Shown here one piece after another: positions 1-64,000 of a stretch of DNA of 64,000 nt. How positions within the stretch are numbered: position 1 is the stretch's first letter; each line of letters begins with the position of its first letter. The stretch spans positions 1 through 64,000 of the forward strand of contig NZ_VUKE01000004.1 in NCBI RefSeq assembly GCF_009193175.1, in the 5' to 3' direction. The stretch is from Georgenia ruanii (lineage in GTDB: Bacteria; Actinomycetota; Actinomycetes; Actinomycetales; Actinomycetaceae). The notes beneath the pieces are model-generated. The model did not search any database, was not told where the DNA came from, and saw only the letters and a list, made by a program, of their open reading frames with translations. Made by a program: the position numbers and the translations under genes.

Positions 1-115
1 TTGACCTTGCGGATGTACGGCGACACATCGTGAGACTACCCGCGAACCTAGTGCCCCAAATCAAGCCCCAACACGCCGCTGACCAGCACAAACACTCTCA
101 GGACCACCCGCACCT

Positions 116-772
116 GTGGAAGTCAGGTTCGACCGCGCCGCCCCGGCGGAGCCCTGGGGCACCGAGGCCGTCAGCGACCACCTGCTCGACATCACCGACG
201 CCGGCCAGGTCGCCGCGGCTGTCGCCTCGGCCGTGGCGACGCACGGCCGTCCGGACATCCTCGTCAACATCGCCGGGATCATCGGTCGGCCGGCGCCGTC
301 ACACGAGGCGACGGAGGAGGAGTTTGACGACATCTTCGGGGTCAACGTCAAGGGCGTGTGGCAGGTGACCAAACACGTGGTCCCGCACATGATCGAGGCC
401 CGTCAAGGCAGCATCATCAACTTCTCGTCCATCTACGGCCTCACCGGTGGCAAGACCGTGCCGCTGTACCACGCCACCAAGGGCGCCGTGCGGTTGCTCA
501 GCAAGGCTGACGCCGCCGCCTACGGCGAGTACGGCATTCGGGTCAACTCGCTCCACCCGGGCTCCATGAACACGACCATGAGCCGCTCGGCCGCCGAACG
601 GAGCCCGCTGGGCCGGGACGAGTACTACCGCCGGCTCTTCGGCTCCAACCCCCTGCCCCGCCAGGGCGAGCCCGGCGAGATCGCGTACGGCGTCCTCTAC
701 CTGGCTTCCGACGAGTCGAGCTTCACCACCGGCGCAGAGCTCGTCATCGACGGCGGCTTCACCGCGATCTGA
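116..772 (+). pseudogene. Short-chain dehydrogenase/reductase, 5'-truncated
   Basis: The frame is open from base 83 and the first usable start is GTG 116, giving 218 residues against about 250 for classical SDRs. The missing part is the first beta strand and the Gly-rich TGxxxGxG cofactor loop, which I do not find in any frame of bases 1-115. The rest is well kept: NIAG at residues 51-54, catalytic Ser104/105, Tyr118 and Lys122 (YxxxK), and the C-terminal D-G-G-F typical of 3-oxoacyl-ACP-reductase-like SDRs. A protein without the dinucleotide loop should not bind NAD(P)H, so I infer a 5' deletion or recombination junction near base 83-116. It lies 30 bp upstream of the flavoprotein gene and probably once led that operon. 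The upstream remainder may belong to another gene outside the window. Confidence 0.7.
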
Positions 773-802
773 ATACGCATCCGCGCAGAAGAAGGATCTG
801 AC

Positions 803-2548
803 ATGTCACAGACCACACGCAAGACCGACGTCCTCGTCATCGGGTCGGGTGCCGCCGGCATCGCGACGGCCCTCAAGGCCGCGAAGGACGGCCACAGCGT
901 GATCGTCGTCGAGAAGGAGAAGTACCTCGGAGGTACCTCCGCGATCTCCGGTGGCTGGGCCTGGGTGCCCGGCAACAAGCAGGGGGTAGCGCAGGGTGAC
1001 ACCAGGCGGGAGGTGGAGACGTACCTCAAGGCCATCGCGCCCGACACCTACAACGCCGAGAGCGTGAAGACCTTCCTCGACGAGGTTCCCGAGGCGATGA
1101 ACTTCCTGGAGGACGAGGTCGGCATCGCCGTCCAGTACGCCGACAAGGCCCCGGACTACCAGATGGACCAGCCCGGCGCGAAGGAGTCCGGCCGGGCCGT
1201 GACGTTCCGGGCGGCCAACGCTCGCATGCTCGGTGAGGACCGCCTGCGGGTGCAGCCCTACCTCATGTCGTACACCGTCTTTGGCTACATGCCCGAGATC
1301 GGCAAGGACATCGGCACCTTCCTCAAGGCCAACCAGAAGCTCTCCGCGTTCGCGTACGCGACGGCGAAGGTGGGCCGGACCTGGGCCGAGACCGCACTGT
1401 TCAAGCGGTCCCTGACCCGTACGAACGGCAATGCGCTGATGACGCGCATGATCTCCGCCGCCCGCGACGCCGGGATCCAGATGTGGACGTCGACCCCCGC
1501 CCTCGAGATCCTCACGGATGCGGACGGCGCGGTCACTGGTGCCCGCGTCGGCGGCGACCACGCCGGTGTCATCGAGGCCCGTCTCGGCGTCGTGCTCGCC
1601 GCGGGCGGCTTCTCCGGCAACGCCGAGCTGCGCAAGAAGTACTTCCCGCACGACCCCAGCGGGGACAACCACCACACCCCCACCATCGGGCACACGGGAG
1701 ACTCGTTCCGCCTTGCCGAGCCGTTCGGCGGGCACATCGACGCCTCCCCGCACCAGCCCGCCTCATGGGGTCCGGTGACGGTGTTCAAGGGACTGCGCGG
1801 CCAGCGGAGGCTCTTCCCGCACCTCCGGGCCTTCGGGCTCCCTGGGCTGATCGCCGTCAACCGCGAGGGAAGGCGCTTTGCCAACGAGTCCCTCTCGTAC
1901 CACGACTACGGCGTCGAGATGATCAAGGACAACCAGGGCAAGGACAAGACGTTCGGCTGGATCGTCGCCGATCACACCGCGATGCACAAGTACGGCATCG
2001 GCTGGGCCAAGCCGTGGCCCTTCCCGCAGAAGCTGTTCACGTCGGCGGGCTACCTCCACAAGGCGGCCACGGTGCCCGAGCTCGCCCGGAAGATCGGCGT
2101 CCCGGCGGCCAACCTCCAGGCCACGCTCGCCGAGTTCAACACAGCCGCCGCCCGAGGCGAGGACCCGAAGTTTCACCGGGGCTCGAACAAGTTCCACCAC
2201 TTCAAGGGCGACGTGGAGCACAAGCCCAACCCGAACCTCGCGCCGATCGAGAAGGGCCCGTTCTACGCCGTCAAGATCGAGATGGGGGACCTGGGCACCT
2301 ACGCCGGTCTCGCCGTGAACTCCCGGTCCGAGGTCCTCGACGACCACGGCAACGGGGTGCGTGGCCTCTACGCCGTCGGAACTGCCGCGGTGAGCCCCTT
2401 CGGGGGCGGATACCCCGGCTACGGCGCGAACATCGGTCCGGCGCTCGTCTTCGGGTACAAGGTCGGCCGCGACATGGCCGCCCACGCCGCCGAGCGCTCG
2501 TCCGCTCGCGCGCCGGAGCTGGAGGTGGCCGATGCGCCGCGACGTTAG
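803..2548 (+). CDS. FAD-dependent oxidoreductase, KstD / fumarate-reductase flavoprotein family
   Basis: This 581-residue protein is a member of the FAD_binding_2 fold. It has the dinucleotide motif GSGAAG at residues 14-19, then an EKE...GGTSAISGG stretch (about 38-53) that contacts FAD. The C-terminal cap near residues 525-556 reads GGGYPGYGANIGPA, the pattern seen in 3-ketosteroid delta-1-dehydrogenases and related enzymes. Such proteins introduce or reduce a C=C bond next to a carbonyl. No signal peptide or heme motif is present, so it is cytosolic. Its length fits KstD (510-580). The start ATG 803 is preceded by AGAAGGA. It sits directly before the Liv-type importer genes, so it probably acts on the imported compound. 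Steroid specificity is not demonstrated; a cyclic ketone or aryl-alicyclic acid is equally possible. Confidence 0.82.
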   Translation: MSQTTRKTDVLVIGSGAAGIATALKAAKDGHSVIVVEKEKYLGGTSAISGGWAWVPGNKQGVAQGDTRREVETYLKAIAPDTYNAESVKTFLDEVPEAMNFLEDEVGIAVQYADKAPDYQMDQPGAKESGRAVTFRAANARMLGEDRLRVQPYLMSYTVFGYMPEIGKDIGTFLKANQKLSAFAYATAKVGRTWAETALFKRSLTRTNGNALMTRMISAARDAGIQMWTSTPALEILTDADGAVTGARVGGDHAGVIEARLGVVLAAGGFSGNAELRKKYFPHDPSGDNHHTPTIGHTGDSFRLAEPFGGHIDASPHQPASWGPVTVFKGLRGQRRLFPHLRAFGLPGLIAVNREGRRFANESLSYHDYGVEMIKDNQGKDKTFGWIVADHTAMHKYGIGWAKPWPFPQKLFTSAGYLHKAATVPELARKIGVPAANLQATLAEFNTAAARGEDPKFHRGSNKFHHFKGDVEHKPNPNLAPIEKGPFYAVKIEMGDLGTYAGLAVNSRSEVLDDHGNGVRGLYAVGTAAVSPFGGGYPGYGANIGPALVFGYKVGRDMAAHAAERSSARAPELEVADAPRR

Positions 2549-2638
2549 TTCGCTCCTCGGTGCAGGACTGGTCGGATCTGGGCGCCTGCCCTCGACGCAC
2601 CGACCGGGCCGTGGCACGAAGGAGTGCGGGGGGTCCCG

Positions 2639-3490
2639 ATGGTCGTGATCCTGCTCAACGGCCTCGCGTTCGGCGTGCTGCTCATGGTGCTTGCCTCCGG
2701 GCTGGCCATGATCTTCGGCCTCCGCGACGTCGTGAACTTCGCGCACGGCGCGATGTACATGCTCGGCGCCTTCGTCGGATTCACGATCTCCAGCGCGACG
2801 AACTACTGGGTGGCGATCCTGCTCACCCCGCTGATCTTCGCGGTTTTGGGGGTTCTGTTCGACAGGTACGGCATCCGCTACCTCGCGGACCGCGACCACC
2901 TCGACATGATCCTCATCACCTTCGGGCTGACCTTCGTGCTCACCGGCATCGTGCAGCTGGTGTGGGGGACCGCGCCGCGGTCGCTCACGCCGCCGGCCCC
3001 GTTCGCCGGGAGCGTCGACATCCTCGGCAGCAGCTATCCCAGCTATCGGGTGTTCGTCATCGTCGTGGGGCTCGTCATCTCGGGGGCGCTCATGCTCTGG
3101 CTGCGCAGGTCCCGCACCGGCCTGTACGTCCGTGCCTCGAGCACCGACCGGGGCGTCGCCGCCGTGGTGGGCATCGACGTCGACAAGGTCAGCGCCACCG
3201 TGGTGGGCGTGGGCACTGCCCTAGCCGGTGTGGCGGGCGTTCTCGCCGGCCCCTACCTGAGCCTGTCGCCCAACATGGGCGTGGAGATCCTCATCCTCAC
3301 GTTCATCGTGGTCGTCACCGGCGGGCTGGGCAGCATCGGCGGCGCCATGGTGGCCGCCATCCTGCTGGGCATGCTCAACAGCTTCTCCTCGACCTACCTG
3401 CCCGGCTTTGCGGCCTTCGTGCCCTACGCCCTCATGTTCGCGGTCCTTCTGCTGCGTCCGCGTGGGATCGCGGGGGTGAGGGTCGTATGA
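2639..3490 (+). CDS. livH: ABC transporter permease, LivH family
   Basis: This inner-membrane permease of the branched-chain amino-acid (HAAT) importer family is about 283 residues with some eight hydrophobic segments. The LivH hallmark G-L-A-M-I-F-G and the VVNFAHGAMYMLGA segment lie near the N-terminus, and a GGLGSIGGA loop, the EAA-like contact with the ATPase, lies near residue 225. I chose ATG 2639, which begins MVVILLNG like family members. GTG 2624 would add five residues. The stop overlaps a possible ATG at 3487, and livM follows. Many HAAT systems in catabolic clusters import aromatic or amide compounds rather than Leu/Ile/Val, so the substrate here is open. Confidence 0.9.
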   Translation: MVVILLNGLAFGVLLMVLASGLAMIFGLRDVVNFAHGAMYMLGAFVGFTISSATNYWVAILLTPLIFAVLGVLFDRYGIRYLADRDHLDMILITFGLTFVLTGIVQLVWGTAPRSLTPPAPFAGSVDILGSSYPSYRVFVIVVGLVISGALMLWLRRSRTGLYVRASSTDRGVAAVVGIDVDKVSATVVGVGTALAGVAGVLAGPYLSLSPNMGVEILILTFIVVVTGGLGSIGGAMVAAILLGMLNSFSSTYLPGFAAFVPYALMFAVLLLRPRGIAGVRVV

Positions 3491-3519
3491 GCGCGCTCAA
3501 CCCACCCAAGGAGAAGGCC

Positions 3520-4572
3520 ATGACTGAACCCGGCACCGCGACCCTGTCCCGGCGCCGCCAGGGTACGGCGCCGAGTGTCCAGGAGGCGCTAGGGACCATC
3601 CGCGGTTCACTGCCCCGCCGCGCCGTGATCTGGGCACTCATCGCGTTCGTCGGTGTGTGGGCTCCCTACGTCCTGCCCCTTTACCCCCTCCAGCTCGCCG
3701 TCCAGGGCGTCACCCTCGGGCTGCTCGGCCTGAGTGTGGGGTGGCTGCGCCGCCAGACCGGCATGCTGAGCTTCGGCCACGCGATGTTCTACGGGTTCAC
3801 CGGGTACGCCGTCGGCGTCCTCGTCGTGCACGTCGGTCTGACGACGACGCCCGCCCTGCTCCTAGGCATCGCTGCGGGCACGGTCCTCGCCCTCGTAGTC
3901 GGGCTGCTCATCATGCGCGCGGGCGGTGTCGCATTCTCCATGCTCACCCTCGCCACCGGCATGCTGATCTGGGTCGCGGTCACCCAGAAGCGGTCCATCA
4001 CCAACGGTTTCGACGGCCTCCCCGTGAACTTCACCGGAGCGCTTCTGGGTCGCGACCCCAACGATTTCACCAACCCGGTCGTCGCCTGGCCGCTCATCTG
4101 GGTTGTGCTGATGGTCGCGGTCGCCGCCTTCTGGCTCATCAGCCGGTCGGTCTTCGGCCGCCACCTGGCAGCCCTGCGGGAGAACGAGGAGCGAACGCGC
4201 TTCACGGGGCGCCGCACCTACCTGCCCAAGGTTCTCGCCTTCACGCTCACCGGTCTGCTCGGGAGCATCGCAGGGGCCGTGGCCGTGCTCAACATCGGAT
4301 ACATCTCCCCCGAGAGCCTTTTCTGGTCCATGTCGGGCCAGGCGCTCATCGTCGCCGTCATCGGTGGCGTGGGAAGCGTATGGGGCCCGCCCGCCGGGGC
4401 GATCGCCTACGTCTTCCTGCAAGCCTGGCTCTCCGACAGCCCGTACTACCAGCTCATCATCGGCCTGATCCTCATGGTGGTCGTCGTCGCAACCCCCGGT
4501 GGTGGCGCGGAGCTGGTCACGCGGGCGTTCCGAGCCCTCGCCCGTCGCACGAAGGGACGCTCCCATGCTTGA
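3520..4572 (+). CDS. livM: ABC transporter permease, LivM family
   Basis: This is the second permease subunit, 350 residues, with about ten hydrophobic segments. It carries the LivM signatures GMLSFGHAMFYGFTGYA (about residues 80-96) and GGVGSVWGPPAGA (near 285), the latter being the ATPase-contact loop. ATG 3520 is preceded by AAGGAG at 3508-3513 with six-base spacing, so I prefer it to ATG 3487, which overlaps the livH stop and would add eleven residues. The 3' end overlaps the livG start by eight bases, which implies translational coupling. It should pair with LivH to form the membrane channel. Confidence 0.9.
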   Translation: MTEPGTATLSRRRQGTAPSVQEALGTIRGSLPRRAVIWALIAFVGVWAPYVLPLYPLQLAVQGVTLGLLGLSVGWLRRQTGMLSFGHAMFYGFTGYAVGVLVVHVGLTTTPALLLGIAAGTVLALVVGLLIMRAGGVAFSMLTLATGMLIWVAVTQKRSITNGFDGLPVNFTGALLGRDPNDFTNPVVAWPLIWVVLMVAVAAFWLISRSVFGRHLAALRENEERTRFTGRRTYLPKVLAFTLTGLLGSIAGAVAVLNIGYISPESLFWSMSGQALIVAVIGGVGSVWGPPAGAIAYVFLQAWLSDSPYYQLIIGLILMVVVVATPGGGAELVTRAFRALARRTKGRSHA

Positions 4573-5260
4573 GCTGAAGGGGCTGACGTTCGCCTACGGC
4601 GCCGTCAAGGCCGTCAACCAGGTCGACCTGTTCGTGGAGAAGGGGTCCATCCACGGTCTGATCGGACCCAACGGTGCGGGAAAGAGCACCTGCATCGAGC
4701 TGATCTCGGGCAACCGCAAGCCGACCGCCGGCATGATCGTCTACGACGGTCAGGACATCACTGCCAAGTCCATCAGCTGGCGCCGGCACGCCGGCATCTC
4801 CCGGTCCTTCCAGCGCATCAGCGTGTTCGACGGCCTCACCGTGGCGGACCAGCTCGAGCTCGCGGCTCGAGCCGTCGGCGAGTCTGACCTGGACACGATC
4901 GTCGCCGAGCTCGACCTGGGCAACACGCTCACCGAGCATTGCGAGGCCGTCAGCTACGGCGAGCAGCGGCGCGTGGACATCGCGCTTGCCCTGCTCGGCG
5001 AGCCGCCGCTGGTCCTCCTGGACGAGCCCGCCGCCGGGCTCTCGCGCGATGAGAGCCTCCAGCTCGCCGACCACCTCGCCCACCTCGCCGAGGAGCGCGG
5101 CACCACCGTCCTCATCGTCGAGCACCACCTCGAGGTCGTGTTTCGGATCTGCAGCCGGCTCTCCGTGCTCGAGCAGGGCTCGGTCATCGCCGACGGCGTA
5201 CCCGAGGAGGTGCGGCGGGAGCCGCGTGTCATGGAGGCATACCTGGGGAGGGCAGCCTGA
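4565..5260 (+). CDS. livG: ABC transporter ATP-binding protein, LivG family
   Basis: This 231-residue ATPase subunit energises the Liv-type importer. Walker A is GPNGAGKST (about residues 36-44). The signature region is the LivG form, SYGEQRRVDIALAL, instead of LSGGQ. Walker B is LVLLDEPAAGL, and the switch His lies in the IVEHH segment. Its length is slightly below the usual 250. ATG 4565 overlaps the livM stop, and the protein then begins MLELKGLTFAYG as expected for the fold. The stop codon shares a base with the livF ATG at 5260. Confidence 0.9.
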   Translation: MLELKGLTFAYGAVKAVNQVDLFVEKGSIHGLIGPNGAGKSTCIELISGNRKPTAGMIVYDGQDITAKSISWRRHAGISRSFQRISVFDGLTVADQLELAARAVGESDLDTIVAELDLGNTLTEHCEAVSYGEQRRVDIALALLGEPPLVLLDEPAAGLSRDESLQLADHLAHLAEERGTTVLIVEHHLEVVFRICSRLSVLEQGSVIADGVPEEVRREPRVMEAYLGRAA

Positions 5261-5958
5261 TGAATCCCGTGCTGACATTCGACGGCGTGCGCGCCTTCTA
5301 CGGCCAGGCCCTGATAGTCGACGGCCTTAGCTTCGAGGTCGGCGAGGGGGAGTGCTTCTCGCTCCTCGGCCCGAACGGGGTGGGCAAGACCACCAGCCTC
5401 AACGCCATGTTCGGTATTGCCCAGACACGGGGCGGCTCGATCGCCATCGATGGACACGCGCTCGGTGGCAAGAAGGCCCACGAAGCTGCCCGCCTCGGGG
5501 CGGCCCTCGTGCCCCAGGGACGCTGGATCATCTCCTCGCTGACCGTGGAGCAGAACCTGCTTCTTGGTCAGGCCTCGGAGCGCAAGGGGCCCTGGACCCT
5601 GCCCAAGGTCTACGAGATGTTCCCCGACCTGCAGGACCGCAGCGCTTCACTGGGCACCGCCCTGAGCGGCGGGCAGCAGCAGATGCTCGCCATCGGACGG
5701 GCGCTCATGGCCAACCCGCGGATCCTCCTGCTCGACGAACCGTCCGAGGGCCTCGCTCCGGTGATCATCGACCGTCTCGGTGACTCGCTCGCCAAGCTGC
5801 GCGAGGAAGGGACGTCGATGCTGCTCATCGAGCAGCGACTAGACCTCGTCATGGATCTCGCTGACCGCTACGCCGTCATGGCAAAGGGCGAGGTCGTCTC
5901 GCAGGGTCGCGTCAGCGACACCACCAACGACGCCCTGCGCGAGCTCGTCTCCATCTGA
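5260..5958 (+). CDS. livF: ABC transporter ATP-binding protein, LivF family
   Basis: This is the second ATPase subunit, 232 residues, close to the usual 233-237 of LivF. It has Walker A GPNGVGKTT, the signature LSGGQQQMLAIGRAL and Walker B ILLLDEPSEGLAP, where the S-E-G-L-A-P tail is typical of LivF. It overlaps livG by one base (TGATG). It should heterodimerise with LivG under the LivH/LivM pair. A short 7-bp hairpin follows the stop, before the binding-protein gene. Confidence 0.9.
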   Translation: MNPVLTFDGVRAFYGQALIVDGLSFEVGEGECFSLLGPNGVGKTTSLNAMFGIAQTRGGSIAIDGHALGGKKAHEAARLGAALVPQGRWIISSLTVEQNLLLGQASERKGPWTLPKVYEMFPDLQDRSASLGTALSGGQQQMLAIGRALMANPRILLLDEPSEGLAPVIIDRLGDSLAKLREEGTSMLLIEQRLDLVMDLADRYAVMAKGEVVSQGRVSDTTNDALRELVSI

Positions 5959-5961
5959 CCC

Positions 5962-5980
5962 CTCCCGGACACCCCGGGAG
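5962..5980 (+). terminator. Small intercistronic hairpin after livF
   Basis: CTCCCGG at 5962-5968 pairs with CCGGGAG at 5974-5980 across a 5-base loop. There is no T-run. It lies between livF and the substrate-binding-protein gene. Such hairpins in importer operons often reduce read-through or protect mRNA ends, but here that role is inferred. Confidence 0.35.
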
Positions 5981-6031
5981 ACGCAGCACCCACCCCTCCA
6001 CACCACGTGACTCTCAACGAGGAGCAACCGC

Positions 6032-7279
6032 ATGTCTCGCAAGTGCACCCGTCTCGGACTGTCGGCGGGCATCACCGCCCTGGCCCTCACACTCACCGCC
6101 TGCTCCGGCGCCGCCACCAGTGCAGGTGCGGGCGCCAGCAACGGCGACGGCACGGAGGCCGAGCCCATCCGGGTCGCGGTCGTCTCGCCCCACTCCGGAC
6201 CTTACGCAGAGTTCGGCGAGCAGCAGCGTGCCGGCTACCAGTTCGCCGCGGACGAGGCCAACGCCAACGGCGGCATCGACGGTCGGCGGGTCGAGATCTT
6301 CGTGGCGGACGACCTCGGCACGAACGAGGGCGCCGTGGCCGCCGCCCAGCGTCTCGTCCAGCAGAAGGACGCCAAGTTCATCGTCGGCACCATCGCCACT
6401 CCGACCACCCTGGCCGTCATGCAGCGCCTGGCGTCCTGGGACGCACTGGCTTTCGGCACCCAGTCCCAAGGGGACGCCCTGACCGGGGAGTCGTGCTCCC
6501 CGCGGTTCTTCCGCACGAATGTGAACGACCACTTGCTCATCCAAGGAGTCGGTAAATGGCTCGCCGAGCGCGACGCCACCGACTGGGACTCCGTCGCCGC
6601 CGACTACGCCTTCGGCCACGGCTCCGCAGAAGGCCTCCAGCAGGTCGCCGACGCGAAGGGCTGGTCCGTGGACAAGAACCTCTTCGCCCCGCTGGGCACC
6701 ACCGACTACGCCTCCTACCTCAACCAGCTCGACGGCGGCCAGGGCCTGCTCGTCTCCCTCTCCGGCGGGGACTCGGTCCACTTCCTCGGGCAGGCTCTGG
6801 ACTTTGGCACGCTCGACAAGTACGACCTCATCGTCGGTAACGCGGCCATGACGACCTCATCGCTGAACGCTGTCTCCGACGAACGCCTCATCGGTAAGTA
6901 CGGCACGGCGAACTGGGGCCCAACGGTCGACGCACCCGAGTCGCAGGCGTTCGTCGAGGCATTCAGCGAGGCCAACGGCGAGGCGCCGGCGGACTTCACC
7001 GGCGCCGCCTACATGGCGATGCAGACCATCTTCGCCGGCGTCCGGGCAGCCGGCAGCATCGATCCGTCCGAGGTCGCTACGGCCCTCGACGACCTGACCT
7101 TCGACTCCATCAAGGGCGAGGTCACCATGCGCGCCGAGGACCACCAGATCGAGGCACCCATGTACATGGGCAAGGTCGAGAAGGTTGGGGACCGCTACGA
7201 CCTGGTCATCGAGGACACGATCCCGATGTCGGAGACCATGCCCGAGCCCGACCCTGCCTGCTCCATGCCGGAGCTCTGA
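6032..7279 (+). CDS. Liv-type ABC importer substrate-binding lipoprotein
   Basis: This 415-residue extracytoplasmic binding protein belongs to the Peripla_BP_6 (LivJ/LivK) family. The N-terminus has Arg/Lys residues, a hydrophobic run and the lipobox L-T-A-C with Cys24 as the lipidation site, so it should be anchored outside the membrane. The mature part opens with IRVAVVSPHSGPYAEFG, then GYQFAADEANANGGIDGR, both characteristic of this family. GAGGAGC precedes ATG 6032. In most Liv operons the binding protein comes first; here it is last, after a 73-bp gap, which may allow separate expression. The ligand is unknown. Confidence 0.9.
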   Translation: MSRKCTRLGLSAGITALALTLTACSGAATSAGAGASNGDGTEAEPIRVAVVSPHSGPYAEFGEQQRAGYQFAADEANANGGIDGRRVEIFVADDLGTNEGAVAAAQRLVQQKDAKFIVGTIATPTTLAVMQRLASWDALAFGTQSQGDALTGESCSPRFFRTNVNDHLLIQGVGKWLAERDATDWDSVAADYAFGHGSAEGLQQVADAKGWSVDKNLFAPLGTTDYASYLNQLDGGQGLLVSLSGGDSVHFLGQALDFGTLDKYDLIVGNAAMTTSSLNAVSDERLIGKYGTANWGPTVDAPESQAFVEAFSEANGEAPADFTGAAYMAMQTIFAGVRAAGSIDPSEVATALDDLTFDSIKGEVTMRAEDHQIEAPMYMGKVEKVGDRYDLVIEDTIPMSETMPEPDPACSMPEL

Positions 7280-7283
7280 CCAG

Positions 7284-8009
7284 ATGAGCGTTCTCGTAGT
7301 CACCGGCGGCGCCTCAGGCCTGGGCCGCGCCATCGCGGCCCAGGCCGCCGCCGAAGGCTGGACCGTCGTCCTGGTCGACCGCGACGCCGATGCGCTTGCC
7401 GTCGCCGCTGAAGAGCTCGGGGTGGCGAGCACCGCCGTCGACGTGACCGACCGGGAGGCGCTCGGCGCCGCCTTCGCGTCGATCGCCGAGCGGCTGGGTC
7501 GTATCGGCGGGCTGGTCAACAGCGCCGGCCTCACCCGCCCCGGACCGTCCGAAGGACTCGCCGTCGATGACTGGAAACTGGTCATCGACGTCGACCTCAG
7601 CGGCACCTTCTACAGCTGCCAGGCCGCGTTCGACCATCTGGCCGAGTCCGCTTCGATCGTCAACATCGCCTCGATCGGCTCGACCAGGGGGCTGCCGGAG
7701 CGGGTGGCCTACAGTGCAGCTAAAGCCGGTGTGGTGGGTCTGACCAGGGCGCTGGCGGCCGAGTGGGCGCCGCTTGGCATCCGTGTCAACGCGGTCGGTC
7801 CCTCCTGGGTGGACACCCCGCTGGTGCGTGACCTGATCGCGAGCGGAACGATCGATGAGCAGCAGATGCTCGACAAGGTTCCACTGGGCCGGCTGTGCAC
7901 TCCTGAGGATGTGGCCAGCTCTGTGCTGTTCCTGCTCGGCAGCGACAAGGCCGGGTATGTGACGGGGCAGACGCTGTACGTCGACGGTGGATACGTATGG
8001 GCCGGATAG
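7284..8009 (+). CDS. Short-chain dehydrogenase/reductase (SDR)
   Basis: This is a complete classical SDR of 241 residues: TGGASGLG cofactor loop at residues 7-14, Asp33 after the second strand, NSAG at 79-82, and catalytic Ser130, Tyr143 and Lys147. It ends with the FabG-like V-D-G-G-Y. An Asp at the end of beta-2 usually indicates NAD(H) preference. ATG 7284 lies 4 bp past the binding-protein stop, so it is in the same transcript. It is the intact counterpart of the truncated SDR at the left edge and probably oxidises or reduces an alcohol/ketone intermediate of the same pathway. Confidence 0.88.
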   Translation: MSVLVVTGGASGLGRAIAAQAAAEGWTVVLVDRDADALAVAAEELGVASTAVDVTDREALGAAFASIAERLGRIGGLVNSAGLTRPGPSEGLAVDDWKLVIDVDLSGTFYSCQAAFDHLAESASIVNIASIGSTRGLPERVAYSAAKAGVVGLTRALAAEWAPLGIRVNAVGPSWVDTPLVRDLIASGTIDEQQMLDKVPLGRLCTPEDVASSVLFLLGSDKAGYVTGQTLYVDGGYVWAG

Positions 8010-8040
8010 GCGGTCAGACACGCCCGTGGGGAAGGACGAC

Positions 8041-8222
8041 ATGACCGCGACGACGGACCAGATGGCAATGCACCCCGCCGGCATCGCGGTGCGCTCGCTG
8101 GACGACTCGTCGGCCTCCTGGTCCTGACCGAGGACGACACTCCCATCCAAGGACTATTCGCCGCAGGCAATGCTGGCCAGCGCGCGGGTTCCCTCCTCGG
8201 CTATGGACAGCACATCGAATGA
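8041..8222 (+). pseudogene. Flavoprotein remnant: orphan start plus FAD-oxidoreductase C-terminus
   Basis: ATG 8041 has a good ribosome-binding site (GGGAAGGACGAC) but its frame stops after 28 codons at 8127. In another frame, bases about 8091-8222 encode DDTPIQGLFAAGNAG followed by Gly/His residues and a stop at 8220-8222. The pattern P-I-x-G-L-F-A-A-G-N-A-G-Q is the FAD-contacting C-terminus of fumarate-reductase/KstD-like flavoproteins. I infer a large internal deletion that joined a gene start to the tail of a flavoprotein gene, leaving no functional product. Confidence 0.55.
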
Positions 8223-8366
8223 GCCTTCACGTGCGCGCCCGGGCCGGCCCCGATGCGGTCGCCCCGGGCGCGCCCGGGTTGGGGGCGCGCCGCGCACAAG
8301 GCCAAGACCCGCCGCGACGCTCACAGCGCCTGACCAAGTCAGAATCACTGACCGAAAGGAACGACC

Positions 8367-8660
8367 ATGCCAGTCTTCGCGCTCACCTACACCTACACCA
8401 ACGACACCGCCGGCCGCGACGCCTACCGACCGAAGCACAAGGAGCTTCTCGGTGGCCTGGCCGAGAAGGGCATTCTCCGGGCTTCCGGACCGTTCGGGCC
8501 GGAGGAGACGCCCGGTGCGCTCCTCCTCGTCCGGGCCGACAGCAAGGAGGAGGCCCTCACCCTCACGCAGCAGGACCCCTTCCGCGTCAACGGGTTCGTC
8601 TCATCTGTCACTGCGCAGGAGTGGATCCCGATGACCGGACCGCTCGCTGACGAGTTCTAA
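8367..8660 (+). CDS. YciI-like protein
   Basis: This 97-residue protein has the YciI/dimeric alpha-beta barrel layout. A first strand ends in a Tyr/Thr-rich segment, the RPKHKELLGGLAEKGIL helix follows, then G-P-F-G (about residues 42-45), and near residues 62-75 EEALTLTQQDPF, the conserved x-x-D-P-F/Y stretch. YciI relatives include muconolactone-isomerase-like and chlorohydroquinone-type enzymes as well as proteins of unknown role. GAAAGGAACGACC precedes the ATG. Its place among dehydrogenases and an IclR regulator suggests an accessory catabolic role, which is an inference. Confidence 0.75.
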   Translation: MPVFALTYTYTNDTAGRDAYRPKHKELLGGLAEKGILRASGPFGPEETPGALLLVRADSKEEALTLTQQDPFRVNGFVSSVTAQEWIPMTGPLADEF

Positions 8661-8700
8661 GTTCTCGGCCACAGTCGGTCGTGCGCGGAGGAGAGTCGCC

Positions 8701-9096
8701 ATGTCGATCGTCGTAGGTTGCGTATCCCGTCCCGAGGGCGGTGCGGCGCTGGGCTGTGCCGGTGCGAAGCTGCGGAACTCCCGGCCCGTCGCCGTGAACT
8801 CGCACCACAGCGGAAGGCGGCTTGACGGCGGTCGGGCGGTGCGATGCGAGGAAGAGCAGGCTCATGTCACGAGACGGCTGGACGAGACCAGTGTGCAGTA
8901 CGCGGTCCGCACGATCGTGAAGGGACAGGATCTGAGCGAAGACCTCACCGACGTTGCGGCCGAGGAGGGGGCCGATCTCAGTGTCATCGGCCTCCGACGT
9001 CGTGGACCGGTCGGAAAGCCCATCTTCCGCTGCAACGCACAGGAGATCCTCCTCGACGCGGAGCGTCAGGTACTGGCCGTCAAAGAACCGCGGTAG
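8701..9096 (+). CDS. Universal-stress-protein-like protein, degenerate
   Basis: This 131-residue protein resembles UspA. It begins MSIVVGC like the first beta strand. Its C-terminal half reads ADLSVIGLRRRGPVGKPI, then NAQEILLDAERQVLAVK, matching the end of Usp domains. The ATP-binding pattern G-x2-G-x9-G-S/T is broken: where family members have G-S or G-T this one has R-C, and the middle third is poorly conserved. It may be a non-nucleotide-binding Usp or a gene in decay. It is followed almost at once by the IclR gene. Confidence 0.6.
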   Translation: MSIVVGCVSRPEGGAALGCAGAKLRNSRPVAVNSHHSGRRLDGGRAVRCEEEQAHVTRRLDETSVQYAVRTIVKGQDLSEDLTDVAAEEGADLSVIGLRRRGPVGKPIFRCNAQEILLDAERQVLAVKEPR

Positions 9097-9098
9097 AG

Positions 9099-9941
9099 AT
9101 GCAACTCGCACGAGGGGGCCGGCTGCCGGTGGGGGAAGCGGTCTCAGCACGATCGCGCTCGGAGTACGTGCAGTCTCTCGACCGGGGACTGGCCGTGATC
9201 CGTGCCTTCGATGCGGACCATCAGCGGCTGACCCTCAGCGAGGTCGCGGACCGGACAGGGCTGACGCGGGCAGCGGCACGCCGCTTCCTGCACACCCTGC
9301 GAGGCCTCGGATATGTGTCCCTCGAGGGACGGCAGTTCTTCCTGCGCCCGCGACTCCTCGAGCTCGGATACTCCTACCTCTCCACACTGAGCATCCCGCA
9401 GCTCGCGGCGCCCCACATCGAACAGCTCGCGTGTGTCGCCGGCGAGTCCGTCTCGATCTCCGTGCTCGACGGCAGCGACGTGGTCTATGTGGCGCGGATC
9501 GCGAGCCGGCGGATCATGAGCGTCGATCTGTCCGTGGGGACACGCCTACCCGCCTACGTCACTTCGATGGGCCGGGTGCTCCTGGCGGCGCTTCCGTCCA
9601 GCGAGGTGGACCAGCATCTCGGAGATCTGGTGAGGAGGACGGAGCGAACGCTGACCGATCGTGCGCGCCTGCTCGCTGAGCTGCAAAAGGTTCGCGAGCA
9701 AGGCTGGGCGGTCGTCGACGAGGAGCTCGAGGACGGGCTTCGGTCCTTGGCGGTCCCAGTCCATGACTCACTCGATCAGGTCGTTGCGGCACTCAACATC
9801 TCGACGGTCGCACCCCGAGCCGCCGTCGAGACTTTCGTCGCCGAGCAGCTCGCACGTCTCCTCAAGACCGCGGCAGCCATCTCCGCGGCGGTGCAAGAGC
9901 AGACTCGCGTGACCGCGCGTCCGGCCGGATTTGGCCTTTAG
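9099..9941 (+). CDS. IclR-family transcriptional regulator (PcaR/PobR type)
   Basis: This 280-residue DNA-binding regulator has an N-terminal winged helix-turn-helix (about residues 25-85) and a C-terminal GAF-like effector domain. The opening YVQSLDRGLAVIRAF and the recognition-helix segment LTRAAARRFLHTL match the Pca/Pob regulators of protocatechuate and hydroxybenzoate pathways. I chose ATG 9099; GTG 9129 is a possible later start. Regulators of this group respond to an aromatic or beta-ketoadipate-pathway compound and control neighbouring genes. The gene follows the Usp-like gene by 2 bp and probably governs this island. Confidence 0.87.
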   Translation: MQLARGGRLPVGEAVSARSRSEYVQSLDRGLAVIRAFDADHQRLTLSEVADRTGLTRAAARRFLHTLRGLGYVSLEGRQFFLRPRLLELGYSYLSTLSIPQLAAPHIEQLACVAGESVSISVLDGSDVVYVARIASRRIMSVDLSVGTRLPAYVTSMGRVLLAALPSSEVDQHLGDLVRRTERTLTDRARLLAELQKVREQGWAVVDEELEDGLRSLAVPVHDSLDQVVAALNISTVAPRAAVETFVAEQLARLLKTAAAISAAVQEQTRVTARPAGFGL

Positions 9942-9997
9942 CGAGCAGTGCACGCCGACAGCTCTCTCGATTCACAAAGGATTAGGAGGGATTCAAC

Positions 9998-10941
9998 ATG
10001 CTGGACGACATGCGCGCTGTCGGTGTGACGGAGTTCGGTGGGCCTGAGAGCCTGCGAATCGTGCGTCTGCCGAGGCCGGCTGCTGGTGTAGACGAGGTCC
10101 GCATCCGTGTTCGTGCCGCAACGGTCAACCCGACTGACACCCTGCTCCGGTCCGGCCAGGGGCGGCGGAGGCCGCAAGGCGGGGCGCCCTACATCCCAGG
10201 GATGGAGTTCGCAGGCGAGGTCGACCAGGTGGGGGAAGGCAGCAGCTGGCGGGTGGGCGACAAGGTCATGGCGATCACGCTGCCCACAGGTCCCCGTGGC
10301 GGCGCCTACGCCCAGCACGTGGTCGTCCGGTCCCGGTCCGTGGCGCCCGTCCCGAGCCGGCTCACCGCGGTCGAGGCGGCCACGATCCCGATGAACGGCC
10401 TCACCGCCCTGCTCGCGCTCGACAAGCTGGGCCTTGCGCCGGGGCAGGTAGTCGCTGTTACCGGCGCGGCCGGGGCGCTGGGTGGGTATGTGGTTCAGCT
10501 GGCCAAGGCGCGTGGACTCACCGTGCTGGCCGACGCCGCCGCGCGTGACGAGCAGTTGGTGCGGATCTGGGCGCAGACCATGTCGTGCAGCGCGGGGACG
10601 ACGTCGCGTCTCGGTTCCGGGATCTCGTCCCACTGGGGGTGGACGGACTCGTCGACGCGGCGCTGCTTGATCACCGGAGCACCGAAGCGATCAGGGACGA
10701 CGGCAGCATGGCAGTGGTGCGTGGTTGGGACGGGCAACCAGGCCGCGGCATCAAGGTGCATCAGATATGGGTGCAGGACTATGCGGAGAACTCCGAGGCG
10801 CTCAGGCAGTTGGTGCAGCACGTTGAGCGTGGCGAGCTGACCCCGCGCGTGGCCCGCACCTTTCCTGCCGAAGAGGCGGCTGCCGCCCACCGCCAGCTCG
10901 AGAGAGGCGGCACCCGCGGGCGGATCGTGCTCGAGTTCTGA
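9998..10941 (+). pseudogene. Zinc-independent quinone oxidoreductase / MDR-type dehydrogenase, frameshifted
   Basis: The first frame from ATG 9998 (strong TTAGGAGGGATTC site) encodes the GroES-like N-terminal domain and the nucleotide-binding start G-A-A-G-A-L-G-G of a QOR-like medium-chain dehydrogenase. At about 10565-10567 the sense jumps frame. After ...DEQLVR the expected LGADHVVQRGDD continues only in the frame that ends at 10941, with the usual C-terminus ending RIVLEF. A one-base deletion explains this. Joined, the protein would be about 314 residues, normal for the family. No slippery heptamer is evident, so I read it as a broken gene or a base-calling error, not programmed frameshifting. 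Confidence 0.75.
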
Positions 10942-10985
10942 CCGGTGCTCCAGCCGACCTGACAAGGTCTATTCGTCCACCCGAA

Positions 10986-11459
10986 GTGGTACCGCGGGCC
11001 GCGCTCAGCAGGAGCGATGAGCGGAGAACGAGAACCGCGGATCTGGCAGTAGCCCAGCTGAGGCAGCGGCTGATCGAGCTCTTCCCGTCTCTGGCGACAG
11101 TTCGGCTCGAGCAGTCCTGGTCGGGCGTCTTGGGTGTGCCCCGCGACTGGTGCGCGTCGGTGAACTTCGACCGCGCAACCGGCGTCCTCTCCGCGGGAGG
11201 GTACGTCGGGCATGGGCTCAGCGGCACCAACCTCGCGGCCCGGACCCTCCGCGACCTCATCCTCGAGCGGGACACGGAGCTCACGCGGCTGCCGTGGGTG
11301 GGCCGGCACGCCCGGAACTGGGAGGTCGAGCCCATCCGGTGGTTGGGTGCCTCGGCGCTCTATGCGGCGTACAGATTCGCAGACCGTCGCGAGTACGCGA
11401 CCGGTTCCCCGCGGACGCACTGGGTTGCCCGTGCAGCGAACGTCGTGAGCGGCCGCTAG
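10986..11459 (+). pseudogene. FAD oxidoreductase (DAO family) C-terminal remnant
   Basis: Only the last part (at most 157 residues) of an approximately 460-residue DadA/PuuB-type flavoenzyme is present. LFPSLATVRLEQSWSGVLGV, then GGYVGHGLSGTNLAARTLRD and a RWLGASALYAAYR tail, are the substrate-domain end and the second FAD contact. The N-terminal GxGxxG domain is absent, and bases 10942-11000 carry nothing related. It lies just behind the frameshifted oxidoreductase. It is a truncated remnant. Confidence 0.65.
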
Positions 11460-11662
11460 CGGATGTCGGGCGAGTTCCAGGCGTATGCCGTGACGCCACG
11501 CCAGGCCCCGTCGGCACACGCCCAGACCGCGCCCGCGCACCAGGCAGGAGAGACGCCCCTGGTCGGGAGGGGCCCATGGGCCCGGGTCGTGCCTTCGTTG
11601 AGGACGACCTCCCTGTCGACGCGACGCACGGGGTCGACGGTGAGACCGCCGACCCCGTCACG

Positions 11663-12007
11663 TCAGGCCTGGGCGAGCGCCCCGACGTTCTCGGCGGCGT
11701 CGCGGCTCCGCGGGCGGGCGAGCACCGCACGAAGCGCGTCGTCGAGGGCGGCCGTGGCGTCGTCGACGACGGTGATTGAGCGCCACGCGACGTGCGCGTC
11801 GGGCCGGACGAGCACGACGCCGTCCTCGGAGATCTCGCTCAGCCGGGCCCAGTCCTCGTACAGGTCGGTGTGTCCATGGCCCGGGCCGACGACATAGGCG
11901 GCGATCTCGAGCCCGCGCTCGGCGCCGACGAGACCAAGTCTGGCAACGAGGCGACGGCCCCGTCGGTTGCGAGTGAAGGTCGCCACGCGCCGGCGCCACG
12001 ACGGCAC
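11663..12007 (-). pseudogene. FAD-dependent aromatic hydroxylase C-terminal remnant
   Basis: On the minus strand an open frame of up to 114 residues carries the thioredoxin-like C-terminal domain of PheA/TfdB-type monooxygenases. The key segment is DGVVLVRPDAHVAWRS, which these enzymes end with, followed by a helix AALDDALRAVLARP. The two FAD domains (about 400 residues) are missing upstream, and bases 12008-12336 do not supply them. Its orientation is opposite to the other island genes. It fits a lost aromatic pathway and supports decay of this island. Confidence 0.55.
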
Positions 12008-12336
12008 TGCCGCTCAGGGGCGATCCTGCGTGGACGGCACCGGGCGAAGAAGCCCATTGATCGCGCAGCAGGCCTCCACACCACTGGCCGAGAGAGCCTC
12101 CGACCAGGCGCGCGCCTTTCGTGGCTGAACCACCGGCCACTGTTTCGCATGGATGGGGACCGAGTTTGGCCGCAAGGCGACGGTCACCGAGGTGAGTGGG
12201 CGCACACCCTCCGGACCTAGTTTTCCAGGATGTCCCGTCGTTATCGTTCCGTGATCTGTAATCGACACGCGTCGCTAACGGCCGCGCGTGGCTTCGACGC
12301 CCACGACGGGCGATCCCCTTCCCCGGAGGTACTTCT
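12008..12336. other. Gene-poor stretch before the M23 peptidase
   Basis: I see no convincing gene here. The stretch holds the boundary of the hydroxylase remnant and, at 12240-12264, repeated GTNATC elements that probably belong to the peptidase promoter. Confidence 0.5.
12240..12264 (+). promoter_or_regulatory. Direct repeats upstream of the M23 peptidase (possible MtrA-like site)
   Basis: GTTATCG at 12240, GTGATCT at 12251 and GTAATCG at 12258 form short direct repeats. The first two start 11 bp apart, about one helical turn. The 11-bp spacing matches repeats found before the two G5/muralytic genes at 48811 and 50340. In actinobacteria MtrA binds paired GTNACG-like repeats in cell-wall hydrolase promoters. 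This copy is the least similar of the three. Confidence 0.35.
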
Positions 12337-13278
12337 ATGCCGAGCCGTGCGCGCGATGAGCAGCAGGCACTCGGCGGGCGAGCGAGCACGCCCGCTGCCG
12401 GACCCAACGAGACCACTGTGACCGCCACCGACACCGCGTGGTGGCACCGGATACCCCGCGCCGCAAAGCTGGGCGCGCTTGGCGCGCTGATCATCGGCGG
12501 CTCGATCGCCACCGCTATCGACGGCCGCGAGGCCGCCTTCGCCGACACAGCGTCCGGCGTCGTCCACTCGAGCGACGACTCGATCGCCACCAGGTCCGAG
12601 GGCCCCGCGTCCCGCGCCACCGACCGTCAGGAGCTCGACGCCGCAGAGCGGGCGGCTGCGAAGCAAGCTGCGGCGGAGCAGGCAGCTGCGGAGCGGGCGG
12701 CTGCGGAGCGGGCGGCGGCGGAGCGGGCGGCTGCGGAGCGGGCGGCTGCGGAGCAGGCCGCGGCGGAGCAGGCCGCGGCGGAGCGGGCGGCGGCGGAGCG
12801 TGCGGCGGGCGAGCAGGCCGCGGCGGAGCGGGCCGCCGCCGAGCTGGCCGCGGTGGAGGCCGCGGCGAACAAGGTCGTCATGCCACTGGATGCAGGCACC
12901 TACAGCCACACGTCCAGCTACGGCGCCCGCGCCGGTGGCTTCCACCTGGGAACTGACATGGGCGCCCCCCGCGACACCCCGATCCGCGCCGCAGCCGCCG
13001 GAACGGTGGTTCACGCCGGGGCAGGCATCCAGGGACGCTCGAGCAACCTCATCAGCATCAAGCACAACATCAACGGCCAGACCTTCTACACCTGGTACGT
13101 CCACATGTACGACGACGGCGTGTACGTCACCCAGGGGCAGCAGGTCGCCGCCGGTGACGTCATCGGTGGTGTCGGCTCCAACGGCAACTCCACCGGCAAT
13201 CACCTCCACTTCGAGGTGCACCCGGCCGACGGCCGCACCATCGAGCCGCTGGGCTGGCTGCGGCAGCACGGAGCATAG
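12337..13278 (+). CDS. Secreted/membrane-anchored M23 (LytM-like) metallopeptidase
   Basis: This 313-residue cell-wall endopeptidase has a cytoplasmic N-terminus, a hydrophobic segment at about residues 44-61, an Ala/Glu/Arg repeat rod at about 98-175, and a peptidase M23 domain at about 187-300. The zinc motif is visible: His203-x3-Asp207 (H-L-G-T-D), His256, and H-x-H at 289-291 (HLHFEV). Enzymes with this set cleave peptidoglycan stem peptides. The rod would hold the catalytic domain away from the membrane. ATG 12337 follows CCCCGGAGGTACTTCT. It is monocistronic, with a strong hairpin after the stop. Confidence 0.88.
   Translation: MPSRARDEQQALGGRASTPAAGPNETTVTATDTAWWHRIPRAAKLGALGALIIGGSIATAIDGREAAFADTASGVVHSSDDSIATRSEGPASRATDRQELDAAERAAAKQAAAEQAAAERAAAERAAAERAAAERAAAEQAAAEQAAAERAAAERAAGEQAAAERAAAELAAVEAAANKVVMPLDAGTYSHTSSYGARAGGFHLGTDMGAPRDTPIRAAAAGTVVHAGAGIQGRSSNLISIKHNINGQTFYTWYVHMYDDGVYVTQGQQVAAGDVIGGVGSNGNSTGNHLHFEVHPADGRTIEPLGWLRQHGA
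12640..12850 (+). repeat. 15-bp tandem repeats encoding E-x-A-A-A rod
   Basis: About fourteen degenerate 15-bp units built on GAGCGGGCGGCTGCG encode repeated ERAAA/EQAAA pentapeptides in the M23 protein. All units keep the reading frame. Such arrays change length easily between strains. Confidence 0.85.
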
Positions 13279-13309
13279 GTCGATCCGCTCCGTTACGTCG
13301 CCAGCGACG

Positions 13310-13344
13310 GCGTGCGCCCCCGGTCCTCCTCCGGGGGCGCACGC
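13310..13344 (+). terminator. Terminator-like hairpin after the M23 peptidase
   Basis: A perfect 14-bp stem: GCGTGCGCCCCCGG at 13310-13323 pairs with CCGGGGGCGCACGC at 13331-13344 across a 7-base loop, followed by GTTT. It lies 32 bp after the peptidase stop. Confidence 0.75.
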
Positions 13345-13576
13345 ACGTTTGGGCTGCCGGCGTCGTCGGCGAGCTCGCACTCGTGCGCGGAAGTCACGCC
13401 GCCCCCGGGCCGTGATCCCCTCGCGCCGCGGCCAGCGACTCCCCGGCGAGCGCGCGCAGCGCGGAACCGCCACGATCCAGGCCCGGCTTTACCCGAGTTT
13501 GACCGTTAAGTGGTTATTGACGGGATGTTCCCCTAATGTGGACGGGCACTCGGACCAGCTGAGGGGGAAGCCGCCC

Positions 13577-14218
13577 GTGTGGGACTACGTGGTCGAGCGA
13601 GGCGACCAGATCGCCTTCCTGGCGTACCAGCACGCCAGCCTCGTCATCCAGAGCGTCGCCCTGGCAACCGCGATCGCGATGCTGGTCGCGGTCCTGGTGT
13701 ACCGGAACGAGCGGCTCGCCTCGGCGGCGAACTCCGTCTCCGCCGTCGGCCTCACGATCCCGTCGTTCGCGCTGCTCGGCATGCTGGTCGCGCCGTTCGG
13801 CTTCGGGGTCGTCTCGGCCGTGATCGCGGTGACGTTCTACGCCGCGCTGCCGATCCTGCGCAACGCGGTCGTGGGCCTGGCGGGCGTCGACCCGCGGCAT
13901 GCCGAGGCCGCGCGCGGCCTCGGCATGAGCCGGCTGGGCGCGCTGGTGCACGTGGAGCTTCCCCTGGCCTGGCCCGTCATCCTCGCCGGCATCCGGGTGT
14001 CCACGCAGATGGTCATGGGCATCGCCGCCATCGCCGCCTACGTGCTCGGCCCGGGGCTGGGCGGCTTCATCTTCTCCGGCCTGGCCCGCCTCGGCGGCGC
14101 GAACGCCGTGTACTCCGCGCTGACCGGGACCATCGCCGTCGTCGTCATCGCTCTCGTGGTCGACCTGCTCCTCGTGCTGGTCGGCCGCCTGACCATCCCG
14201 AGGGGGATCCGTGCTTGA
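13577..14218 (+). CDS. Osmoprotectant (glycine betaine/carnitine/choline) ABC transporter permease
   Basis: This 213-residue OpuCB-like permease has five or six membrane segments. The conserved GLTIPSFALLGML and ALPILRNAVVGLAGVD...AARGLGMS segments are typical of this family, the latter being the ATPase-contact EAA loop. I chose GTG 13577 because GAGGGGG lies about 9 bases upstream and the product then starts at the first membrane helix. It overlaps the ATPase gene by 8 bp. The operon has two permeases, one ATPase and one binding protein, the OpuC arrangement used to import compatible solutes under osmotic stress. Confidence 0.87.
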   Translation: MWDYVVERGDQIAFLAYQHASLVIQSVALATAIAMLVAVLVYRNERLASAANSVSAVGLTIPSFALLGMLVAPFGFGVVSAVIAVTFYAALPILRNAVVGLAGVDPRHAEAARGLGMSRLGALVHVELPLAWPVILAGIRVSTQMVMGIAAIAAYVLGPGLGGFIFSGLARLGGANAVYSALTGTIAVVVIALVVDLLLVLVGRLTIPRGIRA

Positions 14219-15374
14219 GACCACCACCGCACCCACGGCGACGGCCACCACCGGCGCCTCCATCCAGCTGCAGGGCGTGACCAAGCGGTACCCCGGCCAG
14301 CCCCGACCCGCGGTGGACACCATCGACCTGGACATCCGGGCCGGGGAGATCCTCGTGCTCGTCGGCCCCTCCGGGTGCGGCAAGACGACCACGCTGAAGA
14401 TGATCAACCGGCTCATCGAGCCGTCCTCGGGCCGGGTCGTGCTGGACGGCGAGGACGTCACCAGCATCGACGCCGACCGGCTGCGCCGCCGGATCGGCTA
14501 CGTCATCCAGGCCGGCGGGCTGTTCCCGCACATGACCGTCGGCGACAACGTCGCCCTGGTGCCGGGCCTGCTCAAGTGGGACAAGGACCGCACCCGGGCC
14601 CGCGTCGACGAGCTGCTGGACCTGGTGGGCCTGGATCCCGACGCCTACCGCGACCGCTACCCGCGCGAGCTCTCCGGCGGTCAGCAGCAGCGCGTCGGCG
14701 TGGCCCGCGCTCTCGCCGCGGACCCGCCGGTCCTGCTCATGGACGAGCCCTTCGGCGCGGTGGACCCCATCACCCGGCAACGGCTCCAGGACGAGCTGCT
14801 GAGCATCCAGGAGGAGCTCGGCAAGACGATCGTGATCGTCACGCACGACTTCGACGAGGCGGTCAAGCTCGGCGACCGCATCGCGATCCTCGACGTCGGC
14901 GCCCGGGTGGTCCAGCTCGACACTCCCGCCGAGATCCTGGCCAACCCCGCCGAGGAGTTCGTCGCCGACTTCATCGGTGCCGGCGCCTCCCTCAAGACCC
15001 TGTCCCTGACCCGGCTGGGCGACGTCGAGCTCCGCCCCGGCGTGACCGCCACGGTCGGCACGTCCGCCGACGAGGCCGTGGCCCGCGCCCGCGCTGCCGG
15101 GTACCGCTCCGTCGTCGTCGTCGACGAGCGGAACCGCCCGCTGCGCTGGCACCCGCTCGCCCAGCTGGAGGGCACGGGCGCCATCACCGGCGAGCTGGAC
15201 GAAGACCTCCCCGCGCTCGGCCGGCACGCCAGCCTCAGCGAGGCGCTCGACGCGATGCTCACCGCCTCCCAGAACGGCGTGATCGTCACCGGCCGCCGGG
15301 ACACCTACCTCGGCCTGGTCACCGTCAAGACCGTCATGTCGTTCATGACCCCGGACGAGGAGACGCAGCCGTGA
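14211..15374 (+). CDS. Osmoprotectant ABC transporter ATP-binding protein (OpuCA/ProV-like)
   Basis: This 387-residue ATPase has Walker A GPSGCGKTT (about residues 54-62), signature LSGGQQQRVGVARAL, Walker B VLLMDEPFGAVD and the switch segment VTHDFDEA. After about residue 270 comes a C-terminal regulatory extension resembling tandem CBS motifs (GYRSVVVVDE ... GVIVTGRRDTYLGLVT). In OpuA-type ATPases such CBS domains sense ionic strength and gate transport. The start overlaps the upstream permease, and the stop overlaps the next permease (GTGA). Confidence 0.9.
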   Translation: MLETTTAPTATATTGASIQLQGVTKRYPGQPRPAVDTIDLDIRAGEILVLVGPSGCGKTTTLKMINRLIEPSSGRVVLDGEDVTSIDADRLRRRIGYVIQAGGLFPHMTVGDNVALVPGLLKWDKDRTRARVDELLDLVGLDPDAYRDRYPRELSGGQQQRVGVARALAADPPVLLMDEPFGAVDPITRQRLQDELLSIQEELGKTIVIVTHDFDEAVKLGDRIAILDVGARVVQLDTPAEILANPAEEFVADFIGAGASLKTLSLTRLGDVELRPGVTATVGTSADEAVARARAAGYRSVVVVDERNRPLRWHPLAQLEGTGAITGELDEDLPALGRHASLSEALDAMLTASQNGVIVTGRRDTYLGLVTVKTVMSFMTPDEETQP

Positions 15375-16192
15375 CCGCCTCCGTCGCGCGCGTCGCGGGC
15401 GAGGCGACGGCGGCCGCGGCGTCGGGGCAGGCCGGCGAGGCGCAGGCCGAGCTCGACGCGGCCGAGAGCGCCCGACCCTGGCGCACCCTCCTGCGCCAGC
15501 CGGTGCTGATCGCCGTCGCCCTGGCCGCCTACGTCGTCTGGCTCTCGACGGCGGAGCTCACCGCGATCGAGCGCCGCCCGCTGTCGTGGGACGCCCTGGG
15601 CCCGGCCATCACCGAGCACCTGCGCCTGACCTTCGTCTCCGCCGGCCTCGTGGTCCTCATCGCGGTCCCGCTGGGAATCCTGCTCACCCGCGGGCCGTTC
15701 CGCCGGCTGGCCGGGCCGGTCATCGCCCTGGCGAACGTCGGTCAGGCGGCCCCGTCCATCGGCCTCGTGGTCCTGCTGGCCATGTGGCTCGGCTTCGGCC
15801 CGGGGACCGCCGTCGTCGCCCTGGTGGCCTACGCCGTGCTGCCGGTGCTGCGCAACACGATGGTCGGCCTCGGCGGCGTGGACGGCCGGCTCGTCGAGGC
15901 CGGCCGCGGCATGGGCATGACCGCGCTGGCGGTGCTCCTGCGCGTGGAGCTGCCGCTCGCCGTCCCGGTGATCCTCGCCGGGGTGCGCACCGCCCTGGTG
16001 CTGCTCGTCGGCACCGCCACGCTCGCCGTGTTCATCAACGGCGGCGGCCTGGGGATCCTCATCACCACCGGGATCAACCTGTACCTGCCCAACCTGCTCG
16101 TCTCCGGCGCGCTGCTGGTGGCGCTGCTGGCCCTGCTCATCGACTGGCTGGGGCGCGTGGTGGAGCACGTGGCCCGCCCCCGAGGACTGTGA
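15371..16192 (+). CDS. Osmoprotectant ABC transporter permease (second)
   Basis: This 273-residue OpuCD-like permease is paired with the one at 13577. An Ala-rich cytoplasmic N-terminus of about 40 residues precedes the membrane domain. It has the family segments GQAAPSIGLVVLLAMWLG and LPVLRNTMVGLGGVD...EAGRGMGM. GTG 15371 overlaps the ATPase stop by 4 bp. Its own stop shares a base with the binding-protein ATG. Confidence 0.87.
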   Translation: MTASVARVAGEATAAAASGQAGEAQAELDAAESARPWRTLLRQPVLIAVALAAYVVWLSTAELTAIERRPLSWDALGPAITEHLRLTFVSAGLVVLIAVPLGILLTRGPFRRLAGPVIALANVGQAAPSIGLVVLLAMWLGFGPGTAVVALVAYAVLPVLRNTMVGLGGVDGRLVEAGRGMGMTALAVLLRVELPLAVPVILAGVRTALVLLVGTATLAVFINGGGLGILITTGINLYLPNLLVSGALLVALLALLIDWLGRVVEHVARPRGL

Positions 16193-17178
16193 TGTCTCGA
16201 CGCACCCGCCTGCTGGCCGCCGCCGCGGCGGCCTCCGCCGCCCTGCTCGCCGCCTGCGGGCTGCAGCCCGCCACCGGTTACGTCCCGGCCGTGGAGCCCG
16301 GCAGCATCGCACCGGTCGACGGCGCCGAGGACCTCGCGGTGACCGTGGGGTCCAAGAACTTCAGCGAACAGCTCATCCTGGGCAAGATCGCCGTGATCGC
16401 CCTGCGCGCCGCCGGTTTCCAGGTCACCGACTCCACCAACATCCCCGGCTCGGTCGCCTCTCGCGAGGGCCACCTCGCGGGCGACATCGACATGGGGTGG
16501 GAGTACACCGGTACCGCCTGGGTCGCCTACATGGGCCAGACCGGCATTCCCGACCGGGAGCAGCAGTGGCGCGCCGTGCGCGACGCGGATCTCGGCAACG
16601 GGCTCACCTGGCTGCCGCCCGCCCCGATGAACAACACCTACGGCTTCGCCATGGGTCCCGATGCCGCCGCCAAGCTCGGCGTCGGCGCGCTGTCGCAGGT
16701 CAAGGACCTGCCGGCGGAGGAGCGCACGTTCTGCGTGGAGAGCGAGTTCCGCAGCCGCGACGACGGCCTCGAGCCCATGCTCGAGCACTACGGCATCCCG
16801 CTCGGCGACCCCGCCGGGGTGCCCGCCGAGAACATCAAGGTGATGGACACCGGCGCCATCTACGCGGCCACCGCGGCGGGGGAGTGCAACTTCGGGGAGA
16901 TCTTCACGACGGACGGGCGCATCCTCGCCCTCGACCTCACGGTCCTCGAGGACGACGCGAGGTACTTCCCCTCCTACAACGTCGCCCCCGTGGTGCGGAC
17001 GGACGCGCTCGACGAGGCGCCCGGGATCGCGGCGGTCTTCGAGCAGATCACCCCGCTGCTGACCGACGAGCTGCTCATCGACCTCAACGCCCGGGTCGAC
17101 GTCGAGGGCGAGGAGCCGGCCGACGTGGCGCTGGACTGGATGGTCTCCGAGGGGCTGGTCACCGCGCCCGCTTCCTGA
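16192..17178 (+). CDS. Osmoprotectant ABC transporter substrate-binding lipoprotein
   Basis: This 328-residue OpuAC/QAT-family binding protein has a lipoprotein signal with lipobox L-A-A-C (Cys22). The mature protein starts its ligand domain at LAVTVGSKNFSEQLILGKI, the almost invariant opening of OpuCC/ProX-like proteins. It continues with DIDMGWEYTGTAW, where aromatic residues build the quaternary-amine cage. It completes the importer. The jet operon starts 99 bp downstream with no clear terminator between. Confidence 0.9.
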   Translation: MSRRTRLLAAAAAASAALLAACGLQPATGYVPAVEPGSIAPVDGAEDLAVTVGSKNFSEQLILGKIAVIALRAAGFQVTDSTNIPGSVASREGHLAGDIDMGWEYTGTAWVAYMGQTGIPDREQQWRAVRDADLGNGLTWLPPAPMNNTYGFAMGPDAAAKLGVGALSQVKDLPAEERTFCVESEFRSRDDGLEPMLEHYGIPLGDPAGVPAENIKVMDTGAIYAATAAGECNFGEIFTTDGRILALDLTVLEDDARYFPSYNVAPVVRTDALDEAPGIAAVFEQITPLLTDELLIDLNARVDVEGEEPADVALDWMVSEGLVTAPAS

Positions 17179-17277
17179 CCGCGCCAGCCCGGCCGGCGCA
17201 CCGCCCGGCGAGGATCACCGTGAGGCAGGACGGCGGCGGCGAGGGAGTGTCGGTGGCCCATGGCAGGATCGACTGAC

Positions 17278-18906
17278 ATGACGGACCCCCTTGTCGAGAC
17301 CACGTCGGCGGGAACCGACGGCGCCGCGGGCGGCTACGGGCCGTTCGTCTACCTCGGCGCGCCCAACGCTCCGCTGTACCGGCGCGTCATGCGGGCGCTG
17401 ATGGCGGCGAAGGAACGCTTCACGGTCCACGTGCGTCCGGAGGAGGTGTGCGCGGCGCTGCGCGCGGACGGCGGTGACCCCGTCGACGACGATGCGGTCG
17501 CCGAGGCGCTCGAGCGGCTGGCCCAGCCCGCGTGGGGGAACCTGCTCGCCTTTCCCGACTCGAGCCGGGTCACGGCGCTGGAGGACTTCTACCGGCGGCG
17601 CATCCTCTACCAGATGTCCCGCCAGGGCGAGGCCGCGGAGCGGGCGCTGGCGCAGTACGACGCCGTGCTCGGCACCCGCGGCGCCCTGCAGTCGGTGGCC
17701 CTGGAGGACATCGTCGCGCTGCTCACCAGCCTCCGCGACACCGTCGCCGCCCACGCGGCGGGCGAGGCGGTGGACGCGGCCCGGACGCACCAGACGCTGC
17801 GGAGCCTGCGCGACCGGTTCGTCGAGCTCGCCGAGAACGCCGTGGCGTTCATGGGGTCCATGCAGCGCACCATCGACCTTCACGACGCCGACGTCGAGGT
17901 CTTCCTGGCGTACAAGGAACAGCTCATCGAGTACCTGGAGCGGTTCATCAACGACCTGCTCACCCGGGGGGCCGCCATCGCGGACCTCCTCGCCGCCATC
18001 CCGGACGACGGCGTGGGGTTCCTCGCCGCCGTCGCCGCGGAGCGCGAGTCCGCCGACGCCGCCCCCGGCGAGGCCGACTCGGCGCGGGCGAGGGTGCGCG
18101 AGACCTGGCTGCGGCAGTGGTCGGGCCTGACGGACTGGTTCGTCAGCACCCCCGCCCGGGAGAGCGAGGCCAAGCTGCTGCGAGCGCGCGCCCGGGCCGC
18201 GATCCCGGCCCTGCTGGCCGTGGTGCGAGCCCTGCACGAGAGGGCCGGCGGCCGGACCGACCGGACCCAGGACTTCCTCACGCTGGCCAGGTGGTTCGCC
18301 GCGTTGCCCACCGACGCCGACCGCCACCGGTTGTGGCGTTCAGCCTTCGCCCTCGCTCCGGTACGGCACCTGAGCGTCACCGCCGCAACCGAGGAGGCGT
18401 GGGCCGCGGCCGAGCTGGGCACCACGACGCCGTGGGCGCTCGCGCCGCCCCTGGAGATCAGCCCTCAGCTGCGCCGGAGCGGCTCGTACGAGCGCCGCGG
18501 GAAGGCGGTCCGTGTCGCGGACCGGACCGCGGCCAAGCGCGTGCTGGCCGAGCGCGCCCGCCACGAGGCGGAGCAGACGGCCGAGGCGCGCCGGCGGATC
18601 CTCACCGACGGCCCACGGCCGCTCTCCGCCTTCGGTGAGCTGGACCCGGCGGCCTTCCGCCTCTTCCTCGGCCTGCTCGGCGACGCCCTGGCCGCCATGG
18701 GACCGCGGGCCACCACCGCCCAGGTGCACACCTCGGACGGCGAACTCACCGTCACCCTCACCCGCCTCCCGGGCGCGGGCGCCATGGTGATCACCACGCC
18801 CGACGGCGAGCTGTCGGGCCCGGACCACCTCGTCGACATCGCGTCCACCGTCGACCGGGTCGCGCCGAGCGCCGCGGCGGGCGAGCGGGTGGAGGTCTAC
18901 GCATGA
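17278..18906 (+). CDS. jetA: Wadjet type II protein JetA (DUF2397 / TIGR02677)
   Basis: This 542-residue protein is recognised by its FVYLGAPNAPLYRRVMRAL opening and its place as first gene of a DUF2397-DUF2398-SMC-Toprim set. In Wadjet systems JetA is the kleisin-like subunit that bridges the SMC-like ATPases, comparable to MukF/MksF. The sequence is mostly helical with no membrane segment. An upstream ATG 17260 would add six residues. I prefer 17278, 9 bases after CAGGAT, which could be either a weak Shine-Dalgarno or a -10 element. Its stop overlaps the jetB ATG. Family assignment is by memory of the conserved opening and gene order. Confidence 0.85.
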   Translation: MTDPLVETTSAGTDGAAGGYGPFVYLGAPNAPLYRRVMRALMAAKERFTVHVRPEEVCAALRADGGDPVDDDAVAEALERLAQPAWGNLLAFPDSSRVTALEDFYRRRILYQMSRQGEAAERALAQYDAVLGTRGALQSVALEDIVALLTSLRDTVAAHAAGEAVDAARTHQTLRSLRDRFVELAENAVAFMGSMQRTIDLHDADVEVFLAYKEQLIEYLERFINDLLTRGAAIADLLAAIPDDGVGFLAAVAAERESADAAPGEADSARARVRETWLRQWSGLTDWFVSTPARESEAKLLRARARAAIPALLAVVRALHERAGGRTDRTQDFLTLARWFAALPTDADRHRLWRSAFALAPVRHLSVTAATEEAWAAAELGTTTPWALAPPLEISPQLRRSGSYERRGKAVRVADRTAAKRVLAERARHEAEQTAEARRRILTDGPRPLSAFGELDPAAFRLFLGLLGDALAAMGPRATTAQVHTSDGELTVTLTRLPGAGAMVITTPDGELSGPDHLVDIASTVDRVAPSAAAGERVEVYA

Positions 18907-20150
18907 GCGGGATCGACCTGGGGCCGAGCATCTCCGGCGCGCTGGAGGCCCGGGAGGCCGAGGGCCGCGCCCGGGCGCTGCGGGCGCTGCTCGTCCGCCC
19001 CGTCCTCCGGGCCCAGACCGACGGAGAGCTGTTCCGGCTGGCGCGGCGGCACGCCGACGCGCTGCGGGCCTGGTTCGACCGGGAGACGGGCTGGCGCCTC
19101 GCCGTCGAGTCGCGAACCGTGCGCCTCCTGACCTCCTACGTCCCCCACGGCGCGACGGCGATCGCCGTCGGCGAACGCCACCCGGCCCGCGCCCGCAAGG
19201 GGGACCCGCCGTTCACCCGGCGCCGTTACGTCCTGCTCTGCCTGGCGCTGGCCGTGCTCGAGCGTTCCGACCCGCAGATCTCCCTCGGCCGCCTCGCGGA
19301 GGACGTCGTGCTGGCCGCGCGCCAGCCGGGCCTGGACGGCGTGGCGTTCACCCTGGCCGGCCGGGAGGAGCGCGCCGACCTGGTCGCCGCGATCCGGCTG
19401 CTGCTGGCCTACGGCGTGCTGGTCCGGGTGGCAGGCGACGAGGAGTCCTACGTCTCGGCCGGCGGCGACGCCCTGTACGACGTCGACCGTCGGGTGCTGG
19501 CCACGATGCTGTCGACCACCCACGGGCCCGGGCTCGTCGGAACCCGGCTGCCGTCCGACCCGACGATCGACCAGATCGAGGCCGCCCTGCACGAGCCGCC
19601 GCCGGCCTACACCGAGGAGGAGGCCACCAGGAGGCTGCGGCACGCCGTCACCCGCCGGCTGCTCTGCGACCCGGTCGTCTACTACGACGAGCTGCCCGAC
19701 GACGAGCGCGCCTACCTCGTCGGTCAGCGCGTCCAGCTCACCAACCGCCTCGCTGAGGCCACCGGTCTTGTCCCCGAGATGCGCGCGGAGGGGATCGCGC
19801 TGGTGGACGCGGACGACCAGCTCACCGACGTGCGCATGCCCGAGCAGGGCACCGACGGGCACGTGACCCTGCTGCTTGCCGAGCAGCTCGCCACAGGCTG
19901 CCACACCGACATCGCGTCGCTGCGGCGCCGGGTGCGGCGGCTCGCCAAGGAGCACGCCGCCTATTGGCGCAAGACCACCCAGGAACCGGGGGCGGAGAAC
20001 GCCCTCGTCGCCGACGCGCTCGACCGCCTGGTCGGGCTCGGTCTGGTCCGGGTCACCGGTGCGGGGCCCGAGGCCGTCGTCCACCCGCTGCCGGCCCTGC
20101 GGCGATTCGGCGTGGCCGCGCCGACCATCACGACCAGGAGAGCACGATGA
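18903..20150 (+). CDS. jetB: Wadjet type II protein JetB (DUF2398 / TIGR02678)
   Basis: This is the 415-residue second gene of the set. It begins with a helical region rich in Arg, then the conserved W-F-x-x-x-T-G-W-x-L (DRETGWRL near residue 60). The RRYVLLCLALAVLERSDPQISLG segment near residue 110 is typical of DUF2398. JetB is considered the KITE-type winged-helix partner of the kleisin and SMC heads, comparable to MukE. Both ends overlap neighbours by ATGA, so JetA, JetB and JetC should be made in fixed ratio. Confidence 0.85.
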   Translation: MSGIDLGPSISGALEAREAEGRARALRALLVRPVLRAQTDGELFRLARRHADALRAWFDRETGWRLAVESRTVRLLTSYVPHGATAIAVGERHPARARKGDPPFTRRRYVLLCLALAVLERSDPQISLGRLAEDVVLAARQPGLDGVAFTLAGREERADLVAAIRLLLAYGVLVRVAGDEESYVSAGGDALYDVDRRVLATMLSTTHGPGLVGTRLPSDPTIDQIEAALHEPPPAYTEEEATRRLRHAVTRRLLCDPVVYYDELPDDERAYLVGQRVQLTNRLAEATGLVPEMRAEGIALVDADDQLTDVRMPEQGTDGHVTLLLAEQLATGCHTDIASLRRRVRRLAKEHAAYWRKTTQEPGAENALVADALDRLVGLGLVRVTGAGPEAVVHPLPALRRFGVAAPTITTRRAR

Positions 20151-23100
20151 CCAGCCCCGACGACATCGGCGAGGCCGCCGTGGCGCACGAGGCGCGGCCC
20201 GACGGCGCGCTGCCGCGTCCCACCAACGAGCGCTGGCAGCCGCTGCGGCTCGGCCTCGTCGACCTGTTCTACTACGACGACGAGCAGTTCTGGTTCCACG
20301 ACGGACGCCTGCTCCTGCGCGGCAACAACGGCACCGGGAAGTCGAAGGTCCTCGCGCTGACCCTGCCCTTCCTGCTGGATGGCTCGATCGCGCCGCGGCG
20401 CGTGGAGCCGGACGCCGACCCCAAGAAGCGTATGGAGTGGAACCTGCTCCTGGGCGGCGCCCACCCGAGCTCGGAGCGCACCGGCTACTCGTGGGTCGAA
20501 TTCGGGCGCGTGGACGCCGAAGGCACCGAGCACTTCACCACCCTGGGCATCGGCCTCAAGGCCGCCGCGGGCCGCGGCATCGTGAAGACCTGGTACTTCA
20601 CGTCAACGCGACGTATCGGCGACCTGCGCCTCCTCGACGTCCACCGCACGGTGCTCAGCCAGGAACGTCTCCGTGAGGAGCTCACGTCCACCGGGTCCGG
20701 CCACGTCTACGGCACTCAGGAGGCCTACCGGCGGGCGGTGGACGAGGCGTTGTTCCGGCTGGGTGAGGAACGGTACGCCGCCCTCGTCGACCTGCTCATC
20801 CAGCTCCGCCAGCCCCAGCTGTCCAAGAGGCCCGACGAGAAGGCGCTCTCGGCGGCCCTGACCGAGGCCCTCGCCCCGCTGGACCAGGCCGTGATCGCCG
20901 ACGTCGCCGAGTCCTTCCGCTCCTTGGAGGACGAGCGCGCGGGGATCGCCGAGGCGAAGGACACGCTCCGGGCGGCGCAGGACTTCCTGCGGCACTATCG
21001 CGCTTATGCCCAGGTCGCCTCCCGCCGGCACACGACGGCGGTGCGGCTGGCCAACTCCGCCTACGAGCACGCCGGCCGGGAGCTGCGCGACGCCGAGGAG
21101 CAGCTCAGTGACGCCGCCGCCGACGTCGAGCTGCTCGCCGGGCGACAGACGGACGCCGCAGAGCGGCAGAGCCGGCTGCAGGGCCAGGAGCAGGCACTGC
21201 GCACGAGCCCGGAGATGCGCGACGCCGAGCGTCTCGACCAGGCCGAGCGCGAAGCCACCGAGAAGGAGCGGCAGCTCGCCGCCGCCGGGAGCGAGGCGGA
21301 GCAGGCGGCCGCAACGGTGCAGAAGGAGCGTGCGGAGGCCGACGCCGCGGCGCGTCGCCACGAGGAGCTGGCGGCCGAGGCCCAGCGCCACGAGGCGGCT
21401 GCCATCCGGCTCGCCGCGGCCGCCGGGCTGCAGGTGGAGCACCCCACTATCGCGCACGACGCCGACGCCGCCGGCCGGGCGCTGAGCCGCCGGCGCGAGC
21501 AGGTCGGCCATGTGCGCCGGCTGATCGATGCGGCCCAACGGGCCCGGTCGGAGGCCGACCGTGAGCAGCAGGTCCTCGATGGGGCGGAGAGCGAGGCGGC
21601 CGGCCGCGTCGAGGAGCTCGGCGCTGCACGCGTGGCGGTCGACGACGCCGTGTCGGCCTACGGCGCCGCGGTCCGGGAGCACGTGGGCGGCCTGGAAGCC
21701 CTCGTCCTCGACGCCGAGGTGGATGAGCTTGCCGACATGGCCGAGGAGTGGGCGCGCAGCATGTCGGGCGAACCGCCCGTGTCGGCCGCGCTCGACGTCG
21801 CCGTCGCGACGGCGCTCGACCGCATCGGCCGCGAGCGCGCCGAGGCCGAGCACACGGCGCAGCGGCTGGACCAGGAGCTTGCCGGCGTCCGGGTCGAGAT
21901 CGCCGCCCTGGAGGACGGGCACGACCCGGAGCCCCCGCCGGCCCCCGGGCGGGACCCTCGCGGCCGGGAGGGCCGGGCCGGCGCTCCGCTGTGGTGGCTG
22001 ACCGACTTCGCCGACGCCCTGCCGCACGCCGAGCAGGCCGGGGTCGAGGCCGCCCTGCAGTCCGCCGGGCTGCTGGACGCGTGGGTGTTTCCCGACGGCA
22101 CGGTGGCCGCCGAGGGCGACGTCGTCCTCGGCCCCACCGGACCGCAGCCGGCGGTCTCGCTGGCCGAGGTTCTGGTACCGGCCGCCGGGCCCGACGCCCC
22201 GGTCACGGCGGACGCGGTCAGAGCCGTCCTCGGCCGGATCGGGTGGGGAGAGGACCCGGGTGCCACCTGGTGGGTGGACGGCCACGGCCGCTGGGGCGCT
22301 GGGCCGGCGCGGGGCTCCTGGACCAAGGAGCGGGCCGAGTTCCTCGGCGCCGGCGCCCGCGAGGCGCACCGGCGCGAGCTGCTCGTCGCGCTCCACGCCC
22401 GGCTCGAGGACCTGGACCGTGAGCTCACCACGGCGCGTGATCGGGTGGCGGAGGCCGACCGTCACGCGGAGCAGGTGCGGCTCGAGCGCGCCGGTTACCC
22501 GGTCCGGCTCGAGCGCGAGCTCGGCTCGGCGCACGCGCGCGCCGCCACGGCCCAGCGGGAGCTCGAGCGCGCCCAGGACAAGGTCGCAGCGGCGCAGGAG
22601 GCCTGGGAGCGTGCCGCCGAGGCGGCCACCCGGGCGACCGAGGATCTCATCGACCAGGCCAGGCAGCTCGGCGTCGGTGCCACCGCCGCCGAGACCGAGG
22701 AGGCCCTGAGCGCCGTGACCTCCTACGAGGTGGGGCTCGTCGAGGCCCGGCGAGCGGCCCGCGCCGCCGCAGACGCGGCGAGCGCCCGCGAGCAGGCGGC
22801 CGATCGCGCCGGCAAAGCGGCCGAGCTCCTGGCGCGGCGCGAGACAGAGCACCGTGACCTGCGGTCCCGCGCCGCCGCCCTGCGCGCACGGTACGAGGCG
22901 CTGCACGCCACCGTCGGGGTGTCGGTCGCCGAGCTGCAGGACCGGCTCGGCGCGACCACCGCCGCGCTGGAGGAGGTGAGGCGCGAGCTCCAAGGGATCG
23001 CGAAGGACCAGCTCGCCGCCGCGGCGCGCCGCGGCAACCTGGAGGCGCACGTCGGTGGCCTCACGGAGCGTCGCGAGGAGGCCGGGTCGAGGCGCCAGGG

Positions 23101-24277
23101 CACCATCGACGCGCTGCGTGCGTTCGCCGAGACCGGACTGCCGCGAGTCGCCCTGCCCGACCTGCCCCTCCCGGCGGCGGAGGAGCCCGAGGGATGGAGT
23201 CTCACCGCCGCCCTCGGTCTGTCCCGCACGGCGGAGCAGCGGCTCCACGACATCGACGAGTCCGACGGCGCATGGCGCCGCGCCCAGCAGCGGGTCTCCG
23301 GCGCGGCGACCGAGCTGACGGCGCAGATGAGCCGGCACGGGCACACGGCCTTCGTCGAGCAGCGGAGCGAGGTGCTGGTGGTGCGGGTGCGCTATCTCCA
23401 CGAGGAGGTCGACGTCGATCGGCTCGCGGAGCGGCTGGCCGAGGACGTCGCAGATCGCGAGCGCCTGCTCAGCGCGCGCGAGCGCGAGATCCTCGAGAAC
23501 CACCTCGTCAACGAGGTGGCCGGTCACCTGCACGAGCTGCTGCTCACCGCCGAGGAACAGATCGACCGGATGAACCGCGAGCTGGCCGACCGCAAGACCT
23601 CGACCGGGATGCAGCTGCGGATGAGGTGGCGCGAGCGTGGCGACGGTCCCGCCGGGCTGGCGGCGGCCCGGGACCTCATGGTCCGCTCCGACGCCACCTG
23701 GACTGCTGAGGACCGCGCCGCGATCGGGGACTTCCTGCAGGCGCGGATCGCCGAGGTTCGCCAGGCCGACCCGACCGGCGGCTGGCAGGAGCACCTGGAG
23801 CAGGCGCTCGACTATCGGCAGTGGCACACCTTCGTCGTCGAACGGTGGCAGCACGGGACGTGGCGCTCGGCGTCCGGCCCGGCCTCGGGCGGCGAGCGGG
23901 TGCTGTCCGTCTCCGTGCCGCTGTTCGCCGCCGCCTCGGCGCACTACAACTCGGCCGGTGCCCACGCCCCGCGGCTCATCCTGCTCGACGAGGCCTTCGC
24001 CGGGGTGGACGACGACTCTCGGGCCAAGTCGATGGGCCTGCTGGCGACCTTCGACCTCGACGTGGTGCTGACCAGCGAGCGCGAGTGGGGCTGCTACCCC
24101 CAGGTTCCTGGGCTCGCGATCGCGCAGCTCTCCCGCGTGGAGGGGGTGGACGCCGTGGGCGTCACCCGCTGGCAGTGGGACGGCCGACGACGCCACCGCG
24201 ACGCGGAGATCGACCCGGCGGCACGAGCCGGTGGGGAGGCCGCGAGCGCGCCTGACGAGATGACCTTGTTCGGATGA
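20147..24277 (+). CDS. jetC: Wadjet type II SMC-like ATPase JetC (TIGR02680)
   Basis: This large 1376-residue protein has the SMC/MukB/Rad50 layout. The N-terminal half-ATPase carries Walker A G-N-N-G-T-G-K-S at residues 59-66. A long Ala/Glu/Arg coiled coil spans about 280-1200, with a globular centre near 590-720 that would be the hinge. The C-terminal half has the signature SGGER near residue 1248 and Walker B LILLDEAFAGVD near 1277-1288. In Wadjet the SMC-like motor extrudes DNA loops and recognises small closed circular DNA. Its start overlaps jetB and its stop overlaps jetD by 4 bp. Confidence 0.92.
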   Translation: MTSPDDIGEAAVAHEARPDGALPRPTNERWQPLRLGLVDLFYYDDEQFWFHDGRLLLRGNNGTGKSKVLALTLPFLLDGSIAPRRVEPDADPKKRMEWNLLLGGAHPSSERTGYSWVEFGRVDAEGTEHFTTLGIGLKAAAGRGIVKTWYFTSTRRIGDLRLLDVHRTVLSQERLREELTSTGSGHVYGTQEAYRRAVDEALFRLGEERYAALVDLLIQLRQPQLSKRPDEKALSAALTEALAPLDQAVIADVAESFRSLEDERAGIAEAKDTLRAAQDFLRHYRAYAQVASRRHTTAVRLANSAYEHAGRELRDAEEQLSDAAADVELLAGRQTDAAERQSRLQGQEQALRTSPEMRDAERLDQAEREATEKERQLAAAGSEAEQAAATVQKERAEADAAARRHEELAAEAQRHEAAAIRLAAAAGLQVEHPTIAHDADAAGRALSRRREQVGHVRRLIDAAQRARSEADREQQVLDGAESEAAGRVEELGAARVAVDDAVSAYGAAVREHVGGLEALVLDAEVDELADMAEEWARSMSGEPPVSAALDVAVATALDRIGRERAEAEHTAQRLDQELAGVRVEIAALEDGHDPEPPPAPGRDPRGREGRAGAPLWWLTDFADALPHAEQAGVEAALQSAGLLDAWVFPDGTVAAEGDVVLGPTGPQPAVSLAEVLVPAAGPDAPVTADAVRAVLGRIGWGEDPGATWWVDGHGRWGAGPARGSWTKERAEFLGAGAREAHRRELLVALHARLEDLDRELTTARDRVAEADRHAEQVRLERAGYPVRLERELGSAHARAATAQRELERAQDKVAAAQEAWERAAEAATRATEDLIDQARQLGVGATAAETEEALSAVTSYEVGLVEARRAARAAADAASAREQAADRAGKAAELLARRETEHRDLRSRAAALRARYEALHATVGVSVAELQDRLGATTAALEEVRRELQGIAKDQLAAAARRGNLEAHVGGLTERREEAGSRRQGTIDALRAFAETGLPRVALPDLPLPAAEEPEGWSLTAALGLSRTAEQRLHDIDESDGAWRRAQQRVSGAATELTAQMSRHGHTAFVEQRSEVLVVRVRYLHEEVDVDRLAERLAEDVADRERLLSAREREILENHLVNEVAGHLHELLLTAEEQIDRMNRELADRKTSTGMQLRMRWRERGDGPAGLAAARDLMVRSDATWTAEDRAAIGDFLQARIAEVRQADPTGGWQEHLEQALDYRQWHTFVVERWQHGTWRSASGPASGGERVLSVSVPLFAAASAHYNSAGAHAPRLILLDEAFAGVDDDSRAKSMGLLATFDLDVVLTSEREWGCYPQVPGLAIAQLSRVEGVDAVGVTRWQWDGRRRHRDAEIDPAARAGGEAASAPDEMTLFG

Positions 24278-25662
24278 CGGAGATGACGTCGGGAACTCCG
24301 GGAAGGGCAGGCGGTGGTCAGGCCGCGCTGGACCGGCTGCTGGGCGTACCCGAGATGGCGTGGCTCGTCGCCCGGGTCCGGGCGCGGATCCTCACCGCCG
24401 GGGACGAGCCTCTTCGTGGCGTCGTCCAGCTGAATGACCCCACCGACGGGCAGCGGGCCGCGGTCGTGCGGCTCGTGGGACGGCCGAAGCGCGCCGGGTC
24501 CGCGCTGCGGCTCGACCTCGCCGTCGTCGAGGAGGTCCTGCGTCGCGGTCCATGGCCCGCCGGTCTCGCCGACGCCGTCGAGACGCTGAGTGGCCCCGTG
24601 GTGGATCGCGCGGCCGAGCGGGCGCGGGAGGCTGCCGCGTGGGACGCGGCCCGCGACGGCCTGGCACCCGTGCTGGACCGGTTCCCCGGGCTCGCCGAGT
24701 GGTGGGAGAGCTGGTGCGCGACCGGTGGGCTCAAGCGTGCCGCGGGTGCCGAGCATGCCCGGAGCGCTGCCGCGTCGATACCCGAGGTTGCTGCGGACCT
24801 GGTCAGGAGGGTGGTCGCGGTGGTCGAGGTCTTGCCGGCCACCGCGCAGCCGTTGGCCATCCTGGCGCGGAAGGTGGTGGGAGATGCTCACGGCCTGGAT
24901 GCGTCCCGGCCGCTCGGCCGGCTCGCCGCGGCTGTGGTCAGGGCCGCGTTCTTGCCCGGTGCGGCAGACGGGGAGTGGTCGACCCGGGATGTGTGGGCCG
25001 CCGCCGGTGTTGTCATGTCGAATGTGGCCTCCACGGCTCTGTGCTTGGGGGTTCCCGGCGTAGATCCGGTTGACACGGACGGTGGCGATGAGAAGTCGCG
25101 GACGGCTACGGCGGCTGCGCTGGAGGCGATGCTGGCGGCGCGCATGCCCGTGGTGCTGACCCTTGACCAGGTGCGGTCCGGCGGGGTGCGGACGCTGCCA
25201 CGCGGCATCGTCATCCACGTGTGTGAGAACCCGACGGTCGTCGAGGTCGTGGCCGAGCGGTGGGCGCGGGCGGCCGACCTCTCCGGCGGCGTCGGACCGG
25301 TGCTGGTGTGCACGTCGGGCCAGCCGAGCACAGCGGTGATCGAGCTGCTGCGGACGCTCGCCGCCGACGGCGCAGAGGTCCGGTATCACGGCGACTTCGA
25401 CTGGGCCGGGCTTCGGATCGCCTGGTCGCTGAGGACGCACGTGGCATGGGTGCCATGGCGCTACACGACCGCCGACTACCGCGAGGCCGTGCAGAACGGG
25501 AGGCCGGCGCTCCGTCTGAAAGGGAGTCCAGCGCAGTGCCCGTGGGATCCGGAGCTGACGGCCGCGATGACTGAGTGCGGGCTCGCCGTCGAGGAGGAGG
25601 CGGTGGCGAACCTGCTCGCGGCGGACGTGCTGGCCCGGTCTTCGGCCCCGTGGCCGAGCTGA
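24274..25662 (+). CDS. jetD: Wadjet type II nuclease subunit JetD (DUF2399, Toprim)
   Basis: This 462-residue protein has a C-terminal Toprim-like domain. Glu318 sits in the motif C-E-N-P-T-V-V-E, a small VLVCTSGQPS strand-loop follows, and Asp374 and Asp376 lie in Y-H-G-D-F-D-W-A-G. Together these supply the Glu and DxD metal ligands seen in topoisomerase VI-type Toprim enzymes. In Wadjet, JetD cleaves the plasmid once JetABC has reeled it in. All catalytic residues are intact, so the system looks functional. It is the last gene, 49 bp from the convergent histidine kinase. Confidence 0.9.
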   Translation: MTEMTSGTPGRAGGGQAALDRLLGVPEMAWLVARVRARILTAGDEPLRGVVQLNDPTDGQRAAVVRLVGRPKRAGSALRLDLAVVEEVLRRGPWPAGLADAVETLSGPVVDRAAERAREAAAWDAARDGLAPVLDRFPGLAEWWESWCATGGLKRAAGAEHARSAAASIPEVAADLVRRVVAVVEVLPATAQPLAILARKVVGDAHGLDASRPLGRLAAAVVRAAFLPGAADGEWSTRDVWAAAGVVMSNVASTALCLGVPGVDPVDTDGGDEKSRTATAAALEAMLAARMPVVLTLDQVRSGGVRTLPRGIVIHVCENPTVVEVVAERWARAADLSGGVGPVLVCTSGQPSTAVIELLRTLAADGAEVRYHGDFDWAGLRIAWSLRTHVAWVPWRYTTADYREAVQNGRPALRLKGSPAQCPWDPELTAAMTECGLAVEEEAVANLLAADVLARSSAPWPS

Positions 25663-25711
25663 CGATTCACGCGCCCTCATCGGACCATGGCCGCAGCACC
25701 GCGGGCGCCGG

Positions 25712-27439
25712 TCACCCGAGCGGCAGGAGCGCCACGACCCGGCCGCCGCTCGGCGTCGGGCCGGCCAGCAGGCGCCCGCCGAGCTCCTCGGCCCGTTCCT
25801 GCATCGAGGTCAGCCCGATCCCGGGCACCCATTCCCGGTCCACGGAACCGGCGTCGTCGTCGGTGACCGCCACCTGCAGATCGTCGCCCTCCCTGGTGAC
25901 GGTCACGGTCACCGTCCGCGAGGCCGTGTGCCGCGCGGCGTTGGTCAGGGCCTCGGTCACGATCCGGTAGGCCGCGACCTCCGCCGCCGCCGGAAGCTCG
26001 TCGGCGTCGGGCCCGACCTGGAGGACGATCTCGAGGTCGGCGCGGCGCAGCACATGGGCCTGCTGTGCGATCGCTCCCCGCAGGCCCAGCTGGTCGAGCG
26101 TGGGCGGGCGGATGTCGTAGACGATGCGGCGGATGTCGTCGATGGCGCGGCTCGCCTCGCGCCGGAGCAGGCGCAGGAGCTCGGCGACCTGCTCCGAGCC
26201 GCCCGCGGCGAGGTTGGTGACGGCGTCGACGGTGAAGGCGATGCCGGCCAGGGTGGGGCCGAGCCCGTCGTGGAGCTCGCGGCGCAGCCGGCGCCGTTCC
26301 TCCTCGACCGCGCCGCGGATCGCGGCCCGCGACTGCGAGAGCTCGGCGGCGAGCGCCTCGGCCCGGCGGGTCTGGCCCAACAGACGGGCGACGAGGGCGA
26401 GGACCTCGGCGTCGGCGCGCGAGAGCTGCAGGTCCCCGGGGCGGAGGCCCACGACGAGGTCGTCCTCGGCGTGGTCGAGGGGGAAGCGACGGACGTGCGG
26501 GGTCGGGTCGCCGCTGCACGCGACGTCCGCACCGGCGGCGTGGATCGCGGCGTAGGGCAGGACCAGGGCCTCCCGGATGCGGGCGAGCACGTCGCCCGGG
26601 TCGGTCAGCGGGCCGCCCGCGACCCGCGCGGCGGCGGCGAGCGGGTCGGGGCGGCGCCCGAAGAGGAGCTCGTCGACCGTGGAGTGGAGCAGGCGCCGCA
26701 GGGGGCGATACGCCACGGCGCAGCAGCAGGCGACGATGGCCTGGACCCCCACGGCGGGGTCCGTGCCGGTCGTGAGGGCCAGCGTGCTGGCGACCGTCAC
26801 GTAGAGCGCGAGGCACGCCGTCCAGGTGACGCCGACGACCGTCGCCTCGACGACGATCCCGCGGGCGTCGACGACGTCGGGACGCCGCACGCCGACCACC
26901 ATGCACACCGCGGGGACCCCGAGGGCGACGAGCGTGAGGGCCTGGGTCGTCGGCGTGCCCTCGACCACGATCGACGTGGCGAAGGCGACGACGGCGGGGA
27001 CGCCCAGGCCGATGACGAGCCAGACGAGCGGGCGGCGCCCGTCCGGGGTGAGCCGCTCGAAGCGCCACCACAGGTGGACGATGACGAGACCGATGACCCC
27101 CGCCGCCGCGGGCACGATCCCTGCGTGCTCGGGGACGGCGGCGGCGACGCCGGCGGCGAGGACGAGCAGCGCGCCGGCGGCGCGGTCGACGTGGCGCGAG
27201 AGCGTGCCGGGGCGGGGATAGGCGAGCACCGCGAGCGGGCCGAGGACCAGGCCGGCGGTGAGCTGGGCGGCGAGCGCGACGCCGTCGACGCCCTCGAGGG
27301 CCACGCCGACGCCGATGGTGACCGCCGCGGCGGCGAGGAGGACGGCGCCGCGCCGGACTCCGCTGCGCGCGAGGAGGACGGCGCACCCGAGCCAGACCGC
27401 CGCCATGACGACGAGGCCGACGTGGTGGACCGGGTTCAT
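25712..27439 (-). CDS. NarL-family sensor histidine kinase
   Basis: This 575-residue membrane kinase has about eight N-terminal hydrophobic segments (residues 1-250) and a linker region. The HisKA_3 dimerisation domain carries the phospho-acceptor His390 in R-E-L-H-D-G-L-G. The C-terminal HATPase domain has the N-box EALTNAARH and the G-box GIGLTSMQERA. There is no large extracellular loop, so it may sense membrane or internal signals. It overlaps the response-regulator stop by 4 bp (ATGA), so the pair is co-translated. Confidence 0.9.
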   Translation of the reverse strand: MNPVHHVGLVVMAAVWLGCAVLLARSGVRRGAVLLAAAAVTIGVGVALEGVDGVALAAQLTAGLVLGPLAVLAYPRPGTLSRHVDRAAGALLVLAAGVAAAVPEHAGIVPAAAGVIGLVIVHLWWRFERLTPDGRRPLVWLVIGLGVPAVVAFATSIVVEGTPTTQALTLVALGVPAVCMVVGVRRPDVVDARGIVVEATVVGVTWTACLALYVTVASTLALTTGTDPAVGVQAIVACCCAVAYRPLRRLLHSTVDELLFGRRPDPLAAAARVAGGPLTDPGDVLARIREALVLPYAAIHAAGADVACSGDPTPHVRRFPLDHAEDDLVVGLRPGDLQLSRADAEVLALVARLLGQTRRAEALAAELSQSRAAIRGAVEEERRRLRRELHDGLGPTLAGIAFTVDAVTNLAAGGSEQVAELLRLLRREASRAIDDIRRIVYDIRPPTLDQLGLRGAIAQQAHVLRRADLEIVLQVGPDADELPAAAEVAAYRIVTEALTNAARHTASRTVTVTVTREGDDLQVAVTDDDAGSVDREWVPGIGLTSMQERAEELGGRLLAGPTPSGGRVVALLPLG

Positions 27440-28086
27440 GTGCCGAAGCCGTGCTCGCGCGCCCGGATCATCGCCTCGGTCCGGTCGGTGACTTCCAGCT
27501 TCGCGAAGATGCTGGTGAGGTGGTTGCTCACGGTCTTCGGGGAGAGGTGGAGCGCCGCGGCGATGGCGGCGGTCCGCAGCCCCGAGGCCAGCCCCTCGAG
27601 GATCTCCCGCTCCCGCGCGGTCAGCTCGGGGAAGGCGTCCGGCTCGCGCGGCGGGAGGGCAGCGGGGAAGAGCTCGAGGACGCGCGCCGCGATGCCCGGC
27701 CCGAACACCAGCTGGCCCGCCGCGACCGACCGGATCGCGGCGGCGATCTCGTCCTGGTCCGCGCCCTTGAGGACGTAGCCGCGGGCCCCGGCGCGCATCG
27801 CGAGGAGGACCGTGGCGTCGTCGTCGAACATCGTCAGCATGAGCACCCGTGCGTCGGGGCATGCCGCGTGGATCGCCCGGGTCGCCTCGACGCCGCCCAT
27901 CCCGGGCATGGCGATGTCCATCAGCACGACGTCGGGCCGGGTCAGCTGGGCCTCCCGCACCGCCGCCTGGCCGTCCTCGGCGACGCCGACCACCGTGAGG
28001 TCGAGCGTGCCGAGCAGGACACGCAGCCCCTCGCGGACGACGGCGTGGTCGTCGACGACGAGGACGCGGATGGTCACCCCGCTCAT
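27436..28086 (-). CDS. NarL/LuxR-family response regulator
   Basis: This 216-residue regulator has a receiver domain with acidic pocket D12-D13, phospho-acceptor Asp57 (VLMDIAMPG), the T-M switch and Lys in Y-V-L-K-G. A C-terminal LuxR-type helix-turn-helix opens LTAREREILEGLASG and has recognition helix LSPKTVSNHLTSIFAKL. It is the partner of the kinase at 25712. It is divergent from two membrane-protein genes across a 173-bp gap, so those genes are plausible targets. Confidence 0.92.
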   Translation of the reverse strand: MSGVTIRVLVVDDHAVVREGLRVLLGTLDLTVVGVAEDGQAAVREAQLTRPDVVLMDIAMPGMGGVEATRAIHAACPDARVLMLTMFDDDATVLLAMRAGARGYVLKGADQDEIAAAIRSVAAGQLVFGPGIAARVLELFPAALPPREPDAFPELTAREREILEGLASGLRTAAIAAALHLSPKTVSNHLTSIFAKLEVTDRTEAMIRAREHGFGT

Positions 28087-28259
28087 GATGCCGGGGCGGA
28101 GGTTCCCGCGTTCCGGGAATGCTTTCCCCTGAGTCTGGGTGGACGTGCCGGCGGGTTCGGGAACGCTCGCTCTGCCGTCCGGAAGGTCTGGTGGGCCACG
28201 CTCGGAACACAGGGCGCCTCCGCCGCGGAGGCCGCCGGGGCACGTGGAGGAGGAGCATC

Positions 28260-28634
28260 ATGGTCGTGACCACTCGTCAGCGCATCGGGCTGGGCATCGC
28301 GCTCGCCCTGTCCGTCGCAAACCTGGCGGGCCTCGGGTCGCCGACGCCGGCGGGGGAGACCGGGCCGCCGCTCGTGGTCCTCGTCGTCGGAGCGCTGCTC
28401 GGTGTCCTGGGCATCGTCGGGTCCGTCGTCGGGTGGCGGTCCGGGAACCGCAAGGTGCTGCGCGTCGTCGCTGGCGCCGTGATCGTGATGGCGCTGCTCG
28501 CGACCCCCGCCTTCTTCTTCCCCGTGCCCGCCGGGGTCAAGGCGCTCGTCGGGGTCGTCACCCTGGTGTCGATCGCAGCCGTGGTCCTCGTGCTCTCTCC
28601 CGCCCGTGTGCCCGCCGAGGAGGTGCGGTCGTGA
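28260..28634 (+). CDS. Small membrane protein, function unknown
   Basis: This 124-residue protein has four hydrophobic segments (about 8-26, 37-58, 66-84 and 92-112) and no catalytic motif that I recognise. ATG 28260 follows a very strong GGAGGAG site. It overlaps the next membrane-protein gene by GTGA. It lies opposite the two-component system, which suggests it is controlled by it, possibly as part of an envelope-stress response. Confidence 0.7.
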   Translation: MVVTTRQRIGLGIALALSVANLAGLGSPTPAGETGPPLVVLVVGALLGVLGIVGSVVGWRSGNRKVLRVVAGAVIVMALLATPAFFFPVPAGVKALVGVVTLVSIAAVVLVLSPARVPAEEVRS

Positions 28635-29374
28635 GCGCCCGGCGGGGAGGTGCGACGGTGCGCGCCCGCCGGCTGCGGGACCTGGTGGTCGTCGTCGGGC
28701 TCGTCCTCGCCCCGTGGTGCTGGGTCGTGGCGAACACGGCGTACATGGTCGCGATCCGCGACGGGGGGAGCGACGAGGACGGGGCCGCGTCGCTCGCGCT
28801 CGCGGCGGAATACCCGGGGCTGATGCGCGTGGCGGCCGTCGCGGTCATTCTCGGGGGCATCCTCGTGGTCCCGGCCGTCGCGGGCTTCTACCGCCTCGCG
28901 GGCGACCGGCTCGCCGTGGTCATCGGCGGCGGGCTCATGGCGGCCGGGTACATCTGCTACGGCGGGGTGGGGCCGACCACCTTGCTCCAGATCGCGATGG
29001 CCGAGCACGGCGGCCCGGTCGCCGACTTCGCCGCGGCGATCGACGCGGGTATGGCCGACCCCTGGGGGATGTGGCCGTTCCTCCTCTTCGTCCTGGGCAA
29101 CCTGGGCGGGACGCTGGTGCTCGCGATCGGGCTGTGGCGTGGCCGCGTCGCACCGACCTGGGTCCCGGTCGCGCTGATGTGCTGGCCGCTGCTCCATGTG
29201 CTCGGTCTGATCTTCATGCGCAACGAGGTGCCGCAGGTGGTCGGGGCGATCATCCAGGCGGCCGGGTTCGCTGCCTGTGCGCGGCTCGTCCACCGGGCCG
29301 GCCGGGACGCGCGGCCGGGACCGTCCAGGCAGCTCGCGGCGCAGGCGCCCACGGTGGCCGGACCCGCCGTGTGA
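28631..29374 (+). CDS. Multi-pass membrane protein, function unknown
   Basis: This 247-residue protein has about seven hydrophobic segments and short basic ends. It carries no recognised transporter signature. The start GTG 28631 overlaps the stop of the small membrane protein before it, so the two are co-translated. A hairpin between its stop and the convergent MFS gene probably ends both transcripts. Confidence 0.72.
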   Translation: MSARRGGATVRARRLRDLVVVVGLVLAPWCWVVANTAYMVAIRDGGSDEDGAASLALAAEYPGLMRVAAVAVILGGILVVPAVAGFYRLAGDRLAVVIGGGLMAAGYICYGGVGPTTLLQIAMAEHGGPVADFAAAIDAGMADPWGMWPFLLFVLGNLGGTLVLAIGLWRGRVAPTWVPVALMCWPLLHVLGLIFMRNEVPQVVGAIIQAAGFAACARLVHRAGRDARPGPSRQLAAQAPTVAGPAV

Positions 29375-29404
29375 GAGGGACGGCTCGTGCGGCGAGCGAG
29401 AGCG

Positions 29405-29438
29405 GCCGCCCACGCCGGTCCTTCCCGGCGTGAGCGGC
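29405..29438. terminator. Bidirectional terminator-like hairpin
   Basis: CACGCCGG at 29411-29418 pairs with CCGGCGTG at 29425-29432. After one mismatch the stem continues with GCCGC/GCGGC to 29405 and 29438. It fills the gap between two convergent genes. Confidence 0.65.
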
Positions 29439-30632
29439 TCAGCCCGGCAGCACCCGGTTGCGCCCGACGCCGAGCCCCAGCACGAACTGCGCGACCGTGA
29501 CCCCGGCGAGGCAGAGCAGCAGCAGGGGCCCGGGCCCGGTGAGGTCGCGCAGCACGCCGGCAAGGAGCACGCCCGCGGCGGCGGAGCCGTAGCCCACGCC
29601 CTGCGCCATCGAGGACAGCCGGCTCGCGGTCGGGTGGTCCGGCGAGCGCAGCCCCACCAGGGACATCGCGATGACGATCGAGCCGCCGGAGCCCAGGCCC
29701 ACCAGCACCACCCAGAGCACGACCAGCCCGGGCGCGAGGACCAGGCCCACCATCCCGGTGATCATCAGGACGGGCATGAGCGTGGACGCGAAGCGCTGGT
29801 CGCCGCCCACCCGCATCAGCGCCGGGGCCGCGAGGTTCGAGGCGATCGCGGCGAACATGTAGAGGAAGAGGTGCCAGCCCGCCGCCACTGGGCTCACGCC
29901 GGTGTCGTGCTCCAGCGTCGGCAGCCAGTTCACCAGGGTGTAGTAGACGGTCGACTGCAGTCCCATGTACACGGCGACCTGCCAGGCCAGGCCGGAGCGC
30001 CACACCGGGGCGCCGCGGGTCGGCCGCGGCCGGTGGGTGACGACCCGCACCTCCCGCCCGGACCGCAGCCGCGGCAGCCACACCACGATCGCCAGGGCGA
30101 CGAGCACGACCCACAGGCCCAGGGCCACCCGCCACGACGACGCCGCGGCGACGGGCATCGCGAACCCCGAGGCGAGGCCGGCGAACACGGACTGGACGGC
30201 GATGTACACCCCCGTCACGACGGTCAGCCGCAGCGGGAAGTCCTTCTTCACCGCCACCGGGAGCAGCACGTTGCCCACCGCGATCGAGGCGCCGATGAGC
30301 CCGGTGCCCACCCACAGCGGCGCCACGGAGCCGGGCAGCGAGCGCACCACCGTGCCCACGCCGAGCACGATCATCGCGGCGAGCACCACGCGTTCCATCC
30401 CGAACCGCTCGGCCAGCGGGTGCACCACCGGCGAGACGAGCCCGAAGCCGGCGACCGGCACGGCGGCGAGCAGCCCCAGGGCGGCGGGGGAGAGGCCGGT
30501 GTCCGCCCCCATGAGCGGCAGCACGGGCCCGACGGCGGTGATGACCGGCCGCAGGTTGGCCGCCACGAGCACGATGCCGGCGAGCAGCAGGCCGGCGCGC
30601 AGCGGACGGCCGTGGGGGGAGGAAAAACTCAT
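29439..30632 (-). CDS. MFS transporter, CynX/NimT family
   Basis: This 397-residue permease has twelve predicted helices. The family motif AANLRPVITAVGPVLP in the first helix identifies the CynX/NimT (cyanate/2-nitroimidazole transporter-like) group. The loop HPLAERFGMERVV follows helix 2. Substrates of most members are unknown; they are mostly thought to export small organic anions or drugs. A single gene, with 179 bp to the divergent aldehyde dehydrogenase. Confidence 0.85.
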   Translation of the reverse strand: MSFSSPHGRPLRAGLLLAGIVLVAANLRPVITAVGPVLPLMGADTGLSPAALGLLAAVPVAGFGLVSPVVHPLAERFGMERVVLAAMIVLGVGTVVRSLPGSVAPLWVGTGLIGASIAVGNVLLPVAVKKDFPLRLTVVTGVYIAVQSVFAGLASGFAMPVAAASSWRVALGLWVVLVALAIVVWLPRLRSGREVRVVTHRPRPTRGAPVWRSGLAWQVAVYMGLQSTVYYTLVNWLPTLEHDTGVSPVAAGWHLFLYMFAAIASNLAAPALMRVGGDQRFASTLMPVLMITGMVGLVLAPGLVVLWVVLVGLGSGGSIVIAMSLVGLRSPDHPTASRLSSMAQGVGYGSAAAGVLLAGVLRDLTGPGPLLLLCLAGVTVAQFVLGLGVGRNRVLPG

Positions 30633-30811
30633 CGTCCTGCTCCTGCCTCGGCGGTACCACGCCCAGGTCAGGCACCCGGGCGGCGACGGCGACGGGGCCT
30701 CCCGGGGCAGGGCGATGCTGGCGCCCAGTATGCCCCGCTTCGCGACCGCCCTCGGCCTGCCGCTCGCGGCAAGCCGCCGTAGCCTCGAAGCGACGCGAGG
30801 GAGAGCGAGAG

Positions 30812-32302
30812 ATGACCGACCAGCTGACCACGCACCAGGCCCGGCAGGACGAGCTGCTGGGGGCGCTGCACACCGACCTCTACATCGACGGCGCCTGGCG
30901 CCCCGCCGCGAACGGCGGGCGGTTCGACGTCGAGAACCCCGCCACCGGCGAGGTGCTCACCACCGTGGCCGACGCGGGGCCCGAGGACGCCATGGCCGCC
31001 CTCGACGCCGCCCACCGCGCGCAGGTGGGCTGGGGCCGCACCCCGCCGCGCGAGCGCGGGGAGATCCTGCGCCGCGCCTTCGAGGCCATCACCGCGCGGG
31101 CCGACGACTTCGCCCTGCTCATGACCCTCGAGATGGGCAAGCCGCTCGCCGAGGCCAGGGGCGAGACCACCTACGGCGCCGAGTTCTTCCGCTGGTTCTC
31201 CGAGGAGGCCGTGCGCATCGCGGGGCGGTACAACTCCGCCACCGACGGCAAGTCCCGCGTCCTGGTCACCAAGCGGCCGGTGGGGCCCTGCGTGCTCATC
31301 ACGCCGTGGAACTTCCCGCTGGCCATGGGCACCCGCAAGATCGGCCCCGCGCTCGCGGCCGGGTGCACGGTGGTGCTCAAGCCCGCCCAGCTCACCCCGC
31401 TGACGGCGTTGCTGCTCACCGAGGTGCTGGCGGAGGCCGGGGTGCCCGCCGGCGTCCTCAACCTCATCCCCACCAGCCACGCCGGCGCCACCACCGGGCC
31501 GCTGCTCAAGGACCCGCGCGCCCGCAAGCTGTCCTTCACCGGCTCCACCCCGGTGGGCCGCTCGCTGCTGGCCGACGCCTCCGAGCAGGTGCTGCGCACC
31601 TCCATGGAGCTCGGCGGCAACGCCCCCTTCCTCGTCTTCGAGGACGCCGACGTCGACGCCGCCGTCGCCGGCGCGATGGCGGCGAAGTTCCGCAACGGCG
31701 GGGAGGCGTGCACGGCGGCGAACCGGTTCCTCGTCCACGAGGCGGTCGCGGAGGAGTTCACCGCCAAGCTCGTCGAGAAGGTGCGCGGTGTCCGCATGGG
31801 CGCGGGTGTGGAGGACGGCGTGACCCTCGGCCCGCTCGTGGAGGCCAAGCAGCGCGACAAGGTCGCCGAGCTGGTCGACGACGCCGTCGCCCATGGCGCG
31901 GACGTCCTGCTCGGCGGCGAGGTGCCCGACGGGCCCGGCTGGTTCTACCCGGCCACGGTGCTGCGCGGGGCCGACGCCGACGCCCGGCTGCACCGGGAGG
32001 AGATCTTCGGCCCGGTCGTCTCCCTCACCACCTTCGCCGACGAGGCCGAGGCGGTGCGGCTGGCCAACGACACCGAGTACGGCCTGATCTCCTTCGTCTT
32101 CACCCGCAGCCTGAACCGCGGCCTGCGCATGGCCGAGGTGCTCGAGACCGGCATGCTGGGCCTGAACTCCGGGGTGATCTCCAACCCGGCCGCCCCCTTC
32201 GGTGGGGTCAAGCAGTCCGGCGTGGGGCGCGAGGGCGCTCACGAGGGCATCGAGGAGTACCTGGAGACGGTCTACGTGGGCATCGCCGACCCGCTCGCCT
32301 GA
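30812..32302 (+). CDS. gabD: NAD(P)-dependent succinate-semialdehyde dehydrogenase-like aldehyde dehydrogenase
   Basis: This 496-residue member of the ALDH superfamily oxidises an aldehyde to its acid. Catalytic Cys300 lies in NGGEACTAANRF, the general base Glu266 in M-E-L-G-G-N-A-P, and ITPWNFPLAMGTRKIGPALAAG forms the cofactor-site loop. The F-T-G-S-T-P-V-G-R segment and the C-terminal GGVKQSGVGREGAHEGIEEYLE are characteristic of GabD-type SSADHs, where the Arg binds the carboxylate of succinic semialdehyde. There is no GABA transaminase nearby. A copy of the 23-bp repeat starts 9 bp after the stop. Confidence 0.87.
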   Translation: MTDQLTTHQARQDELLGALHTDLYIDGAWRPAANGGRFDVENPATGEVLTTVADAGPEDAMAALDAAHRAQVGWGRTPPRERGEILRRAFEAITARADDFALLMTLEMGKPLAEARGETTYGAEFFRWFSEEAVRIAGRYNSATDGKSRVLVTKRPVGPCVLITPWNFPLAMGTRKIGPALAAGCTVVLKPAQLTPLTALLLTEVLAEAGVPAGVLNLIPTSHAGATTGPLLKDPRARKLSFTGSTPVGRSLLADASEQVLRTSMELGGNAPFLVFEDADVDAAVAGAMAAKFRNGGEACTAANRFLVHEAVAEEFTAKLVEKVRGVRMGAGVEDGVTLGPLVEAKQRDKVAELVDDAVAHGADVLLGGEVPDGPGWFYPATVLRGADADARLHREEIFGPVVSLTTFADEAEAVRLANDTEYGLISFVFTRSLNRGLRMAEVLETGMLGLNSGVISNPAAPFGGVKQSGVGREGAHEGIEEYLETVYVGIADPLA

Positions 32303-32311
32303 CCCGCCTCC

Positions 32312-32380
32312 CCGCGACCAGCCTGTCCTTCCGGCTGCGACCAGCCTGCCCTCCCACCGCAGCCACGGCGGCATGGCCGC
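32312..32380. repeat. 23-bp-period repeat, locus A
   Basis: Three units start at 32312, 32335 and 32358. The first two share GCGACCAGCCTG; the third is closer to the reverse complement. The stretch lies between convergent gabD and mntH. It is the same family as the loci at 40192, 48577, 54771 and 55758. Confidence 0.65.
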
Positions 32381-32391
32381 TCCGGGCGGGC

Positions 32392-33627
32392 TCAGCTGCC
32401 GGCGAGCGTGAGCGCGATGAGCACGAGGTTGAGCGCGGCGACGAGCAGCACGATCGCCGTCAGCGCCCACCGCACCGCCGGGCGGTTGACCGCCGCGCCC
32501 ATCAGCCGTCGGTCGCTGGTCAGCGCCAGCAGCGGGACGAGCGCGAAGGGGATGCCGAAGCTGAGCACCACCTGGCTGACCACCAGCGCCCAGGTCGGCT
32601 CCACGCCCAGGCCGAGCAGCACCAGCGCCGGGACCATCGTGATCGCCCGCCGCGCCAGCAGCGGGATGTTGCGGCGCAGCAGGCCCTGCATGATCGTCGC
32701 CCCGGCGTAGCACCCGACCGACGTCGAGGCCAGGCCGGAGGCGAGCAGGCCGATGGCGAAGACCAGCCCGATGCCCGGGCCCAGGGCCGCGACGACGGCG
32801 GCGTGGGCGCCCTCGATGGTGTCGGTGCCCGGCTGGCCGCGCAGGCTCGTGGCGGCCAGCAGCAGCATCGCGACGTTGACGACCCCGGCCACGCCCAGCG
32901 CGCCGATGACGTCCCAGCGGGTGGCGCGCAGCAGGCGGACCTTGCGCTCGGGGTCCGCCGCCCGCCCGTGCCGATCCCGGGCGAGGGCGGAGTGGACGTA
33001 GATGGCGTGCGGCATGACGGTCGCGCCGAGCATGCTCGTGGCCAGCAGGACGCTGTCCGTGCCCGCGAAACGGGGGACCAGCCCGGCGGCGACGTCGCCC
33101 GGCGCCGGCGGGTCCACCACCAGGCCGGCGAGGAACCCGATCGTGATGATGACCAGCAGCCCGACGATGACCGACTCGAAGCGGCGCTGCCCGTAGCGGT
33201 CCTGCACGACCAGGATCAGCATCGACACGAGCCCGACGATCAGCCCGCCCAGCAGCAGCGGCGTGCCGAACAGCAGGTGCAACGCGATCGCCCCGCCGAT
33301 GATCTCCGCCAGGTCGGTGGCCGCGGCCACCACCTCGGCCTGCGCCCAGAAGGCCAGCCGGCCGCGCCGGCCCAGCCGCTGCCCGACGAGCGCCGGCAGC
33401 GTCTGCCCGGTGACCAGGCCCAGCTTGGCCGACTGGTACTGGACGAGGACGGCCATCGCGCTCGCGGTGACGAGCACCCACACGAGCAGGTACCCGTAGC
33501 GCGCCCCGGCGGTGATGTTCGCCGCCACGTTGCCCGGATCGACGTACGCGATCGCGGCCACGAAGGCCGGCCCCAGCAGCGGCAGCACCCGCCGCGTGCC
33601 GGGCCGGGCGAGGACGTCCGACGCCAT
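32392..33627 (-). CDS. mntH: Nramp-family divalent metal (Mn2+) transporter
   Basis: This 411-residue, eleven-helix proton-coupled metal importer has the Nramp helix-1 motif D-P-G-N (in AFVAAIAYVDPGNVAAN), helix-4 AEVVAAATDLAEIIGGAIAL, and helix-6 GATVMPHAIYVHSAL with the M-P-H signature. Asp, Asn, Ala and Met of these motifs coordinate Mn2+/Fe2+. It is divergent from a DtxR/MntR-type repressor gene, with a palindromic operator candidate 26 bp before its start, the classical arrangement for manganese-repressed uptake. Confidence 0.93.
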   Translation of the reverse strand: MASDVLARPGTRRVLPLLGPAFVAAIAYVDPGNVAANITAGARYGYLLVWVLVTASAMAVLVQYQSAKLGLVTGQTLPALVGQRLGRRGRLAFWAQAEVVAAATDLAEIIGGAIALHLLFGTPLLLGGLIVGLVSMLILVVQDRYGQRRFESVIVGLLVIITIGFLAGLVVDPPAPGDVAAGLVPRFAGTDSVLLATSMLGATVMPHAIYVHSALARDRHGRAADPERKVRLLRATRWDVIGALGVAGVVNVAMLLLAATSLRGQPGTDTIEGAHAAVVAALGPGIGLVFAIGLLASGLASTSVGCYAGATIMQGLLRRNIPLLARRAITMVPALVLLGLGVEPTWALVVSQVVLSFGIPFALVPLLALTSDRRLMGAAVNRPAVRWALTAIVLLVAALNLVLIALTLAGS

Positions 33628-33652
33628 GCTTCCCCTTCCCGAAACTTCAGTG

Positions 33653-33666
33653 TTCGGTGAACCGAA
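33653..33666. promoter_or_regulatory. mntR: Putative MntR operator
   Basis: A perfect 14-bp palindrome, TTCGGT-GA-ACCGAA, lies in the mntH-mntR divergent gap. The length, position and A/T-flanked form fit binding sites of DtxR-family manganese repressors. I infer repression of mntH when Mn is plentiful. Confidence 0.6.
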
Positions 33667-33717
33667 AATTATGCCGGGGCCTAGTGAACCACACCACGGG
33701 CGCGGTGGCTCGCCGTC

Positions 33718-34419
33718 GTGCCCGACGTGCCCTCGCGTACCGTGAGCGCCGTGGAGAAGGATCTGACGGCGGCTAACCAGGACTACCTCAAGGTCATCTG
33801 GTCGGCGCAGGAGTGGTCCGACGACCCCGTGACCACCACGTTGCTGGCCCGCCGGATGGGCTTCTCCCCGTCCACCGTCTCCGAGGCGGTCAAGAAGCTC
33901 ACCGCCGCCGGGCTGCTCACGCACGCCCGCTACGGCGCCATCGAGCTGACCGTGGCGGGCCGGGCGGCGGCGTTGGCCATGGTGCGCCGGCACCGCATCC
34001 TCGAGACGTTCCTCGTCGCCGAGCTCGGCTACGAGTGGGACGAGGTGCACGAGGAGGCCGAGGTCCTCGAGCACGCGGTCTCGGACCGGCTCATCGACGC
34101 CCTCGACGCCCGGCTGGGGCACCCGCGCCGCGACCCGCACGGGGACCCGATCCCGACCAGCGACGGCGAGGTGCCCACCCCGCCCGCCAGCCCGCTGCAC
34201 CTGGTCGAGCGCGGCGCGGTGCGGGTGGCCCGCATCTCCGACACGGACCCGCAGGTGCTGCGCTACTTCGCCGAGCTGGGTGTCGCCCTCGACACCGAGC
34301 TGGTCGTCCTGGAGCGCAAGGAGTTCGCCGGCACGCTGTCGGTGCAGGTGGCCGGCCGGGAGGGCCCGCAGGAGGTGGGCCTGGCCGCCGCCGAGGCGGT
34401 GTGGGTCACCCGGTCCTGA
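33718..34419 (+). CDS. mntR: DtxR/MntR-family metal-dependent transcriptional regulator
   Basis: This is a 233-residue three-domain regulator. The N-terminal winged HTH has helix FSPSTVSEAVKKLTAAGL (about residues 48-65), the metal-binding/dimerisation domain carries HRILETFLVAELGYEWDEVHEEAEVLEHAVS, and a C-terminal SH3-like FeoA domain starts near residue 155. The H-E-E-A-E-x-L-E-H motif supplies metal ligands. The start is uncertain: GTG 33718 is the longest, while GTG 33742 or 33751 gives the more usual length. Its neighbour mntH points to Mn2+ as co-repressor. Confidence 0.9.
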   Translation: MPDVPSRTVSAVEKDLTAANQDYLKVIWSAQEWSDDPVTTTLLARRMGFSPSTVSEAVKKLTAAGLLTHARYGAIELTVAGRAAALAMVRRHRILETFLVAELGYEWDEVHEEAEVLEHAVSDRLIDALDARLGHPRRDPHGDPIPTSDGEVPTPPASPLHLVERGAVRVARISDTDPQVLRYFAELGVALDTELVVLERKEFAGTLSVQVAGREGPQEVGLAAAEAVWVTRS

Positions 34420-34500
34420 CGGCGGCCCGGGGCGCGGTCCCGACGGCGATCGGCTCGGCGGACCCGACGGCGCTCTGGGGCGCCCGGTCCGGGCGGCGAG
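34413..34500. repeat. 24-bp-period repeat after mntR
   Basis: C-C-C/T-G-A-C-G-G-C-G cores recur at 34415, 34439 and 34463, with a weaker copy near 34489, about 24 bp apart. The first overlaps the mntR stop. A similar CGGTCCCGACGG occurs at 35399, between the next two genes. No gene is seen in 34420-34524. Confidence 0.45.
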
Positions 34501-34524
34501 CTCGCCGGACCCGCGCCTGCCGGC

Positions 34525-35346
34525 TCAGTGGCCGGTAAAACCCTCCATCGAGCGGTGCACCCCGAAGGCGCGGGCCATACGGTCCCACGCGCGCGGGGGC
34601 AGCAGCCCGCGGGCGGCGCGGGCCACGTGCACGGTGGCCGGGGTGATGACGTGCGGGCGGCCGGCGAGCATCGCCCGCCACGCCCGGTCCACCGCCCGCT
34701 CGGGGCTCAGCGTCGGGGTGAGCAGGATCGGCCGGATGCCGGCGAACATCCCGGTGTCCACGTAGGACGGGCTGAACGTCGTCACCGCCACGTGGGCGTG
34801 GCCGGCCTGCTCGAGCTCCAGGCGCACGGTGTCCGACCAGGTCAGCAGGGCCGCCTTGCTCGCGGCGTAGACGCTCATGCGGGGGTTGGGCACCAGCCCC
34901 GCGGCCGAGGCGACGTTGAGGATCCGCTTGGGCCGGCCGGCGTCGGCGATCATCGCCGGCAGCAGGCGGCTGACCAGCCGCATCGGTGCGGCGGTGTTCA
35001 CCCGCAGGGTGTGCGCGGCCTCGGCGGGCGCCTGGTCCCAGAAGTACCCGCTCGAGGTGATCACGCCGGCGTTGTTGACGAGCACGTCCACCGTGCCGAG
35101 GTCGTCGAGCACCGCGCGAGCGGCGGCGTCGAGGGCGGCGGCGTCGGCGAGGTCGACGACGTCGGTGCGCACCCGCAGCCCCGGCCGGGCGATCGCGGTC
35201 GCCACCTCGCCCAGGCCGGCGGCGTCGCGGCCCCACAGCACGACGGCGGCGGCGCCCGCCGCGGCGGCCCGCTCGGCGAAGAGCCGGCCCATCCCGCGGG
35301 TGGCGCCGGTGACCAGGACGCGCGCGCCGCGCACGGTGGCACTCAT
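34525..35346 (-). CDS. Short-chain dehydrogenase/reductase (SDR)
   Basis: This 273-residue SDR has TGATRGMG near residue 13, NNAG near 93, and catalytic Y-x-x-x-K in YAASKAAL. The C-terminal extension TPATVHVARAARGLLPPRAWDRMARAFGV and the P-S-Y-V-D-T-G-M-F segment resemble DltE/SadH-like SDRs acting on lipid or retinol-type substrates. The ATG is at 35346. The next gene in this direction (pmt) ends 71 bp upstream, so the two may be co-transcribed. The substrate is unknown. Confidence 0.85.
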   Translation of the reverse strand: MSATVRGARVLVTGATRGMGRLFAERAAAAGAAAVVLWGRDAAGLGEVATAIARPGLRVRTDVVDLADAAALDAAARAVLDDLGTVDVLVNNAGVITSSGYFWDQAPAEAAHTLRVNTAAPMRLVSRLLPAMIADAGRPKRILNVASAAGLVPNPRMSVYAASKAALLTWSDTVRLELEQAGHAHVAVTTFSPSYVDTGMFAGIRPILLTPTLSPERAVDRAWRAMLAGRPHVITPATVHVARAARGLLPPRAWDRMARAFGVHRSMEGFTGH

Positions 35347-35417
35347 CGAAGCTCCTTCTGTGTCGTCGTCCGCCGCCTCGGGCAGCGGTTCAGTATCGCG
35401 GTCCCGACGGGCCGGCG

Positions 35418-37631
35418 TCAGATCCAGCTGGGCAGCCACGTGCGCAGCCGCCAGGCGTCGTAGGAGATCGTCTGACCGGTCCAGATCGGCCAGAAGAACA
35501 CCGCGGCGACGACGGCGAGCCCCACGACCACGCCCCACAGCAGCCAGGCGCGCGGGGTGGGCCGGAGGGCGCCGTCGTCGCTGACGAACCGAGCGAGGCG
35601 CGAGGGCGCCGGGGTGACGCCGGGCTCGGGCGCCCGGGGGGCGTCCGGCTCGCCCGCCTCGGGGGCGTCCGGTTCGCCCGCCTCGGGGGCGTGCGGTTCG
35701 CCCGCCTCGGGGGCGTCCGGTTCGCCCGCCTCGGGGGCGTGCGGTTCGCCCGCCTCGGGGGCGTCCGGTTCGCCCGCCCCGGCGCCCTGGGGCGAGGCGA
35801 CCGCGGGCTCGCCGTCCTCGGGCGCGGCCGCACCGTCGGGCCCGACGGCGGCGCCCCGGCGCCGGGGCAGCGGCACCTCCCGCGGCAGGCGCACGATGCC
35901 CATCGCCCAACCGAGCACGAACGTCAGGCACAGCGCCACGTAGGGCACGAACGCCACGGCGTAGAAGGTGAAGATCGTGCGGTGGGCGTAGCCCAGCCAC
36001 GGCACGTACATCGCGCCGTAGCCGGCGAGGATGAGCCAGGCGCGCCAGTCCCGGCCGCGCACGGCGAGGTAGATCAGCACGAGCAGCGCCGCCGCGCCCA
36101 GCCACCAGATGATCGGGTTGCCCAGGGCGAGCACCGCCTCCACGCACCGCTTGCCGCCGCACGCCGCCGGCGGCGGCGCCGGGTCGGGCCAGTACATCGA
36201 CGTCGGCCGCAGCTGCAGCAGCCAGCCCGCCGGCTGGGACTGGTAGGCGTGCTTGGACTCGAGGTTGTTGTGGAACTGCCACATCGCCAGGTGGTACTCC
36301 CACCAGGAGTTCAGCGCGTCGGGCAGCCAGCCCCGGGGGACCGGCGCCCCGCTCGCGCGCAGCTCGGCGGCCCACTGGCGGCGGTAGGAGTCGGGGTGGG
36401 TGAACCACGAGAACCACGTGGCGAGGTAGGTCAGCGCCGCGACCGGCACGAGCGCGACGAAGGCGGGCACGCCGCCGCGCAGCACGCCCGCGCCCAGCCA
36501 GGGCCGCACGCCCACCGCCCGGCGGGCGCAGGTGTCCCACACGAAGACCATGACGCCGAAGACCGCCACCGCGTAGATGCCCGACCACTTCACCCCGCAG
36601 GCCAGGCCCAGGGCGACGCCGGCGCCGACCAGCCACCAGCGCACCCCCAGGCGCGGCCCCAGCCCGTCGCCGGGCGGCCCCGCCGGCTGCGCGGCCAGGC
36701 GCCCGGCCAGCCGGGCCCGGGACCAGTCGCGGTCCCGCAGGACGCACCACAGCCCGACGAGCACCCAGACCATCACGAAGATGTCGAGGAGGGAGGTGCG
36801 CGACTCGGTCAGGTGCAGGCCGTCGACGGCGAGGAGCAGCCCCGCCGTCGTGCCGAGCAGGGCCGAGCCGAAGAGCCGGGTCGCCATCCGGGCGAGGAGG
36901 AGCACCGACAGCGTGCCGACCACGGCGGCGGCGACCCGCCAGCCGGCGCCGTTGTCGGCGCCGAAGAGCTTGATGCCGGCGGCGATCATCCACTTGCCCA
37001 CCGAGGGGTGGACGACGTAGTCCGCGCGGGTGGACAGGCCGGAGTAGTCCCCGCGCGCGAAGCCGGGGTTGGCGTTCTCCGCCCACTCACCCTCGTAGCC
37101 GAGGACGAGCAGGGAGTAGGCCTGCTTGACGTAGTAGGTCTCGTCGAAGATGAGTCGGTTGGGGTGGTTGAGGTCGACCAGGCGCATCACGCCCGCCAGC
37201 ACGGTGACGAGCACCGGCCCGAGCCAGCCCCACAGCGCCGCCGTCGGGTCGAGCCGAGCGCCGAGGGCGCGCAGGCCGAGCCGGCCCCGCAGCTCGTTCT
37301 CGCGGTCGACGGCCGAGGCCGGCGCGGCGGGAACCGTGGACACCACGGGCTGTTCGGGCGCGGCGGGAGGGGTGGACGCCGCGGGGTGTTCGGGCGCGGC
37401 GGGGGCGGTGGACGCCGCGGGGTGTTCGGGTGCGGCCGGAGCCGCCGCAGGCGCCCCGGGCTCGGGCGCCGCCGCGCTCTCGCGCAGGCTGCGGCGCAGG
37501 ACGGTCCGGGCGCCGGGCCGGGCCCCGGGGTCGCGGTCGGCGTCCCCCTGGCGCGCCGCTGCCGGCTCCTGCGCGGCGCCGGGGTCGCGCACGGTGTCCG
37601 GTTCGGGCGCGGTGCCGGGCTCGGGCGTCAC
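35418..37631 (-). CDS. pmt: Dolichyl/polyprenyl-phosphate-mannose-protein mannosyltransferase
   Basis: This 737-residue GT39 membrane enzyme moves mannose from polyprenyl-phosphate-mannose to Ser/Thr of exported proteins. A Pro/Ala/Glu-rich N-terminus (about 1-110) precedes the membrane domain. The first external loop carries the acidic motif IFDETYYVKQAY with the catalytic D-E. HPSVGKWMIAAGI and HLTESRTSLLDIF follow, all hallmark PMT segments. The C-terminus has six 8-residue repeats before the last helix and ends LPSWI. GTG 37631 lies 7 bases after TAGACT (leaderless promoter). In many actinobacteria pmt is divergent from rsmI; here a protease gene lies between. Confidence 0.93.
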   Translation of the reverse strand: MTPEPGTAPEPDTVRDPGAAQEPAAARQGDADRDPGARPGARTVLRRSLRESAAAPEPGAPAAAPAAPEHPAASTAPAAPEHPAASTPPAAPEQPVVSTVPAAPASAVDRENELRGRLGLRALGARLDPTAALWGWLGPVLVTVLAGVMRLVDLNHPNRLIFDETYYVKQAYSLLVLGYEGEWAENANPGFARGDYSGLSTRADYVVHPSVGKWMIAAGIKLFGADNGAGWRVAAAVVGTLSVLLLARMATRLFGSALLGTTAGLLLAVDGLHLTESRTSLLDIFVMVWVLVGLWCVLRDRDWSRARLAGRLAAQPAGPPGDGLGPRLGVRWWLVGAGVALGLACGVKWSGIYAVAVFGVMVFVWDTCARRAVGVRPWLGAGVLRGGVPAFVALVPVAALTYLATWFSWFTHPDSYRRQWAAELRASGAPVPRGWLPDALNSWWEYHLAMWQFHNNLESKHAYQSQPAGWLLQLRPTSMYWPDPAPPPAACGGKRCVEAVLALGNPIIWWLGAAALLVLIYLAVRGRDWRAWLILAGYGAMYVPWLGYAHRTIFTFYAVAFVPYVALCLTFVLGWAMGIVRLPREVPLPRRRGAAVGPDGAAAPEDGEPAVASPQGAGAGEPDAPEAGEPHAPEAGEPDAPEAGEPHAPEAGEPDAPEAGEPDAPRAPEPGVTPAPSRLARFVSDDGALRPTPRAWLLWGVVVGLAVVAAVFFWPIWTGQTISYDAWRLRTWLPSWI
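35641..35784 (-). repeat. 24-bp tandem repeats in pmt
   Basis: Six nearly identical 24-bp units (core TTCGCCCGCCTCGGGG) at 35641, 35665, 35689, 35713, 35737 and 35761 encode A-G-E-P-D/H-A-P-E octapeptides in a cytoplasmic or external linker of Pmt. The near-identity implies recent expansion. Confidence 0.9.
37330..37437 (-). repeat. 36-bp repeats in the pmt N-terminal region
   Basis: Three 12-residue units of the form P-A-A-P-E-H/Q-P-A/V-A/V-S-T lie in the disordered N-terminus of Pmt. They keep the frame. Confidence 0.75.
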
Positions 37632-37638
37632 GCGGGGC

Positions 37639-37644
37639 AGTCTA
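37639..37644 (-). promoter_or_regulatory. pmt: Leaderless-type -10 element of pmt
   Basis: TAGACT on the minus strand ends 7 bases before GTG 37631, so transcription would start at the start codon itself. This also supports that GTG as the true start. Confidence 0.5.
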
Positions 37645-37715
37645 GGCGGCGCGCCTGGAGCGCCTCGGCGGCACCGTCGCGAGAGGCCGGCGCCGCCCTG
37701 GAGGTCACCCTCGCG

Positions 37716-37752
37716 GCGGGGTCGGTAGGGGCGCCGCCCCCACCGACCCCGC
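37716..37752. other. Strong inverted repeat between pmt and the subtilisin gene
   Basis: GCGGGGTCGGT at 37716-37726 and GGGGC at 37728-37732 pair with GCCCC at 37736-37740 and ACCGACCCCGC at 37742-37752, with a single mismatch and a 3-base loop. It lies in the divergent intergenic region, about 105 bp before the protease ATG. It may be an operator or a leader hairpin. Confidence 0.55.
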
Positions 37753-37856
37753 GGCCACGCCCGCCCGGGCCCGCAACCTCCATCGGACGGCTTGCCCCTT
37801 GCGCGTCGGCCCGGTGACGCTGAGGTGTCGCAGCGTCGCGTGGAGGGGGCCGAGCC

Positions 37857-39227
37857 ATGGCAGCAGCGAGACGGCGCCGTCGTGCGCCCCGGACCCGGAC
37901 CGTGACCGCCCTGCTCCTCGCGGTGCCGCTCGCTCTCGCCGGCCTGCTCGCCGGGCCGGCCCGCGCCGCCAGCGCGGAGGGCGAGTACATCGTCGTCCTC
38001 TCCCACGCCGACGCCGACAGCGTGCCCGCGCTCGCCGAGGCGCAGAGCCGGCAGTACGGCGTCCGGCCGGCGGAGGAGTTCCGCAGCGCCCTCAAGGGCT
38101 ACGCCGCGACCATGACCGCCGCGGAGGCCGCCCGCCTGCGCCAGGACCCGGCGGTCGCGTTCGTCTCACCGAACCGCACGTGGCGCCTGCCCGCCGAGGC
38201 CCGCGCCGTGCCCGCGGCGCAGACCGTGCCCACCCAGGTGCTGCGCATCGGCTCCGACCGCTCGAGCACGCGCGCCGGCAACGGCAGCGGCGCCGTCGGG
38301 ATCAACATCGCCGTCATCGACTCCGGCGTGGACGCGGGGCACCCCGACCTCGACGTGCGCGGCGGGGTGGACTGCTCCAGCGGCTCCCTCCAGGTGCCCG
38401 GCAACGCGCTCAGCGACACCATCGGGCACGGCACGATGGTCGCCGGCGTGGCCGCGGCCAAGGACAACGCCATCGGGGTCGTCGGCACCGCCCCGGGGGC
38501 GCGGGTGTGGTCCGCCCGGGTCGTGGACTCGGCCGGCATGATCAGCCGCGCGGCCCTCGTGTGCGCCATCGACTGGGTGACCTCCACCCGCACCGACGCC
38601 GACCCGAACAACGACATCGCCGTGGCGAACATGTCCATCGCCGGGCCCGGCGCCGACGACGGCCAGTGCGGCAACGCCGACGGCGACGCCGTGCACGTCG
38701 CCGTGTGCGGCTCGGTGAAGGCCGGGGTGGCCTACGTCGTCGCCGCCGGCAACGCGACGAGCGACGTCGCGGGGACGATGCCCGCCGCCTACCGCGAGGT
38801 GCTCACCGTGACCGCCATGGCCGACCTGGACGGCCGTCCCGGCGGGTTGTCGAAGACCACGACGTGCGGGTCCGCCCCGCTGCCGGCTGGGACCAAGGAC
38901 GACGTCGCCGCGCCCTTCTCCAACTACGCGACCGGGGCCAACACCGGGCACACGATCGCCGCGCCGGGGGTGTGCATCACCTCCACCGCGCCGGGCGGGA
39001 CCTACCGCGCCGGCTCGGGCACGAGCTTCGCCAGTCCGGCGGTGACCGGCGTCGTCGCGCTGTGCCTGAGCACCGGGCGGTGCCCGGCCGGCAACCCGCG
39101 GGCCACCGTCGAGCAGCGGAGCGCGACGTACAACCGCACCGAGCCGGGCTTCGGCTTCACCGGCGACCCGCTGCGCCCGACCAACGGCCGCTACTACGGC
39201 TACCTGGTGGCGGGCTCGGTGTTCTGA
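37857..39227 (+). CDS. Secreted S8 subtilisin-like serine protease
   Basis: This 456-residue exported protease has an Arg-rich N-terminus, a hydrophobic core and an ARA-A cleavage region near residue 38. An I9-type propeptide follows (EYIVVL ... KGYAATM ... VAFVSPNR, about 43-107), then the catalytic domain. The triad is Asp155 (V-I-D-S-G-V-D), His191 (GHGTMVAG) and Ser390 ([11 protein letters not shown]), with oxyanion Asn299 (AAGNA). Eight Cys in the catalytic domain suggest disulfides suited to secretion. GGAGGGGG precedes the ATG. It lies between pmt and rsmI, where many relatives have no gene. Confidence 0.9.
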
Positions 39228-39270
39228 GGTCCGGCGCCCTCGCGCCGGCCTCCACGCCGGGGCCGTGGGG

Positions 39271-39276
39271 GAGACT
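39271..39276 (+). promoter_or_regulatory. rsmI: Leaderless-type -10 element of rsmI
   Basis: GAGACT ends 6 bases before GTG 39283. The spacing fits leaderless transcription, as for metG, rsmA and pmt here, and supports that start codon. The first base departs from TANNNT. Confidence 0.35.
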
Positions 39277-39282
39277 GGTGGG

Positions 39283-40188
39283 GTGACCCACGACGACGCC
39301 CCCCGGCCCCCGCTGCCCGACGAGCCGGACGAGGGCACCGGCGAGGCGGCGGCGATGACGCCGGGCGTCATCCTGCTCGCGGCCACCCCGATCGGCGACG
39401 CCGCCGACGCGCCGCCGCGGCTGCGCCGCGCCCTGGCCGAGGCCGACGTCGTCGCCGCGGAGGACACCCGCCGCCTGCGCGCGCTGGCCGGCCGGCTCGG
39501 GGTGCACGTGACCGGCCGGCTGCTGAGCTTCCACGAGCACAACGAGCACGACCGGGCGCCCGAGCTCGTGCGCGCGGCGCAGGACGGCGCCCGCGTCCTC
39601 GTCGTCTCCGACGCCGGCATGCCGGCGGTGTCCGACCCGGGCTACCGCCTCGTGCGGGCGGCCACCGACGCCGGCGTGCGGGTGAGCGTGGCGCCGGGCC
39701 CGTCCGCGGTGCTCACCGCGCTGGCGCTGTCGGGCCTGGCCACCGACCGGTTCTGCTTCGAGGGCTTCGTGGCGCGCCGGGCCGGGGACCGCGCCCGCGC
39801 GCTGGCCGGCCTGGCCCAGGAGCCGCGCACGATGATCTTCTTCGAGTCCCCGCACCGGCTGGCCGGGACGCTGGCCGACATGGCGCAGGCCTTCGGCGCC
39901 GACCGGGCGGCCGCGGTGTGCCGGGAGCTGACCAAGACCTACGAGGAGGTCCGCCGCGGCCCGCTCGCCGAGCTGGTCGCCTGGGCGCAGGACGGCGTGC
40001 GGGGCGAGATCACCGTCGTCGTCGCCGGCGCCCCGCCGGTGGCCGCGCGCGCGGAGGACCACGTGGAGGAGGTGCTCGCGCTCGCCGACGGCGGCGCCCG
40101 GCTCAAGGACGCCGCGGCCGCCGTCGCGGCGCAGACCGGCCTGGGCAAGCGCGAGCTCTACCAGGCGGCCCTGGCCCGGAAGAGCTGA
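39283..40188 (+). CDS. rsmI: 16S rRNA (cytidine1402-2'-O)-methyltransferase
   Basis: This 301-residue tetrapyrrole-methylase-fold enzyme methylates the ribose of C1402 in 16S rRNA, which tunes decoding. After a non-conserved acidic N-terminus of about 25 residues comes [10 protein letters not shown], followed by [36 protein letters not shown] and [14 protein letters not shown], all family motifs for SAM and RNA binding. GTG 39283 is my choice, given the -10-like GAGACT just before; ATG 39355 would be the minimal start. A 23-bp-period repeat locus starts 4 bp after the stop. Confidence 0.92.
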
Positions 40189-40191
40189 CCC

Positions 40192-40260
40192 CCGCAGCCA
40201 CCCCGCCAGTCCGGCCGCGGCCGCCCTGCCATTCCGGCCGCGGCCAGGATGGCGGACTGG
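40192..40260. repeat. 23-bp-period repeat, locus B
   Basis: Units start at 40192, 40215 and 40238, exactly 23 bp each. The first two share GCC-CC-G/T-CCA-TCCGG positions; the third is an inverted copy, so the locus can fold. It occupies the gap between convergent rsmI and pncA. Confidence 0.7.
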
Positions 40261-40270
40261 CCGCGCGGGG

Positions 40271-40864
40271 TCAGGACAGGCCGGACTCCGCCAGCTCCAC
40301 CCCCGCGGCCGTCAGCTGTTCGCGCGCCTTGGCGCCCAGCTCGGGGCTGACCGGCACGGTCAGGTCGGTGAGCACCCGGGTGGCCAGGCCGAGCTTGTTG
40401 GCGTCCAGCGCCGTCTCCTTGACGCAGTGGGACTCCACGAGCCCGACGACGTCGACCTCGGCGATGTCGCCCTCGCGGAGGATCTGCGCGAGGGTGCGCC
40501 CGTCGGCGTCGACCCCCTCGAACCCCGAGTAGGCAGCGGCGTACATGCCCTTCTTCACCGAGGCGTCGAACGTCTGGTCGGCCAGCGCGGGGTGCAGCTC
40601 GGCCTCGGCGGTGCCGGCCACGCCGTGCGGCGGCCAGGTGTCCACGAAGTCCGGGGTCTCCGAGAAGTGCTCGCCCGGGTCGATGTGCCAGTCCTGGGTG
40701 GTGACCACCATGGCGTAGTCCGCGCGCCGCTCCGCCGCGTAACGCGCCACCCGCTCGGAGACGGCGTTGGCGCCGGGGGAGGGCAGCGCCCCGCCCTCGC
40801 AGAAGGTCGGCTGCACGTCGACGAGGATGAGCGCCCGCCGGCGCTCTCCCGCTTGCTGGGTCAC
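40271..40864 (-). CDS. pncA: Nicotinamidase (isochorismatase-like hydrolase)
   Basis: This 197-residue enzyme converts nicotinamide to nicotinate for NAD salvage. The catalytic set is visible: Asp16 (L-V-D-V-Q), Lys105 (VKKGMYAAAYSGFEG) and nucleophile Cys147 (GLVESHCVKETA). Metal ligands are Asp58 and His60 (T-Q-D-W-H) and His66 (GEHF). The AYSGFEG and CV-x-x-T-A segments are diagnostic of PncA within the family. I chose GTG 40864, preceded by GAGGAGGAG with 6-base spacing, over ATG 40915, which would add 17 residues. Divergent from the MFS gene. Confidence 0.92.
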   Translation of the reverse strand: MTQQAGERRRALILVDVQPTFCEGGALPSPGANAVSERVARYAAERRADYAMVVTTQDWHIDPGEHFSETPDFVDTWPPHGVAGTAEAELHPALADQTFDASVKKGMYAAAYSGFEGVDADGRTLAQILREGDIAEVDVVGLVESHCVKETALDANKLGLATRVLTDLTVPVSPELGAKAREQLTAAGVELAESGLS

Positions 40865-41054
40865 GTCGTACTCCTCCTCGGTGGGGTCGCCGGCGGCGAC
40901 GAGATCTGCCGCCATTGTCGCAGGCGGGCGATGCCCGGAAAATCGCTTCCCCGCAGGCACTCCCAGGCCGCACAATCGGGGCCGGTCCGAATCCCGGGCC
41001 GTCATCGGTCCCCACCCGGACCGGCCCGGTGCCGGGCCGCCACGGGGCCCACCC

Positions 41055-41090
41055 AGATCGGCCCGCGTGCCGTGTCGAGATCGGCCCGCG
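41055..41090. promoter_or_regulatory. Paired 13-bp repeats before the MFS gene
   Basis: AGATCGGCCCGCG occurs at 41055 and again at 41078, 23 bp (about two helical turns) apart, in the pncA-MFS divergent region and 47 bp before the MFS ATG. It may be a tandem operator for an unlinked regulator. Confidence 0.3.
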
Positions 41091-41136
41091 CCGCTCGACG
41101 CATGCACGGACCCATTCCCGACGCCGGAGGCCCCGC

Positions 41137-42588
41137 ATGACCGAGACCACCACGCCCGCCCCGATCCTCGCCCCGCCCGAGCGGCTCGCGCCCGAGAGCC
41201 GCCTCGTCATCACCCTGCTGCTCGTCTCCGCGTTCGTCGTCATCCTCAACGAGACGATCATGGGCGTGGCGCTGCCGCGGATCATGGCGGACCTGGGGAT
41301 CGAGCCCAGCGCCGGGCAGTGGCTGACGACGGCGTTCATGCTCACCATGGCGGTGGTCATCCCGGTCACCGGGTACCTGCTCCAGCGACTGGCCACGCGG
41401 CCGGTCTTCGCCGCCGCGATGATCCTGTTCTCCCTCGGCACGCTGCTGTGCGCGCTCGCCCCGGGCTTCGCCGCGCTCGTCGTGGGCCGGGTGGTGCAGG
41501 CCAGCGGCACGGCGATCATGATGCCGCTGCTCATGACCACGGTGATGACCCTCGTCCCGCCCGCCCTGCGCGGACGGACCATGGGCAACATCTCCATCGT
41601 CATGTCCGTGGCGCCCGCGCTGGGCCCGACCATCTCCGGGCTCATCCTCAGCGTGCTGCCCTGGCGCGCGATGTTCTGGCTCGTCCTGCCCATCGCGCTG
41701 GCCGCGCTGGCCCTGGGCCTGGCCCGGGTGCGCAACGTCTCCACCCCACGCCCGGGTACGATCGACGTCGCCTCGGTCGCGCTCTCCGCGCTCGCGTTCG
41801 GCGGGCTGGTCTACGGGCTCAGCGCCTTCGGGACAGGCGGCGCCGGCGCCGCCGCGTGGGTGCCGCTCGCAGGCGGCGCCGCGGCGCTGGTCGCGTTCGT
41901 GCTGCGGCAGCTGGCCCTGCAGCGCCGGGACGCCGCACTGCTCGACCTGCGCACGTTCGCCGCGCCGCAGTTCGCCGTGTCCGTCGGGCTCATGGCCCTG
42001 CTGACGATGGCGCTGTTCGGCACGATCATCCTGCTGCCCATCTACACCCAGAACGTGCTCGGCCTGGAGCCGCTGACCACCGGCCTGCTCCTGCTGCCGG
42101 GCGGCCTGCTCATGGGCCTTTTGGGGCCGGTGGTCGGCCGGGCCTACGACCGGCGCGGCCCGACCGTGCTGGTCGTGCCCGGGGCGCTGGTCGTCAGCGC
42201 GGTGCTGTGGTCGCTGACCCGGCTGGGCACGGACACCCCCGTCGCCGCCGTCCTCGCCGCGCACCTGGGTCTGTGCCTCGGGCTGGCCCTGCTGTTCACC
42301 CCGCTGTTCACCACGGCGCTGGGCTCGGTGCGCCCGGCCCTGTACTCCCACGGCAGCGCCATCCTCGGCACCGCCCAGCAGCTCGCCGGGGCCGCCGGCA
42401 TCGCCCTGTTCGTCGTCGTCATGTCCACCCGGGCGGCGGCGCTGGCGGGCACGACGGCGAGCGACGCCGCCGCCCTCGCCGGCGGCGTCCGGGCCGCGTT
42501 CCTGTGCGGGGCGGTGCTCTCCCTGCTGGTCGTCGTGGCGGCGTGCTTCGTCCGCCGGCCGGAGCCGGGCGCCGAGCCACAGGGCTGA
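41137..42588 (+). CDS. MFS drug exporter, DHA2 (EmrB/QacA) family
   Basis: This 483-residue permease has about fourteen helices. Helix 1 carries the DHA2 motif (LNETIMGVALPRIMADL, the usual L-D-x-T-I-V-N-V-A-L-P). QWLTTAFMLTMAVVIPVTGYL follows, then the motif-C-like segment GPTISGLILSVLPWRAMFWL. It should pump out lipophilic compounds using the proton gradient. No fused MFP or linked TetR gene is present. A Shine-Dalgarno CGGAGG lies about 8 bases before ATG 41137. A long hairpin ends the gene. Confidence 0.9.
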   Translation: MTETTTPAPILAPPERLAPESRLVITLLLVSAFVVILNETIMGVALPRIMADLGIEPSAGQWLTTAFMLTMAVVIPVTGYLLQRLATRPVFAAAMILFSLGTLLCALAPGFAALVVGRVVQASGTAIMMPLLMTTVMTLVPPALRGRTMGNISIVMSVAPALGPTISGLILSVLPWRAMFWLVLPIALAALALGLARVRNVSTPRPGTIDVASVALSALAFGGLVYGLSAFGTGGAGAAAWVPLAGGAAALVAFVLRQLALQRRDAALLDLRTFAAPQFAVSVGLMALLTMALFGTIILLPIYTQNVLGLEPLTTGLLLLPGGLLMGLLGPVVGRAYDRRGPTVLVVPGALVVSAVLWSLTRLGTDTPVAAVLAAHLGLCLGLALLFTPLFTTALGSVRPALYSHGSAILGTAQQLAGAAGIALFVVVMSTRAAALAGTTASDAAALAGGVRAAFLCGAVLSLLVVVAACFVRRPEPGAEPQG

Positions 42589-42593
42589 GCCGC

Positions 42594-42640
42594 GCGCGGG
42601 CCCCCGGTGGGCAGGTCCGCAGCTCACCGTGGGCCCGCGC
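42594..42640. terminator. Terminator-like hairpin between convergent genes
   Basis: GCGCGGGCCC at 42594-42603 and CGGTG at 42605-42609 pair with CACCG at 42625-42629 and GGGCCCGCGC at 42631-42640. One mismatch, 15-base loop. It overlaps the 3' end of the glycosyltransferase gene. Confidence 0.55.
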
Positions 42641-43781
42641 CACCGCCCGCCCGGGCGAGCAGGTCGAGCACGTCTTCGCGGACCGGGCCGACCGGGACGT
42701 CGGCGACGAGGGAGTCCTCGTGCTCGCACCGCGCGGCCGTCTCGGCGGTGACGTCCCGCCCGCACGCCGGGCAGGCCGTCACCCAGCTGAGGTGCACCCG
42801 GTGACGGGCACGCCCCAGCGGCCCGGCGGTGATGACGTTGCCGAACCAGTACACCGCGACCGTCGCGGAACCCACGGCCTGGGCCAGATGCCGGGGGCCG
42901 CTGTCGTTGCCGAGGAGGACGTCCGCCTCGGCGAGCAGGCCCGTGAGGCCGGCCAGGGTGAGCCGGCCGGCGCGGGAGGTCACCAGCGACCTCGCGGCGG
43001 GCGGCACCGCGGACCGGGCCCGGTCGACGATCTCCTCCGCCGCGGCCGTGTCGCCGGACGCCCCGACCACGACCACCTGCGCCCCGGCGCCGGCGGCCGC
43101 CGCGGCGACCTCCGCGAAGCGGTTCGCGGGCCAGCGGCGGCGGGCGTCGGTGGCGCCGGGGTGGACGGCGAGCAGCGCCCGGGCCTCCGGCGCCCGCACC
43201 GCCCGGCCGCCCTCGCGCTCGGCCGGCGTGACCACCACGCGCGGCTCGAGCACCACCGGCGGCGCCCCGGCCAGCCCGACCACCTCCAGCGCGCGCAGCA
43301 CCTCGTGCTGGTAGAGCCGGTAGGGGATCGTCCGTTCCAGGGCCGCGGCGTCCGGGGTGCGCGTGCCCACCGTGTGCCGGGCGCCCAGCCGGAGCAGGAA
43401 CGGGTTGGAGAACCGACCGCCGCCATGCACCTGCACGGCGAGGTCGAACCGCCGCGCCGCCAGCCGCTCCAGGAAGCGGGCCGTGCCGGGCCGGTCCTCC
43501 TCGTGCCCGGCGGCCTCGCGGACCCCGCGGGCGAGCGGCAGCACGACCACCTCCGCCACCGGGCCGGGCCGGCCGGCGAGCAGGTCCGAGTGCAGCGGCG
43601 TGCCGAGCAGCGTGATCCGGGCCGCCGGGTAGGCCACGACCAGCGCCTCGACCGCCGGCAGCGCGTACAGCAGGTCCCCCAGCCCACCCCCGCGCAGGAC
43701 GGCGATCTGCTCGACGTCCTCGAAGCGCGGCGCGAGCGGGCCGATGGCGAGGGACGTGGTCGCGGTCGTGGGGGCCACCAT
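42624..43781 (-). CDS. Glycosyltransferase family 9 protein (heptosyltransferase-like)
   Basis: This 385-residue GT-B enzyme of the WaaC/WaaF family transfers heptose from ADP-heptose in Gram-negatives. The N-terminal domain has LRGGGLGDLLYALPAVEAL. The C-terminal nucleotide-sugar domain has AVHPGATDARRRWPANRFAEVA and the signature LLGNDSGPRHLAQAVGS. A C-terminal CPAC...C cluster occurs after residue 345. I chose ATG 43781, preceded by GGGAGGAG; ATG 43799 is further upstream. It is divergent from hldE, whose product is the donor precursor, so a heptose-bearing glycan or protein is likely. Confidence 0.85.
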   Translation of the reverse strand: MVAPTTATTSLAIGPLAPRFEDVEQIAVLRGGGLGDLLYALPAVEALVVAYPAARITLLGTPLHSDLLAGRPGPVAEVVVLPLARGVREAAGHEEDRPGTARFLERLAARRFDLAVQVHGGGRFSNPFLLRLGARHTVGTRTPDAAALERTIPYRLYQHEVLRALEVVGLAGAPPVVLEPRVVVTPAEREGGRAVRAPEARALLAVHPGATDARRRWPANRFAEVAAAAAGAGAQVVVVGASGDTAAAEEIVDRARSAVPPAARSLVTSRAGRLTLAGLTGLLAEADVLLGNDSGPRHLAQAVGSATVAVYWFGNVITAGPLGRARHRVHLSWVTACPACGRDVTAETAARCEHEDSLVADVPVGPVREDVLDLLARAGGGAGPR

Positions 43782-43921
43782 CGCTGCTCCTCCCTGCATG
43801 CCGCCGGCCGGTCGGAGCCGCGGCGCTGCACGGACCGGTGCGGCCCTTCCTAGCTGGGCCCGGCGGGCCGGGCAACCGGTGATGACGGGGGCGCGGCGGA
43901 CGCATCCGGCGGGCGCCGTCC

Positions 43922-43973
43922 CGGCGGGTTTTCTCGGCGGGTTCTCTCTCGGCGGGTTCCCTCCCGGCGGGCG
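43922..43973. repeat. Short CGGCGGGTT repeats upstream of hldE
   Basis: CGGCGGGTT occurs at 43922, 43935 and 43950, with a variant at 43965, spaced 13-15 bp. They lie about 60-110 bp before the hldE start in a 248-bp divergent gap that holds no gene. Confidence 0.55.
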
Positions 43974-44029
43974 GGCGCCGCGGGATCGTGTTTCCCTGCT
44001 GACGTCGTACTCCTGCGCCGGGAGGGCCG

Positions 44030-45511
44030 ATGAGCAGCTTCCGCAGCCCCGAGGACGCCGCCGGTCTGGCCGAGCGGCTCCGCCGGGCCGCGCCGCGGGT
44101 CGCGGTCGTCGGCGACCTCATCCTCGACGGGTGGTGGACCGGCCACGCCGGGCGCATCACCCGGGAGGCGCCGGCCCCCGTCGTGCAGGTCTCCGGACGG
44201 CGCCACGCCCCGGGCGGCGCGGCCAACACCGCGATGAACCTCGCCGCCCTCGGCGCCCGGGTGCGCCTCGCCGGCGTCGTCGGCGACGACGAGGCCGGCC
44301 GCCGGCTGCTCGGCCTGCTGCGCGCCGTCGGGGTCGACCTCGCCGCGGTGGTCGTCGCCGCCGGCGTGGCGACGACGGCGAAGACCCGGATCGTCGCCGA
44401 CGACCAGGTGCTCCTGCGGGTCGACGACGCCCCCGGCCCGGGGTACCCGCCGGCGGTGCGCGACGCGCTGGCCCGGGCGGCGCTCGCGGCCACCCGCGAC
44501 GTCGCCGCCGAGGTGGTGTGCGACTACGGCGCCGGCGCCCTCGCCGACCCCGTCCGTGCCGCGCTCACCGCCCGGACCCGCCGCCCGCCGCTGACCGTCG
44601 TCGACGCCCACGACCCGCGGCCCTGGGCCGCCCTGCACCCGGCCGTCGCCACGCCGAACGCCGAGGAGCTCGCGACGCTGATCGGCGGCCCGCTGGGCGT
44701 CGACCGGGTGGCCGAGGTGGTCGCCCGCGCCGCGGAGATCCTCGCCGCCAGCGGGGCCGAGGCTGTTGTGGTCACCCTCGACCGCGACGGCACGGTCGTG
44801 CTCACGCCCGACGCCGCGCCCCGCCGGACCGTGGCCCAGCCGGTGCCCGAGGCCCAGGCGTCCGGCGCCGGGGACACCTTCGTCGCCGGGCTCACCGTGG
44901 CCCTCGCCGCCGGGCTGCCCCTGGCCCCGGCCGCGGACGTCGCCCAGGCGGCGGCCGACGTCGTCGTCCGCCAGGCGGGCACGACGGTGTGCACCAGCGA
45001 CGAGCTGGCCGCCCGGCTGGGCGCCCGCCGCGCGAAGACCCTCGCCGAGGACGAGCTGGTCGCCCGCGTCGCCGCCGACCGCGCGGCCGGGCGCCGCGTC
45101 GTGCTCACCAACGGCTGTTTCGACGTCCTCCACCGCGGGCACACCCGCTGCCTCGAGCAGGCCAAGGACCTCGGCGACGTCCTCGTCGTCGCCATCAACG
45201 GCGACGAGTCGGTGCGCCGGCTCAAGGGGCCCGGCCGGCCCATCAACCCCGCGGCCGACCGCGCGGCCGTCCTCGCCGCGCTCGGCTGCGTGGACTACGT
45301 CACCGTCTTCGACACCGACACCCCGATCCCGCTCATCGAGCGCATCCGCCCCGACGTGTACGCCAAGGGCGGGGACTACACCCCCGAGATGCTCGCCGAG
45401 ACCGGGCCGGTGCGGGCCTACGGCGGCGCGGTCCGCATGCTCGACTACGTCGCCGAGCACTCCACCACCGCCGTCGTCGAGCGCATCCGGCAGCCGGCCG
45501 GGGAGGGATGA
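44030..45511 (+). CDS. hldE: Bifunctional heptose-7-phosphate kinase / heptose-1-phosphate adenylyltransferase
   Basis: This 493-residue fusion makes ADP-heptose. Residues 1-325 form a PfkB/ribokinase domain (VVGDLILDGWWTG opening, PGGAANTAMNLAALGA, catalytic Asp282 in S-G-A-G-D-T-F). Residues about 350-480 form a nucleotidyltransferase with the H-x-G-H motif His368-His371 in NGCFDVLHRGH and the late Y-A-K-G-G-D-Y. Both active sites look intact. GGGAGGG precedes the ATG. The epimerase (HldD) and phosphatase (GmhB) genes are not in the window. The neighbouring GT9 gene suggests use of the sugar nucleotide in a surface glycan. Confidence 0.9.
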   Translation: MSSFRSPEDAAGLAERLRRAAPRVAVVGDLILDGWWTGHAGRITREAPAPVVQVSGRRHAPGGAANTAMNLAALGARVRLAGVVGDDEAGRRLLGLLRAVGVDLAAVVVAAGVATTAKTRIVADDQVLLRVDDAPGPGYPPAVRDALARAALAATRDVAAEVVCDYGAGALADPVRAALTARTRRPPLTVVDAHDPRPWAALHPAVATPNAEELATLIGGPLGVDRVAEVVARAAEILAASGAEAVVVTLDRDGTVVLTPDAAPRRTVAQPVPEAQASGAGDTFVAGLTVALAAGLPLAPAADVAQAAADVVVRQAGTTVCTSDELAARLGARRAKTLAEDELVARVAADRAAGRRVVLTNGCFDVLHRGHTRCLEQAKDLGDVLVVAINGDESVRRLKGPGRPINPAADRAAVLAALGCVDYVTVFDTDTPIPLIERIRPDVYAKGGDYTPEMLAETGPVRAYGGAVRMLDYVAEHSTTAVVERIRQPAGEG

Positions 45512-45805
45512 CGTGACGTCGGGGAGCGACAGGTGGCGCCGGGGGAGCCGGACGACGCCGTCCTGACGGGCGAAGCTGGTGACCGGCCCGACAGCCGCCT
45601 CGCGGCGGACGGCCGCTCGTAGCGGCTCTGGGTGAGGCCCGGGGGCATGAACCGGGCCGGTCGCTGGGCACAACGGGCCGGCGTCGCCGCGCATTCCGGC
45701 CCCTGCCGGTGAACCGGCTCACCTCGGCAGGCGCCCACCTCGGCCGACGCCCGCTCGGCCGGCGCCGCCCGGCCGCCCGCACGCGGCGCGTGGTGCCGCG
45801 GCAAC
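45512..45805. other. Intergenic stretch between hldE and metG
   Basis: No gene is visible. Bases 45643-45711 contain three weakly similar 23-bp units (starting GGGCATGA, GGGCACAA and GCGCATTC) that may be a diverged copy of the 23-bp-period repeat. The metG -10 element follows at 45806. Confidence 0.4.
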
Positions 45806-45811
45806 TAGGCT
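45806..45811 (+). promoter_or_regulatory. metG: Leaderless-type -10 element of metG
   Basis: TAGGCT ends 6 bases before ATG 45818, which would place transcription initiation at the A of the start codon. No Shine-Dalgarno sequence is present, consistent with leaderless translation. Confidence 0.5.
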
Positions 45812-45817
45812 GGCGCC

Positions 45818-47626
45818 ATGACCCGCATCCTTTCCGCCGTGGCGTGGCCGTATGCCAACGGGCCGCGTCACATCGGCCACGTGGCCGGCTTCGGTGTGCC
45901 CTCCGACGTCTTCAGCCGCTACATGCGCATGGCCGGCCACGACGTCCTGATGGTCTCGGGCACCGACGAGCACGGCACGCCGATCCTCGTGGCGGCGGAC
46001 GCGCTGGGCTACACCGCCAAGGAGTTCGCGGACCAGAACAACCGGCTCATCGTCGAGGACCTGGTGGCGCTGGGGCTGAGCTATGACCTGTTCACCCGCA
46101 CCACCACCCGCAACCACTACGCCGTCGTGCAGGAGATGTTCCGCACGGTGCGCGACAACGGGTACATGGTCGAGCAGACGATGCTCTCCGCGATCAGCCC
46201 CTCCACCGGCCGCACCCTGCCGGACCGCTACATCGAGGGCACCTGCCCGATCTGCGGCTACCACGACGCCCGCGGCGACCAGTGCGACAACTGCGGCAAC
46301 CAGCTCGACCCGGTCGACCTCATCGACCCGCGCAGCAAGATCAACGGCGAGGTGCCCCAGTTCGTCGAGACCACCCACTACTTCCTCGACCTGCCCGCGC
46401 TGGCCGAGGCCCTGGGCAAGTGGCTGGACGGGCGGGCCGCGTCGGGCACCTGGCGCCCCAACGTCATCAAGTTCAGCCAGCACCTGCTCGAGGACATCAA
46501 GCCGCGGGCGATGACCCGCGACATCGACTGGGGCATCCCGGTGCCCGGCTGGGAGGACCAGCCCACCAAGCGGCTGTACGTCTGGTTCGACGCCGTCGTC
46601 GGCTACCTCTCCGCCTCCATCGAGTGGGCCCGCCGCACCGGCGACCCCGACGCCTGGCGGCAGTGGTGGAACGACCCCGAGGCGCTGTCCTACTACTTCA
46701 TGGGCAAGGACAACATCGTCTTCCACTCCCAAATCTGGCCCGCGGAGCTGCTCGGCTACAACGGCGAGGGGGCCCGGGGCGGGGCGCCGGGGACGTACGG
46801 CACGCTCAACCTGCCCACCGAGGTGGTCTCCTCGGAGTTCCTCACCATGGAGGGCAAGCAGTTCTCCTCCTCCCGCGGGGTGGTCATCTACGTGCGCGAC
46901 GTGCTCTCGCGCTACCAGCCCGACGCGCTGCGCTACTTCATCTCCGCGGCCGGCCCGGAGACCCAGGACTCCGACTTCACCTGGGCGGAGTTCGTCCGGC
47001 GCACCAACGGCGAGCTCGTCGCCGGCTGGGGCAACCTCGTCAACCGCACGGCGGCGATGATCGCGAAGAACGTCGGCGAGATCCCAGCCCCGGGCGAGCT
47101 CGAGCCGATCGACGTGGAGCTGCAGGGCACGATCCGCGACGGCTTCGCCACGGTGGGCGGGCTCATCGAGGGCCACCACCAGCGCGCCGCCCTGGCCGAG
47201 GCCATGCGCCTGGTGGGGGAGGCCAACACCTACGTCACCCGCACCGAGCCGTTCAAGCTCAAGGCCCCCGAGCAGCGCGCGCGCCTGGCCACGGTGCTGC
47301 ACACCCTCGCCCAGGCCGTCTCCGACCTCAACGTCATGCTCAGCCCGTTCCTGCCGCACTCGGCCAACGCCGTCGACGCGGTCCTGGGCGGCAGCGGCGA
47401 CGTCGCGCCCATGCCCCGCATCGAGGAGGTCGAGGACCTCGACGGCGGCGCCCCCTACCCGGTCATCACCGGCGACTACGGCCGCGGCGGCGAGGGCACG
47501 CTGCCGGCCTGGGGGCCGCGGCCGGTGACGGTCGGGGCGCCGGTGGCCAAGCCGACGCCGATCTTCACCAAGCTCGACGAGGACGTCGTCGACAGCGAGC
47601 TCGCCCGGCTGCGGGCCGAGGGCTGA
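45818..47626 (+). CDS. metG: Methionyl-tRNA synthetase
   Basis: This 602-residue class I synthetase charges tRNA-Met. Its HIGH motif is H-I-G-H at residues 18-21 ([14 protein letters not shown]). A zinc-knuckle insert carries C-P-I-C-G and C-D-N-C-G, and the KMSKS equivalent is F-S-S-S-R-G (about residue 350). The anticodon-binding helical domain carries [15 protein letters not shown]. There is no C-terminal tRNA-binding (EMAP-like) domain, as usual for actinobacteria. Its stop shares one base with the tatD start. Confidence 0.96.
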
Positions 47627-48567
47627 TGGCGAAGAAGACCAAGCGCCGCGGCTGGCCCGAGGCGCCCGCGCCGCTGCCCGCGCCCGTGGTGGACAACCAC
47701 GCCCACTTCCCGCTGCTCGGCGAGGACGGCGCCCCGCTGCTCGACGACGACGTCGCCCTGCCGCCGGGCGAGGCGCCGCTGAGCACCGCCGAGCAGCTGG
47801 CGCGCGCCGCGGCGGTCGGCGTGGAGCGGATGATCACCGTCGGGTGCGACGTGCCGTCCCTGGCCGGCACGCTGGCGCTGGCCCACGCCCACCGCGAGCT
47901 GGCCGCCGGGCTGGCCATCCACCCCAACGAGGCGCCGCTGCACGCCGGCGTGCGCGAGGTCGGCCCCGACGGCCTCGAGCCGCACGTGCGCGCCCACCAC
48001 CGCATCAGCCTGGACGAGGCCGTCGCGCACGTCGCCGACCTGGCCCGCGACCCGCGAGTGGTCGTCATCGGCGAGACCGGCCTGGACTTCTTCCGCACCG
48101 GCGAGGAGGGCAAGGCCTCCCAGCTGCGCGCCTTCCGGGACCACATCGCCCTCGCCAAGGAGCTGGGCAAGCCGCTGCAGATCCACGACCGCGACGCCCA
48201 CGCCGAGGTGGTGGCCACGCTCCTGGCCGACGGCGCCCCCGAGCGCACCGTCTTCCACTGCTTCTCCGGCGACGCCGAGCTCGCGCGCACCTGCGCCCAG
48301 CACGGCTGGTACGCCTCCTTCGCCGGGCCGGTGACCTTCAAGGCCAACCACGACCTGCGGGCCGCGCTGCGCGAGCTGCCGCCCGAGCTCGTCCTCGTCG
48401 AGACCGACGCGCCCTACCTCACCCCGGCGCCGCACCGGGGCCGCCCCAACGCCTCCTACGTGCTGCCGCTGACCGTGCAGGCGGTCGCCGAGCAGCTGGG
48501 CCGGGGCCTGGCCGAGACGTGCACCACGCTGACGGCGACGACGGACGCCGTCTACGGCACCTGGTAG
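47626..48567 (+). CDS. tatD: TatD-family metal-dependent deoxyribonuclease
   Basis: This 313-residue TIM-barrel hydrolase has DNHAHF at residues 23-28, which supplies the first metal histidines (usual form D-x-H-x-H). IGETGLDFF provides the bridging Glu. The Q-I-H-D-R-D segment, V-F-H-C-F-S-G and E-T-D-A-P-Y-L-T-P complete the metal site and family signature. TatD enzymes act as 3'-5' exonucleases in DNA repair. Co-translated with metG (TGATG overlap), a pairing seen across actinobacteria. A 23-bp-period repeat locus follows the stop. Confidence 0.93.
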   Translation: MAKKTKRRGWPEAPAPLPAPVVDNHAHFPLLGEDGAPLLDDDVALPPGEAPLSTAEQLARAAAVGVERMITVGCDVPSLAGTLALAHAHRELAAGLAIHPNEAPLHAGVREVGPDGLEPHVRAHHRISLDEAVAHVADLARDPRVVVIGETGLDFFRTGEEGKASQLRAFRDHIALAKELGKPLQIHDRDAHAEVVATLLADGAPERTVFHCFSGDAELARTCAQHGWYASFAGPVTFKANHDLRAALRELPPELVLVETDAPYLTPAPHRGRPNASYVLPLTVQAVAEQLGRGLAETCTTLTATTDAVYGTW

Positions 48568-48576
48568 GGCGCTTCC

Positions 48577-48667
48577 CCGCGGCCACCCGCCACTGTGGCT
48601 GCGACCACCCTGGCATTCCCGCTGCGACCACCCTGGCATTCCGGCTGTAGCCGGGCCGTCATTCTGG
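48577..48667. repeat. 23-bp-period repeat, locus C (best array)
   Basis: Four tandem units start at 48577 (22 bp), 48599, 48622 and 48645. The second and third are identical except in the last bases, sharing CTGCGACCACCCTGGCATTC. The array begins 10 bp after the tatD stop. The period is exactly 23 bp with no unique spacers. Confidence 0.85.
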
Positions 48668-48810
48668 CTGCGCGGGTTCCCGCCCGGACACGGCGGGAAC
48701 GGCAGCTCGCCGGCGGGCCGCCGTGGCCCGAAACCAGCGGGCGGCCGTGCGTCCTGCGGTGCCGCGCGTGCAGCGTGATCCACAACACCTGTTGCGGCAG
48801 TTTTGCGCGA

Positions 48811-48828
48811 GGTTACGAATCGGTTACG
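48811..48828 (+). promoter_or_regulatory. Perfect direct repeat before the G5 gene (MtrA-like site)
   Basis: GGTTACG at 48811 and GGTTACG at 48822 start 11 bp apart, about 45 bp before the start codon. MtrA, the response regulator of actinobacterial cell-wall genes, binds paired GTNACG-type repeats, and rpfB is a known target in mycobacteria. The same arrangement precedes rpfB at 50340. Confidence 0.55.
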
Positions 48829-48872
48829 GTCACTCCCGGAATCGAACCCTCCGATCGGCAGGACTGCTTCTC

Positions 48873-49952
48873 GTGGCACGACACACCGCTGGGCGACACG
48901 GCGCGCCCCACACCGCTCCGGCGCCCGTGGCGGGCCCGCCCGCCCCCGGTTCGCGTCGTGCGCTGCGCGAGGCCGCACAGGGCGCCGAGCGGGGCTCCGC
49001 CAGCTTCGGGCTGCCGACCCCGGCGGTGCACACCCTGCGCGCCGGCGTGCTCGGCGCGGTGGTCGTGGGCACCGGCGCCTTCGCCCTCACCCAGGGCCCC
49101 GACCTGCCCGCCGCGGACATCAGCGCCGACGCCGGCACCCTCGCCATGCGCTCGGGCGACGTCGCCTCCCGCTCCCAGGTGGACGGCCGCGCCGCGCTCG
49201 CCGCCCAGGGCGCGCGCACCTTCACCGCGACCGTCGACGGCGAGGATCACGAGGTCATCTCCGCGGCCACCACCCTGGGCCAGGCCTTCGCCGAGGCCGG
49301 GATCGTGGTCGGCGCCGACGACGTCGTCTCCGCCCCGCTCTCCGGGCAGGTGCCCGACGGCGGCACGGTCACCGTGACCCGGGTGGTCGCCGAGCACGTG
49401 ACCGAGGAGACGCTCGACAAGTTCGCCACGGTGGAGAAGCAGGACGCCTCCCTGCCCGAGGGGGAGCGGAAGGTCCAGACCGCCGGCATCGACGGCGTGG
49501 CCACCCACACCTACGTCGTGAAGAAGGCCGGCGACAAGGAGGTCTCCCGCGAGCTCGTCGCCTCGGTCGTCGCCACCGTCAAGGTCGACGAGGTCGTCCT
49601 CGTGGGCACCAAGAAGGCCGCCCCGGCGCCGGCCGCGGGGCTCGCCGTCTCCGGCGACGCGCGCGCCATCGGCCGCCAGCTCGCCGCGGCGCGTGGCTGG
49701 GGCGCGGACCAGTTCTCCTGCCTCGACTCCCTGTGGACCAAGGAGTCGAACTGGAACGTCTACGCGGACAACCCCACCTCCAGCGCCTACGGCATCCCGC
49801 AGGCGCTGCCCGGCTCGAAGATGGCCTCCGCCGGCGCCGACTGGGCCACCAACCCGGCCACCCAGATCACCTGGGGCCTCAACTACATCGCCGGCCGGTA
49901 CGGGACGCCGTGCAGCGCGTGGTCCCACTCCAAGGCCGTCAACTGGTACTGA
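48873..49952 (+). CDS. G5-domain cell-wall protein with C-terminal transglycosylase-like domain
   Basis: This 359-residue exported protein begins with a basic, Pro-rich N-terminus and has a membrane-spanning signal near residues 52-70. It continues with a DUF348-like segment (about 110-150) and a G5 domain (about 155-240). The last 78 residues form a lysozyme-like fold with likely catalytic Glu291 in W-T-K-E-S-N-W-N, then AYGIPQALPGSKMA. This C-terminal type is common in actinobacterial lytic transglycosylases and is distinct from Rpf. GTG 48873 has GGCAGGA nine bases upstream. It stands where a second rpf-like gene often occurs, just before rpfB. Confidence 0.85.
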   Translation: MARHTAGRHGAPHTAPAPVAGPPAPGSRRALREAAQGAERGSASFGLPTPAVHTLRAGVLGAVVVGTGAFALTQGPDLPAADISADAGTLAMRSGDVASRSQVDGRAALAAQGARTFTATVDGEDHEVISAATTLGQAFAEAGIVVGADDVVSAPLSGQVPDGGTVTVTRVVAEHVTEETLDKFATVEKQDASLPEGERKVQTAGIDGVATHTYVVKKAGDKEVSRELVASVVATVKVDEVVLVGTKKAAPAPAAGLAVSGDARAIGRQLAAARGWGADQFSCLDSLWTKESNWNVYADNPTSSAYGIPQALPGSKMASAGADWATNPATQITWGLNYIAGRYGTPCSAWSHSKAVNWY

Positions 49953-49990
49953 CCGGTCGCGACGCGGCACGTCCGGTGAGATGCCGCACC

Positions 49991-50096
49991 GCCCGGACGT
50001 GACGCGTCCCACGGCGAGTCGCCCGGACGTGAAGCGTCCCTCGCGGGGCCGACCCGGCGTCGCCGAACCGTCGCTGGCGCGGACGTGACGCGTCTC
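49991..50096. repeat. Repeats of about 20 bp containing GGACGTGACGCGTC
   Basis: GCCCGGACGTGACGCGTCCC at 49991 recurs with one change at 50021, 30 bp apart. A third copy with three changes lies near 50077. Each core contains the palindrome GACGCGTC (GAAGCGTC in the second). Confidence 0.7.
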
Positions 50097-50184
50097 GCCG
50101 TGCCGGTGGCGCCCGGGGGCAGTGGCCCCGTCTGGCGAGCGACACGCCGGTCCGCCACGCCGAACTTTGAAGACTGACGGTCTC

Positions 50185-50203
50185 GGGGCCCCCGCGGGGC
50201 CCC
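50185..50203. terminator. GC-rich hairpin
   Basis: GGGGCCCC at 50185-50192 and GGGGCCCC at 50196-50203 flank CGC and can pair. A T-run is absent. It may terminate the G5 gene transcript. Confidence 0.4.
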
Positions 50204-50247
50204 GCCCGCACGACGACGGCGCGTTTCTGGCGCGCTCGTGCGGATCC

Positions 50248-50292
50248 CCGGACCGGTCGGCACGTCGCAGGGGGTCGTGCCGACCGGTCCGG
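50248..50292. other. Perfect 17-bp inverted repeat upstream of rpfB
   Basis: CCGGACCGGTCGGCACG at 50248-50264 is repeated inverted at 50276-50292 around an 11-base loop. Each arm also holds the 8-bp palindrome GACCGGTC. It lies about 50 bp before the MtrA-like boxes. It could be a terminator, an operator pair, or a mobile-element end. Confidence 0.6.
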
Positions 50293-50339
50293 CAGTGGTG
50301 TTGAGTCGATTGGCGGCCACTCGACACGCCTGGACGGCA

Positions 50340-50357
50340 GGTCACGATTCGATTACG
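50340..50357 (+). promoter_or_regulatory. rpfB: Direct repeat before rpfB (MtrA-like site)
   Basis: GGTCACG at 50340 and GATTACG at 50351 start 11 bp apart. The 19-bp segment 50341-50359 matches 48812-48830 at 16 positions. Regulation of rpfB by MtrA is established in mycobacteria; here it is inferred from sequence. Confidence 0.5.
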
Positions 50358-50506
50358 GTTTTCGAATCGGTCCACCCCGGACCGGTGGGCGTTGCGCGTC
50401 CACAACCGTCAGCCGGATCAGACCGGCCGTCGTGCCGCTCCGCGGGCGGCGGGTCCTCCCCGTCGCGACGGCGCTCTGTGCCCGGGTCCCGCGTCAAAGG
50501 AACCTC

Positions 50507-51700
50507 GTGACCGCGAACCACAGCACCTCCTCCCTCCCCGCCGTGGGCGCCGCTCCGACGTCCGACCCCACCCGCAAGAAGTTCCGCCTCCGCTGGCTCG
50601 CGCTGGGCATCGTCCCGGTGCTCGTCCTCGGTGGTGCGGCCACCGCCCAGGCGCACAAGAGCGTCGAGCTGGAGATCAACGGCCAGCGCCACACCCTGTC
50701 CACCTTCGCCGGCTCGGTCGACGGCCTGCTCGCCGAGCAGGGCATCACCGTCGGCGACCACGACCTCCTCGCCCCCGGCGGCGACACCGCCCTGAAGGAC
50801 GGGACCGACGTCGTCGTGCGCACCGGCCGCGAGGTCGCCGTGACCGTCGGCGGCCAGGAGCAGAAGGTCTGGACCACCGCCCTGACCAGCGGCGAGGTCG
50901 TCGCCAGCCTGGCCGACTCCGGCCGCGACGTCTTCGTCGCCGCCTCCCGGTCCCTCGAGGACGGGCGCCAGCCGCTCGACATGCCCCTCGTGGTCGACGG
51001 CCCGGTCGACGTCGTCGCCGACGGCAACACCAACCGCGTGCAGCTCGAGGGCACCGCCTACGTCACCGACGCGCTCAAGGCCGCCGGCGTGACCACCGAG
51101 AACCCCGACCGGGTCGAGATCCGCCCGGGCGCCGACGGCACCGCGCAGGTCGTGGTCACCCGGGTCGAGCGCACCGAGCGCCAGGAGACCCAGCCGGTGG
51201 ACTTCGCCACGGTCCAGCGCGAGGACGCCTCGCTGTACAAGGGCCAGAGCAAGGTCGTCCAGGAGGGCCTTCCCGGCGAGCGCACCCTCACCTTCGCGAC
51301 CGTGATTGAGGACGGCACGGAGGTCCGCTCCGAGCAGACCGGCGACGAGATCACCCGCGCGCCCGTCGACCGTGTCGTCGCCGTGGGCACCACGGCCCGC
51401 CCGGCGCCCGCCGCCACCGGCGGCGCCGCCCCGGCCGCCCCGGCCCCCGCGCTGGCGTCCGGCGACGTGTGGGCCCGCCTGGCCCAGTGCGAGTCCGGCG
51501 GCAACCCGCGGGCCGTGAGCGCCAACGGCCTCTACCACGGCCTGTACCAGTTCTCCGTGCAGACCTGGCAGGCCATGGGCGGTGCGGGCCTGCCCTCGCA
51601 GGCCGCGCCCGGCGAGCAGACCCAGCGCGCCCAGGCCCTGCAGGCCCGCTCCGGCTGGGGCCAGTGGCCGGCCTGCGCCGCCAAGCTCGGCCTCCGCTGA
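50507..51700 (+). CDS. rpfB: Resuscitation-promoting factor RpfB
   Basis: This 397-residue cell-wall muralytic factor has a membrane-anchoring segment near residues 28-47 and DUF348 repeats (about 50-215). A G5 domain lies at about 215-290, then a Pro/Ala linker, and the C-terminal Rpf domain from about 322. Catalytic Glu329 lies in Q-C-E-S-G-G-N-P, with NGLYHGLYQFSVQTWQAMGG and the second Cys near the end (WPACAAKLGL) forming the conserved disulfide. GTG 50507 follows AAAGGAAC. Rpf proteins cleave peptidoglycan and restart growth of dormant actinobacteria. Followed by a strong hairpin. Confidence 0.94.
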   Translation: MTANHSTSSLPAVGAAPTSDPTRKKFRLRWLALGIVPVLVLGGAATAQAHKSVELEINGQRHTLSTFAGSVDGLLAEQGITVGDHDLLAPGGDTALKDGTDVVVRTGREVAVTVGGQEQKVWTTALTSGEVVASLADSGRDVFVAASRSLEDGRQPLDMPLVVDGPVDVVADGNTNRVQLEGTAYVTDALKAAGVTTENPDRVEIRPGADGTAQVVVTRVERTERQETQPVDFATVQREDASLYKGQSKVVQEGLPGERTLTFATVIEDGTEVRSEQTGDEITRAPVDRVVAVGTTARPAPAATGGAAPAAPAPALASGDVWARLAQCESGGNPRAVSANGLYHGLYQFSVQTWQAMGGAGLPSQAAPGEQTQRAQALQARSGWGQWPACAAKLGLR

Positions 51701-51718
51701 GCCCGGCCAGCACCACCC

Positions 51719-51751
51719 GCGCGCGGGGCCTCGTCGTGAGGCCCCGCGCGC
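51719..51751 (+). terminator. Terminator-like hairpin after rpfB
   Basis: A perfect 14-bp stem: GCGCGCGGGGCCTC at 51719-51732 pairs with GAGGCCCCGCGCGC at 51738-51751 around a 5-base loop. No T-run follows, as is usual at this GC content. Confidence 0.75.
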
Positions 51752-51756
51752 GCCGT

Positions 51757-51762
51757 TAGGCT
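51757..51762 (+). promoter_or_regulatory. rsmA: Leaderless-type -10 element of rsmA
   Basis: TAGGCT ends 7 bases before GTG 51770, placing the transcription start at the start codon. No Shine-Dalgarno sequence is present. Confidence 0.5.
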
Positions 51763-51769
51763 CGACGCC

Positions 51770-52708
51770 GTGACTGCAGACGCCGCCCCGCCCGCCACCG
51801 GCCTGCTCGGGGCGGCGGACGTGCGCCGCCTCGCCGACGCGCTCGGCGTGCGGCCCACCAAGACCCTCGGGCAGAACTTCGTCCACGACGCCGGCACCGT
51901 CCGCCGCATCGTGCGCACCGCCGGGGTCGAGCCGGGCGACGCCGTCCTCGAGGTCGGCCCGGGCCTGGGCTCGCTCACGCTCGCCCTGCTCGAGGCGGGG
52001 GCGAGCGTCGTCGCCGTCGAGATCGACCCGCCGCTGGCCCGGGCGCTGCCCGCCACCGTCGCGGCGCGGATGCCCGCGGCCGCCGACCGGCTGGCCGTGC
52101 TGCCCGCCGACGCCCTGACCGTGACCGGGCCGGACGTCCTTCCCGCCCCGCCAGCCCTGGCCGGCGCCCCGGTGGTGCCCACCCGGCTCGTCGCGAACCT
52201 GCCCTACAACGTGGCCGTCCCCGTGCTCCTCACCCTCCTCGAGCGCCTGCCCAGCCTGGAGGCCGTGCTGGTGATGGTGCAGGCCGAGGTGGCCGACCGC
52301 ATCGCCGCCCCGCCCGGCTCGCGCACCTACGGCGTGCCGTCGGTCAAGGCCGCCTGGTACGCCGAGGCCGCCCGCGCCGGCACGGTGTCCCGCTCGGTGT
52401 TCTGGCCGGTGCCCAACGTCGACTCCGCGCTCGTGCGCCTCACCCGCCGCGAGCCCCCGGGCACGACGGCCACCCGCGAGGCGGTCTTCGCCGTCGTCGA
52501 CGCCGCCTTCGCCCAGCGCCGCAAGACCCTGCGGGCGGCGCTGGCCGGCTGGGCCGGCTCGGCCGCCGCGGCCGAGGCGGCGCTGGTGGCGGCCGGCGTG
52601 GACCCCACCGTGCGGGGCGAGCGGCTCGCCGTCGCCGACTTCGCCCGCATCGCCGAGCACCGCCCGGCGGGCGCACCTGCCGTCCCCTCTGGCACGCTGA
52701 GCCGGTGA
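51770..52708 (+). CDS. rsmA: 16S rRNA (adenine1518/1519-N6)-dimethyltransferase
   Basis: This 312-residue KsgA enzyme dimethylates two adjacent adenines near the 3' end of 16S rRNA during 30S maturation. It has the L-G-Q-N-F-V-H-D opening near residue 32, the SAM-binding [17 protein letters not shown], the motif IV catalytic NLPYNVAVP (N-L-P-Y), and [14 protein letters not shown] in the C-terminal part. Its stop overlaps the ispE start (GTGA), the conserved actinobacterial rsmA-ispE order. Confidence 0.95.
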
Positions 52709-53697
52709 CGCCCAAGGTCCAGGTCCGCGCGCCGGGGAAAATCAACCTCGCGCTGCACGTGGGCCCGCCGCGCCCGGACGGCTACCACCCGCTGGCGACC
52801 CTCTTCCAGGCCGTCTCCCTCTACGAGGACGTCGTGGCCGAGGCCGCCGACGGCGTCACCCTCACCATCCGCGGGCGCGGCGCCGACCTTCCCACCGACG
52901 CGAGCAACCTCGCCGTGCGCGCCGCCCAGCTGCTGCGCGAGACCAGCGGCGTGGACCGGGGCGTGGCGCTGACGCTGACCAAGGAGGTCCCCGTGGCCGG
53001 CGGCATGGCCGGCGGCTCGGCGGACGCCGCCGCCACCCTGCTGGCCTGCGACCAGCTGTGGGGCACCGGGCTGGGCCGGGAGGAGCTGGCCGAGCTGGCC
53101 GCCGAGCTCGGCGCCGACGTGCCGTTCGCGCTCACCGGCCTGTCCGCCATGGGCACCGGCCGCGGCGACCTGCTCACGCCGGTGATGAGCCGCGGCACCT
53201 ACCACTGGGTGCTGGCGGTGCAGGGCGAGGGGCTGTCCACCCCGGCGGTCTTCCGCGCGTTCGACGCGATGCACGGCCTCTCGGCCGACGGCGCCGCTCG
53301 TGCCGGCGGCGTCGCAGCGGCGGACGACGCGGGCTCGGCTGGCGCGGGCTCGGCTGGCGGCGCGGAGGCGCCCCGCGTGGACCCCGCGCTGTTGTCGGCG
53401 CTGCTGTCCGCCGACCCGCTCGTGCTCGCCCGGCACCTGACCAACGACCTGCAGGAGCCCGCGCTGGAGCTGCGCCCCGAGCTCGGCGACGTCCTCGCCG
53501 CCGCCGACCGGGCGGGCGCGCTGGCCGCCGTCGTCTCCGGCTCCGGGCCCACCGTCGCCGCGCTGGCGCTGGACGCCCCGCATGCCGCCAGCGTCGCGGG
53601 GGTCATGCGGGCGGCCGAGGTGGCCGCCGAGATCCTCACCGTCACCGGACCGGTGCCCGGCGCGCGGGTGCTCGAGCGGGTCCACGCCCGGCGCTAG
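52705..53697 (+). CDS. ispE: 4-diphosphocytidyl-2-C-methyl-D-erythritol kinase
   Basis: This 330-residue GHMP kinase phosphorylates CDP-methylerythritol in the MEP isoprenoid pathway. Motif 1 is [22 protein letters not shown] (residues 9-30), with Lys12 and Asp26 at the active site. The ATP loop is [18 protein letters not shown], and motif 3 is [12 protein letters not shown]. An Ala/Gly-rich insert of about 30 residues (near 195-225) is not part of the usual fold and looks like a flexible loop. GTG 52705 overlaps rsmA by 4 bp. Confidence 0.95.
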
Positions 53698-53814
53698 GCG
53701 GCCCGGCCGCGCGAGCGCGTCCACGCCGCGGCCGCCGATTCCGCACCCGGCGGGCGCGGCTGCGACACTGGAACCCGTGACGATCTTCAGCCAGCGCGCC
53801 GGCGGTGGGCGCTA

Positions 53815-55749
<1,935 letters not shown>

Positions 55750-55757
55750 CGCCGAAG

Positions 55758-55803
55758 CCAGACTGCCACCCTGGTCGCGGCCAGACTGGCGGGGTGGTCG
55801 CGG
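55758..55803. repeat. 23-bp-period repeat, locus D
   Basis: Two tandem 23-bp units at 55758 and 55781 share CCAGACTG and GGTCGCGG. They are in the reverse orientation relative to locus C. They fill the gap between convergent ABC-F and marR genes. Confidence 0.75.
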
Positions 55804-55815
55804 GGGAGGGACGGG

Positions 55816-56370
55816 TCAGACCGCCTCGAAGGGCAGCAGCAACCGGCGCAGCAGGTCGCGCAGCTGGGTGCGTTCGCCCGGGCTGAGCGCGGCGAGCAGG
55901 TCGCGCTCGGAGTCGAGCAGGGTCGACATCGCCGCGTCCACCCGGGCCCTGCCCTCCGCGGTCAGGCGGACCTTGACCACGCGGCGGTCGGTGGTGTCGG
56001 CCGAGCGCACCACCAGGCCGTGGGCGACCATCCGGTCGATCCGGTTGGTCATGGTGCCGGAGGAGACGAGCGTCTCGGCGATGAGCCGCCCCGGGGTGAG
56101 CTCGTAGGGCTCCCCGGCGCGGCGCAGGGCGGAGAGGACGTCGAACTCCCAGGCCTCCACGCCGTGCTCGGTGAAGGCGTGCCGGCGGGCCAGGTCGAGG
56201 TGGCGCGCCAGCCGCGAGACGCGCGAGAAGACGTGCAGCGGCATGGGATACAGGTCGGGGCGCTCGCGCTGCCAGGCGCTGACGATGCGGTCGACCTCGT
56301 CCTGGGTGGCGCGCACGTCCGCCGTGCCGGGGGATGCCCCGGCACGGTCGCCCGGCTGCGCTGCGCTCAT
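55816..56370 (-). CDS. MarR-family transcriptional regulator
   Basis: This 184-residue winged-helix regulator has LHVFSRVSRLARHLDLARR in its dimerisation helix. WEFDVLSALRRAG leads into the HTH. The recognition helix is VSSGTMTNRIDRMVAHGLV, and the wing contains D-R-R-V-V-K-V-R-L-T. A palindrome CTCGA-CA-TCGAG lies 13-24 bp before its ATG, so autoregulation is likely. It follows the ABC-2 exporter genes on the same strand after 123 bp and may respond to the exported compound. Confidence 0.9.
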   Translation of the reverse strand: MSAAQPGDRAGASPGTADVRATQDEVDRIVSAWQRERPDLYPMPLHVFSRVSRLARHLDLARRHAFTEHGVEAWEFDVLSALRRAGEPYELTPGRLIAETLVSSGTMTNRIDRMVAHGLVVRSADTTDRRVVKVRLTAEGRARVDAAMSTLLDSERDLLAALSPGERTQLRDLLRRLLLPFEAV

Positions 56371-56382
56371 CCCCCGAGATTA

Positions 56383-56394
56383 CTCGACATCGAG
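56383..56394. promoter_or_regulatory. Putative MarR operator
   Basis: CTCGACATCGAG at 56383-56394 is an inverted repeat with 5-bp arms within an A/T-rich context, ATTA on the left and ATACTT on the right. It sits immediately upstream of the marR-family gene. Confidence 0.5.
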
Positions 56395-56493
56395 ATACTT
56401 TCGTCGGACCTGGCGCCGTGGGCGACGCGCCAACCGCGACGGCGCCCCCGCCGCGCGTGCGGGAGGGGTGCCGGTCGAGGAGGTGCCGGCTGC

Positions 56494-57702
56494 TCAGCCG
56501 CGCAGGGCCTCGCCGAGCTTCATCCGCCCCCCGGTGTGCAGCACCCCGCGCTGGTAGATCCGCGCCGCGACCCACACCAGCAGCGGGATGGTCACCACGG
56601 CGATGGCGACCGCCAGCGGCAGCTCCCACGCCGCGAGGCCGCCGAAGGCCTCGCGCACCGGCATCATGAACGGCGCGAAGAACGGCACCTGGGACAGGAT
56701 CCGCACCGCCGTGCCGTCGGGGTCGTTCGGCACCAAGAACATGGTGACGTAGAACGGGATGAGCAGCATGAGCATCAGCGGGGTCGTCACCGTGCCGATG
56801 TCCTCCTGGCGCGAGACGAGGGCCGCGAGGCCGCCGAAGAGCAGCGCGAACAGCGCGTAGCCGAGGAGGAACCAGACGACCATCATCGCCAGGGACGCGC
56901 CGACGTTGATCTCCAGGCCGTCCAGGAGGCCGATGGCGCTGGCCGCGACCGCCATCGCCCCACCGAGCACCACCACCTGGAACAGGCCGTAGAGGCCGAC
57001 GCCGAGGATCTTCCCGGCGAGCAGCTGGGTGGGCTTGATCGTCGCGAGCAGGATCTCCACCACCCGGGAGGTCTTCTCCTCCACCACGCCCATGGCGATG
57101 AGGGTGCCGGAGCCGATGAGGGAGAAAAGCAGCACCGAGAGCATCGCCATGGCGATGCCGTAGGTCGGCCCGTCGAAGCCGGGGTTGCCGTCCGCCGCGG
57201 CGAGCGTCTCCACGGTCGGGGTCGCGGTGGCCATCGCCTGGCCGACGGCGGCCGGGTCGCCGCCGAGGTCGCTGACCTGCTGGGCGAGGACGAAGGACTG
57301 CGTGGCGGTCGTGACCAGGGCGAGCAGCTGGGGGTCGGCCGCGCCGGCGACGAGCACCGTGGGCGCCGTGGGGTCGCCGTCGAGGAAGGCGTCGAGCTCG
57401 TCGTCGGTGTCGCCGGCCAGGGCCGCCTCGGCCGCGTCGCGGGTCATGGTGACCACGTCGACCTCGGTCTGCTGCCCGGCGGCCCCCGCCCGCAGCCCGT
57501 CGCCCAGCGCCGCGGTGGAGTCGGTGACGGCGACGGTCAGGGCGGGGGCGTCGTCGTCGCGGCTGAGGAAGTACCCGCCCACGACGGCGGCGACGACGAT
57601 GACGGCGAGCATGACGGCCATCGAGATGATGTTCGCCTTGGTCATCATGCGGGTCCTGACCTCGCGGCCGGCGACCATCCAGACGGTGCGCAGGGCGCTC
57701 AC
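56494..57702 (-). CDS. ABC-2 type exporter permease (NatB-like)
   Basis: This 402-residue membrane protein has one N-terminal helix (about 26-48), an extracytoplasmic domain of about 120 residues, and then five or six helices from about 175. The VVEEKTSRVVEILLATIKPTQLLAGKILG segment near 205-233 is the ABC-2/NatB hallmark that couples to the ATPase. GTG 57702 overlaps the ATPase stop by 4 bp. Exports an unknown compound or Na+; NatAB relatives extrude sodium. Confidence 0.9.
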   Translation of the reverse strand: MSALRTVWMVAGREVRTRMMTKANIISMAVMLAVIVVAAVVGGYFLSRDDDAPALTVAVTDSTAALGDGLRAGAAGQQTEVDVVTMTRDAAEAALAGDTDDELDAFLDGDPTAPTVLVAGAADPQLLALVTTATQSFVLAQQVSDLGGDPAAVGQAMATATPTVETLAAADGNPGFDGPTYGIAMAMLSVLLFSLIGSGTLIAMGVVEEKTSRVVEILLATIKPTQLLAGKILGVGLYGLFQVVVLGGAMAVAASAIGLLDGLEINVGASLAMMVVWFLLGYALFALLFGGLAALVSRQEDIGTVTTPLMLMLLIPFYVTMFLVPNDPDGTAVRILSQVPFFAPFMMPVREAFGGLAAWELPLAVAIAVVTIPLLVWVAARIYQRGVLHTGGRMKLGEALRG

Positions 57703-58682
57703 GCGGCCACCTCCGCCCGGGCGCGGCCGGGCCGGGGATCGCCGTCCGGGGGTGGCGCGTCGCCGTCGGCGGCGGAGACGACGTGACGGAACAGGTCCGT
57801 CAGCGTCGGGCGCACCGGGGCGAACTCGCGCACCGCGCCGAGCTCCAGGGCGCCGGCGAGCAGCCGCTGCTCGGTGCCGGCGGCGTCATCGGCCAGCTCG
57901 ACGACGACGGCGCCGGGCCGCCCCGGCACGGCGGAGGCGGTCGCCTCCGGCAGGGCGGCGGCCCACGCCCGCACGGCGGCGGGGTCGGCGGCGACGTCGA
58001 GCAGCCAGCGGGGGCGGTCGGTGGTGCGCAGCTCCTCGATGGTGCCCAGGGCCTCCATCTGGCCGGCGCGCACGATGCCGACGCGGTCGCACAGCCGCTC
58101 GACGAGGTCGAGCTGGTGGGAGGAGAAGATCACCGGCACGCCGGCGTCGGCGCGCTCGCGCAGCACGGCGGACATGACGTCGACGGCGACCGGGTCCAGC
58201 CCGGAGAAAGGCTCGTCGAGCACGAGGATGTCGGGGGAGTGCACGAGGGCGGCGGCGAGCTGGACGCGCTGCTGGTTGCCCAGCGAGAGCTTCTCGACGT
58301 TGTCGCCGCGGCGCGCGCCGACGCCCAGGCGGTCGGTCCAGTACTCGGTGGCGGCGGTCGCCTCGGCGGGGCTCATGCCGTGCAGGCGGGCGAGGTAGGC
58401 CAGCTGCTCGCCCACCTTCATCTTCGGGTACAGGCCCCGCTCCTCCGGCATGTAGCCGACGCGGCGGCGGGTCTCGAGGTCGAGCGCGACGCCGTCCCAG
58501 CGCACCTGGCCGGAGTCGGCGGCGAGCACGCCGAGCATGATGCGCATGGTGGTCGTCTTGCCGGCCCCGTTGGAGCCGACGAAGCCGAAGATCTCCCCGG
58601 CGCGCACGTCGAAGGTCATGTCCCGCAGCGCGCGGAGGCTGCCGTAGCTCTTGTTGAGGTGGTCGATCACGAGCGTGCTCAT
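57699..58682 (-). CDS. ABC exporter ATP-binding protein (NatA-like)
   Basis: This 327-residue ATPase has Walker A GSNGAGKTT (about residues 36-44) and VGYMPEERGLYPKMKV, typical of NatA/DrrA-like proteins. The signature is the divergent L-S-L-G-N-Q-Q-R-V-Q-L, Walker B is ILVLDEPFSGLDP, and the switch is SSHQL. A C-terminal domain of about 100 residues follows. ATG 58682 is chosen after GGCAGGA; ATG 58691 adds three residues. It works with the permease that overlaps it. Confidence 0.91.
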   Translation of the reverse strand: MSTLVIDHLNKSYGSLRALRDMTFDVRAGEIFGFVGSNGAGKTTTMRIMLGVLAADSGQVRWDGVALDLETRRRVGYMPEERGLYPKMKVGEQLAYLARLHGMSPAEATAATEYWTDRLGVGARRGDNVEKLSLGNQQRVQLAAALVHSPDILVLDEPFSGLDPVAVDVMSAVLRERADAGVPVIFSSHQLDLVERLCDRVGIVRAGQMEALGTIEELRTTDRPRWLLDVAADPAAVRAWAAALPEATASAVPGRPGAVVVELADDAAGTEQRLLAGALELGAVREFAPVRPTLTDLFRHVVSAADGDAPPPDGDPRPGRARAEVAA

Positions 58683-58847
58683 GGCGTCCATCCTGCCGGG
58701 GCGCGCCCCGGCACTCGGGCGTCCCGGCCCCCCGACCAGGAAACGGACATGTCTGTGCGCGAAAGGTATCAGCCCGGTCCCGAAGCAGCGGGCGCGGACC
58801 TGCGCCGCCGGGAGCCGTGCCGCGCCGCCGGACGGCTCGGCCCGACC

Positions 58848-59525
58848 TCAGCCCCGGGCGGCGCCGGGCCGGCGGTCGCTGCTCGGGTCCTGGGCGAGGG
58901 AGCTGAGGCGCGGGTCGCGCTCGAGGCCCTTGAGGCCGTTCCAGGCGAGGTTGACCATGTGCGCGGCGACGACCGTCTTGTCCGGGTGGCGCGCCTCGAG
59001 CCACCACTGGCCGGTCAGGGCGATGAGCCCGACGAGCATCTGGGCGTACATCGGCGCGGCCGCCGGGTCGAGCCGGCGGGCCCGGAACTGCTCGGCCAGC
59101 AGGTGCTCGACCTGGGTGGCCACGTCCCCGATGAGCGAGGAGAACGTCCCGGTGGCCTGGGCGACGGGGGAGTCGCGCACGAGGATCCGGAAGCCGTCGG
59201 TGTTGGCCTCGATGTAGTCCAGCAGGGTCAGGGCCGCCTTCTCGACGATCACCTTGGGGTGCCCGCCGGCACCGAGCTGCTCGGTGAGCATCCCGAGCAG
59301 GCGCTGCACCTCGCGGTCGACGACGACGGCGTAGATGCCCTCCTTGCCGCCGAAGTGCTCGTAGACCACCGGCTTGGAGACCTTCGCGCGGGCGGCGATC
59401 TCCTCCACGCTGGTGCCCTCGAAGCCCTTCTCGGCGAAGAGCGCGCGGCTGATGGTGACGAGCTGCTCGCGGCGCTCGCTGCCGGTCATGCGCACCCGGG
59501 GGCCGCGCCTGCTGTCGGAGGACAC
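58848..59525 (-). CDS. TetR-family transcriptional regulator
   Basis: This 225-residue regulator has the TetR_N HTH at about residues 17-63 (ALFAEKGFEGTSVEEIAARA, then KVSKPVVYEHFGGKEGIYA). The helical ligand domain ends in QWWLEARHPDKTVVAAHMVNLAWNGL, typical of the group that regulates lipid or efflux genes. It is transcribed toward the ABC-2 exporter genes, 166 bp away, and may control them. GTG 59525 is the likely start. Confidence 0.9.
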   Translation of the reverse strand: MSSDSRRGPRVRMTGSERREQLVTISRALFAEKGFEGTSVEEIAARAKVSKPVVYEHFGGKEGIYAVVVDREVQRLLGMLTEQLGAGGHPKVIVEKAALTLLDYIEANTDGFRILVRDSPVAQATGTFSSLIGDVATQVEHLLAEQFRARRLDPAAAPMYAQMLVGLIALTGQWWLEARHPDKTVVAAHMVNLAWNGLKGLERDPRLSSLAQDPSSDRRPGAARG

Positions 59526-59613
59526 GCCCCCATCATGCCGTGCGGCAGATCACGGGGCCGGTTCGGGGCTGGGGGCCGGTGCCTGGCACACTGGGAGCCG
59601 CGCTCGCGCGCGG

Positions 59614-59685
59614 TCCGCCCTGGTGTAACGGCAGCACGCAGGCCTTTGGTGCCTTGCAGTCCGGGTTCGAATCCTGGGGGCGGAG
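59614..59685 (+). tRNA. tRNA-Gln (TTG)
   Basis: The acceptor stem TCCGCCC at 59614 pairs with GGGCGGA at 59678-59684, and 59685 G is the discriminator. The D arm GTGTAACGGCAGCAC, an anticodon arm with loop CTTTGGT (anticodon TTG), and the T arm with GGTTCGAATCC are all present. No CCA is encoded. It lies upstream of glmU, a common actinobacterial position. Confidence 0.93.
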
Positions 59686-59777
59686 CCGGAGCTCTCCGCC
59701 TGCTGGGCCTCCGGGGCCGGAGCTCTCCGCCTGCTGGGCCTCCGGGGCCGGAGTGCTCCGCCTGCTGGGCCTCCGGA
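59685..59777 (+). repeat. Three 31-bp tandem repeats abutting tRNA-Gln
   Basis: Units start at 59685, 59716 and 59747, each beginning GCCGGAG and ending TGCTGGGCCTCCGG. The first two are identical; the third has three changes. Each can form a CCGGAG/CTCCGG hairpin. They start at the last base of the tRNA. Confidence 0.85.
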
Positions 59778-59859
59778 CGGAGGCACTCCGGCGCGGCGCT
59801 AGAGTGTTCGCTGCACGACGCCCGGGGCGTGGCCGGGCGGTAATCCTTCAGGAGCTGGC

Positions 59860-61362
59860 GTGAGCCTGACCCAACCTGCTGCCGTCGTCGTTCTCGCCGC
59901 GGGTGAGGGCACCCGGATGAAGTCCCGCACCCCCAAGGTGCTGCACGAGATCGGCGGTCGCAGCCTGCTGGGGCACGCGCTCACCGCGGCCCGGGCGCTG
60001 GACCCGGCCCGCCTGGCCGTCGTCGTCCGGCACCAGCGCGACGCCGTCGCCGCCCACGCCACCGCCGTCGACGCCGGCGTCACCATCGTCGACCAGGACG
60101 AGGTCCCCGGCACCGGCCGGGCGGTCCAGTGCGCGCTGGGCGCCCTCGACGCCGCCGCCGCGCTCGCCGGCCCGGTGGTCGTCATGGCCGGGGACACCCC
60201 GCTGCTCGACGCCGGCACCCTCGCCGAGCTGCTCGCCGCCCACGGCGCCGACGGCAACGCCGTCACCGTGCTGACCACCACGGTCGAGGACCCCCACGGG
60301 TACGGGCGCATCCTGCGCGAGGACGGCGCCGTCGTCGGCGTCGTCGAGGAGCGCGACGCCACCGCGGAGCAGCGCCGGATCCGCGAGATCAACACCTCCA
60401 CCTACGTCTTCGACGCCGCGGTGCTGCGCGAGGCGCTCGGCGGGGTCGGCCAGGACAACGACCAGGGCGAGGTCTACCTCACCGACGTCGTCGCCCTCGC
60501 CCACCGCCGCGGCCTGGCCGTGCGGGCGATCTCGGTGGAGGACTCCTGGCTGGTCGAGGGGGTCAACGACCGCGTCCAGCTCGCCACGCTGGGCGCCGAG
60601 CTCAACCGCCGCACCCTGGAGCGGTGGATGCGCGACGGCGTGACGGTCGTCGACCCCGCCAGCACCTGGGTCGACGTCGACGTCGAGCTGGCCCGCGACG
60701 TCACCCTGCTGCCGGGCACCCAGCTGCACGGGCGCACCCGCGTGGACGAGGGCGCGACCATCGGCCCGGACACCACCCTGCGCGACGTCGTCGTCGGGGC
60801 CGGCGCCACCGTGGTGCGCACCCACGGCTCCGACGCCGAGCTCGGCGCCGGCTCCACCACCGGGCCCTTCGCCTACCTCCGCCCCGGCGCCGAGCTCGGC
60901 GAGCGGGGCAAGATCGGCACGTTCGTCGAGGTGAAGAACGCCTCCATCGGCCCCGCCGCGAAGGTGCCGCACCTGACCTACGTCGGCGACGCGGAGATCG
61001 GGGAGGGCACGAACATCGGCGCCTCCTCGGTGTTCGTCAACTACGACGGCGTGGCCAAGCACCGCACCCGCATCGGCGCGCACGCCCGTACCGGCTCGGA
61101 CAACATGTTCGTCGCGCCGGTCACGGTCGGCGACGGCGCGTACACCGGCGCCGGCACCACCGTCCGGGAGGACGTGCCGCCCGGCGCGCTCGCCGTCAGC
61201 GGGGGCCCGCAGCGCACGATCGAGGGCTGGGTGCTGCGCCGGCGGCCGGAGACCGACTCCGCCCGGGCCGCCGCCCGGGCCCTGGGCCAGGAGCCCGACA
61301 CCACGACCCCCCGCGACCAGCAGGTCCCGGGTGCCACCGCAGAAGGGGACAACAACCGATGA
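59860..61362 (+). CDS. glmU: Bifunctional UDP-GlcNAc pyrophosphorylase / GlcN-1-P acetyltransferase
   Basis: This 500-residue enzyme makes UDP-GlcNAc for peptidoglycan. The N-terminal uridyltransferase (1-235) has [25 protein letters not shown] and MAGDTPLLD. The C-terminal left-handed beta-helix (260-460) carries acetyltransferase residues in [27 protein letters not shown] and [13 protein letters not shown] disordered tail of about 40 residues follows, as in other actinobacteria. AGGAG precedes GTG 59860. The stop overlaps prs. Confidence 0.96.
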
Positions 61363-62339
61363 CCGGGATCATCACCAGCGGCGAGAAGCGGCTCGTGGTC
61401 GTGAGCGGGCGCGCTCACCCCGAGCTCGCCGCCGACGTCGCGCGCGAGCTCGACATCGAGCTGCTGCCGACGACGGCCTACGACTTCGCCAACGGTGAGA
61501 TCTACGTCCGGTTCAACGAGTCGGTGCGCGGGTCGGACGTCTTCGTGCTGCAGTCGCACACCGTGCCGATCAACCAGTGGCTCATGGAGCAGCTGATCAT
61601 GGTCGACGCGCTCAAGCGCGGGTCGGCCAAGCGGATCACCGTGGTGGCCCCGTTCTACCCCTACGCCCGGCAGGACAAGAAGCACCGCGGCCGCGAGCCG
61701 ATCTCCGCCCGCCTGGTGGCCGACCTGTTCAAGACCGCCGGCGCCGACCGGCTGCTCAGCGTGGACATGCACGCCGCCCAGTCCCAGGGCTTCTTCGACG
61801 GCCCGGTGGACCACCTGTGGGCGATGCCGATCCTCAGCGACTACGTGCGCACCCGCATCGACACGAACAACGCCGCGATGGTCTCGCCCGACGCCGGGCG
61901 CATCCGGGTCGCGGAGCAGTGGGCCGCCAAGCTCGGCGGCGTCCCGCTGGCGTTCGTGCACAAGACCCGCGACATCCGCCAGCCGAACCAGGCGGTGGCC
62001 AACCGCGTCGTCGGCGACGTCAAGGGCAAGACCGCGGTGCTCGTCGACGACATGATCGACACCGGCGGCACGATCGCCGAGGCGGTGAAGGTGGTGCTCG
62101 CCGCCGGGGCGACGGACGTCATCGTCGCCGCCACCCACGGCGTGCTCTCCGACCCGGCGGCGCAGCGGCTCTCGGAGTCCGGCGCCCGGGAGGTCGTCGT
62201 CACCGACACCCTGCCGATCCCCCCGGAGAAGCGCTTCCCGCAGCTGACGGTGCTGCCCATCGCCCCGCTGCTGGGCCGCGCCATCCGTGAGGTCTTCGAC
62301 GACGGGTCGGTGACGTCGCTCTTCGACGGCAACGCCTGA
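61359..62339 (+). CDS. prs: Ribose-phosphate pyrophosphokinase (PRPP synthase)
   Basis: This 326-residue enzyme converts ribose 5-phosphate and ATP to PRPP for nucleotide, His and Trp synthesis. It has the flexible-loop [19 protein letters not shown], the metal site [12 protein letters not shown], and the PRPP-binding loop [17 protein letters not shown], all intact. ATGA overlap with glmU gives the conserved glmU-prs pair. A very strong hairpin ends the unit. Confidence 0.96.
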
Positions 62340-62355
62340 GCGGCGACCCCGCGTG

Positions 62356-62394
62356 AGGCGGCGGGCACGGGGCTGGGCCCCGTGCCCGCCGCCT
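62356..62394. terminator. Strong bidirectional terminator-like hairpin after prs
   Basis: An 18-bp perfect stem: AGGCGGCGGGCACGGGGC at 62356-62373 pairs with GCCCCGTGCCCGCCGCCT at 62377-62394, with a 3-base loop. It is centred between convergent prs and the hydrolase gene. Confidence 0.85.
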
Positions 62395-62423
62395 TCGCCT
62401 GTGCGGCCTGCCGGGCGACCGGG

Positions 62424-63137
62424 CTACGGGTGCGCGGGCACCGGCAGGTGCCGGGCGAGGAACCGGGCGGTGGCGGACCAGGCCTCCTCGGCCGCCGCGG
62501 GGTGGTGGAACATCGGGTGCGGGTTGTCGAAGGCGTGCCCGGCGCCGGGGTGGAGGTGGAACTCCACGTCGGGGCCGGCCACGGCGGCGCGGATGGCCTC
62601 CACCTGCGGCGGCGGGATGTAGGCGTCGTCGGTGCCGAAGTGGTGCAGGCTCGGCGCGGTCACCCGCGGGGCCAGGTCGAGCAGCCGCGGCAGCGCCGAG
62701 CCGTAGTAGGACACCAGGACGTCGGGCGCGTCGGCGGCCGCGACGTGGAACGCCAGCCCGCCGCCGTAGCAGAAGCCGAGCACCCCCACCCCGCCGGCGA
62801 CCTGCGGACGCTGCCGCAGGGCGTGGACGGCGGCCACGCCGTCGGCCACCGCGTCGTCCCAGCTCACCCGCTGCACGAGGGCGACGCCCTGCTCGAGGTA
62901 GTCCGGGCTGGTCTCGTCCAGCTCGGGTGAGCCGATGCGCCAGTAGATCTCCGGCGCGAGCACGACGTAGCCGAGGTCGGCCAGGTCGGCGCACCGGTTC
63001 CGGATGTATCGGCTCACCCCGAAGATCTCCTGCAGGACGACGAGGCCGGGACCGGTGCCCGACGGCGGCAGCCAGAGGTGCGCGGGCATCTCGCCCGCGG
63101 CGGTGGGGACGGTCACGCTGACGGGGGCATCGGCCAT
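62424..63137 (-). CDS. Dienelactone hydrolase family protein
   Basis: This 237-residue alpha/beta hydrolase has the DLH nucleophile elbow G-F-C-Y-G-G-G (Cys nucleophile near residue 123), an Asp in G-T-D-D-A-Y, and His in GAGHAF. The Glu of L-Q-E-I-F-G primes the Cys in characterised dienelactone hydrolases. Such enzymes open lactones in chloroaromatic pathways, but many members act on other esters. A single gene, convergent with prs. A short 7-bp repeat tract lies just upstream of its ATG. Confidence 0.87.
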   Translation of the reverse strand: MADAPVSVTVPTAAGEMPAHLWLPPSGTGPGLVVLQEIFGVSRYIRNRCADLADLGYVVLAPEIYWRIGSPELDETSPDYLEQGVALVQRVSWDDAVADGVAAVHALRQRPQVAGGVGVLGFCYGGGLAFHVAAADAPDVLVSYYGSALPRLLDLAPRVTAPSLHHFGTDDAYIPPPQVEAIRAAVAGPDVEFHLHPGAGHAFDNPHPMFHHPAAAEEAWSATARFLARHLPVPAHP

Positions 63138-63153
63138 CGCGGATGTTCCCTTC

Positions 63154-63181
63154 CGGGTCTCGGGTCTCGGGTCTCGGGTCT
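63154..63181. repeat. Four CGGGTCT heptamer repeats
   Basis: Perfect 7-bp tandem units at 63154, 63161, 63168 and 63175 lie 17 bp upstream of the hydrolase start. Such a tract can slip during replication and shift promoter spacing. Confidence 0.8.
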
Positions 63182-63523
63182 CGGCCGCGGCGCCGCGCCG
63201 GGCGGCACCAGTGTGCCCGGCGGCGGCGCCGCCGTCGCGCACCGGCACGGTCCCCGAGCGTCGCGGAGGTCACGGGACGGGACCGACCTGCGGGTTACCG
63301 CCCACGCCGGGATGCCGCTAGGATGTTCCGGTTGCCTCGGCGAGGGACGCCGGACGGGCAGGCTGCCCGGGTGTGCAGGGTCGGCGCGTGGTCGATGACC
63401 GCGGGTCGGCCCGGAGCGCTCCGCCGGATCCGTGATCGACGCGGTGGCGCCTTGCCGCGCCGTCCGTACGACGTCCCACGCTGAGGCCCACCGCCCATCG
63501 AGAACCACCGCTAGGAGACCCCC
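63182..63523. other. Intergenic region upstream of rplY
   Basis: No gene is visible. It holds a candidate promoter at 63295-63324 and then a GC-rich leader of about 190 bases before rplY. I do not recognise a riboswitch. Confidence 0.45.
63295..63324 (+). promoter_or_regulatory. rplY: Candidate sigma-70-type promoter of rplY
   Basis: TTACCG at 63295-63300 and TAGGAT at 63319-63324 are separated by 18 bases, an acceptable vegetative promoter for an actinobacterium. Start of transcription would be near 63331. Confidence 0.4.
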
Positions 63524-64000
63524 GTGGCTGACAACCTGCACCTCACCGCGACGCGGCGCACCGAGTTCGGCAAGGGCGCGGCCCGCCGCACCCGGCGCGC
63601 CGGCCAGATCCCCGCCGTGCTCTACGGCCACGGCACCGAGCCGCAGCACCTGGCGCTGCCCTCGCACGAGACGTTCCTCGTGGTCAAGGACCACTCCAAC
63701 GCCGTCGTCACCCTGGACATCGAGGGCGCCGAGCAGCTCGCCCTGGTCAAGGACGTCCAGCGCGACCCGGTGCGCCGCGACATCGAGCACCTCGACCTCG
63801 TCGTCGTCCGCCAGGGCGAGCGGGTCACCGTGGAGGTCCCGGTCCACGTCACCGGCGAGTCCTTCCCCGGCACCATCCACCAGGTCGAGCTGCAGACGCT
63901 GACCGTCTCGGTGCCCGCCACCCGCATCCCCGAGGTCGTCTCCGTGAGCATCGAGGGCCTGCAGGACGGCGCCATCGTGCGCGCCGGCGACATCCCCCAC
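63524..64000 (+). CDS. rplY: 50S ribosomal protein L25 / general stress protein Ctc (partial, 3' end outside the window)
   Basis: GTG 63524 follows TAGGAGACCCCC and opens a frame that runs to the window edge: 159 codons, no stop. The start LTATRRTEFGKGAARRTRRAG and the segment IPAVLYGHGTEPQHLALP are the 5S-rRNA-binding L25 domain (about 1-95). LVKDVQRDPVRRDIEHLDL ends it. VEVPVHVTGES begins the C-terminal TL5/Ctc beta domain found in longer (about 200-residue) actinobacterial forms. In many relatives rplY follows prs; here a hydrolase gene on the opposite strand lies between. Confidence 0.93.
   Translation, partial: MADNLHLTATRRTEFGKGAARRTRRAGQIPAVLYGHGTEPQHLALPSHETFLVVKDHSNAVVTLDIEGAEQLALVKDVQRDPVRRDIEHLDLVVVRQGERVTVEVPVHVTGESFPGTIHQVELQTLTVSVPATRIPEVVSVSIEGLQDGAIVRAGDIPH

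What the first reader, a model, noticed from the sequence alone, without database searches (positions are those of the whole stretch)
17278..25662. Complete type II Wadjet (JetABCD) anti-plasmid operon
Four genes in the canonical order DUF2397, DUF2398, SMC-like ATPase, Toprim nuclease are joined by 4-bp ATGA overlaps. Walker A, signature and Walker B of JetC and the Glu318/Asp374/Asp376 metal triad of JetD are intact, so the system looks active. Wadjet systems are described, but type II is much less studied than type I. This copy has a JetA start with unusual context and an Arg/Ala-rich JetC coiled coil.
Basis: partly seen in the sequence, partly recalled or inferred. Interest (0 to 1): 0.78.

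Follow-up and report, generated by a model that had tools for sequence, protein, structure and literature searches.

The report
Complete type II Wadjet anti-plasmid operon
This piece of a Georgenia bacterium's chromosome carries an intact four-gene system of a known kind that is expected to find and cut small circular plasmids, and the same genome holds a second copy of its DNA motor that has no cutting gene.

Summary
Window 17278-25662 (+) encodes JetA, JetB, JetC and JetD of a type II Wadjet: all four match their curated families over cut-off, the three junctions are ATGA overlaps, and JetC ATPase motifs and JetD E318/D374/D376 are intact. The two "unusual" features are ordinary. It is a new member of a known kind, on a 12.2-kb stretch absent from Georgenia thermotolerans.

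The stronger lead lies outside the window. The same genome has a second type II JetABC (C35) without JetD. It is syntenic in 4 of 9 Georgenia genomes and under purifying selection; three of those four have no DUF2399 or PF09983 protein at all. In 394 Actinomycetes-class genomes, 50 of 109 type II JetC loci over cut-off had no DUF2399 within 10 kb. In a tree of 44 chosen JetC proteins the D-less ones cluster, with intact ATPase motifs. A nuclease-free derivative is in print for the Mks lineage (P. aeruginosa MksBEF); my searches found none for type II.

The parts
17278..18906 (+). JetA, kleisin-like subunit (DUF2397 / TIGR02677), 542 aa; start ATG 17278
   Evidence: start conserved in G004
17265..17268 (+). 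AGGA, likely ribosome-binding site of JetA, 9 nt before the ATG
   Evidence: sequence; AAGGAT at the same place in G004
18903..20150 (+). JetB, KITE-like subunit (DUF2398 / TIGR02678), 415 aa
20147..24277 (+). JetC, SMC-like ATPase (TIGR02680), 1376 aa; Walker A 59-66, signature from 1247, Walker B from 1277
24274..25662 (+). JetD, putative Toprim nuclease (DUF3323 + DUF2399 / TIGR02679), 462 aa; E318, D374, D376, E441/E442
17186..29423 (.). 12.2-kb stretch absent from Georgenia thermotolerans (G002): jetABCD, a two-component pair and two small genes; most likely an insertion
   Evidence: window homology to L098 stops near 17185 and resumes near 29424; about 50 bp lie between the two matches in G002
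25712..28086 (-). sensor-histidine-kinase-like gene (25712-27439) and NarL/UvrY-like response regulator (27436-28086) on the same stretch; link to jet genes unknown
   Evidence: matches under the families' cut-offs; no match to the kinase at E<=1e-60 in the other 8 genomes of the genus

Best explanation
The operon encodes a complete, probably active type II Wadjet (JetABCD). JetC is the SMC ATPase, JetA the kleisin and JetB the KITE subunit. As a dimer of motor units they would load on DNA and extrude loops. On a small closed circle extrusion runs to completion and the stalled complex presents DNA to the JetD nuclease, which makes a double-strand cut; linear and very large DNA escape. Shown here: gene content, order, overlapping genes, intact catalytic motifs, purifying selection between two species, and a matching empty site in a relative. 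Inferred from published type I and N. vireti type II work: extrusion, size sensing and cutting. Inferred here: that the stretch was gained by this genome rather than lost by the relative.
For: Curated family matches for all four proteins. ATGA overlaps. Motifs intact and conserved. dN/dS against the G004 operon: A 0.163, B 0.195, C 0.323, D 0.248. JetA and JetC match chains of 9qe0 at 6.6e-27 and 1e-80. Empty site in G. thermotolerans and a homologous operon (80.6% nucleotide identity over 8,061 columns) at another place in G004. Published mechanism seen as passages in PMC10586767, PMC12287153, PMC10123090 and PMC12647877.
Against: No activity can be shown here. The JetD fold was not confirmed: the single-sequence model is poor, and neither JetD alone nor its profile finds a solved relative (one chance-level match each). 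JetB matches its solved counterpart only at E 0.27.
Confidence: 0.95

Rival explanations
1. The operon is intact but acts mainly on something other than plasmids, such as phage or chromosomal DNA.
For: No target was tested. A kinase and response regulator lie on the same stretch, which could couple expression to a stress.
Against: All four best family matches are to the type II Wadjet set. 19 of 20 plasmid records with a JetC relative are longer than 140 kb, which fits a system that spares large replicons; plasmid sizes in general were not used as a control and JetD was not sought in those records.
Confidence: 0.1
2. The operon is a decayed or silent island remnant.
For: JetD (measured from 24355) has lower third-position G+C (0.865) than JetA/B/C (0.93-0.95), and no promoter was tested.
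Against: All four frames are open, catalytic residues are intact, and dN/dS against G004 is 0.16-0.32.
Confidence: 0.05
3. The two SMC systems of this genome interact: the D-less JetABC' on C35 borrows the JetD of this operon.
For: Both are type II, and G000 holds only one DUF2399 protein.
Against: JetABC' is equally kept in G002, G003 and G008, which have no DUF2399 and no PF09983 protein. JetA/B/C of the two loci are only 26-33% identical.
Confidence: 0.05

Closest known systems
Type II Wadjet (JetABCD; TIGR02677/TIGR02678/TIGR02680/TIGR02679)
   Same: All four families over cut-off, order A-B-C-D, overlapping genes, intact ATPase and nuclease residues
   Different: Nothing in architecture; a new sequence in Georgenia on a stretch absent from its nearest sampled relative
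PDB 9qe0/9qe1 JetABC (taken to be the N. vireti type II complex; inferred from ref. 30 of PMC12647877)
   Same: JetA and JetC align over most of JetA and over parts of JetC
   Different: Distant; JetB match is weak, and JetD has no match among solved chains
Type I Wadjet / MksBEFG (C. glutamicum, P. aeruginosa PA14)
   Same: SMC, kleisin, KITE and Toprim-nuclease logic (PMC10586767 and PMC10123090, passages)
   Different: Different protein families; no PF09983 (JetD_C) protein in any of 9 Georgenia genomes, while the control C. glutamicum rings
P. [quoted passage not shown]
   Same: Parallel to the D-less JetABC' of C35: SMC, kleisin and KITE without a nuclease
   Different: Belongs to the Mks lineage; JetABC' is type II by TIGR02677/78/80

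Membership tests
Type II Wadjet (window operon) | All four subunits of the type II families present | tested here: met
Type II Wadjet (window operon) | Contiguous operon in order A-B-C-D | tested here: met
   ATGA at 18903, 20147, 24274
Type II Wadjet (window operon) | Intact SMC ATPase motifs in JetC | tested here: met
Type II Wadjet (window operon) | Metal-binding acidic residues of JetD | tested here: met
   E318, D374, D376, E441, E442 invariant in 11 of 11; their role is by analogy with type I JetD/MksG
Type II Wadjet (window operon) | Toprim fold of JetD | tested here: inconclusive
   DUF2399 match and conserved E...DxD motif, but model pLDDT 40.7 and no solved relative by sequence
Type II Wadjet (window operon) | ATP-dependent cleavage of small circular DNA, plasmid restriction in cells | not testable with these tools
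   needs experiment
Type II Wadjet (second locus, G000:C35) | JetA, JetB and JetC of type II | tested here: met
   TIGR02677 180.6, TIGR02678 162.4, TIGR02680 707.5 bits, all over cut-off
Type II Wadjet (second locus, G000:C35) | JetD nuclease in the operon | tested here: not met
   no TIGR02679 or DUF2399 near it; neighbours are an ABC transporter with FecCD permease and an alpha-amylase-family gene. So it is not filed as a Wadjet
MksBEF-like nuclease-free condensin (second locus) | SMC, kleisin and KITE without nuclease | tested here: met
MksBEF-like nuclease-free condensin (second locus) | Role in chromosome organisation | not testable with these tools
   needs experiment

The most novel reading that the evidence does not exclude
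Type II JetABC complexes without JetD are stable lineages in Actinomycetes, kept for a job that does not cut DNA (chromosome folding or segregation, or silencing of foreign circles), as MksBEF is in the Mks lineage. The window's genome holds one of these as a resident gene set beside a nuclease-armed Wadjet on an insertion, so the defence and non-defence uses of one SMC family coexist in one cell and can be compared directly. In one family (f32) the complex has gone further: the kleisin is cut to its C-terminal part and a second SMC-like ATPase gene follows.
Probability: 0.45. Interest if true: 0.65.

Novelty: new member of a known kind. Interest (0 to 1): 0.4.

Why it matters
As a Wadjet the operon is one more copy of a described system, and it could lower plasmid uptake in this Georgenia species. 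The comparison it led to matters more. The total-extrusion model implies that JetABC also works on the chromosome, which PMC10586767 (2023; [quoted passage not shown] Type II JetABC lineages that live without JetD would make that question testable in the type II family. They also warn that JetC or TIGR02680 alone does not mark an anti-plasmid system: 50 of 109 loci over cut-off had no DUF2399 within 10 kb.

Tried and rejected
Unusual JetA start: rejected. Unusual JetC composition: rejected. Walker B Asp in place of Glu as a mark of D-less JetC: rejected, because JetD-bearing L034, L084, L088 and L089 have Asp too, and D-less L064, L065 and others have Glu. JetD lost from view at contig ends: unlikely for the fetched loci, since 29 of 31 have at least 2.5 kb on both sides (exceptions L076 and L097); not checked for the other 21 D-less loci, and G193:C164 is probably a false one, as that genome's JetC and DUF2399 are scattered over short contigs. 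JetD replaced by a type I/III JetD: PF09983 in 0 of 9 Georgenia genomes; not tested beyond the genus. A constant replacement effector: none common to all contexts. JetD fold by AlphaFold2: single sequence only, unusable. JetD relatives in viral contigs: 14 stretches matched a pattern, none confirmed. A repeat search around the insertion showed only weak repeats and no convincing insertion ends (lists capped).

Limits. For one search I entered only the rows over the cut-off. 12 listed rows under it were left out, and seven of the loci they mark (G376:C30, G107:C62, G169:C19, G127:C1, G239:C1, G256:C66, G302:C20) do have DUF2399 close by, so the true share of D-less loci is somewhat lower than 50 of 109. 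The 10 weakest DUF2399 rows were also left out; none lies within 10 kb of a D-less locus. D-less means no DUF2399 match (E<=0.001) within 10 kb on the same contig. My JetD profile was rebuilt from its own hits, so the 7 controls are not independent of it. In L080 no JetA was recognised. The tree is a quick one of 44 chosen rows (31 D-less, 13 with JetD), with a long-branch warning for the Georgenia D-less group and L064; it cannot tell gain from loss. The literature claim rests on searches, seen as listings, and on passages of four papers (PMC12647877, PMC12287153, PMC10586767, PMC10123090); subscription papers, including the 2025 type II structure paper, were not held.

Full report
What is there. 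Window 17278-25662 (+) holds four genes joined by ATGA overlaps. NCBIfam gives TIGR02677, TIGR02678, TIGR02680 and TIGR02679 over cut-off. Pfam gives DUF2397, DUF2398, SbcC_Walker_B and DUF3323 + DUF2399. PADLOC names them JetA2, JetB2, JetC2 and JetD2. JetD E318, D374, D376, E441 and E442 are invariant in 11 of 11 JetD proteins aligned. JetC carries GNNGTGKS, SGGERVLS and LILLDEAF. Solved relatives exist: JetA and JetC match 9qe0/9qe1, JetB only weakly, JetD not at all.

What is ordinary. The JetA start at 17278 has AGGA nine bases upstream and is conserved in G004, whereas the in-frame ATG at 17260 is not. JetC alanine and arginine contents (18.2%, 11.3%) match the means of 43 JetC proteins (18.1%, 11.5%).

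Where it came from. In G. thermotolerans the betaine-type transporter gene that precedes jetA lies next to the orthologue of the MFS gene at window 29439; homology stops near 17185 and resumes near 29424. So jetABCD sits on a 12.2-kb stretch that this relative lacks, with a kinase, a response regulator and two small genes without a Pfam match. The kinase has no match at E<=1e-60 in the other 8 genomes of the genus. In G003 the transporter is followed by other genes. G004 carries a homologous operon (JetA and JetB 86%, JetC 74%, JetD 75% identical) at another place; apart from the operon (window 17229-25635) nothing of window 10000-32000 matched there. That points to gain by insertion, though two genomes cannot prove the direction. 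dN/dS between the two operons is 0.16-0.32. G005 and G006 carry a distant JetABCD of their own.

How it most likely works. By the published model (passages of PMC10586767 and PMC12287153), JetABC extrudes DNA; on a small circle the two motors converge and JetD cuts. A type II complex from N. vireti cleaves naked circular DNA but could not bypass obstacles, which its authors connect with a missing hinge channel (PMC12647877, passages). None of this was tested here for Georgenia.

A second type II complex in the same genome. TIGR02680 rings twice in G000: the window, and C35:147365-151594. The second locus has JetA, JetB and JetC over cut-off and no JetD: TIGR02679 and DUF2399 ring only in the window operon. 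Its neighbours are an ABC transporter with FecCD permease and an alpha-amylase-family gene, which I take for treZ. The same arrangement occurs in G002 (split over two contigs), G003 and G008, so in 4 of 9 genomes. In G004 the two flanks adjoin without it; in G001 they are some 530 bp apart with a small called ORF; G007 has a less similar transporter there, and G005 and G006 have other genes. G002, G003 and G008 have no DUF2399 protein, and none of the nine genomes has PF09983. JetABC' is 79-98% identical among these species and 25-33% to the window proteins. Its dN/dS is 0.13-0.28 for JetA' (6 pairs), 0.07-0.25 for JetB' (6) and 0.24-0.26 for JetC' (3), against 0.25-0.35 for two flanking sugar genes (6 pairs). 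It is a kept gene set, not a ruin.

It is not a local oddity. In 394 Actinomycetes-class genomes, 109 TIGR02680 loci over cut-off were found in 81 genomes: 59 with DUF2399 within 10 kb and 50 without (41 in f32, 4 in f33, 4 in f22, 1 in f1, which is G000). 39 genomes hold a D-less locus, 21 of these with no DUF2399 among the rows I entered, and 15 genomes hold both kinds. At least seven further loci under the cut-off do have DUF2399 nearby, so the D-less share is somewhat lower when weaker JetC are counted. I fetched 28 of the other 49 D-less loci and 7 controls with JetD. My own JetD profile, rebuilt from its hits, found JetD in 7 of 7 controls and in none of 31 D-less loci (28 plus 3 Georgenia), 29 of which have at least 2.5 kb on both sides. 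In a quick tree of 44 JetC the D label needs 4 changes against a shuffled mean of 11.5, with 0 of 500 shuffles as low. All 44 keep Walker A, a signature of the S-x-G-E type and Walker B. The tree cannot tell gain from loss of JetD.

Literature. PMC10586767 states that P. [quoted passage not shown] A search for phrases of JetD absence found only that paper. The listings of searches showed no title or abstract start on JetD-less type II; I read passages of four papers only. Most subscription papers are not held, so novelty of the D-less type II lineages is likely but not shown.

Verdict. The window operon is a sound new member of a known kind. The D-less paralogue and its wide kin are the lead worth following.

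Noticed in passing
G000:C35:147365-154619 (L006:7354-14686, -): A second, JetD-less type II JetABC, syntenic in 4 of 9 Georgenia genomes and under purifying selection; in G004 the two flanking genes adjoin without it.
   Followed up: yes
L063, L066, L069-L073, L091, L092, L094-L097 (family f32): In 13 D-less loci the JetA homologue matches only positions about 318-524 of the 531-position kleisin profile; the frame closes within 24 residues upstream in 12 of 13 (91 in L097). A gene of about 700 aa follows JetC in all 13; the two scanned (L063, L070) are SMC_N/AAA_23 ATPases. L070 also has two dehydratase-like genes and murB nearby.
   Followed up: partly
L065, L075, L076, L077 (family f33): A large gene (1301-1556 aa, cut by the locus end) lies 62-122 bp upstream of a JetD-less JetABC; the one scanned (L065) is a DEAD-box helicase with an MrfA Zn-binding domain.
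   Followed up: partly
L088 and L089 (G311, G212): Type II operons with JetD but in the order C-A-B-D instead of A-B-C-D.
   Followed up: no
window 25712-28086 (-): Histidine-kinase-like gene and response regulator on the same 12.2-kb stretch as jetABCD; the kinase has no match at E<=1e-60 in the other 8 Georgenia genomes.
   Followed up: partly
plasmid records H1-H20: 19 of 20 plasmid records with a JetC relative are longer than 140 kb (one, of 11.85 Mb, is of chromosome size); the exception is 72,694 bp. Not compared with plasmid sizes in general, and JetD not sought.
   Followed up: no
window 2156-2241 (-) and 59614-59687 (+): ARAGORN calls two tRNA-Gln(ttg) genes; the first lies antisense inside a 581-aa reading frame (803-2548) and may be false.
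   Followed up: no
L030:13611-15104 (G004): The JetD of G004 has a Gly/Ser/Thr-rich insertion between the conserved Glu and the DxD motif.
   Followed up: no
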